Virus record (IMG/VR): IMGVR_UViG_3300045044_000041
Coordinates: 1-26,131 of that record
DNA from: a virus
DNA length: 26,131 nt
Direction: 5' to 3' (one strand)
The notes beneath the pieces were generated by a model, which saw only the letters and a list, made by a program, of their open reading frames with translations, did no database searches and had not been told where the DNA came from. Positions 1-26,131 of this stretch are shown here, in pieces. Both the position numbers and the translations under genes were made by a program. The first letter of the stretch is position 1, and every line of letters begins with the position of its first letter.

Positions 1-108
1 ATGGGTATGCAGAGCAACCATGGTATGGATGCTGTGAGCGTTGTGCAAGCCCGAAATGGGCTGAAATCTCAGCTCAACCCGTTTACAACGCGCTGGTTGG
101 CGGTATGA
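1..108 (+). CDS. Possible gene 3' end at the left edge (unrecognised)
   Basis: This frame is open from the first base and ends in TGA, giving 35 residues (starting MGMQSNHGMD). It may be the tail of a gene lying to the left or a tiny gene of its own. No motif is recognisable. The bases from 109 to 211 hold no convincing gene; they contain a GGAGGT ahead of the next gene. Confidence 0.2.
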   Translation: MGMQSNHGMDAVSVVQARNGLKSQLNPFTTRWLAV

Positions 109-211
109 CGAGCGGATCATACTCACAGGGTCTGAGGGTGCATAGCGATGTGCTTTCAAGTAGAGTAAGCGCCCAAAACGCCGCCGAAAACGCCGGAGGT
201 ATCGTCTCGTC

Positions 212-562
212 GTGTCGCAATCCCGCAGCAGTCACCAGGTTCGAGGGCGCATTGAGAGCGCCAATGAGACCGGCGTCCGCATCGCTGGCGAGTGGTACAA
301 CCGCTCGCGCTTTCACCCCGTCGACCTACCGAAGGCCGGCGCCGAGGTCGTCTTAGCCGTGGACGACAAGGGCTATATCCACAGCGTCGAGCCACTCGAG
401 GACGGCGAGGAGATGCCGTTTGTCTCAGCCGAGTCGGCCACACGGCTGTCCGTCCTGCAGGCCGCGGCCAACTTCGCCGCTGGGCGCAGTGACATCAAGA
501 GCAGCGACGTGCTGCGTATCGCCGAGGTTTGGCTGGAATGGGTCGAGCGTGACGCCGGCTGA
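212..562 (+). CDS. Hypothetical phage protein, beta-rich N-terminus
   Basis: A 116-residue protein of unknown function. Residues 10-60 look beta-rich, with alternating hydrophobics (GRIESANETGVRIAGEWYN) as in small barrel or OB-like folds. Residues 80-116 form a predicted helical tail (DVLRIAEVWLEWVERD). That architecture could suit nucleic-acid binding, but this is inference and no catalytic motif is visible. The start is GTG. A GGAGGT at 195-200 lies 11 nt upstream, rather far for a ribosome binding site, so the start could be slightly different. It is the first clear gene of the plus-strand run and its end overlaps the next gene by 14 nt. Confidence 0.7.
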   Translation: MSQSRSSHQVRGRIESANETGVRIAGEWYNRSRFHPVDLPKAGAEVVLAVDDKGYIHSVEPLEDGEEMPFVSAESATRLSVLQAAANFAAGRSDIKSSDVLRIAEVWLEWVERDAG

Positions 563-731
563 GTTCGAGGAGCTGGCGGGGCCGCTCGGCGATCTCGAGG
601 ACTACTTGAGAAAACAGGCCACGCTGGCGCGGGCTATCAAACATGAAGCCGACGCGCTGAGTTTCGATGAGGCCTTGCGCATGGCCATCGCCGTCCACGC
701 CTACTGCCAGCTCATGGTCGAGAAAGATTGA
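549..731 (+). CDS. Small hypothetical protein
   Basis: Encodes 60 residues, acidic at the N-terminus (TPAEFEELAGPLGDLEDYLR) and otherwise helical. The GTG start lies inside the end of the preceding gene with a 14-nt overlap. This suggests translational coupling and fits how genes abut elsewhere in the window. A longer reading of the same frame begins upstream, but its extra residues only mirror the neighbour's codons in another frame. No family is recognised. Confidence 0.6.
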   Translation: MTPAEFEELAGPLGDLEDYLRKQATLARAIKHEADALSFDEALRMAIAVHAYCQLMVEKD

Positions 732-777
732 GCTTGGTCGATTTACGAATGTTTATCGTGGGCAAATGGCCGGACCA

Positions 778-955
778 ATGAGTAGTTCTTTCGTTGAACT
801 GGTCCGCGAGATGCGCGAAGGGCAGAAGCGGTACTTCCGGGATCGGACCCAAACGGCACTGAGGGAATCGAAGCGGTTGGAGCAAGAAGTTGATGAGCGA
901 GTGAAGTTCCTCCAAGTCAACAACCCGCCGCTGCGCCAGGAAGAACTTCCAGTTA
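778..955 (+). repeat. 178-bp direct repeat, left copy
   Basis: These 178 bases align without gaps to 1560-1737. Most differences are silent or conservative, leaving only three residue changes in the encoded 59 residues. The pattern says gene duplication followed by selection on the protein, rather than a recent identical repeat. Confidence 0.9.
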
Positions 956-966
956 GCCAGACCTAA
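778..966 (+). CDS. Small coiled-coil protein, copy 1 of a duplicated gene
   Basis: Encodes 62 residues that are highly charged and helical (RDRTQTALRESKRLEQEVDE), probably a coiled coil, ending in a Pro-rich tail (NNPPLRQEELPV). An ATG at 766 is also in frame. The 778 start is preferred because similarity to the second copy begins exactly there. Of the first 59 residues, 56 match the protein at 1560-1754. Function is unknown. The pair flanks a DNA methyltransferase-like gene. Confidence 0.65.
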   Translation: MSSSFVELVREMREGQKRYFRDRTQTALRESKRLEQEVDERVKFLQVNNPPLRQEELPVSQT

Positions 967-988
967 TGGCAGATAAGTCGGCCAAACG

Positions 989-1549
989 GTGAGAGTCTTG
1001 GTCGCCTGCGAGTTTTCGGGCGTGGTCCGCGATGCCTTCCGGGCGCGTGGACACAATGCCTGGTCCTGCGATCTGCTGCCCACCGAACGCGAGGGACCGC
1101 ATATCTTCGGCGACGTGCTCGAGGTTATGGGCTGGGGCTGGGATCTGATGGTCGCCCACCCACCCTGCACCCACCTGTGCCGAGCTGGCGATCGCTGGTA
1201 CAACCGCTCGCCCGAACGGCAAGCAGCGCTCGAGTTCGTACAGGCGCTCTACGCCGCGCCGGTGCCGCGGATTGCGATCGAGAATCCACGCGGACTCAAT
1301 CGCTTCTGGCGACCGGCCGATCAGGTGATCCAGCCGTGGATGTTCGGCCACGGCGAAACGAAGGCGACGTGTCTGTGGCTCAAAGGATTGCCGCCGCTAC
1401 TGGCGACTGCGGTACGCACTGAGCGTGTGCCGCGCGTATTCTTCGCAGCTCCAGGGCCTGACCGATGGAAAGAACGCAGCCGTACGCTGGCCGGCATCGC
1501 CGCGGCAATGGCTGACCAGTGGGGCGCGCTCGAGCAGCGCGCTGCTTGA
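989..1549 (+). CDS. Short C5-cytosine DNA methyltransferase-like protein
   Basis: Encodes 186 residues with the layout of a minimal cytosine-5 DNA methyltransferase. Motif I-like residues are at 3-20 (VLVACEFSGVVRDAF), a motif IV-like HPPCTHL around residue 57 supplies the candidate catalytic Cys, and a motif VI-like IENP follows near residue 97. Classical enzymes exceed 300 residues and carry a target recognition domain, which is absent here. Short proteins of this type are common in phage genomes and are usually annotated as methyltransferases. The likely role is methylation of phage DNA against host restriction; activity and target are unknown. The start is GTG. It sits between two copies of a small duplicated gene. 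Confidence 0.72.
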   Translation: MRVLVACEFSGVVRDAFRARGHNAWSCDLLPTEREGPHIFGDVLEVMGWGWDLMVAHPPCTHLCRAGDRWYNRSPERQAALEFVQALYAAPVPRIAIENPRGLNRFWRPADQVIQPWMFGHGETKATCLWLKGLPPLLATAVRTERVPRVFFAAPGPDRWKERSRTLAGIAAAMADQWGALEQRAA

Positions 1550-1559
1550 AGGACCAAAA

Positions 1560-1737
1560 ATGAGTAGCTCTTTCGTAGAACTGGTGCGCGAGATGCGTGA
1601 GGCGCAGAAGCGGTACTTCCGGGATAGAACCCAAACGGCACTGAAAGAATCAAAGCGACTGGAGCAAGCAGTGGATGAGCGAGTGAAGTTCCTCCAGGTC
1701 AACAACCCGCCGCTGCGTCAGGAAGAACTCCCAGTTA
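1560..1737 (+). repeat. 178-bp direct repeat, right copy
   Basis: Second member of the pair described at 778-955. The two copies bracket the methyltransferase gene, so homologous recombination between them would delete that gene as a unit. Confidence 0.9.
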
Positions 1738-1754
1738 ACAATTTGGCCGATTGA
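1560..1754 (+). CDS. Small coiled-coil protein, copy 2 of a duplicated gene
   Basis: Encodes 64 residues, a paralogue of the protein at 778-966. Only residues 15, 29 and 37 differ within the first 59, after which the tails diverge (PVNNLAD here). It is helical and charged with no catalytic motif. It follows the methyltransferase gene by 10 nt, so the order is copy, methyltransferase, copy. Conservation of the protein with silent changes in the DNA argues both copies are used. Confidence 0.65.
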   Translation: MSSSFVELVREMREAQKRYFRDRTQTALKESKRLEQAVDERVKFLQVNNPPLRQEELPVNNLAD

Positions 1755-1757
1755 ATT

Positions 1758-2075
1758 GTGGTTATGACGACCAAAGAACGTGAGTCCGAGCGGTTCGACC
1801 GCTGGTGGACTACTCAAGATTGGGACGGCGCCTATGAGGATGTTGCGTGGGATGCATGGTGGGAAGCCGTCCGCGATGCGACCGACGAAGAGATCATTGA
1901 GGTTCTGCTGCCCGATCAGGAACAAAAGCGCGAAATACGCGAACTCCGCGCCCAGGTCGCTCGACTGCGGGCTATCGTGCAGGATCACTCGCTGTCGGCG
2001 CAGCAGATCGTCCAGCGGCTCCGAACGCACTTTGACCGAACTAAGCCCCGTGATATCGGCCAAACCGATGCCTGA
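1758..2075 (+). CDS. Hypothetical protein with C-terminal coiled coil
   Basis: Encodes 105 residues. The N-terminal half is acidic and Trp-rich (RFDRWWTTQDWDGAYEDVAW). Residues 50-85 read as a coiled coil with heptad-like spacing (KREIRELRAQVARLRAIVQD). The start may be GTG at 1758 or ATG at 1764. No family is recognised. Its end overlaps the following tiny gene through the 8-base junction ATGCCTGA. Confidence 0.6.
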   Translation: MVMTTKERESERFDRWWTTQDWDGAYEDVAWDAWWEAVRDATDEEIIEVLLPDQEQKREIRELRAQVARLRAIVQDHSLSAQQIVQRLRTHFDRTKPRDIGQTDA

Positions 2076-2157
2076 AATTCTTGCGTTCCTGCTAATTGGG
2101 TTGCCGTTCGCGTTGATCGTGGCGACCATGCTGGTGTTCGGCTTTGACCATTCATAA
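2068..2157 (+). CDS. 29-aa single-pass membrane peptide
   Basis: The ATG overlaps the stop of the preceding gene (ATGCCTGA). The product is almost entirely one hydrophobic helix (ILAFLLIGLPFALIVATMLV) with a short polar tail, so it should insert in the inner membrane. Tiny membrane peptides are frequent in phage early regions. Function here is unknown; it is too small to call a holin on this evidence. Confidence 0.5.
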   Translation: MPEILAFLLIGLPFALIVATMLVFGFDHS

Positions 2158-2165
2158 GCCCCGTT

Positions 2166-2318
2166 ATGACGATCAAGCGTAAGCACATCAAACGGTCGCT
2201 ACCGCCGCGCCTCACGTTCAAGTGGTGGCTCTTGGTAAAGGTGGGTTATTGCGATGGAGCACAATCGTGCTGGCTCTGGAGGAATGATGCCTTTTATCGA
2301 CTGGAACGCTGGCGCTGA
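2166..2318 (+). CDS. 50-aa basic, Trp-rich small protein
   Basis: Encodes 50 residues with a strongly basic N-terminus (MTIKRKHIKRSLPPR) and many aromatic residues later (CWLWRNDAFYRLERW). Its TGA overlaps the ATG of the next gene (TGATG), the coupling seen at many junctions in this window, which is the main reason for accepting it. No family is recognised. Confidence 0.45.
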   Translation: MTIKRKHIKRSLPPRLTFKWWLLVKVGYCDGAQSCWLWRNDAFYRLERWR

Positions 2319-2584
2319 TGACTGACAAGGCCGATGGAACCTGCCTGGATTGCGAACACGGTTTAGATCACACGCATGGCGACCAGTGGGTCGAGATGCC
2401 AGACCCGGAACATGTGCCCGCCCCGGAACGTGTGACTGAGTGTCCGGTCTGCAAGTTCAACGTTGCTGAAGTCAAACGGCTGCGCACGGCACTCGAACAG
2501 ATCGCCCAATATGCGGATGGGGTCAGGGTTTGCATTCCCGATCCGTGCCAGCAGGAAGCGTTAGACCGATATAAGGGCACTTAG
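2318..2584 (+). CDS. Small Cys/His-rich protein, possible zinc binder
   Basis: Encodes 88 residues. Cys9 and Cys12 (CLDC) are followed by His14, His18 and His20, and a second CPVC pair lies at about 43-46. These could make one or two zinc sites. The remainder is helical (VKRLRTALEQIAQYA) and ends with two further Cys. Function is unknown. It is the last gene of the plus-strand run, before a convergent junction with the late operon. Confidence 0.55.
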   Translation: MTDKADGTCLDCEHGLDHTHGDQWVEMPDPEHVPAPERVTECPVCKFNVAEVKRLRTALEQIAQYADGVRVCIPDPCQQEALDRYKGT

Positions 2585-2605
2585 GTCGGGTAGGTGGGGA
2601 CGGGA

Positions 2606-2628
2606 CGTAGGCCCGCGAAAAGCCTACG
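2606..2628. terminator. Hairpin in the convergent intergenic gap, possible terminator
   Basis: CGTAGGC at 2606-2612 pairs with GCCTACG at 2622-2628: a 7-bp perfect stem with a 9-nt loop. It lies between the ends of the plus-strand run (2584) and the minus-strand run (2674), where a bidirectional terminator is expected. It lacks a clear T-tract, so the assignment is tentative. Confidence 0.4.
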
Positions 2629-2673
2629 CGTATTCCCGTTCGGCTGACCCTATGGGGGAGGGGCCACCCCACC

Positions 2674-3087
2674 TCACGCTGCGCGGCGGTAGCACCTCGC
2701 GGAGCAGTACAGGCCCCAGCCCTTCAGAGCCATCGACCGTCGCACCCTGAATGGCCGCTCGCAGGCCTGGCAGCGCCGCTCCAACACGAGCTCCAGCCGC
2801 GCGGCGCGCAATGCCATCCATTCGGACGTCGTGAGCAGCGCGAGATGCCGCGGCCGGACGCAGCGAGGATTGCCACACGCTCGAGCCATGCGTCGGCGCC
2901 GTGTTGTCCGTGGCCATTCGCCGAAGGCACACCGCCACGCCACGTGTGTGGCCGGCATCTCACGGCCACCGACTCGCAGACGCGGAATGCCGCGCGCGGC
3001 CAACGGTGTGCGCCAGAGCCAGCAGTCCTCGGTGACGAGGACGTGCCGCATCAGGCGCCGCCGCAGGTCAGAACTGGTATCTGGCAT
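2674..3087 (-). CDS. HNH-like protein with degenerate active site and C-terminal zinc finger
   Basis: Encodes 137 residues. It has the framework of small phage HNH endonucleases: CWLW near residue 22, a conserved HVAW (48-51), then ARACGNPRCVRPRHLAL, which matches the usual H-x-C-x-N-P-x-C-V-x-P-x-H-L block. The first His of that block is Arg here, so cleavage may be lost. The C-terminus (CQACERPF ... YCSARC) is a four-Cys zinc-finger type element common in such proteins. It is the last gene in the direction of the late operon. It could be a decayed homing endonuclease or a DNA-binding protein built on the same fold. Confidence 0.65.
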   Translation of the reverse strand: MPDTSSDLRRRLMRHVLVTEDCWLWRTPLAARGIPRLRVGGREMPATHVAWRCAFGEWPRTTRRRRMARACGNPRCVRPRHLALLTTSEWMALRAARLELVLERRCQACERPFRVRRSMALKGWGLYCSARCYRRAA

Positions 3088-3095
3088 AGCCTCTG

Positions 3096-3174
3096 CTCTG
3101 GTGGCGTGGCGCAGTCGAAGTACCGGGTGCTGCGGCCCGCGTGTCTGGGGTGGGTTGCGGTGATGCCACCAGAG
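3096..3174. repeat. 10-bp perfect inverted repeat between holin candidate and HNH gene
   Basis: CTCTGGTGGC at 3096-3105 is the exact reverse complement of GCCACCAGAG at 3165-3174, with 59 bases between. The inner sequence is G/C rich and can fold further. It may be an operator, a long-stem terminator or chance. No coding gene is evident in 3088-3201. Confidence 0.35.
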
Positions 3175-3201
3175 TGGCGACCCGGCCGCTGCGCCTCCTG
3201 C

Positions 3202-3360
3202 CTAGAGCAGCCGCGCCACAGCGAGGGCGGCAAACATGCCGAAGACCACTGTGGGGCTGTTCGGCACTACGCCGATCAGGCCCAGGATGGCGAGCAGCAG
3301 GACGAGAACAGCGATGATCCAGCCGATGCTGAACACCGGCGCGGCGACTTGAAACTGCAC
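3202..3360 (-). CDS. Small membrane protein, holin candidate
   Basis: Encodes 52 residues with two hydrophobic segments: residues about 10-31 (FSIGWIIAVLVLLLAILGLI) and about 36-51 (TVVFGMFAALAVARLL). Both are of membrane-spanning type. The GTG start was chosen because AAGGAGG (3366-3372) sits 5 nt upstream. An in-frame ATG at 3390 would add ten residues but has no such signal. The gene lies downstream of a peptidase that is a plausible lysin, and a two-segment membrane protein there fits a holin. Sequence alone does not prove the lysis role; other small membrane proteins look alike. Confidence 0.62.
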   Translation of the reverse strand: MQFQVAAPVFSIGWIIAVLVLLLAILGLIGVVPNSPTVVFGMFAALAVARLL

Positions 3361-3365
3361 ACTGG

Positions 3366-3372
3366 CCTCCTT
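3366..3372 (-). promoter_or_regulatory. Strong ribosome binding site for the holin candidate
   Basis: AAGGAGG on the minus strand, 5 nt before GTG at 3360. It lies inside the longer reading that starts at 3390. A dual start (62 and 52 residues), as used by some holin/antiholin pairs, is therefore conceivable. Confidence 0.6.
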
Positions 3373-3410
3373 GTGAAGATCGACTTTCATGGATTGGTAT
3401 CCTTGGGTGA

Positions 3411-3866
3411 GTGGTCCCTGCTGGATACGAGCGGCTCCCTGTACGGCTGCTGGACAAGATTGACTTTGGCGCTGACTGCTACATAGCGCGAGGTGCTCCC
3501 AACCGTGCCAAAAACGGCTACACCCAGACCATGCTGAGCGGGCGGCAGATGGTGACCCACCGTTGGGTCTGGCTTCTGATGCGCGGCCCAATTCCTGACG
3601 GGTTTGAGTTGGACCACTTGTGCAAAAACACCCTGTGCGTTCGCCTGGATCACCTTCATCTTGTGGATCACCGCTGGAACGTGCTGCGCGGCAATGCCCC
3701 ACCAGCGCTCCAGGCAGCGCGCCACTTCTGCATTCGGGGACACGTCCTCGATGGAGAGAACCTGTACCGCGATTCGCGTGGACATCGTCAGTGTCGGGCC
3801 TGTGAGCGCATCAGGTCAGCCAGACGACAGAAAAAGGTCCGAGCCGCTCAAAATCAGGGCGACTGA
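3411..3866 (+). CDS. HNH homing-type endonuclease, inserted antisense in the late operon
   Basis: Encodes up to 151 residues. The HNH core is clear: a beta strand pair with VTHRWVWLLMRG, then PDGFELDHLCKNTLCVRLDHL supplying the catalytic His and the C-x-N block. A C-terminal CIRGH ... CRACE part looks like a second metal site. Such genes usually nick DNA and are often mobile. The GTG at 3411 has only a weak ribosome signal, so a later start is possible. It runs opposite to every surrounding structural gene, and its last 56 bases overlap the 3' end of the cysteine peptidase gene, consistent with insertion into the lysis region. Confidence 0.82.
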   Translation: MVPAGYERLPVRLLDKIDFGADCYIARGAPNRAKNGYTQTMLSGRQMVTHRWVWLLMRGPIPDGFELDHLCKNTLCVRLDHLHLVDHRWNVLRGNAPPALQAARHFCIRGHVLDGENLYRDSRGHRQCRACERIRSARRQKKVRAAQNQGD

Positions 3867-4251
3867 GGATGTCGTACACGCCCTTGTATCCGGGCGCTGA
3901 ATTGGCAATCCATATATTCGTCCCGCTTACGCCTCTGATCGAACACCAGTGATACCAGGCAGCCCCAGACATGAGGCCCGTGGTGCCCTGAGCGATGCTG
4001 AAGACGGTGTCGAAGTCCAGCCAATCCTGCTGGCTGTCCTGGCCGTAGCCATCGAGCACGGCGCGGAGGGCCGAGCCGCTGGCGTCCATCAGCCCGTACG
4101 TCGCGTTGATGTTGTCTGGGTAGCCGATCTGGTAGACGGTCTGCTCGCGGGCGTTGTAGACGTCCCAGCCGACGTAGTCCAGAGCCGTGGCCCGCAAGAC
4201 CCATTCGAGCGAGCAGGCCGAGCAGGTCCAGCCGTACAGTTGCCCAGGCAT
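3811..4251 (-). CDS. C39/papain-like cysteine peptidase, possible endolysin or tail peptidase
   Basis: Encodes 146 residues from the first in-frame ATG. The segment QLYGWTCSACSLEWVLRAT (4-22) looks like the nucleophile helix of papain-fold peptidases, with Cys10 the best candidate. His101 (AWYHWCSIRG) and Asn117 (IWIANSAPGYKGV) would complete the triad. Members near tail ends or holins can cut peptidoglycan cross-links or process proteins; lysis is inferred from position. The frame stays open for 21 codons upstream of ATG (4252-4314) without any usual start. That extra stretch reads naturally (FDSSYEPSLPAWDAEAS), so the protein is probably longer and joined to the preceding frame. Confidence 0.62.
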   Translation of the reverse strand: MPGQLYGWTCSACSLEWVLRATALDYVGWDVYNAREQTVYQIGYPDNINATYGLMDASGSALRAVLDGYGQDSQQDWLDFDTVFSIAQGTTGLMSGAAWYHWCSIRGVSGTNIWIANSAPGYKGVYDILSRPDFERLGPFSVVWLT

Positions 4252-4294
4252 GCTCGCCTCGGCGTCCCAGGCTGGCAGACTCGGCTCATAGCTG

Positions 4295-4480
4295 CTATCG
4301 AAAGGGGCACCGTTTTACGGTGTTCTCGCTTTCGTAGTACCAGTACTGGGCGTCGCGCCCCAGGGTCAGGGAGACTTTGTTCCCTTCATCCAAGATGATG
4401 TACCGCTCGTCGGAGCGGGCCTCGTCGTTGTTGTTGGCGAGGGCCTCGGCGATCCCAGGGCCGTAACTGAAGTCGGTCAT
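4295..4480 (-). CDS. 61-aa protein, probably the N-terminal part of the cysteine peptidase
   Basis: Starts with ATG overlapping the upstream stop by 4 nt (ATGA), so translation here is well supported. Residues 1-60 include a small beta-rich section (RYIILDEGNKVSLTLG). It ends in TAG just after CPFR. The next frame, shifted by +1, continues with DSSYEPSLPAW and reaches the peptidase domain. A fusion through a +1 frameshift, a natural indel, or a base error at the AAAA (4313-4316) or CCCC (4304-4307) run would all explain this. Alone it has no recognised function. Confidence 0.6.
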   Translation of the reverse strand: MTDFSYGPGIAEALANNNDEARSDERYIILDEGNKVSLTLGRDAQYWYYESENTVKRCPFR

Positions 4481-5058
4481 GCCGGGCTGCCCACGATGTG
4501 ATCGCCGTCGGCTGAGACGTAGGCAGGGTCGTAGCGCATCAAGTTGTCGTACTCGGCCATGTCATGGATGACCACCACCTGATTGCCCTGGCCGACACCA
4601 CCACCAGACGGCTCCAGGCCGACAACCAGACGTGTGGCCTGGTTCATGACCACCTGAAACATGGTCGGCGAGTTCTCGTACGCTTCGATCTGGGCGGGTG
4701 TATCCAGCTGCCAGCGACCCATTCCGTCCATGCGATTGACGTTCAGGCGAACGTGCGATTCGCCCAGGGCGTCAGTGTCAGCTGCCGTCACCTGGGCGCA
4801 CGCGCACCCCTCAGCGTTGACCTTGTTGACGAACATCTGCTGCACGTTGGGTGCGTCCGCGCCGCCACCGACTGGATGGGTGCTCACGCCGCCGCAGCCG
4901 TCCGGGCACTCCAGCACGATGAAATTGTGGTTGTCGGAACCGTCCAGGTCGGTGGACCAGTGGATGTCGGCGGCGGCGATGGTGCCACTGTGGCCGAGCT
5001 CGTCATAAACACACTCAATCGACCCGTCAGGATTGAAGGTGATTGGTCTAATGCTCAT
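4477..5058 (-). CDS. Hypothetical tail-end protein
   Basis: Encodes 193 residues, acidic, with CPDGCGG (about 51-57) and GCACAQ (about 83-88) Cys clusters and a long beta-rich remainder. The ATG overlaps the stop of the tail fibre gene (TAATG). Position after the fibres and before the peptidase suggests a virion tip protein, a fibre chaperone or an accessory lysis factor. Nothing in the sequence separates these. No family is recognised. Confidence 0.65.
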   Translation of the reverse strand: MSIRPITFNPDGSIECVYDELGHSGTIAAADIHWSTDLDGSDNHNFIVLECPDGCGGVSTHPVGGGADAPNVQQMFVNKVNAEGCACAQVTAADTDALGESHVRLNVNRMDGMGRWQLDTPAQIEAYENSPTMFQVVMNQATRLVVGLEPSGGGVGQGNQVVVIHDMAEYDNLMRYDPAYVSADGDHIVGSPA

Positions 5059-6245
5059 TAGGGATTCGCCTCGATGACAAAGTTATTCCCAGCGGAACCC
5101 GTATCACTGACGTTGAAGTTGCCAGTAGTCGTCACGGTCACTTGAAAACTCAGTCCCCCGGCGCTGACATAACTAAAAGATGGCTGACCGCAGTTGGTTA
5201 CCGTCCAAGTGCCGTTCTTTGTGTACGTCGGGTAGACCGCTTTCTGCGCGCGATAACGTACATACTGTCCGGCTGGCGCCGATCCCCCGCCATACCCTGA
5301 GAACCCAATTTCCCCGTTCCCACCGATGATCTCGTAGTACCTCAGGCATCTCGCCAGGTCGTCGGCCGGGTGGAGCGGCGCGTAGTCGGCCGCCACGCTG
5401 CCCGTCACCAGCATGGCGTTGTCGAGGTAATAGTTGACGTTCGGACCAGCGAAGTTGACGCCAACGCTGAACGAAGCCGCATTCGAGGCTAGTGTGGCAG
5501 TGATGGAGTACGTCGTATATGTCGTCGAAGTGGCCTGGCCTACCGCGCTGTACTGAGACACACCGTCGTTGATATACGGCTGGACCTGCCCGGCAACGTC
5601 GCTCCTGACTCGGATGCTGAAGCTCACCTGTACGCCACGGAAAGCCGAAGCGTACGGCTCGATGACTTGATACATAGCCACGCCATTGGTCACGCCCACG
5701 CCCGCTGCGGGCACTGTGGACGCGACCACGTTGACTGCCATCGCATACTGCGAGCGTAGGTCCGTGTTCGGCGCCGCCTGGCGGCTGACGCCCCCTGACG
5801 AGCCACTGCCAGCGCTAACTAACTGCCACCGATCCGCAGTAAATTGATTCACGCCCGAGAAGCTCGTATTGCGCTGCCAGATCTCGAACCCCCCGTTGGT
5901 GAGCAGATTCAAGCGGGCCGTGTCGGTGCCGAGCTTGGCGTTGGTGACCGCCTGGTTGGCCAGGTCGGCCGTGGCAATCGTGCCGTCCTGAATCTGGGTG
6001 GTGGTGATGGTGCCAGTGGCAATGTCGGTGCCGGTGATCGTGCCATCGGCAATCATGGCCGAGGTGATCGTGCCATTCGGAATCGCGCCTGCGGCCAGGG
6101 CCAATCCCTTCCCTGACGTGTGGTTGTGCTGGTCGACGGCCTGGGCCAGGACCTGCACGTCTTCTTTCATGAACAGATCCGTGCCCGCCGTCGCATATGG
6201 AAACTGCAGGCCGCCGCTGAAGTTGGTTGCGTTCTGGCGCGTCAT
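5058..6245 (-). CDS. Tail fibre protein with GTI-repeat shaft
   Basis: Encodes 395 residues. Residues 57-105 are a shaft of short repeats built on 'GTIT..xI..GTI' (for example ADGTITGTDIATGTI), then Asn/Ala/Lys repeats, as in trimeric phage fibres. From residue 113, LLTNGGFEIWQRN opens a jelly-roll, carbohydrate-binding-like domain widely found in phage fibres. The C-terminal third is Ser/Thr/Gly rich and likely the receptor-facing end. Likely role: host surface recognition at the tail tip. A GGGGG run about 12 nt upstream may serve the ATG start. Confidence 0.8.
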   Translation of the reverse strand: MTRQNATNFSGGLQFPYATAGTDLFMKEDVQVLAQAVDQHNHTSGKGLALAAGAIPNGTITSAMIADGTITGTDIATGTITTTQIQDGTIATADLANQAVTNAKLGTDTARLNLLTNGGFEIWQRNTSFSGVNQFTADRWQLVSAGSGSSGGVSRQAAPNTDLRSQYAMAVNVVASTVPAAGVGVTNGVAMYQVIEPYASAFRGVQVSFSIRVRSDVAGQVQPYINDGVSQYSAVGQATSTTYTTYSITATLASNAASFSVGVNFAGPNVNYYLDNAMLVTGSVAADYAPLHPADDLARCLRYYEIIGGNGEIGFSGYGGGSAPAGQYVRYRAQKAVYPTYTKNGTWTVTNCGQPSFSYVSAGGLSFQVTVTTTGNFNVSDTGSAGNNFVIEANP

Positions 6246-6248
6246 TAT

Positions 6249-6293
6249 TCAATTGCCCCCTACGTTCACGTTCACGATCATCGAACCCGTCAT
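6249..6293 (-). CDS. 14-codon reading frame between the two fibre genes
   Basis: The ATG overlaps the stop of the upstream fibre gene by 4 nt (ATGA) and the frame (MTGSMIVNVNVGGN) ends shortly before the next ATG. The coupling geometry matches real genes here. However, the segment also holds the ribosome binding site of the next gene, so it may only be a leader that carries ribosomes across. Confidence 0.22.
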   Translation of the reverse strand: MTGSMIVNVNVGGN

Positions 6294-8143
6294 GCCCACT
6301 TTCCCTCCAACGTGGCCGCGAAGACTGAGCCACTCAGAAAAGAGCCAGTGACCGGAAAGAGCGTGACGTATGAAACCGCTGCCGCCGGCGTCAGCCACCA
6401 CTCCGCGACGTAATTGTTACCGATGGCAGTGCCACCCTGGCGCAAGAAGCCATCGGCCCTGAATTTCTTGTACCAGAGCGTATTGGAGTAATTGTGGCAG
6501 GACACTTCGCCGCTGGAGGACGCGTTTGCATCTGTAGTCGCGGCGCTAATTTCGCCGATGATGCCCGACGTTGCTGGATTCCCACTCAGTGCCAGAGAGG
6601 GCCCAGTGTTCGCCCAGAACATCCCGTAATAAAGATAGTGACTGCCGGTATCGCCATTTACCTGGAGCGCGAGGCCCACACTATTTGCGGATGCTGTACT
6701 CCGTGCATCCCACGACAAGCGCAACGTCCGGTAAGTCGTCGCGAAGCTACCAGAAGTCGGTAAGCGTACGCTCGCAGTATTCGATGACAGCTCGACGTGT
6801 TGCGCTAGCACGAAGTCCGTGGAGCCACCACCACCGCCGCCGGCTTCCCAGGCGATGCCGTTGGTCGCCGTCGAGCGCGCCGTGAGCACATAGCCATCCG
6901 TGCCAACGCCCTGCCGCACGGGATTGGCCGAGCTCGCGCCGACGATCAGGTCGCCCTTCGTCGTGATGATCGACTTCGGGATGTACTGGGTATCGGTACC
7001 TGGGCTGCTGGTGGTGGTCGTGAGCTTGAAAGCGACCCAGGCATAGTCGGGCGACGACGTGTAGTTCTGGGCATTGATCGCGATCAGATTGCTGCCGCCC
7101 GTGATGAGGTTCGCCGGCGGGATCGTGAAGTGCAGCGTCGAGGAGCCGGGATCAGTGATCGAGCCCGAGACGAAGTTGCCATTGACGTAGATCCCCAGCA
7201 AGTGCGCCTCCGCGTTGACATCCAGGGTTGCCGTCGCGATGGTGCCCGCCGGCAGCGTGAACGTCTGACGAATGAGGGCCTGCTCGCCGGGCAGGCCGAC
7301 AACTGGCGGTGTGCCGTCCCAGGTCAGCGTCCAGTCGAATGAGCCCGTTTGAAAACCGTCGCCGTAGCCCGAGACGTAGGGCGCGAAATGGTCAGCCGTC
7401 GAGAAGTTGCCGCTGAAGGCTGAACCGCTGGGTCCGCACGTGACCGTCGCCGTCTGACCATCCGACAGGCCACCGGTGCCCGGCACCCCTAAGTTGAGCT
7501 GCGTACCACTGGCGTCCTGAGCGATGAAGCCGCACTGCATCAGGCCGCCGCTCGAGTCGTGGCAAGTCGCGGTAAAGGTGTAGGTGGTGAATCCCCCGCC
7601 GCTGGGAATGTTGGGGTAATACGTCGGCGTGATCGCGCTGTAGGTGGCCGGTCCAAAGGTGCCGCTGGCGCTGGCCGTCAGCAGCGATGGATGGTCCGCG
7701 GCGAGTGCGACCGGCGACGTGCTTGGCCACAGTCCCGTGGTCCCCGAGATCGGCGCCAGCGTGCCGTGTGCAGCGCTCACCGCGTTGCTCCAACTCGCAT
7801 CGCTGAAGCCAGGCGTTTCCCAGCCGCTCGGCGGTGCGCTGTTGGCTGAGCCCGTCCAGAGCGACCGAGCCTTCGCCGTGGTGGTCGAATTGACCGTGGT
7901 GGTCGCACTGGCAACCGGCGCGCCCGGCACATACACGTTGACGCGGCGTCTGGCGCTCTCGTCGCTGACGGTGACGCCAGGCCCCTGGAAGTTGAGGATG
8001 CGATGATCGTTGGCGATGACGGTGCCGTCGTCCTGGGCGGCGATGGTCACGCCCGGCAGCATGGACGTGACGATGTCGCGGACCTGTTTATCCACGCGCG
8101 AATACAGGCCCTCGAGAAACTGGATCGCCTTCGGGTCAGCCAT
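6290..8143 (-). CDS. Tail fibre / receptor-binding protein with sugar-binding-like domain
   Basis: Encodes 617 residues from the ATG that overlaps the hub stop (TGATG). Residues 1-80 are a conserved-looking attachment part. Residues 90-377 hold a beta-sandwich region. Its end (ALIRQTFTLP ... LGIYVNGNFV ... LIAINAQN, about 289-360) resembles galactose-binding sandwiches of glycoside hydrolases. TTKGDLIVGASSANPV (about 395-410) and a Gly6 linker mark a fibre module common in phages. A second sandwich follows to the end. Likely role: binding host surface glycans. No hydrolase catalytic pair is evident, so binding rather than cleavage is favoured. Confidence 0.8.
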   Translation of the reverse strand: MADPKAIQFLEGLYSRVDKQVRDIVTSMLPGVTIAAQDDGTVIANDHRILNFQGPGVTVSDESARRRVNVYVPGAPVASATTTVNSTTTAKARSLWTGSANSAPPSGWETPGFSDASWSNAVSAAHGTLAPISGTTGLWPSTSPVALAADHPSLLTASASGTFGPATYSAITPTYYPNIPSGGGFTTYTFTATCHDSSGGLMQCGFIAQDASGTQLNLGVPGTGGLSDGQTATVTCGPSGSAFSGNFSTADHFAPYVSGYGDGFQTGSFDWTLTWDGTPPVVGLPGEQALIRQTFTLPAGTIATATLDVNAEAHLLGIYVNGNFVSGSITDPGSSTLHFTIPPANLITGGSNLIAINAQNYTSSPDYAWVAFKLTTTTSSPGTDTQYIPKSIITTKGDLIVGASSANPVRQGVGTDGYVLTARSTATNGIAWEAGGGGGGSTDFVLAQHVELSSNTASVRLPTSGSFATTYRTLRLSWDARSTASANSVGLALQVNGDTGSHYLYYGMFWANTGPSLALSGNPATSGIIGEISAATTDANASSSGEVSCHNYSNTLWYKKFRADGFLRQGGTAIGNNYVAEWWLTPAAAVSYVTLFPVTGSFLSGSVFAATLEGKWA

Positions 8144-9387
8144 CAGATGGGTGGAGGAGGATTCGTTTGCGGCAGGCCGCCGCCAGTCATGCCATAGGTG
8201 GCGATCCAGCCGTTGTCGCCGACTTCCCAGGCGTGCCGCGCGACCCACATCGGTTCGCCAATGGCCAGTCGATCCAGACAGTCGAGCAGGCACGTCAGAC
8301 CAGGCCCGTGCGTATCGTCGCGCCATGACGGCGTGCTGGCCTCGACGAATTCCTTGTCGACATCCGGCAGCACCAGTGCGGCGATCTGGTCGGCGCGCAG
8401 GCCCGGATTGCTGTCCCACACACCCGTCTCAGGATCGACGCCGGATTCGATCATCTCGGCCTGGAAGCTTTCGGTGTGGCGCTGGCTCGGCACGCTGCCG
8501 TCGCCCTGAAAGGCGTTTGACCCGTACGCGTTACCCTGCACCGGGCCCAGCCCGTCGCCATAGTCGTGGCCCTGGACGACGACGTAGTTGCGGGTGCGCT
8601 CGGTATCGCGGCTGCCGCTCGAGCCGTCCAGGATGTCACTTGGCGCCAACGTGAAGTCGGGCGTGTTATCCGGGTGGCCGATCATCTGCACGCGGTAGAT
8701 GGTGCCGTCGCGCGCCTGGTACGTGCGGTACAGCGTGGCGCGGTCGAGCTGCTGGATGTACGCCCAGGCGTTCATGCCAGGTTTCCAGTTGTAGGTTTTT
8801 GACACGCTACTGGCGGACCCAGGCCAATCGAAGGCCGTATGCACGCCTTTGGCCGTTCCGAGCACGGTACCCGTGCCCGCGATATTCGGCGCGCTGTACG
8901 TGACGCCGGGGACCTGGTCGAGCGCCCACTGCACGATCTGCTGATCGGTGGCCCCAAAGGGAAACACCTCGTCGAAGTAGATGTCTTCAGGCGGTACCCA
9001 TTCGGCTGCATACGCGAGCGTGCCCGAACAGACCATCTCGATCGCCTTCGGGAAACCCGAAGGCCGAAAGCGGCGGACTTTGCCCGTGAAGCGGGTGACG
9101 TTATTGCCCGCGCCGGCGACGACCGTGATGTCGTCCTCTTCGTTGCCCGTGGCCGGCTTGGCCGTGACAAATACGCTGCAGCTCGGCCAGCCCGAGTCGG
9201 CCGACACCTCGCCGCGGGCCTGGATGACGTTGTTGAGCACCACACCCGCGAAGGTGACGGTGGTGGAGACGGTGCGGATGATGGCCGGACCCGCGTAGTT
9301 GTGGGTCCCCATGTCCGTATACGTGCCCGAGGCGAGGTCGTTGTAGTCGTTGCCCTCGAGCCCGCCCGGCAGCATGGTGCTGGCCAT
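8143..9387 (-). CDS. Tail tip / baseplate hub protein
   Basis: Encodes 414 residues. The beginning (VTFAGVVLNNVIQARGEVSA) and the following DDITVVAGAGNNVTRFTGKV read like the beta-rich domains of siphophage hub proteins, which sit at the tail tip and close the tube. Tal-type proteins that end tails commonly occupy this slot after the tape measure gene. No peptidase or muramidase motif was found. The start is ATG overlapping the upstream stop (TGATG), and the next fibre gene is coupled in the same manner. Confidence 0.68.
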   Translation of the reverse strand: MASTMLPGGLEGNDYNDLASGTYTDMGTHNYAGPAIIRTVSTTVTFAGVVLNNVIQARGEVSADSGWPSCSVFVTAKPATGNEEDDITVVAGAGNNVTRFTGKVRRFRPSGFPKAIEMVCSGTLAYAAEWVPPEDIYFDEVFPFGATDQQIVQWALDQVPGVTYSAPNIAGTGTVLGTAKGVHTAFDWPGSASSVSKTYNWKPGMNAWAYIQQLDRATLYRTYQARDGTIYRVQMIGHPDNTPDFTLAPSDILDGSSGSRDTERTRNYVVVQGHDYGDGLGPVQGNAYGSNAFQGDGSVPSQRHTESFQAEMIESGVDPETGVWDSNPGLRADQIAALVLPDVDKEFVEASTPSWRDDTHGPGLTCLLDCLDRLAIGEPMWVARHAWEVGDNGWIATYGMTGGGLPQTNPPPPI

Positions 9388-9737
9388 CAGAGGGCCGGTC
9401 CCGTGATCAGAAAGGTGGCCGAGCCCACGCTGCGGCCATTCGGCAAGTACGTCGGCCGCGACAGCGCACTCAGGATGCCGCTCGTCGAGCCCAGACCGTC
9501 TATGGCCAGCGTGCCGGCACCGGGCCCGCGGACGATGTCAACGACCACGTTGCTGCCGCCCAGTGGGACATGCACGTGGTACTTGGTGGTGACCAACGTC
9601 TGCAGCGTCAGCCAATCGGCCTGCGTCGTCAGGTACACGCCGAAGACGAACTCCTGCAGGTCGCCGATCGTCTGATGGGCCTGCTGGATGGTCGACTTGA
9701 AGGTCGCCGTCGTTGAACCGATGACAAAGCTAGACAT
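9387..9737 (-). CDS. Minor tail protein
   Basis: Encodes 116 residues, beta-rich, with alternating hydrophobics (KYHVHVPLGGSNVVVDIVRG) and little charge. The first gene after the tape measure often encodes a distal tail or tip protein, but this one is shorter than typical Dit proteins (about 200-250 residues). It could be a one-domain Dit-like ring protein or a tip adaptor. The ATG overlaps the tape measure stop (TGATG). Confidence 0.65.
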   Translation of the reverse strand: MSSFVIGSTTATFKSTIQQAHQTIGDLQEFVFGVYLTTQADWLTLQTLVTTKYHVHVPLGGSNVVVDIVRGPGAGTLAIDGLGSTSGILSALSRPTYLPNGRSVGSATFLITGPAL

Positions 9738-11734
9738 CAGGTCCGTCGCAAGGGTGAGAACTGGATGATCGGCGGCGTCTGCGCTTGCCCATTGGCTTCG
9801 ATGAGCTCGTTGTAGACCTGCTGTGAGCCGTCGGCGTTGTTGATGACGACCGTCAGCGGCACCTGGATGAGCTGGTCTTTGAAGGCCTGGGCGGCCTGCA
9901 CCTGGGCGGCGACGATCGCGCTCAATAGCTGGTTCTGCGTTTCGGCTCCCTGGACGCCGGCCAGCAGGCCCTGCTGCGCGAGGTCCTGCAACTGGGCCTG
10001 CATGCTCAAGCGTGTCGCCGCGCGCCCGGCGACCACTACGCCGCGCTCGGCATCCAGCGCGGTGAGCTCCACGCCTGGCTGAGCACGCACCAGCCCGCGG
10101 AGTTGACCTCGAGCCGCTGCGCGTTCTTCGGGCGTCGCATACGGATTGGTGGCGATGAGCGTGGCTCGCTGCTGCATGTAGCGCAGATCTTCGGCAACCT
10201 CGGTGGCCGGCAGGGCGGCTTGCCGAGCCAGGATCTGCTGCTGGGCCATGTCCCGCTGCAGTGCCGCCATACGTTCGACATTCGGCAGCATCTCGAGCCG
10301 TAGGCGCGCCTCCTCAGCCGTCAGGTCGACCTGCTCATGCTGCAAGCGGACGCGCTCGGTCGTGGCGTTGATCAAGATCTGAGTCGCGGCGTCAACGGCT
10401 GCTTGACGCTCTGCTTGCGCGGCGGCGCGCGCGGCGGCCTCTGCGTGTTTAGCAGCCGAGGCGGCCGCCCGGTCTTCAGCATCGGCCACATGGGTAATCG
10501 CCACACTGGTCGCCGCGGCCGACTCCTGAACCGCTTGTACGGCATCGGCCAATGGGGGACCGGCCTCGTTTGCCTGCTGGAACGCGTCGCCCATAGCCTG
10601 CAAGGTCTCTACGCCTGGCCTGGCATTGATGTCCTGGAGCGCGTCGCGCACCTGCTGCAGGAACTCGATACCGGGCTTGGCATTGAAGTCCTTCATGCGC
10701 TGGAGCAATTCCTGCTCGTTTTTGAAGCCCGGATCGGTGCCCTGATTATTCTGACTGTTGGCAGCCAGCGCCGCGGTCAGGTCGTTGACGCCTTTGAGCA
10801 TGTCGGCCAACACACCGACGACACCCGGCCCCGTGGTCGAAACGAAGTGCTCCCATTGCGCGTTCAGCCGCTCCTGCTGCGCTTGCAGGTTCTGGACAGG
10901 ACCCGTACCGACCGTATCGGCCATCTTGCCGACCTCTTCGAGCGCGGCCCGGTAGCGCAGCGTGGCCTGGGTGCCCGGATCAAGTTGCTTGAAGACTTCG
11001 GCACTCGCACCGCCCATCTGGGTGTAGGCGACATACGCGTCGTCCAAGTTCAGGCCGAGCGCGTTAGCCGCCTGCGCGTTGCCCTGCATGGCCGCGGTGA
11101 GTTGCGTCATCGTCTGGGCGACGTCGGTACCCTCAATGCGGCTGAGCTGGAGCGCCACCTGCGTCAGACCCTGGACCTGGTCCGGAACCAGACCGATCTG
11201 TCGACCGAACTGGGCCGCGGCGGTACCCGCCTCAAGCAGCCCGCGGCGTGCGACGCCGGATTGCTCGGCGAGACCGGTGGCCCAGTTCTGGAAGTCGGCC
11301 GCCTGCGTCCCCAGGACGATCGCGTTCATACGCGTGGCGCGGTCGAGACTGATCGTGTCCTGGACGACGCTCTGGAGAACGGAGTGCACCGCGGTCCCAG
11401 CAATGGTGAAGGCTGACAACCCCAGCCCGACACCGATGACCGAGGCCCCAAAGCGAGCAAACTCGTCCGCGGTCACATGGACGGCCTCGCCCACCGCGCG
11501 AGTCGACTTCGCCGCGGCCTCTTCCGTCACCGCGACGCCTGCACCCCGCATCGCTGCCTCGAGGCCACCAGCTCGCTGGAAGGCCGAGGCACGTGCGGCG
11601 GCCTCAGCGATTCGTGGATTGACGGGCTGCTGGGCTTGCTGTTGAACCTGCCTGACGGCCGCGCCGTAACGCTGGACGGCGGCGGTGTCCGCGACGGTCT
11701 GGATGGTGACCTTGAGCTGTTCTTCAGTCGCCAT
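9737..11734 (-). CDS. Tape measure protein
   Basis: Encodes 665 residues, Ala/Gln rich and mostly helical. It follows the tail assembly chaperones and precedes the tip genes, the standard place. Residues about 96-121 are a hydrophobic segment (FGASVIGVGLGLSAFTIAG) as expected for the part entering the membrane. Residues beyond 400 are coiled-coil-like (AASAAKHAEAAARAAAQAER). Two 19-residue tandem repeats (FNAKPGIEFLQQVRDALQD, INARPGVETLQAMGDAFQQ; 10 identical) lie at 10574-10687. By the usual 0.15 nm per residue rule, the length implies a tail near 100 nm. No peptidase domain is seen. The ATG overlaps the chaperone stop by 11 nt. Confidence 0.92.
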   Translation of the reverse strand: MATEEQLKVTIQTVADTAAVQRYGAAVRQVQQQAQQPVNPRIAEAAARASAFQRAGGLEAAMRGAGVAVTEEAAAKSTRAVGEAVHVTADEFARFGASVIGVGLGLSAFTIAGTAVHSVLQSVVQDTISLDRATRMNAIVLGTQAADFQNWATGLAEQSGVARRGLLEAGTAAAQFGRQIGLVPDQVQGLTQVALQLSRIEGTDVAQTMTQLTAAMQGNAQAANALGLNLDDAYVAYTQMGGASAEVFKQLDPGTQATLRYRAALEEVGKMADTVGTGPVQNLQAQQERLNAQWEHFVSTTGPGVVGVLADMLKGVNDLTAALAANSQNNQGTDPGFKNEQELLQRMKDFNAKPGIEFLQQVRDALQDINARPGVETLQAMGDAFQQANEAGPPLADAVQAVQESAAATSVAITHVADAEDRAAASAAKHAEAAARAAAQAERQAAVDAATQILINATTERVRLQHEQVDLTAEEARLRLEMLPNVERMAALQRDMAQQQILARQAALPATEVAEDLRYMQQRATLIATNPYATPEERAAARGQLRGLVRAQPGVELTALDAERGVVVAGRAATRLSMQAQLQDLAQQGLLAGVQGAETQNQLLSAIVAAQVQAAQAFKDQLIQVPLTVVINNADGSQQVYNELIEANGQAQTPPIIQFSPLRRT

Positions 11735-12298
11735 CGTCGTCGTCCAGAATCACCGCGACGTCATCCGGGCCGAGTCCTGCCCAGGCCTGCGCGACTTCGC
11801 CTTCGACAACCAGGAAGCTGAGCACGCGCTGACGACGGTCCGCGTCGACATCCTCCCAGTACAGTGGCCCCGTCCCCTCGAAGCGATCAGCCAGCAGAAT
11901 CGGCACATAGTCGAGCGGTGGGCCTAGGCCGGCACGCTGCCCAGGACGGCGCCGTTGGTCCGAGAGGTAGTCTCGGAGCGCTCGGCGCGTGCTTTTGGGA
12001 TCGCCGCCGAATCGGCCATGGCCTCGACGTAGCGCAGCACCAGCGTATTCAGGATGTCGATGGGCAGATCCCGCGGCCCAAGTCCGTCGCGCGGCAACGG
12101 CAGCGGCTGGCCATCCTCATCCTGGAAGTTCCAGCCCACGACGATCTCCGAGAACGCCGCCCAGAACTCGTCGCGCTCCTGGCTCAGGAACGCGTCGTAT
12201 GTGCGCGCGCGCACGTTGAGTCGCAGCTCGGCCAACCACCCGTCGTACCCGATCTCGTCAAGGGAAATGGTGGCGGTCTTGATTGGTAGCGATTTCAT
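11724..12298 (-). CDS. Tail assembly chaperone G-T fusion made by -1 frameshift
   Basis: Ribosomes starting at 12298 read 102 codons, then can slip -1 on CCCAAAA (11993-11999) and continue to the stop at 11724. This gives a 191-residue protein (89 residues after the slip, beginning STRRALRDYLSDQRRR). The new frame is open throughout and reads like real protein (GLGPPLDYVPILLADRF). Siphophages as a group make a long G-T form of the tail chaperone exactly this way, upstream of the tape measure gene, to load that protein during tail assembly. A GTG at 11906 could also start the 60-residue C-terminal part alone, but the fusion is the better explanation. Confidence 0.8.
11924..12298 (-). CDS. Tail assembly chaperone G (short, unshifted form)
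   Basis: Encodes 124 residues: MKSLPIKTATISLDEIGYDG, then helical segments (YDAFLSQERDEFWAAFSEIV) and a Ser/Thr/Arg-rich tail. Position, length and a beta-start/helical-body layout fit the G protein of siphophages, which binds the tape measure protein and recruits tail tube subunits. Most ribosomes should stop here, giving an excess of G over the fusion. No strong ribosome binding site precedes the ATG. The 67 bases upstream (12299-12365) lie between this gene and the divergent secreted-protein gene and may hold promoters in both directions. Confidence 0.8.
   Translation of the reverse strand: MKSLPIKTATISLDEIGYDGWLAELRLNVRARTYDAFLSQERDEFWAAFSEIVVGWNFQDEDGQPLPLPRDGLGPRDLPIDILNTLVLRYVEAMADSAAIPKARAERSETTSRTNGAVLGSVPA
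11993..11999 (-). promoter_or_regulatory. -1 programmed frameshift slippery heptamer CCCAAAA
   Basis: On the minus strand the zero-frame codons are C|CCA|AAA, the canonical X-XXY-YYZ pattern, at codons 101-102 of the chaperone gene. Slippage moves into the only frame that stays open to the start of the tape measure gene. The G/C-rich downstream sequence could form a stimulatory structure. Confidence 0.82.
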
Positions 12299-12365
12299 AC
12301 CGATTTCACGACAGTGCCGCTAGCGTTAGTAGTCTCTTTACCGCGCACATCGATAACTCATTTCC

Positions 12366-12740
12366 ATGAAAAGAGCCCTGTTTCTGGCCCCAGTTGCCGG
12401 TCTTGCCTTGTTCGCGTCTGCCATGCCGGCCAGCGCGCAGTCCGTCGATCTTGCCGCCGAGTTGCGTCAGGTCGACCATGAGGTGCTTGGCAATCGCGAC
12501 GATGTCGATCGCCTCGAGCGGCAGATCAATAGGTGTCAGGATGTTGACCCTGATGCGGTCGTCGCGCTGGCAACCACGGCAAATGAGCTGTCCCAGCGTG
12601 CGGCGGCCATTGCCCCGCAGGTCCCTGGCCGGCAGCATGTGCTGGCGCTGAATGTCCAGTCGATTGCCGAAACGAACTTCTGGCGCCTGATGCACCCGCC
12701 GGTCGCCGAGCAGTGCTACGTGCCGCCTGTCGAGGAGTAG
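12366..12740 (+). CDS. Secreted protein encoded antisense in the tail operon (moron)
   Basis: Encodes 124 residues beginning with a textbook Sec signal peptide: MKR, hydrophobic core (ALFLAPVAGLALFASA), and PASA before Gln25 as the likely cleavage site. The mature part is helical and acidic, with Cys57 and Cys117 able to form a disulfide. It lies alone on the plus strand between tail tube and chaperone genes; its stop is 2 bases from the tube gene's stop. Extra genes placed this way are called morons and often change the host surface or exclude other phages. That role is inferred. No strong Shine-Dalgarno is seen. Confidence 0.72.
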   Translation: MKRALFLAPVAGLALFASAMPASAQSVDLAAELRQVDHEVLGNRDDVDRLERQINRCQDVDPDAVVALATTANELSQRAAAIAPQVPGRQHVLALNVQSIAETNFWRLMHPPVAEQCYVPPVEE

Positions 12741-12742
12741 CA

Positions 12743-13144
12743 CTACAGCGCGTTCGTCATGTTGCCGCGCGAGCGCCAGTTGGCCGTGAGCGCAACGGCC
12801 TGATCGACCGCGGTGCGCAGCGTCATGTCCACCCAGGCCGGCCCACCGAAGTATTTCGTCATGGCGTTCGACGACGGATAGAACGCGATGTTGGTCCCGT
12901 CGACGCTCTGCGAGGCGGTGCGCAGCGTGGTGTCGTCGGTGGCCCAGAAGCCCTCGACGGTGCCATTCGACGCGGGAAAACCCTGCACGCTGGTGCGGTT
13001 GGTGGCGCCGAACTCGGTGGTATCGACGACGTCGGTCGAGTTGTCCAGCGTGAACGCGCGCATGCCGCCGACCAGCACCGGCGTGCCGCTGCCCGTGGTG
13101 GACATGTAGACCAGCCCCGATTTGCCGTGATACTTGATGGCCAT
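12743..13144 (-). CDS. Major tail (tube) protein
   Basis: Encodes 133 residues: MAIKYHGKSGLVYMSTTG, then FTLDNSTDVVDTTEFG and TSVQGFPASNGTVEGFW, a strand pattern typical of small siphophage tube proteins. These form stacked hexamers around the tape measure. The position directly before the chaperone genes is standard, apart from the inserted plus-strand gene. AGAGGAG about 10 nt upstream provides a ribosome binding site, so this gene is probably strongly translated. Confidence 0.85.
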   Translation of the reverse strand: MAIKYHGKSGLVYMSTTGSGTPVLVGGMRAFTLDNSTDVVDTTEFGATNRTSVQGFPASNGTVEGFWATDDTTLRTASQSVDGTNIAFYPSSNAMTKYFGGPAWVDMTLRTAVDQAVALTANWRSRGNMTNAL

Positions 13145-13150
13145 TCCCGT

Positions 13151-14212
13151 CTAGGCTCCTCTCGCGATGAGCCGATCGTCGAAGGCTTCGAGATCGGCCA
13201 GAACTTGGGCCGCGCGCGCGGCGAATGTGTGCGGCGCGACCTTGTCCCGCGCCTGGCGTGCGGCATACCGCCGCGCTGGTGAGTCCTGCAGGTACGCCCG
13301 CAGCACGTCCTCGAGATGGTCGGGGTGAAACGACGGCACCGCACCGTCGAAAATCTCCCGCAGTTCTGCGCGATAGTCGCTGATCTGAAAGACGCCGCAG
13401 GCCGCGAGCTCGTACGCGCGCGGATTCAGGCTGTCGGCCCACGTGATGTGGGAGACGCCGCGGCCATAGTCGCAGCTGGTGCGGTGCAGATTCAGGCCGA
13501 TCCTGGCGCGTCGGTAGAGTTGCACGGCCGCATCGTTGCTAATCGGGCCGGCGTGGACGTAGCGGCGCAAGGGATGGCGCGAGCCGAGTAGCGACCAGTT
13601 GCCGTACAACCCCAGGTCGATACCCGTCCAGTCGACGGCGGCGAGTTGCTCGATGCGCTCCTCGAAACCCGTGCCGACGAAGACCACGTCATGCGCCGGC
13701 GTCTCCAGGTCCAATGCGTCCGGGTGGTGCCGCGCGGGATCGTAGGCGTGGCGTAGATAGCCGGCGCCGAGCGGCTGGGCGGAAGCCCGCTCAGTCGTCC
13801 AGATAACGTCAACGAGGGCCGCCAGCCGCGCCTGCGCCTCGTCCTCGTAGGGTGATTCGGTCAGCAAGACTGCCGTCCTGAGACGCGCCCGGTGCAGCAT
13901 TTCGAGCACGTCCGGGTGGAAGTACATCCCCGAGATGACCAACACCCAGTCGACGTCGAACCGCAGCGCCATCTCGAGCGCCTCGATGCTGGCGCGATAG
14001 ATCGTGTCCGGCCACGACGGCCGCTCTTCGGGCACTTTTCCCCGCGCGCGCCAGAGCTTATAGAGCCAGTCGCGCGCCAGGCCGAGCCGCGGCTCGAGCG
14101 CGTAATACCTGAGGTCGACACCGGGCACCGCCGAGAGCGCGTCGCGATACCCGTCCTCGACGTCCTTGGTCGAAAACGAGGCGCCGGCGCCGACCAACAG
14201 GATGCGCAACAT
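13151..14212 (-). CDS. CgeB/DUF3880-like GT-B glycosyltransferase
   Basis: Encodes 353 residues. The N-terminal half is Rossmann-like (MLRILLVGAGASF) with VDWVLVISGMYFHPDVLEML. The C-terminal half carries SLNPRAYELAACGVFQISDY followed by FHPDHLEDVLRAYL, the donor-binding signature of CgeB-type glycosyltransferases. Expected chemistry is transfer of an activated sugar to a protein or glycan; donor and acceptor are unknown. The ATG directly abuts the stop of the small upstream gene. It lies right before the tail tube gene, so a virion protein is a plausible acceptor. Confidence 0.85.
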   Translation of the reverse strand: MLRILLVGAGASFSTKDVEDGYRDALSAVPGVDLRYYALEPRLGLARDWLYKLWRARGKVPEERPSWPDTIYRASIEALEMALRFDVDWVLVISGMYFHPDVLEMLHRARLRTAVLLTESPYEDEAQARLAALVDVIWTTERASAQPLGAGYLRHAYDPARHHPDALDLETPAHDVVFVGTGFEERIEQLAAVDWTGIDLGLYGNWSLLGSRHPLRRYVHAGPISNDAAVQLYRRARIGLNLHRTSCDYGRGVSHITWADSLNPRAYELAACGVFQISDYRAELREIFDGAVPSFHPDHLEDVLRAYLQDSPARRYAARQARDKVAPHTFAARAAQVLADLEAFDDRLIARGA

Positions 14213-14452
14213 TTAGCCGCCGCTGACTCGCTTGCTGGGATCGGTCAGTTGCGGCCCAGACACCCGGATGCTCGGATCGGTCGGTGCCTGCCCAGCCGGA
14301 CCGGCCTGCGACGTGCGGCGTCCCGGTGTCCCGCGGCCACCCGGATCCCAAGGGGGAATCGCGACTGCGTCCCAGATCGTCGGCATTGGCCCACGCGAGC
14401 CGCGCGGCGTCGTATCCCAATCGGGTGCTCTATTGCCGTTGCCGTTTGCCAT
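14213..14452 (-). CDS. 79-aa Pro/Gly/Ser-rich protein with a short C-terminal repeat
   Basis: Encodes 79 residues with little predicted structure (NRAPDWDTTPRGSRGPMP; RTSQAGPAGQAPT). The end repeats DPSIRVSG and DPSKRVSG. The ATG is fixed by an excellent ribosome binding site (AAGGAGG, 8 nt upstream), stronger than those of most neighbours, so abundant product is expected. A disordered, abundant small protein next to a glycosyltransferase could be a decoration protein or a glycan acceptor. This is inference and no family is recognised. Confidence 0.65.
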   Translation of the reverse strand: MANGNGNRAPDWDTTPRGSRGPMPTIWDAVAIPPWDPGGRGTPGRRTSQAGPAGQAPTDPSIRVSGPQLTDPSKRVSGG

Positions 14453-14460
14453 GACAAAAC

Positions 14461-14467
14461 CCTCCTT
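14461..14467 (-). promoter_or_regulatory. Consensus ribosome binding site AAGGAGG
   Basis: Minus strand, 8 nt before the ATG at 14452. It touches the stop codon of the preceding gene. Together with the site at 3366-3372 it is among the strongest in the window. Confidence 0.75.
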
Positions 14468-14688
14468 CAGGGTGGGGTGGTGACCGGCGTGCAGCCGCAC
14501 GTCGCGGTCGTCTGGTAGTAGGCCAGCAATTCTGCTTTGGCCTGATCGACGGTCTCAGCCGCGGGTTCGACCTCGACGCTATGGATCGCGCAATACACGC
14601 TGGTGTGCGGGCACTTCCAGGCCAGCACTTCGATACCGGGGCCGGTGCTGAGCTGGCTGTAGCCGGCGTTGTTGCTGCCTTCAGTCAT
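14467..14688 (-). CDS. 73-aa small Cys-containing protein
   Basis: Encodes 73 residues with Cys26, Cys33 and a CGC near 64-66 (AWKCPHTSVYCAIHSVEVEP; TATCGCTPV). It could bind metal or form disulfides. The ATG overlaps the methyltransferase stop (ATGA), and the stop overlaps the next gene's ribosome binding site. Location within the modification island suggests a linked role. No family is recognised. Confidence 0.6.
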   Translation of the reverse strand: MTEGSNNAGYSQLSTGPGIEVLAWKCPHTSVYCAIHSVEVEPAAETVDQAKAELLAYYQTTATCGCTPVTTPP

Positions 14689-15239
14689 GGTTTTATTGAG
14701 TCCAAACCCACTTGGTACCAGGCACCCACGGCCACCCGTGGGTCACGGAATCTATCGAATTCGCCCAGGACCTCGAAGCCCGCCCGCTGGAGCGCCCGTG
14801 CGAGCGTGGACCTGTCGTAGCCCCACTGGTGCCGACTCGCCTGGGCCGTCGAGAAGATGATCATCTCGTTGAGCTCGTCCAGGTCGCGCAGGTCGCGGTG
14901 GTGACCCGCGGGCCACTCGGCCGGTGCCGGCTCGTCGCTCACGTAGCGACGGAAACACTCGGCGATGTCCGGCACGAGGATGCCCAGTCGTCCCGCGGGC
15001 TCGAGCACGCGATAGCACTCACCCAGGAACTCGGCAGCCTCGCCACGGCTCAGGTGCTCGAGGAAGTGGCCGGCGTAGATCTCGCTGACGCTCTCGGTCG
15101 CCCACGGTAAGGGCGGCACGCGCAGCACCAGGTTGACGCCGGCATACGCCGTCTCGTCGACGTTGACCCAGCCCGGCATCCGCATGGGCAGGTCACCGCA
15201 GCCGATGTTCAGGCGCACCGTGCCGACGCTTATCGCCAC
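14685..15239 (-). CDS. SAM-dependent class I methyltransferase
   Basis: Encodes 184 residues from the GTG at 15239; a GTG at 15218 is an alternative. Motif I is VRLNIGCGDL with the following acidic strand GWVNVDE. A typical YAGHFLEHLSRGEAAEFLGE post-I region and VLEPAGRLGILVPD strand complete the Rossmann core. Such enzymes near glycosyltransferases methylate sugars or small acceptors. The gene overlaps the GT2 gene by 10 nt, so they are translated together. Substrate unknown; a role in capping or modifying the glycan added by the neighbours is inferred. Confidence 0.85.
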   Translation of the reverse strand: MAISVGTVRLNIGCGDLPMRMPGWVNVDETAYAGVNLVLRVPPLPWATESVSEIYAGHFLEHLSRGEAAEFLGECYRVLEPAGRLGILVPDIAECFRRYVSDEPAPAEWPAGHHRDLRDLDELNEMIIFSTAQASRHQWGYDRSTLARALQRAGFEVLGEFDRFRDPRVAVGAWYQVGLDSIKP

Positions 15240-15841
15240 CAGAGCTGCTCCGGCGTCGGTCGCGCGATGCTGATCACCTGGTCGACCCATGCCGCGTCGC
15301 CGGCGCTCAAGGCGCAGGCCTGCACCGCGGCGTCGTAATCCCCCTCGTAACGCAACCCCCAGGTCACTTTGTCGGCAATCCGGCGCGGCAGCACCATGCA
15401 GTCGGCGTCGATGTTGCCCAGCGTGAGCTGCTCGGGCGAGCGCCAGATCAGCTCGCCCCAGTACGCCTGCAGACGCAGAAAGATCGGCCGCACCCGCGGC
15501 TGCTCACGGGTCGCCACCTCGATGGCCGCCAGCGAATCCTCGGCGGCGATGTTGTCGTCCTGGGTGAACCAGACCCACGGCGCCGTCGCCTGTTTGGCGC
15601 CATACGTCCTTTGCGGCTGCCCGACGCAGTGCTGGCCAGCGTCGTGCTCGAGCCAGTCGTAGCCAGTGGCATGCACTCGCTCGCGCGCCTGCTCGAGGAG
15701 ATTCGTCCGCCCGCCATGGGTGTCACCCACGACCAGAACCTCGAGACCGGCACTCTCGGGCTGCGCGCGTAACGACTCGAGCGTCAGCGCGAGCGTTTCA
15801 CGTCCAACGGTCGGAATCACCACCGACAACCAGGGACTCAC
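15230..15841 (-). CDS. Family 2-like glycosyltransferase (GT-A fold)
   Basis: Encodes 203 residues. WLSVVIPTVGRETLALTLES at the N-terminus is the nucleotide-sugar binding start of GT2 enzymes, and WFTQDDNIAAEDSL (about 91-104) supplies the DxD-type metal site. The length is that of a bare catalytic domain without membrane helices, so it should act in the cytoplasm. The ATG/GTG region overlaps the tail terminator stop by 4 nt. Its place inside the head-tail operon means it is made late, with the virion proteins. Confidence 0.85.
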   Translation of the reverse strand: MSPWLSVVIPTVGRETLALTLESLRAQPESAGLEVLVVGDTHGGRTNLLEQARERVHATGYDWLEHDAGQHCVGQPQRTYGAKQATAPWVWFTQDDNIAAEDSLAAIEVATREQPRVRPIFLRLQAYWGELIWRSPEQLTLGNIDADCMVLPRRIADKVTWGLRYEGDYDAAVQACALSAGDAAWVDQVISIARPTPEQLWWR

Positions 15842-16269
15842 GTGAGCACCTCGATGCGCATGCTGGCGCCGAGGGCGGCCAGGCCGGCGATGTCGACGCG
15901 GCCATAGGCGCCGCCGCCGGTCGCGGTGGCATACGAGACCGTGCTGCCCAGTCGCGGATCCGCGTCAATCGCGGCTTTGATCGACTGCGCACCCGACGGG
16001 GCGAGGTAGGCGTTGAGCTCGTTCTGGGCGCGTCCGAACTGGGACTCGATGCCGACCAGGATCCAGATGTCGAAGTGCCAGCGCGTCGAGCCGCCGCCGT
16101 ATTGTTGGTCGTAGGTCCAATCGACGAGCCGCGGATACGCCATCGGGAAATTCGGCTTGTCGGGCTCGATGGCATATGCGCGCAATCCGCTGATGGTGGC
16201 CAGCACGCGCTGCAGGCCGTTAGTGATGTCCTGGATGGTCGGCTCGACGGCCAGCAGCTCGACGCTCAC
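15838..16269 (-). CDS. Tail terminator / tail completion protein
   Basis: Encodes 143 residues. Layout (IQDITNGLQRVLATISGLRA ... MAYPRLVDWTYD ... FDIWILVGIE) fits siphophage tail terminator proteins, which cap the tail tube and join it to the head. The order after connector and gp10-like genes is standard. The start is GTG overlapping the upstream stop (GTGA). Normally the tube gene would follow; here a four- to five-gene modification island intervenes. Confidence 0.72.
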   Translation of the reverse strand: MSVELLAVEPTIQDITNGLQRVLATISGLRAYAIEPDKPNFPMAYPRLVDWTYDQQYGGGSTRWHFDIWILVGIESQFGRAQNELNAYLAPSGAQSIKAAIDADPRLGSTVSYATATGGGAYGRVDIAGLAALGASMRIEVLT

Positions 16270-16796
16270 GGGTTGCCGGTCCAGAGCGGATTGCCTGCCC
16301 AGTAGGCCACCGTGCGCAGCCCGAGGCGGGCGAAGGCCGCGGTGATGCGCGCCCGATTGTGCTCGTAGGCCGGCAGCATGAACGGTCGCGGCGGAATGCC
16401 GCGACGGGCGATCGCCCGCGCCAGGGCGAAGGCTTCACCGCGGAGCGTGTTCTGGTTGACGCGCGCGCGGGGCGCGTGAAAATGCCGCTGCACCCAGCCG
16501 AGGAGGGCATCGACTGGCGGCATGCGCGCGCCCGCGCGGCGGCCGAACTCGACGAAGCGTCCGTAGCGCACGTCGGGTCCCACCTCCCCAACCAGACTCG
16601 GATACGTCCCCGTAATCCGACTGTTGATGCTGCCCGCCAGGCGGCGCGTGTCCTGGCGTACGTTCTGACGCGCGTCGGCTTCGATCAGCAGCAGGCTGGC
16701 CTGCAGCGTCAGCCGCATGTCGCGCTCCATCTGCTCGGGCGTGAGCTGCAAGCGCCTGAGAAAGGCGTCCCACTCGGGTCCGAGCTGCACGCTCAC
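16266..16796 (-). CDS. HK97 gp10-like head-tail joining protein
   Basis: Encodes 176 residues. A long N-terminal helix region (LRRLQLTPEQMERDMRLTLQ) is followed by VRQDTRRLAGSINSRITG and GPDVRYGRFVEFG, the signature 'G.LR.SI...G..YA..VEFG' pattern of gp10-type proteins. FMLPAYEHNRARI near the end also fits. It sits between the connector and terminator genes as usual. The start is GTG with a 4-nt overlap. Confidence 0.8.
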   Translation of the reverse strand: MSVQLGPEWDAFLRRLQLTPEQMERDMRLTLQASLLLIEADARQNVRQDTRRLAGSINSRITGTYPSLVGEVGPDVRYGRFVEFGRRAGARMPPVDALLGWVQRHFHAPRARVNQNTLRGEAFALARAIARRGIPPRPFMLPAYEHNRARITAAFARLGLRTVAYWAGNPLWTGNP

Positions 16797-17413
16797 ACCA
16801 GGACCCAGGTCTCCAGCGCGGGCCGGCCCGAGCCGCCGACCGTGACGTAGTTACTGAGCAGCGAGGCGATATCGGGGTCGACCGCCTGCAGTTGCGCGAG
16901 CTGGCCGGTCTGCGGCGCTTCCCACAGCGAAAACGGCGCGCTCGGCCGATGGAAGAACCGATTGGCCAGGATGATGTTGGCTTCCTTGACGCCCGCCGGC
17001 ACCGTGGCGCCATAGCCCCAGGTCCCGGTGACGCGGACCTGGTAGCCCGGCTGGAACCAAACCGTGGATATCGGCTTGATGCGGATCTGCAGGTAGCCGC
17101 CGTTGCCGGGCAGCAAAATCAGCGGATACAGGTCGTAGTCGGTGGCCGGCAGTTGTTCCGAGAACGTGGCATCGCCGTGCTGGTCGATTTCCACGAGGCT
17201 GACGCTCTGCACGTCGGGCACGTCCAGCACGTCGTTGTCGTAGGCCAGGAACAGTTTGGGCGACGCGCTGGTGTCGACGGGACTGAAGGTGCGTCCCGTG
17301 TAGGAGACGATCCAGTCCGCGGCGGCATCCAGCGCGCGCTGCAGGTCGACATCCGACGTGGTGTCGGTGATGCCGATGGCTTCCTTGAACTCGGCGAGGG
17401 TGACGAAGCTCAC
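16793..17413 (-). CDS. Head-tail connector protein (gp6-like)
   Basis: Encodes 206 residues. FVTLAEFKEAIGITDTTSDV, then LDAAADWIVSYTGRTF, is the conserved start of connector proteins that form a ring under the portal. The region ILANRFFHRPSAPF resembles the end of the helical core. The start is GTG, overlapping the tiny Pro/Glu gene by 4 nt (GTGA). Confidence 0.82.
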   Translation of the reverse strand: MSFVTLAEFKEAIGITDTTSDVDLQRALDAAADWIVSYTGRTFSPVDTSASPKLFLAYDNDVLDVPDVQSVSLVEIDQHGDATFSEQLPATDYDLYPLILLPGNGGYLQIRIKPISTVWFQPGYQVRVTGTWGYGATVPAGVKEANIILANRFFHRPSAPFSLWEAPQTGQLAQLQAVDPDIASLLSNYVTVGGSGRPALETWVLV

Positions 17414-17499
17414 GCGGGCGGAACGGGCTCCGGCTCGGGCTCCGGTTGGGGCTCGGGCTCAGGATCGGGTTGCGGTGGCGGATTGGGCTCGTACTGCAT
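17410..17499 (-). CDS. 29-aa Pro/Glu-repeat peptide after the capsid gene
   Basis: The ATG directly follows the capsid stop codon (CTA at 17500-17502 on the plus strand), and the TGA overlaps the connector's GTG (GTGA). The product is MQYEPNPPPQ followed by alternating Pro-Glu/Gln pairs (PEPEPQPEPEPEP), expected to be a stiff extended rod. Exact fit between two structural genes supports translation. It could be a spacer leader for coupling, a virion decoration peptide or a chaperone-binding peptide; none can be shown. Confidence 0.5.
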   Translation of the reverse strand: MQYEPNPPPQPDPEPEPQPEPEPEPVPPA

Positions 17500-18861
17500 C
17501 TAGGTGACTCCAGTGACACGCGCAAAGGCGGTCGGCCGCCACACGATGAACGCGGCGCGGAGCTCGGCCAGGATCGTCTGCATGTTCCTGATGAAGTTGT
17601 CATTCACCAGGCCGACGCGGATATTCGACTGTTCGCGATCGAACAGCGTGCAGCCCATGGCGAAGTCGCCGACGAGCGCCGTGCCCTGCGGGATCGCCTC
17701 GGATTCGACCACCGGCAGACCCCAGGCCGTGTTGGCGCCAGTCATGCTGGGCGGACCCATCATGTAGCCGCCGAGTGTGGCTGAGGCGACGTTCTCGCGC
17801 GATAGCCTGGCCGTCTGCCAGTTGTACGGGTGCATGACGATGGCGTTCGGCCGCGCGTGCCCAACAACCCGCACCATCGTGCGCGCCTTGAAGACGGCAT
17901 CCAGCGTGCTGTCGGTGCCGAGTGGCTGGTTGCCGATGCCGGCGTTCAGGATACCCGTGAAGTTCTCGCCCGTCCCATCGCCACTGACGATCTGCGTTTC
18001 CAGGGTGAGGGTCAGGCCGAGCAACAGGCGCGAGTTGATGATGCCGCGGATCTGCGGCGCGTCGTTCAGGGCGTTGTTGGTGACCGGGATCCAGTGCGCC
18101 ATCGTGTGCACGTTGGTGGTCATGGCCTGATACGTCAGCGCCGACTCGGGCTTGGTGCCCGTGGTGCCCGTCGAAACGGTCGCTTCAGGCGTGGGCGCCG
18201 CGGCGTTGGTGAAGGCGGTCTCACGCACCCACTCGACCACGTTGGAGTCGGTGCCCAGGCGTGGGATCAGGTCCAGCACGTTGATCTCGCGCTGCAGAAT
18301 GCTGACGACGCCGGGCTGGATGTCCGGGAAGACCATCGCGCCGGCCGAGCCGCTGCCCGAGTTGATGATCGTTTTCTGCTCCAGCGCCCGCTGCCAGCTA
18401 ATCAGGCTCGTGCCGTTGGCCAGCATGACAGCGAACTCGTTGCGGTGCAGCGATGACTCGAACCTGCCGGATTTTCTGAGCTGATTCCACTCGGCCGAGC
18501 GCACGAACTGATCGCCAGGGCTGAGCAGCTGCGGGGCCTGGTTGTTTGGTTGGACGTGGTTGTTCTGTGGGCGCGAGTACAGGTCCAGGCCGCTCGAGAC
18601 ACGCTGTTTGCGGTCCAGCGCATCGCGGAGCCGGCCCTCGTATTCGACGAGCGCATCGACGGTCAGCAGGTGGCGTTTGACCTGGTGCTCGTCCTCGGCG
18701 TCGGTGATCAGACCGTCATAGCGGCGCTCGATGGCCTCGGCTTTCTCGTACTGGTCTTTGAGGTTGGCCTGCACCTCGGCCAGCACCATGTTGCCGATCT
18801 GTTCCTTGGTAAACAGGGGCTCGGGCTTGTAGGTCGATTCGACGGTTCCATTCGTGCTCAT
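17500..18861 (-). CDS. Major capsid protein, HK97 fold
   Basis: Encodes 453 residues from the ATG overlapping the protease stop (ATGA). Residues about 15-100 are charged and helical (KDQYEKAEAIERRYDGLITD; LVEYEGRLRDALDRKQRV), the delta domain that acts as scaffold and is removed on maturation. The rest shows the HK97 layout: IISREIN-like strand (VSILQREINVLDLIPRLG), WIPVTNNAL E-loop neighbourhood, and LPVVESEAIPQGTALVGDF near the end. No separate scaffold gene is present, consistent with the delta domain. Likely the most abundant virion protein and a candidate target of the glycosyltransferases. Confidence 0.93.
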   Translation of the reverse strand: MSTNGTVESTYKPEPLFTKEQIGNMVLAEVQANLKDQYEKAEAIERRYDGLITDAEDEHQVKRHLLTVDALVEYEGRLRDALDRKQRVSSGLDLYSRPQNNHVQPNNQAPQLLSPGDQFVRSAEWNQLRKSGRFESSLHRNEFAVMLANGTSLISWQRALEQKTIINSGSGSAGAMVFPDIQPGVVSILQREINVLDLIPRLGTDSNVVEWVRETAFTNAAAPTPEATVSTGTTGTKPESALTYQAMTTNVHTMAHWIPVTNNALNDAPQIRGIINSRLLLGLTLTLETQIVSGDGTGENFTGILNAGIGNQPLGTDSTLDAVFKARTMVRVVGHARPNAIVMHPYNWQTARLSRENVASATLGGYMMGPPSMTGANTAWGLPVVESEAIPQGTALVGDFAMGCTLFDREQSNIRVGLVNDNFIRNMQTILAELRAAFIVWRPTAFARVTGVT

Positions 18862-19415
18862 ACGGGCTCCAGGAGGTGCAAGCGCTCGAGACGACGGCGA
18901 GCAATGCCGAGTCTCAACGCGGTGACGGTGGGCCCGGTAGCAACGGGCAGATCTGCCCGCGCCGCCGCCTTGATCGCGGTGACGCGGGCCTCCTCGTTCA
19001 TCGGCAGGGAGACGAGGGAGATCTCGAGCAGGTCGACGGCGCTGAGCTGCCGCACGCCGTCTGGGGTCAGGCTTTTTTCGGACGGCAGGTAGCCGATCGA
19101 CATCGAGTCGATGGCGCCATCCTTCAGCAGTTGATAGGCGTCCTGACCGCGGGCGGTCTTGCTGAGCTTGAACTGACCATGCAGGCCGCGGTCGTCCTCT
19201 TCGAGGTCGACGACTTTGCCAATAGGCTCGGTGATGTCGTGCTGCCACAGCAGCTTGGGTACGCGCCGTGCGAGAGACTTCCGGAAGGCGCCGCGCAGGA
19301 CAACGTCACCACCCTCGTCGACGTTGCCGAAGGTGCTGGCGTAGCCGCTGAACGACCAGCCGTCTTCGCGCGCCTTCACCTCCTCGAGCTCGAAGGTGAC
19401 TGCTTTGTAGTCCAC
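18858..19415 (-). CDS. Prohead maturation protease (HK97 family)
   Basis: Encodes 185 residues. FSGYASTFGNVDEGGDVVLR is the family's opening block. Candidate catalytic residues are His59 (LLWQHD), Ser106 (DSMSIGY) and Glu131 (LLEISLVSLPMN). The enzyme is packed into the prohead and cuts capsid delta domains before DNA filling. The start is GTG. It is preceded by the only notable gap in the head operon (19416-19486), which contains two tandem hairpins. The stop overlaps the capsid ATG. Confidence 0.92.
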   Translation of the reverse strand: MDYKAVTFELEEVKAREDGWSFSGYASTFGNVDEGGDVVLRGAFRKSLARRVPKLLWQHDITEPIGKVVDLEEDDRGLHGQFKLSKTARGQDAYQLLKDGAIDSMSIGYLPSEKSLTPDGVRQLSAVDLLEISLVSLPMNEEARVTAIKAAARADLPVATGPTVTALRLGIARRRLERLHLLEPV

Positions 19416-19436
19416 GCCGCGACCCCACCGCGCACT

Positions 19437-19481
19437 GGGGCTCGGCGGCCCTCTCGCGCAGCTAGGGGCTCTGCGGCCCTC
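19437..19481 (-). promoter_or_regulatory. Two tandem 17-nt repeats forming hairpins upstream of the protease gene
   Basis: On the minus strand, GAGGGCCGCAGAGCCCC (19465-19481) and GAGGGCCGCCGAGCCCC (19437-19453) differ at one base and are 28 bases apart. Each can fold as GGGC-(6-nt loop)-GCCC. They lie between the Com-like gene stop and the protease GTG, with the second ending 21 nt before that start. Spacing suits a protein-bound mRNA control element. Confidence 0.5.
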
Positions 19482-19486
19482 GACGA

Positions 19487-19639
19487 CTACCTGGCCGTAG
19501 TTTGGGGCTTAACTTTCTTGGGGTCAAGATGCACAACTTTGAGGCCCATGCACGTGCGGCATACGGTCTTGACGTTGCCGGCGGGTGCATCCGACTGAAA
19601 CAGCAGCCGATTGCACTGGGGGCAGCGATAGTCCTTCAC
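19487..19639 (-). CDS. Com-like small zinc-finger protein
   Basis: Encodes 50 residues from the GTG that overlaps the glycosyltransferase stop (GTGA); a longer reading from 19690 is less likely. YRCPQCNRLLF (Cys6, Cys9) and VCRTCMGL (Cys27, Cys30) form a four-Cys zinc site resembling phage Mu Com, which binds mRNA and switches on translation of the mom DNA-modification gene. No mom-like gene lies next to it here. It may regulate neighbouring genes or serve another RNA- or DNA-binding role. Confidence 0.72.
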   Translation of the reverse strand: MKDYRCPQCNRLLFQSDAPAGNVKTVCRTCMGLKVVHLDPKKVKPQTTAR

Positions 19640-20724
19640 GCCGCAACTTGCCTGTAGCACTGGATGATGCGACTCCATGCCCGCGGCCACTCGAGCACGT
19701 TGGTGCTCAGAGCGTGTTCGGTCGCCACCCGTCGCCGCTGGGCTTTCCAGAGCCGGCGGCGCAGCTCGCAGTCATCGACCAGCTCGAGCAGCGCGTCGGT
19801 CCATTCGGCGGCGGTCTCGGCGACCAGCGCGTCCTGTTCGGGGGCGACGACAGGCCCGTACAGGGTGGGCGAGACGACCGAGACCGCGCCGGCCAGGGTG
19901 AACTCCCAGAGTTTGATGGGTGTCTTGCAGCGGTTGAAGTGTGACGGCGCCACGCTACAGCACGCGATGTCAACGTTCTTGAGTCCGCGCGGGTAGTCGG
20001 CGGCGCGCATCCAGGGGATGACGTACAGCCGCTCGGCCGGCACGGCCTGGGCGAGCTCGGGGGTGACGAAGCCCTGAATCACGAAGTTCACGTGTGGACG
20101 TGTACGCGCAATGGTTGCCCAGGCTTCGGCGACCGGCAGCAGGTCCTCGGCGTAGCGCGTCCCGCCAGCCCAACCGATCGTGAGTGGCGGCACTGCGCGC
20201 GGACTGCCGCGCAGCACGCGACGGAACCAGGCCACGTCAATGGCATTGGGCACCACCTCGACCGGCACGTCGGTGTACTGATTGACCACCTCGGCGAGCG
20301 TCTCGCTGCTGGTGATGACGCCGTCGCACAGTCGGACGGCCGCGATGCGGTCGCGACGATCCTGCTCGAGCCGCTCGAGCGTTTTGGACTGTTGCAGTGT
20401 GGCGTGCAATCTGGCCTCGATCTGTGGCGATAGCAGGTCGTCGTCGAGGTCGTAAATCACAGCCAGGTCAGTGCGATGAAGTGAATCGATGAAGGCGCGC
20501 GCGTATCGCTGGTCCTGCCATGACAGCCGCGGCAGGATGACCGCCTCGAGCCGCGTGGCCGCCAGATAGGTCCATTCCGAGGTGCCGAGGCGGGGATCGT
20601 CCTTGGAGCACCACCAGGCCGCGTAGCCGCGGTGCTCGAGCTCGGCGAACGGGAGCCAGACGCGCCAGAGCGTGCAGCCATCCTCTTCGCCGGTGAGCGC
20701 CAGGACGCGCGGCCCCTTGATCAC
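19636..20724 (-). CDS. GT-B (GT4-like) glycosyltransferase
   Basis: Encodes 362 residues. VIYDLDDDLLSPQIEARL marks a group of GT-B enzymes, and VEVVPNAIDVAWF, TIGWAGGTRYAEDLLPV and NRCKTPIKLWEFTLAGAVSV give the C-terminal donor-binding fold, including the acidic residue of the E-x7-E type site. No membrane helix, so cytoplasmic. The start is GTG, overlapping the 41-aa gene (GTGA). It lies between MuF-like and Com-like genes in the head module, separate from the other two glycosyltransferases. Confidence 0.87.
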   Translation of the reverse strand: MIKGPRVLALTGEEDGCTLWRVWLPFAELEHRGYAAWWCSKDDPRLGTSEWTYLAATRLEAVILPRLSWQDQRYARAFIDSLHRTDLAVIYDLDDDLLSPQIEARLHATLQQSKTLERLEQDRRDRIAAVRLCDGVITSSETLAEVVNQYTDVPVEVVPNAIDVAWFRRVLRGSPRAVPPLTIGWAGGTRYAEDLLPVAEAWATIARTRPHVNFVIQGFVTPELAQAVPAERLYVIPWMRAADYPRGLKNVDIACCSVAPSHFNRCKTPIKLWEFTLAGAVSVVSPTLYGPVVAPEQDALVAETAAEWTDALLELVDDCELRRRLWKAQRRRVATEHALSTNVLEWPRAWSRIIQCYRQVAA

Positions 20725-20846
20725 TTGCGCCGCTTTTTGACGCGGGTCGGCAGCTTGCCTTTATTGGCGAAATGATGCCGTCTGACCCACGCGTGCCCGA
20801 ACTTCCAGTTCAAAAACGCGCGTTGTTTCTGGGACCTGGCTGGCAT
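20721..20846 (-). CDS. 41-aa basic head-module protein
   Basis: Starts with ATG inside the MuF stop (TGATG) and ends inside the next gene's GTG (GTGA). The product is strongly basic (MPARSQKQRAFLNWKFGHAW; KLPTRVKKRRK). Small proteins beginning PARS-x-x-Q are common beside phage head genes and probably bind DNA or capsid parts; function unproven. Confidence 0.65.
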   Translation of the reverse strand: MPARSQKQRAFLNWKFGHAWVRRHHFANKGKLPTRVKKRRK

Positions 20847-21421
20847 CAGATCACTCCTTCCCGCACGACGGGGACGACGACCAGCGTGCAATTGGGATGG
20901 TTCAGTTGTGGACGATCGGTAATGGGAACCACGGTGTTGTTGCGCGCGCAGCAGGCCTCATCCCACTCGCAGCCGTCGATGATGCGCACGTGGTCGACCA
21001 GGCCGCTGGCGGCGTAGCGGTTCAGCGCCGACTCGTTCTGCGCGTGCTGCAGCTCGGTGCGCGCGATCATGTCGGCGCGGCCCTTCCAGGTCTCCGAGTA
21101 GAGCCCATCCACGCCGTGGTAGCCGATGTCGGCGCGACCGTGGGCGATGTCGTACGTTGAGAGTCCGAGCGCCTGCCCTACCCGCAGTTGCTCGGCGATG
21201 TTCTGGCGCGTGGTCTCATCAATGCGGACCACGCGCTGGGCAGCGTCCCTGAGCAGGGCGTTGACGTCGGCGTCGTGCACGCGGAACTGCTCGTCCATGC
21301 CGAACAGGCGAATCAGTGCCGCCTGCACCGCGGTGAGCATCTGCAGGTAGCGCTGCTCGAGAATGGCGTACAGCCGCGCCCGCTCGTCGTCCGAGTGGTA
21401 GATCTCGTTGACGTCAGGCAC
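20846..21421 (-). CDS. MuF-like minor head protein
   Basis: Encodes 191 residues. RADMIARTELQHAQNESALN (115-134) followed by Cys151, Cys157/158 and HPNC (175-178) is the core of the Mu gpF head morphogenesis family. These bind the portal and enter the prohead. At 191 residues it is a short version, lacking a C-terminal toxin or enzyme extension sometimes present. The start is GTG in the junction GTGCCTGA shared with the preceding small gene. Confidence 0.88.
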   Translation of the reverse strand: MPDVNEIYHSDDERARLYAILEQRYLQMLTAVQAALIRLFGMDEQFRVHDADVNALLRDAAQRVVRIDETTRQNIAEQLRVGQALGLSTYDIAHGRADIGYHGVDGLYSETWKGRADMIARTELQHAQNESALNRYAASGLVDHVRIIDGCEWDEACCARNNTVVPITDRPQLNHPNCTLVVVPVVREGVI

Positions 21422-21644
21422 CAGGGTGTCTGCCTAGGGGACCCATCGTATTGACCCACGGCACGTATTTTCCGTCTTCGCCGATCACCATGATCCCGGA
21501 ACGGCTGATGAACCGAGTTCTGCCGCCAAGCACAAATGACTGACAAGTGCACACTCTGCAGTGGTGATCGTCCTCGTCGTGGTCGTCACCGCGATGTCGG
21601 CACATACAGACCTTCCACGGGAGCATCGCTGGTCTATCAGGCAT
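21414..21644 (-). CDS. 76-aa Cys/His-rich small protein between portal and MuF genes
   Basis: The ATG overlaps the portal stop through ATGCCTGA, and the stop overlaps the MuF start through GTGCCTGA. Residues 13-34 contain C-x-C, an acidic/His run (RGDDHDEDDHH) and C-x-x-C-x-C, a likely metal-binding knot. The later part (RSGIMVIGEDGKYVPWVN) is beta-like. Exact coupling on both sides supports a real gene. It may be a head assembly factor. No family is recognised. Confidence 0.65.
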   Translation of the reverse strand: MPDRPAMLPWKVCMCRHRGDDHDEDDHHCRVCTCQSFVLGGRTRFISRSGIMVIGEDGKYVPWVNTMGPLGRHPGA

Positions 21645-23196
21645 GCCGTTCCAGTTCGCGCGTGACGCGCTGGTGTTGGCCGGCGAAGTATCGATTGAGA
21701 TCCTCGGTGGTGCCGGGCGTGCCGAGCGTGACCAGGGCCTGCAGCACGTCGGGCAGCATGCTGGTGGCCTGCTCGGGCGTGAGTGGCTGCTGGGATTGCT
21801 TGGTGCCGGGCAAGGCCGTGTCGGATTCCCCTTGCTGCGTTTCGGTCCCAGGCAGCGGCTGCTGCGCGGGTGGGAAGCCGGCGAAGCCAGACGGCGCGGC
21901 GGGCTCGAGCTTGTCCATGTCCGGCGGCAAGCCGACGTCGGTGCGGGCTTCGTTGGGTCGCACCCAACCGGTCTTGACGGCCGCATCGAGCCGCTTCCAT
22001 TTGGCGTCCTCGTCCTCCTGGAAGGCGCGCAGGTCGGTCACGTCGAAGGCGACCTGGATCTTCGGATCGCTGGTGAACTCGGGCGTCAGCTGCATATTCA
22101 GCGCGGCCGCGTCGAAACCGTACAGCGGCATCAGCGTCAGCTCGGCGAACATCTCGCGCGCCTCGCGGAAGTTGGCGTACGTCGAGCGGTCGAGCCCCGC
22201 GCCGAGCCCGGCAATGATGGCCGGCACACGCAGCACCGCCGCGATGCGCTCCTCGGGGATGCGGTGCAAGGCCTTCATGTCCATCTGTTCAGGACTGAAG
22301 CCGTAGGGTTTCGCCTCGGCGCCACCCATCAGCACGCCGGTGCGGCCGCGGTTGTTCTGAGAAAAGCGCTCCTCGAAGCGCGTTTTCATCTCTTCGGCCT
22401 GTTCCATGGTGATGCTCGAGTCCTGGGGTACCTGGATGAGCATGCCGATGGTGCCGCCATTTTCGAGCATGCTGGTTTGCCACGCGTGGGCCTGCTCGTC
22501 GCCGGCGACCTCGCGCACCAGGCGCGCCAACGGCGAGACGCCGAGGCGGTGGTCGCGGTCGTCGATGCCCAGCCGGAAGTGGACGATGTCTTCGGGCGGG
22601 ATCAATTCAGGCTGCTGGTGCGGGTCGAAGGTGTAGGCGTAGTACGAAATGAAGATGCCCGACAGTGCGTCTTCGCGCAGCAGCACCGGCACGATATTCA
22701 GTGGTGAGATCGGCCACAACTGGACGACGTTGCTGCCGGGTCCACCGGAGCGGATTTTGCGCCAGTAGGCGTTGCCGTAGATGTGTTTGCTCCACTGGGT
22801 CCACCACCACAGATCTTCGCGGCTGATGTACGGATTTGGCGTATCCAGGATCTGCTGGAGTGGATGGTCCGGTATTTCGTCTTTCTGCCCCGGTTTGCTT
22901 TCGCGGTACACCTTGCACTGCGCCTCCGGGTAGGAGACACCGATCGCGTTCAGACACGCGAAGACCGCCGAGTTAAAGTCCTCCTGGTGCCACGCCTGAT
23001 AGGTGAGGCCTTGCGTGCCGGGGCCGGAGACGAGCGTGCCCAAGCGGATCGCGTCATACACACTCGGATTGGTGGAGACCGCCGGCGGAATGTAGTCCTG
23101 GTAGTAATAGATTTTTTGCTGGAGGACCGGTTGCACCGGCTGCTCCACCGGTCGGTCGCGGCGCACCGGGTGTGTGAAACGATCCAGCAAACTCAT
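21637..23196 (-). CDS. Portal protein (HK97 family)
   Basis: Encodes 519 residues from the ATG overlapping the terminase stop (ATGA). Features of the family: YGNAYWRKIRSG, DIVHFRLGIDDRDHRLGVSP, then FSPEQMDMKALHRIPEERIA and YANFREAREMFAELTLMPLY, the typical C-terminal core. It forms the 12-fold ring through which DNA enters and leaves the head. The last 80 residues are Pro/Gln-rich and probably flexible. Confidence 0.93.
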   Translation of the reverse strand: MSLLDRFTHPVRRDRPVEQPVQPVLQQKIYYYQDYIPPAVSTNPSVYDAIRLGTLVSGPGTQGLTYQAWHQEDFNSAVFACLNAIGVSYPEAQCKVYRESKPGQKDEIPDHPLQQILDTPNPYISREDLWWWTQWSKHIYGNAYWRKIRSGGPGSNVVQLWPISPLNIVPVLLREDALSGIFISYYAYTFDPHQQPELIPPEDIVHFRLGIDDRDHRLGVSPLARLVREVAGDEQAHAWQTSMLENGGTIGMLIQVPQDSSITMEQAEEMKTRFEERFSQNNRGRTGVLMGGAEAKPYGFSPEQMDMKALHRIPEERIAAVLRVPAIIAGLGAGLDRSTYANFREAREMFAELTLMPLYGFDAAALNMQLTPEFTSDPKIQVAFDVTDLRAFQEDEDAKWKRLDAAVKTGWVRPNEARTDVGLPPDMDKLEPAAPSGFAGFPPAQQPLPGTETQQGESDTALPGTKQSQQPLTPEQATSMLPDVLQALVTLGTPGTTEDLNRYFAGQHQRVTRELERHA

Positions 23197-24473
23197 ATAA
23201 ATCGGACCTCCGCACCGCCCAGCATCAATTCGGTGATGGCCCAGACGCGCGCATCCAGCCGGTCTGGACTGGGATCGCCCGAGTCGGGCACCCAGGAGCA
23301 CAGCTGGTCTTCGAGGATGGGCATGCCGGCGCCTACATGGTGTATTTTGCCCTGCTCGTCAAGAGACGCCACGGGCTCGGCGCGAACACGCTTGCCGCGG
23401 CTCGCCGTCACGAGTTTGATCGGCAGGCCAGGCTCGACCGAACGCAGCGTCGAGGCGACCATGTCGCCGCCGAAGTTCTTTTCGGCCAGCAGCCGATCGG
23501 CGCCGAGCTCGTGGTACAGCTGCACCGCGCGACGCGCCCAGCGCTCGGGAGACAGCCGCTCGGACACGTCGCGCAGGATGTAGCCGTGGCCGTCGGCCCC
23601 TTTGGCGGCCGCGATGATGCCGCATTCCGCGTGCCCGTCGGTCTCGCCACCGGACGGGTCGATGGCGACGACGATGCGCACCAGGTCGGGGGCGTGGGTG
23701 ACACGGTTACGCTCGAGGTTCTCGCGCGTCCAGAGCGCCCCGGGCACGTCGTCCAGCCATTCGGCTTCGAGCTCCTGGCGGCCGAGGCGCGTGCCGCCGT
23801 AGCGGTCGTACAACCGGTTGCGGACCAGCTCCGACAGATGCGGATTTTGCATGGTGCTGGCGCGCGTCACGTGGGTGGTCGGCAGTTCGGACAGCGTGCG
23901 AACGAACGCCCGTGACTTGGGCGTGGTGGTGGCGATGGCGCGCGGATGGTCGCCCAGGCGCAGGCCAAACTGCGCTTGGAGCCAGGAGTCTTCGTTCCAG
24001 AGCGCGAGCTCGTCGGCCCACAGCATCGACCATTGCGGGCCGTTCCAGCGCGCCGGCTCTTCCGCCCCGAGAAATTTGACGTAACCCCCGAGGCGATGGT
24101 GCGCTTCGCCGAGCGAGCGGTTGTAGGAGACGAACTGATCACGAGCGACGGTGATGAGGCCGGAGACACCTTCGGCGCACACGTCGCGGACGTCTGCCGC
24201 GGTCGGGGCACCCACGCCGACGCGAGCCGCTGCACCCAGAGTCACGAGGTGCGAGAGTACGGCTTCGGCGCCGGCGCGGGTCTTCCCGGTCCCGCGACCG
24301 GCCAGGATCAGCCACACGTCCCAATCACCCTTCGGCAGCTCCTGGTGTGGCAGAGGTTCCCAATGCCGGCTCGTCGGGCTCAGCGGCTGGGCGAAGTCCG
24401 GCGAGAAGTCGAAGCGTGGTGTCGCGCTCAACTGCAACCAGTTGGGCAAGCTCGGCGGCGGGTTGTTTCGCAA
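23193..24473 (-). CDS. terL: Terminase large subunit
   Basis: ATPase motor with C-terminal nuclease. Walker A is LILAGRGTGKTRAGAE; Walker B is SMLWADELALW. Nuclease residues are seen in VVAIDPSGG, LLAEKNFGG and DRLDARVW. No ATG exists upstream of Walker A in this frame. The TTG at 24473 was chosen because GGAG stands just ahead. TTG codons at 24542 and 24449 are also possible. Any of them means a long overlap (over 100 nt) with the small subunit gene. Start uncertain; product not. Confidence 0.92.
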   Translation of the reverse strand: MRNNPPPSLPNWLQLSATPRFDFSPDFAQPLSPTSRHWEPLPHQELPKGDWDVWLILAGRGTGKTRAGAEAVLSHLVTLGAAARVGVGAPTAADVRDVCAEGVSGLITVARDQFVSYNRSLGEAHHRLGGYVKFLGAEEPARWNGPQWSMLWADELALWNEDSWLQAQFGLRLGDHPRAIATTTPKSRAFVRTLSELPTTHVTRASTMQNPHLSELVRNRLYDRYGGTRLGRQELEAEWLDDVPGALWTRENLERNRVTHAPDLVRIVVAIDPSGGETDGHAECGIIAAAKGADGHGYILRDVSERLSPERWARRAVQLYHELGADRLLAEKNFGGDMVASTLRSVEPGLPIKLVTASRGKRVRAEPVASLDEQGKIHHVGAGMPILEDQLCSWVPDSGDPSPDRLDARVWAITELMLGGAEVRFI

Positions 24474-24738
24474 TCCACTCCGGGCGAGCAGCGGCTTGTA
24501 GTTGAGCTTGAATCGTCGTGATGTGATCGGTGATGAGGCCAAGGATCAGCTCGCCGAGGTCGACATCGCGCGCGCGTTGATCGGTTCGAACGGTTCGAAC
24601 ATCAGCCTGAGCCCATTCTGAGACAAGGCTCTTACTGAGGCCATACTGGCGCGCAGCCTGGGCGATGGTGGTGCCGGCCAGGACGGCGGCGACGACCTGG
24701 GCTCGGAGTTCGGCAGGATGCTCAACACCGCGCGTCAT
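24325..24738 (-). CDS. terS: Terminase small subunit-like DNA-binding protein
   Basis: Encodes 137 residues. Residues 15-44 (VAAVLAGTTIAQAARQYGLS) form a helix-turn-helix of the type used to bind packaging sites. A helical middle (LIQ-type TTIQAQLQAAARPEW) likely forms the ring. The tail is Ala/Pro-rich. Located directly upstream of the large subunit and downstream of the replication organizer, overlapping both. Recognition of a packaging signal is inferred from family role. Confidence 0.82.
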   Translation of the reverse strand: MTRGVEHPAELRAQVVAAVLAGTTIAQAARQYGLSKSLVSEWAQADVRTVRTDQRARDVDLGELILGLITDHITTIQAQLQAAARPEWIAKQPAAELAQLVAVERDTTLRLLAGLRPAAEPDEPALGTSATPGAAEG

Positions 24739-25312
24739 TCGTGGTCAGGGAGGGACACCGCTGCTGGTGCTCTCGTCCTTGCGTCAGCCCGCCCAGAATA
24801 CAGCACGCGTCAGCGCTGACTTGATGGGGGGGTAGGGGGGGTCTCTCCGGTACGGTAGTGTCCGGTAGTGTAGTGTAGTGTACGGTAGACTGCTGACTGT
24901 CGCGTGACGTCAGCGCTGACTCAGCGCTTACTCCGTTGCGGTGGAGACGCTGACGCCGTGTCGCGGCGGCGCGCCGGTTGGACTCCTTGCGCAGCTCGCG
25001 CGACTCAACCAGTTTTCCCCCATATTCGTCCCAGTCATGGATTTTCAGCACGTCCAGCCCGGCCTCTTCGACAAAGCCAGCCGCCAGTAACGCATCCCAG
25101 AAGTCACCCGGTTTGCGGTGCCACAGACACGCGCGCGCCACCACCGGCTTATCCGCCGCGGCCACCAGTCCATTCGGCGCGTAGTCCAGCGCCCACCACC
25201 ATAGAAAGTGCAGCACGCCGACGGCCTCCGGCACGCGCACCTTCAGCAACTGCGCCAGTCGTTCAGTCTTGGGATGATGCCCAAGGGCCTGGTGTGACTC
25301 AATCCACGCCAT
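24722..25312 (-). CDS. Replication organizer-like protein with winged-helix N-terminus
   Basis: Encodes 196 residues. MAWIESHQALGHHPKTERLA and VGVLHFLWWWALDYAPNGLV, ending with DVLKIHDWDEYGGKL, match the N-terminal winged-helix region of phage replication initiators and DnaD-like organizers. The following Arg-rich helix (ELRKESNRRAAATRRQRLHR) could contact DNA. From about residue 125 the protein is low-complexity. The DNA there is repetitive and palindromic, like origins embedded in initiator genes such as lambda O. The gene overlaps the nuclease gene by 14 nt and the small terminase gene by 17 nt. Confidence 0.75.
   Translation of the reverse strand: MAWIESHQALGHHPKTERLAQLLKVRVPEAVGVLHFLWWWALDYAPNGLVAAADKPVVARACLWHRKPGDFWDALLAAGFVEEAGLDVLKIHDWDEYGGKLVESRELRKESNRRAAATRRQRLHRNGVSAESALTSRDSQQSTVHYTTLPDTTVPERPPLPPHQVSADACCILGGLTQGREHQQRCPSLTTNDARC
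24809..24931. other. Origin-like cluster of palindromes, G-runs and short tandem repeats
   Basis: GTCAGCGCTGAC, a perfect 12-bp palindrome, occurs at 24809-24820 and again at 24909-24920, exactly 100 bases apart. A near copy, CTCAGCGCTTAC, follows at 24920-24931, and TGACGTCA lies at 24905-24912. Between them are two G-runs (24826-24832 and 24835-24841) and iterated GGTAGTGT units (24849-24889). All lie inside the 3' part of the organizer gene. Confidence 0.6.
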
Positions 25313-25646
25313 TCTGATATCCGCCCGTCACGGCCACCAGCTCCCCCTTTGCCAGAATATTCCAGATGTCTCGGGCGTCGCGCGGGCGCCACACGTACGT
25401 TTCTACCCCCGGGCATTCCATCAAGCGCTCGAGCGTCTGGCGCTGGGCCGGCGTCAGTCGCCCGTGCTCACTTTTCAACTCGGCGAAGATCACCCGCGGC
25501 GGACGCACCAGAATCAAGTCTGGCAAGCCAGCCCGGGTGCCCATCGAATCTTGCTGATGAAAGTCCTCCCATCCCAGAGCTTTGGCGTGGCGCCGCACAC
25601 GTCCCATGAAGTGGGCTTCGCTCTCATCCCCAATTAGCCAGGCCAT
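25299..25646 (-). CDS. VRR-NUC domain nuclease
   Basis: Encodes 115 residues from the ATG overlapping the upstream stop by 13 nt. The PD-(D/E)xK core is visible: GLPDLILV with Asp43, then VIFAELKSE with Glu56 and Lys58, followed by the helix LTPAQRQTLERL. Small phage VRR-NUC proteins cut branched or replicating DNA intermediates. The surrounding replication-type genes agree. A longer reading from 25817 adds 57 residues that mirror the neighbour's codons and is not preferred. Confidence 0.87.
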   Translation of the reverse strand: MAWLIGDESEAHFMGRVRRHAKALGWEDFHQQDSMGTRAGLPDLILVRPPRVIFAELKSEHGRLTPAQRQTLERLMECPGVETYVWRPRDARDIWNILAKGELVAVTGGYQNGVD

Positions 25647-25840
25647 CCGCTGAACCGTCCATAGCGTAGTTGGTATTGAAACGGTGACATCGGCTTGACG
25701 CCGTGGCGCCGGTCGAACCAGTACTGGCGATACGCGTTCCCCAAACGCTTGAGCTCCTTGCGGTTCCAAGCGCAGGTATACGAGCACTGCACGCGCGAGA
25801 ACAGGTGCACCGGACACACCGCGCTAACCGCCTGACTCAC
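25634..25840 (-). CDS. 68-aa basic aromatic protein
   Basis: Encodes 68 residues with Cys9, Cys20 and Cys24, then a basic, Tyr-rich second half (KELKRLGNAYRQYWFDRRHG; FQYQLRYGRFSG). The start is GTG overlapping the preceding gene by 17 nt. It leads directly into the nuclease gene, so it may be a partner DNA-binding protein. No family is recognised. Confidence 0.55.
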   Translation of the reverse strand: MSQAVSAVCPVHLFSRVQCSYTCAWNRKELKRLGNAYRQYWFDRRHGVKPMSPFQYQLRYGRFSGWPG

Positions 25841-26105
25841 GCGCGCGTTGCGCCTCCTCGTTCTCTTCGCGTCGCTTGCGATCGAACTCCGCCATCTCCG
25901 CCTTGCGCTTCGCCTCGGGCGTCATTTCCGGCTCGGGTTCGGGCTCTGGCGGAATCGGCGCATCGTCGTCCTCCTCGCCGAAGATCCGGTCGTACAGCCG
26001 CGCGTTGTGGGCGACGCTCTCCGCGCTGTAGCGCGCGCGTTCGTCCTCTTCGGCGGCTTCCTGCCAGGTGTGCGGCGTCTGCGCCGGCGCCGACAGTTGC
26101 GCCAT
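25824..26105 (-). CDS. Acidic, charged protein, possibly the end of a larger gene
   Basis: Encodes 93 residues from the ATG at 26105: DDDAPIPPEPEPEPEMTPEA then a highly charged helix (KRKAEMAEFDRKRREENEEA). The frame stays open beyond this ATG to the right edge (reading LRKLFPRQ just before it). It may therefore be the C-terminal part of a longer protein cut by the window. Composition suggests a flexible acidic linker and a charged helix; function unknown. Confidence 0.55.
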   Translation of the reverse strand: MAQLSAPAQTPHTWQEAAEEDERARYSAESVAHNARLYDRIFGEEDDDAPIPPEPEPEPEMTPEAKRKAEMAEFDRKRREENEEAQRARESGG

Positions 26106-26131
26106 CTGCCGCGGAAATAGCTTTCTGAGAG

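What the first reader, a model, noticed from the sequence alone, without database searches (positions are those of the whole stretch)
12299..12740. Secreted-protein moron on the opposite strand between tail tube and chaperones
A 124-residue protein with a clear Sec signal peptide and two Cys is encoded antisense inside the most conserved gene order of siphophages. It needs its own promoter (12299-12365) and would be exported by the host. Such genes commonly protect the lysogen or infected cell from other phages or modify the envelope.
Basis: partly seen in the sequence, partly recalled or inferred. Interest (0 to 1): 0.6.

Follow-up and report, generated by a model that had tools for sequence, protein, structure and literature searches.

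The report
Secreted phage protein, antisense within tail genes
An uncultured phage carries, backwards between two tail genes, a small exported protein of a new family; four phages have it at the same spot, and neighbouring slots in relatives hold known cell-protection genes, so it probably shields the infected cell from rival phages.

Summary
ORF 12366-12740 (+, 124 aa) is a real gene. It has three homologues (58%, 43% and 41% identity) in other uncultured phages, all antisense at the same tail-tube/chaperone junction. All four keep a Sec signal peptide (AxA^Q) and two mature cysteines. Third-codon differences dominate, and AlphaFold predicts a confident three-helix bundle. The closest relatives (tube 92-93% identical) have 5 bp there, so it is an optional insertion, i.e. 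a moron. The sense neighbours are a tail tube and G/GT chaperones with an invariant CCCAAAA slippery site (20/20 loci). Relatives place other antisense genes at this junction or at the GT/tape-measure junction: T4 Imm-type superinfection-immunity genes (8 loci), TM/zinc-ribbon proteins, another exported family found in both slots, and HNH endonucleases. Three related contigs carry integrases, one of them with the moron. The best reading is a soluble periplasmic superinfection-exclusion moron, made from its own transcript; that function is inferred, not shown. No sigma-70 promoter or terminator was found. An 8-mer, TCTTTACC, recurs upstream of all four morons and of unrelated antisense genes; its role is unresolved. 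No family library, cultured phage or plasmid matches the protein.

The parts
12366..12740 (+). moron CDS, 124 aa, exported helical protein of a new family
   Evidence: homologues in L018, L028, L037 at the same junction and orientation
12366..12437 (+). Sec signal peptide MKRALFLAPVAGLALFASAMPASA, predicted cleavage ASA^Q
   Evidence: n-region charge +2, hydrophobic core, AxA motif kept in all four homologues
12438..12737 (+). mature domain, 100 aa, 11.1 kDa, pI 4.7, two conserved Cys, three-helix bundle
   Evidence: AlphaFold2, pLDDT about 95-98 over the helices, pTM 0.69
12299..12365 (+). 67-bp divergent intergenic region that must hold the moron's transcription start; no sigma-70 consensus found
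12335..12342 (+). TCTTTACC, 8-mer shared with the upstream regions of the other three morons and of unrelated antisense genes in relatives
12743..13144 (-). major tail (tube) protein; its stop codon is 2 bp from the moron's stop
   Evidence: phrog_10528, E 6.5e-7
11924..12298 (-). tail assembly chaperone G
   Evidence: position; conserved in relatives; slippery site
11993..11999 (-). CCCAAAA slippery heptamer for the G-GT -1 frameshift
   Evidence: identical in 20 of 20 loci
11724..11906 (-). GT part of the chaperone fusion; abuts the tape measure gene here (empty second slot)
9737..11734 (-). tape measure protein
   Evidence: position and length; 78-80% identical in L003/L004; no strong family match

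Best explanation
A moron: an optional, self-contained gene inserted antisense between the tail-tube and chaperone genes of a probably temperate siphophage group. Shown: a conserved coding gene, a signal peptide, presence/absence at one junction, and exchange between phage lineages. Inferred: it is transcribed from its own start while the late tail genes are silent (prophage, or early infection). The host Sec machinery exports it and cuts it to an 11-kDa soluble, probably disulfide-bonded three-helix protein in the periplasm. There it interferes with genome delivery by an incoming siphophage, for example at the tail-tip/tape-measure conduit, i.e. superinfection exclusion.
For: Gene and export. 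Fold. Optional insertion: L002, L003 and L004 (tube 92-93%, G 88-91%) have only 5 bp between tube and G. Company it keeps: antisense Imm_superinfect genes (Pfam E 3e-13 to 2e-19) at the GT/tape-measure junction of eight relatives, two of which also carry the moron; a second exported family found antisense at the tube/G slot in L029 and at the GT/tape-measure slot in L019 (E 2e-26). Temperate group: PF00589 integrases in three related contigs, one of which (L037's) carries the moron. [quoted passage not shown] Glo of phage K139 is cited as a soluble periplasmic exclusion protein (PMC3952083).
Against: No experiment. No sequence or fold match to any known exclusion protein. Most characterised exclusion proteins are membrane-anchored, whereas this one has no lipobox or second hydrophobic segment. 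No recognisable promoter or terminator. No integrase in the window contig itself, and the host is unknown. Moron and Imm co-occur in two phages, so they are not simple substitutes.
Confidence: 0.5

Rival explanations
1. Lysogenic-conversion protein for host benefit: the same exported moron, but acting on the host envelope, nutrition or stress rather than on rival phages.
For: Exported, optional, own transcription unit; nothing in the sequence points to a phage target.
Against: The antisense genes with a recognisable family in these slots are Imm_superinfect or HNH, not metabolic or surface-modifying genes.
Confidence: 0.27
2. Lytic-cycle envelope protein (lysis helper, spanin-like or lysozyme-inhibitor-like) that happens to be transcribed from the other strand.
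For: Small periplasmic helical protein with Cys; no lysis cassette was identified in the window.
Against: No lipobox and no inner-membrane anchor, so not a spanin. Absent from most relatives, which must still lyse. Orientation is opposite to the late genes.
Confidence: 0.1
3. The cassette matters mainly as antisense RNA: transcription from 12299-12365 runs into the tail-tube gene with no terminator and silences late genes in the prophage.
For: In the window, L018 and L037 the stop codons of moron and tube are 0-3 bp apart with no terminator found between them in the window; the orientation is conserved in all four phages.
Against: Strong selection on the encoded protein. Relatives without a cassette exist, and cassettes with unrelated coding sequence sit in the same slots.
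Confidence: 0.08
4. Spurious ORF or artefact of reading the antisense strand of a minus-strand gene.
For: A 378-codon minus ORF (12306-13442) overlaps it.
Against: Homologues in three other contigs; differences concentrate at the third position of the plus frame (75 against 33 and 37); closest relatives lack the DNA altogether.
Confidence: 0.01

Closest known systems
HK97 gp15 superinfection-exclusion moron (YebO-like, PF13974)
   Same: Small envelope-targeted optional gene within the tube/chaperone/tape-measure block; [quoted passage not shown]
   Different: gp15 is 62 aa, on the SAME strand as the tail genes, at the chaperone/tape-measure junction with a putative terminator, and predicted to be an inner-membrane protein; no meaningful sequence similarity (18 bits).
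T4 Imm / Pfam Imm_superinfect (PF14373)
   Same: Members lie antisense two genes away in relatives, as small envelope genes in the same orientation.
   Different: Integral membrane proteins of a different family; the window protein has no PF14373 match.
Ltp of Streptococcus phage TP-J34
   Same: Exported helical exclusion protein acting on the incoming tape measure protein; transcribed in the prophage (PMC3952083).
   Different: Lipoprotein encoded in the lysogeny module, in a Gram-positive host; no sequence or fold hit here.
Glo of vibriophage K139
   Same: Described as a soluble periplasmic exclusion protein, the nearest match in localisation (PMC3952083).
   Different: Sequence not compared here; genome position not checked.
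Morons in the sense of lambdoid phages (Juhala et al., from memory)
   Same: Extra gene between conserved late genes, absent in close relatives, able to be expressed on its own.
   Different: Here antisense, with no recognisable sigma-70 promoter or terminator; two interchangeable slots and a shared upstream 8-mer.

Membership tests
Moron | Extra gene inserted between two genes that are adjacent in close relatives | tested here: met
   L002, L003 and L004 have 5 bp where the window has 444 bp
Moron | Own promoter | tested here: inconclusive
   No sigma-70 consensus; shared TCTTTACC upstream of unknown role
Moron | Own terminator | tested here: not met
   No intrinsic terminator found; moron and tube stop codons are 2 bp apart in the window
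Moron | Expressed when late genes are silent (prophage) | not testable with these tools
   Only antisense orientation and integrases in relatives
Sec-exported soluble periplasmic protein | Signal peptide with AxA cleavage site and no further hydrophobic segment | tested here: met
   in all four homologues; rule-based, no SignalP available
Phage lipoprotein exclusion factors (Ltp, Cor, Llp type) | Lipobox Cys at the cleavage site | tested here: not met
   Cleavage is ASA^Q; first Cys at residue 57
Imm_superinfect (PF14373) | Pfam match above the gathering score | tested here: not met
   No Pfam hit for the window protein; the relatives' GT/tape-measure genes do match
HK97 gp15 / YebO | PF13974 match or sequence similarity | tested here: not met
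Superinfection exclusion protein (function) | Expression blocks DNA entry or adsorption of a challenging phage | not testable with these tools
   Needs a phage challenge assay
Tail assembly chaperone G/GT (neighbour genes) | -1 slippery heptamer joining the two ORFs upstream of the tape measure gene | tested here: met
   CCCAAAA in 20 of 20 loci, open -1 fusion

The most novel reading that the evidence does not exclude
This uncultured temperate phage group has a system of interchangeable antisense cassettes. Two fixed slots in the late operon (tube/G and GT/tape measure) are filled with unrelated envelope-targeted exclusion genes, tied together by a common upstream element (TCTTTACC) that is a group-specific promoter/operator or a cassette-joining site. 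The cassette/G edge would also be a recombination joint that separates tube from chaperone/tape-measure modules.
Probability: 0.35. Interest if true: 0.62.

Novelty: new variant of a known kind. Interest (0 to 1): 0.48.

Why it matters
It adds a family of exported phage proteins with no database match, placed next to the genes (tube, tape measure) that known exclusion proteins act on or through. It shows that antisense slots within the conserved tail block are reused by unrelated protection genes, which gives a way to find new exclusion proteins by position rather than by sequence. The shared upstream 8-mer offers a testable handle on how such genes are switched on in the prophage.

Tried and rejected
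Single-sequence scans of viral contigs and genome contigs with the window protein found nothing. Homologues appeared only after fetching relatives through the tail tube and chaperone, and a profile scan added no fifth member. Phage and plasmid tblastn gave only chance hits, E 1 or more. PADLOC, NCBIfam, PDB sequence, PDB fold and viral fold searches gave nothing usable; the fold hits are generic three-helix bundles. A weak 32-aa match in L003 (3169-3074, E 0.006) lies in a head-tail gene region and was rejected as chance. 'One antisense gene per phage, moron or Imm' was rejected: L028 and L037 carry both. TCTTTACC as a plain -35 box does not fit the window, where it ends 23 nt before the ATG, and no consistent -10 follows it in the other phages. 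As a Shine-Dalgarno site for the divergent tail gene it is too far (17-37 nt in most cases). The host could not be determined: no tRNA, no bacterial contig matched, and the best cultured-phage terminase is 44% identical.

Full report
What is there. The window is a 26,131-bp IMG/VR virus record. Its packaging, head and tail genes run on the minus strand. The ORF at 12366-12740 on the plus strand (124 aa) fills the interval between the tail-tube gene (12743-13144; PHROG major tail protein, E 6.5e-7) and the first chaperone gene (11924-12298). Its stop codon is 2 bp from the tube's stop, and its start is 67 bp from the chaperone's start, so any promoter must lie in 12299-12365.

G and GT match no Pfam or PHROG family. 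In all 20 loci examined, however, the sequence C CCA AAA occurs at the same place near the end of G, and a -1 shift there opens into GT. That is the standard programmed frameshift of siphophage tail chaperones. The tape measure gene follows.

The ORF is a gene. A tail-tube search gave relatives, as did a chaperone search. Three of them, L018 (1606-1238), L028 (5898-5521) and L037 (5923-5540), carry homologues at 58%, 43% and 41% identity. All are antisense, all at the same junction. Between window and L018 the codon-position differences are 33, 37 and 75, with dN 0.35 against a saturated dS near 3. Differences thus pile up at the third position of the plus frame, which argues against the overlapping 378-codon minus ORF being the real gene.

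The product is exported. All four N-termini have a charged n-region, a hydrophobic core and an AxA^Q cleavage site (rule-based, no SignalP at hand). The mature part is about 11 kDa, acidic, with no second hydrophobic segment and no lipobox. C57 and C117 are conserved. AlphaFold2 on the four-sequence alignment gives three helices with pLDDT about 95-98 and pTM 0.69. Foldseek on the similar two-sequence model finds only generic three-helix bundles, with E 0.13 or worse.

It is optional and it moves. The closest relatives L002, L003 and L004 have a tube 92-93% identical and a chaperone 88-91% identical to the window's, yet only 5 bp separate the two genes. L005 and L018 share 89% of G, but only L018 has the moron. 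In the four moron phages, moron, tube and glycosyltransferase group window with L018 and L028 with L037. G, GT and tape measure group window with L037 and L018 with L028. The moron therefore travels with the tube side, and a recombination joint lies at its boundary with G.

The company it keeps. The same junction holds an antisense HNH endonuclease in L006, L007 and L010, and another antisense exported protein in L029 and L030. The junction GT/tape measure, closed in the window and in L018, holds antisense genes in most relatives. Pfam Imm_superinfect proteins (the T4 Imm family) occur in L005, L009, L011, L012, L028, L037, L039 and L049. TM/zinc-ribbon proteins occur in L003, L004, L008, L016 and L021. 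A homologue of the L029 exported protein occurs in L019 (E 2e-26). The two junctions thus act as interchangeable slots for antisense envelope genes. Integrases of PF00589 lie in the records of L037, L013 and L049, so the group is at least partly temperate.

A shared upstream element. TCTTTACC occurs upstream of all four morons, of the zinc-ribbon genes of L003 and L004, and of the Imm genes of L037 and L039. In 16 records (about 333 kb) it occurs 13 times, eight of them at these places; the reversed control word occurs 0 times. Of the other five, those in L061, L062 and L063 fall inside ORFs, one lies in a glycosyltransferase gene of L004, and one, in L052, was not resolved. With homologous upstream regions reduced to one representative, it is in 6 of 17 intervals. 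The best 8-mer in 300 dinucleotide shuffles never exceeded 4. Its role is open. It is too close to the window's ATG for a -35 box, and too far from the divergent tail gene for a ribosome-binding site. A regulatory site or a cassette-joining site both remain possible.

How it most likely works. The best-supported reading is a moron whose product is exported and protects the lysogen or infected cell from related phages. Export signal, conservation, optional presence and orientation are shown. Expression in the prophage and action on an incoming tail are inferred from the Imm genes in the neighbouring slot and from precedents. HK97 gp15 lies between chaperone and tape measure and is escaped by HK97 hybrids carrying HK022 tube and tape measure genes (PMC10883804). 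TP-J34 Ltp targets the tape measure protein, and Glo is described as a soluble periplasmic exclusion protein (both PMC3952083). I put this function at about 0.5, host-directed lysogenic conversion at 0.27, a lysis role at 0.1 and antisense silencing at 0.08.

Membership. It meets the insertion criterion for a moron. A terminator was not found, and the promoter test was inconclusive. It is not a member of Imm_superinfect, HK97 gp15/YebO or the lipoprotein exclusion factors by the tests made. No family library, cultured phage, plasmid or bacterial contig matched it.

Noticed in passing
window 11993-11999 (-), and the G genes of 19 related loci: Invariant CCCAAAA slippery heptamer joining two chaperone ORFs that match no Pfam or PHROG family; a clean new group of G/GT frameshift chaperones.
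   Followed up: yes
window 12335-12342; L018 1661-1668; L028 5945-5952; L037 5969-5976 and 6907-6914; L003 8281-8288; L004 8233-8240; L039 6852-6859: TCTTTACC upstream of antisense genes of unrelated families; promoter, operator or cassette-joining site unknown.
   Followed up: partly
L005 8555-8830, L009 4548-4838, L011 3479-3814, L012 5446-5766, L037 6556-6888, L039 6562-6813 (all -): Antisense Imm_superinfect (PF14373) genes between the GT chaperone and tape measure genes in related uncultured phages.
   Followed up: yes
L029 5511-5924 (-) and L019 8006-8476 (-): A second family of antisense exported/anchored proteins with two Cys, at the tube/G slot in one phage and the GT/tape-measure slot in another; no Pfam match.
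   Followed up: partly
L003 7805-8161, L004 7763-8155, L016 4236-4505 (-): Antisense two-TM plus C-terminal zinc-ribbon proteins; their leaders share inverted CCGCCGGG/CCCGGCGG repeats, also found in part upstream of the Imm gene in L037, as if promoter/leader and coding part had been recombined.
   Followed up: no
window 13151-14212, 14685-15290, 15230-15841, 19636-20724 (-): Three glycosyltransferases and a methyltransferase interspersed among the head and tail genes, conserved in relatives; possibly virion-protein glycosylation.
   Followed up: no
L006 6418-7029, L007 3310-3921, L010 1347-2012 (-): Antisense HNH_3 endonucleases at the same tube/G junction as the moron; in L010 with an extra small membrane-protein ORF upstream.
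   Followed up: partly
moron start codons in window, L018, L028, L037: No Shine-Dalgarno sequence precedes the moron start in any of the four, while several Imm and zinc-ribbon cassettes have strong ones; leaderless translation is possible.
   Followed up: no
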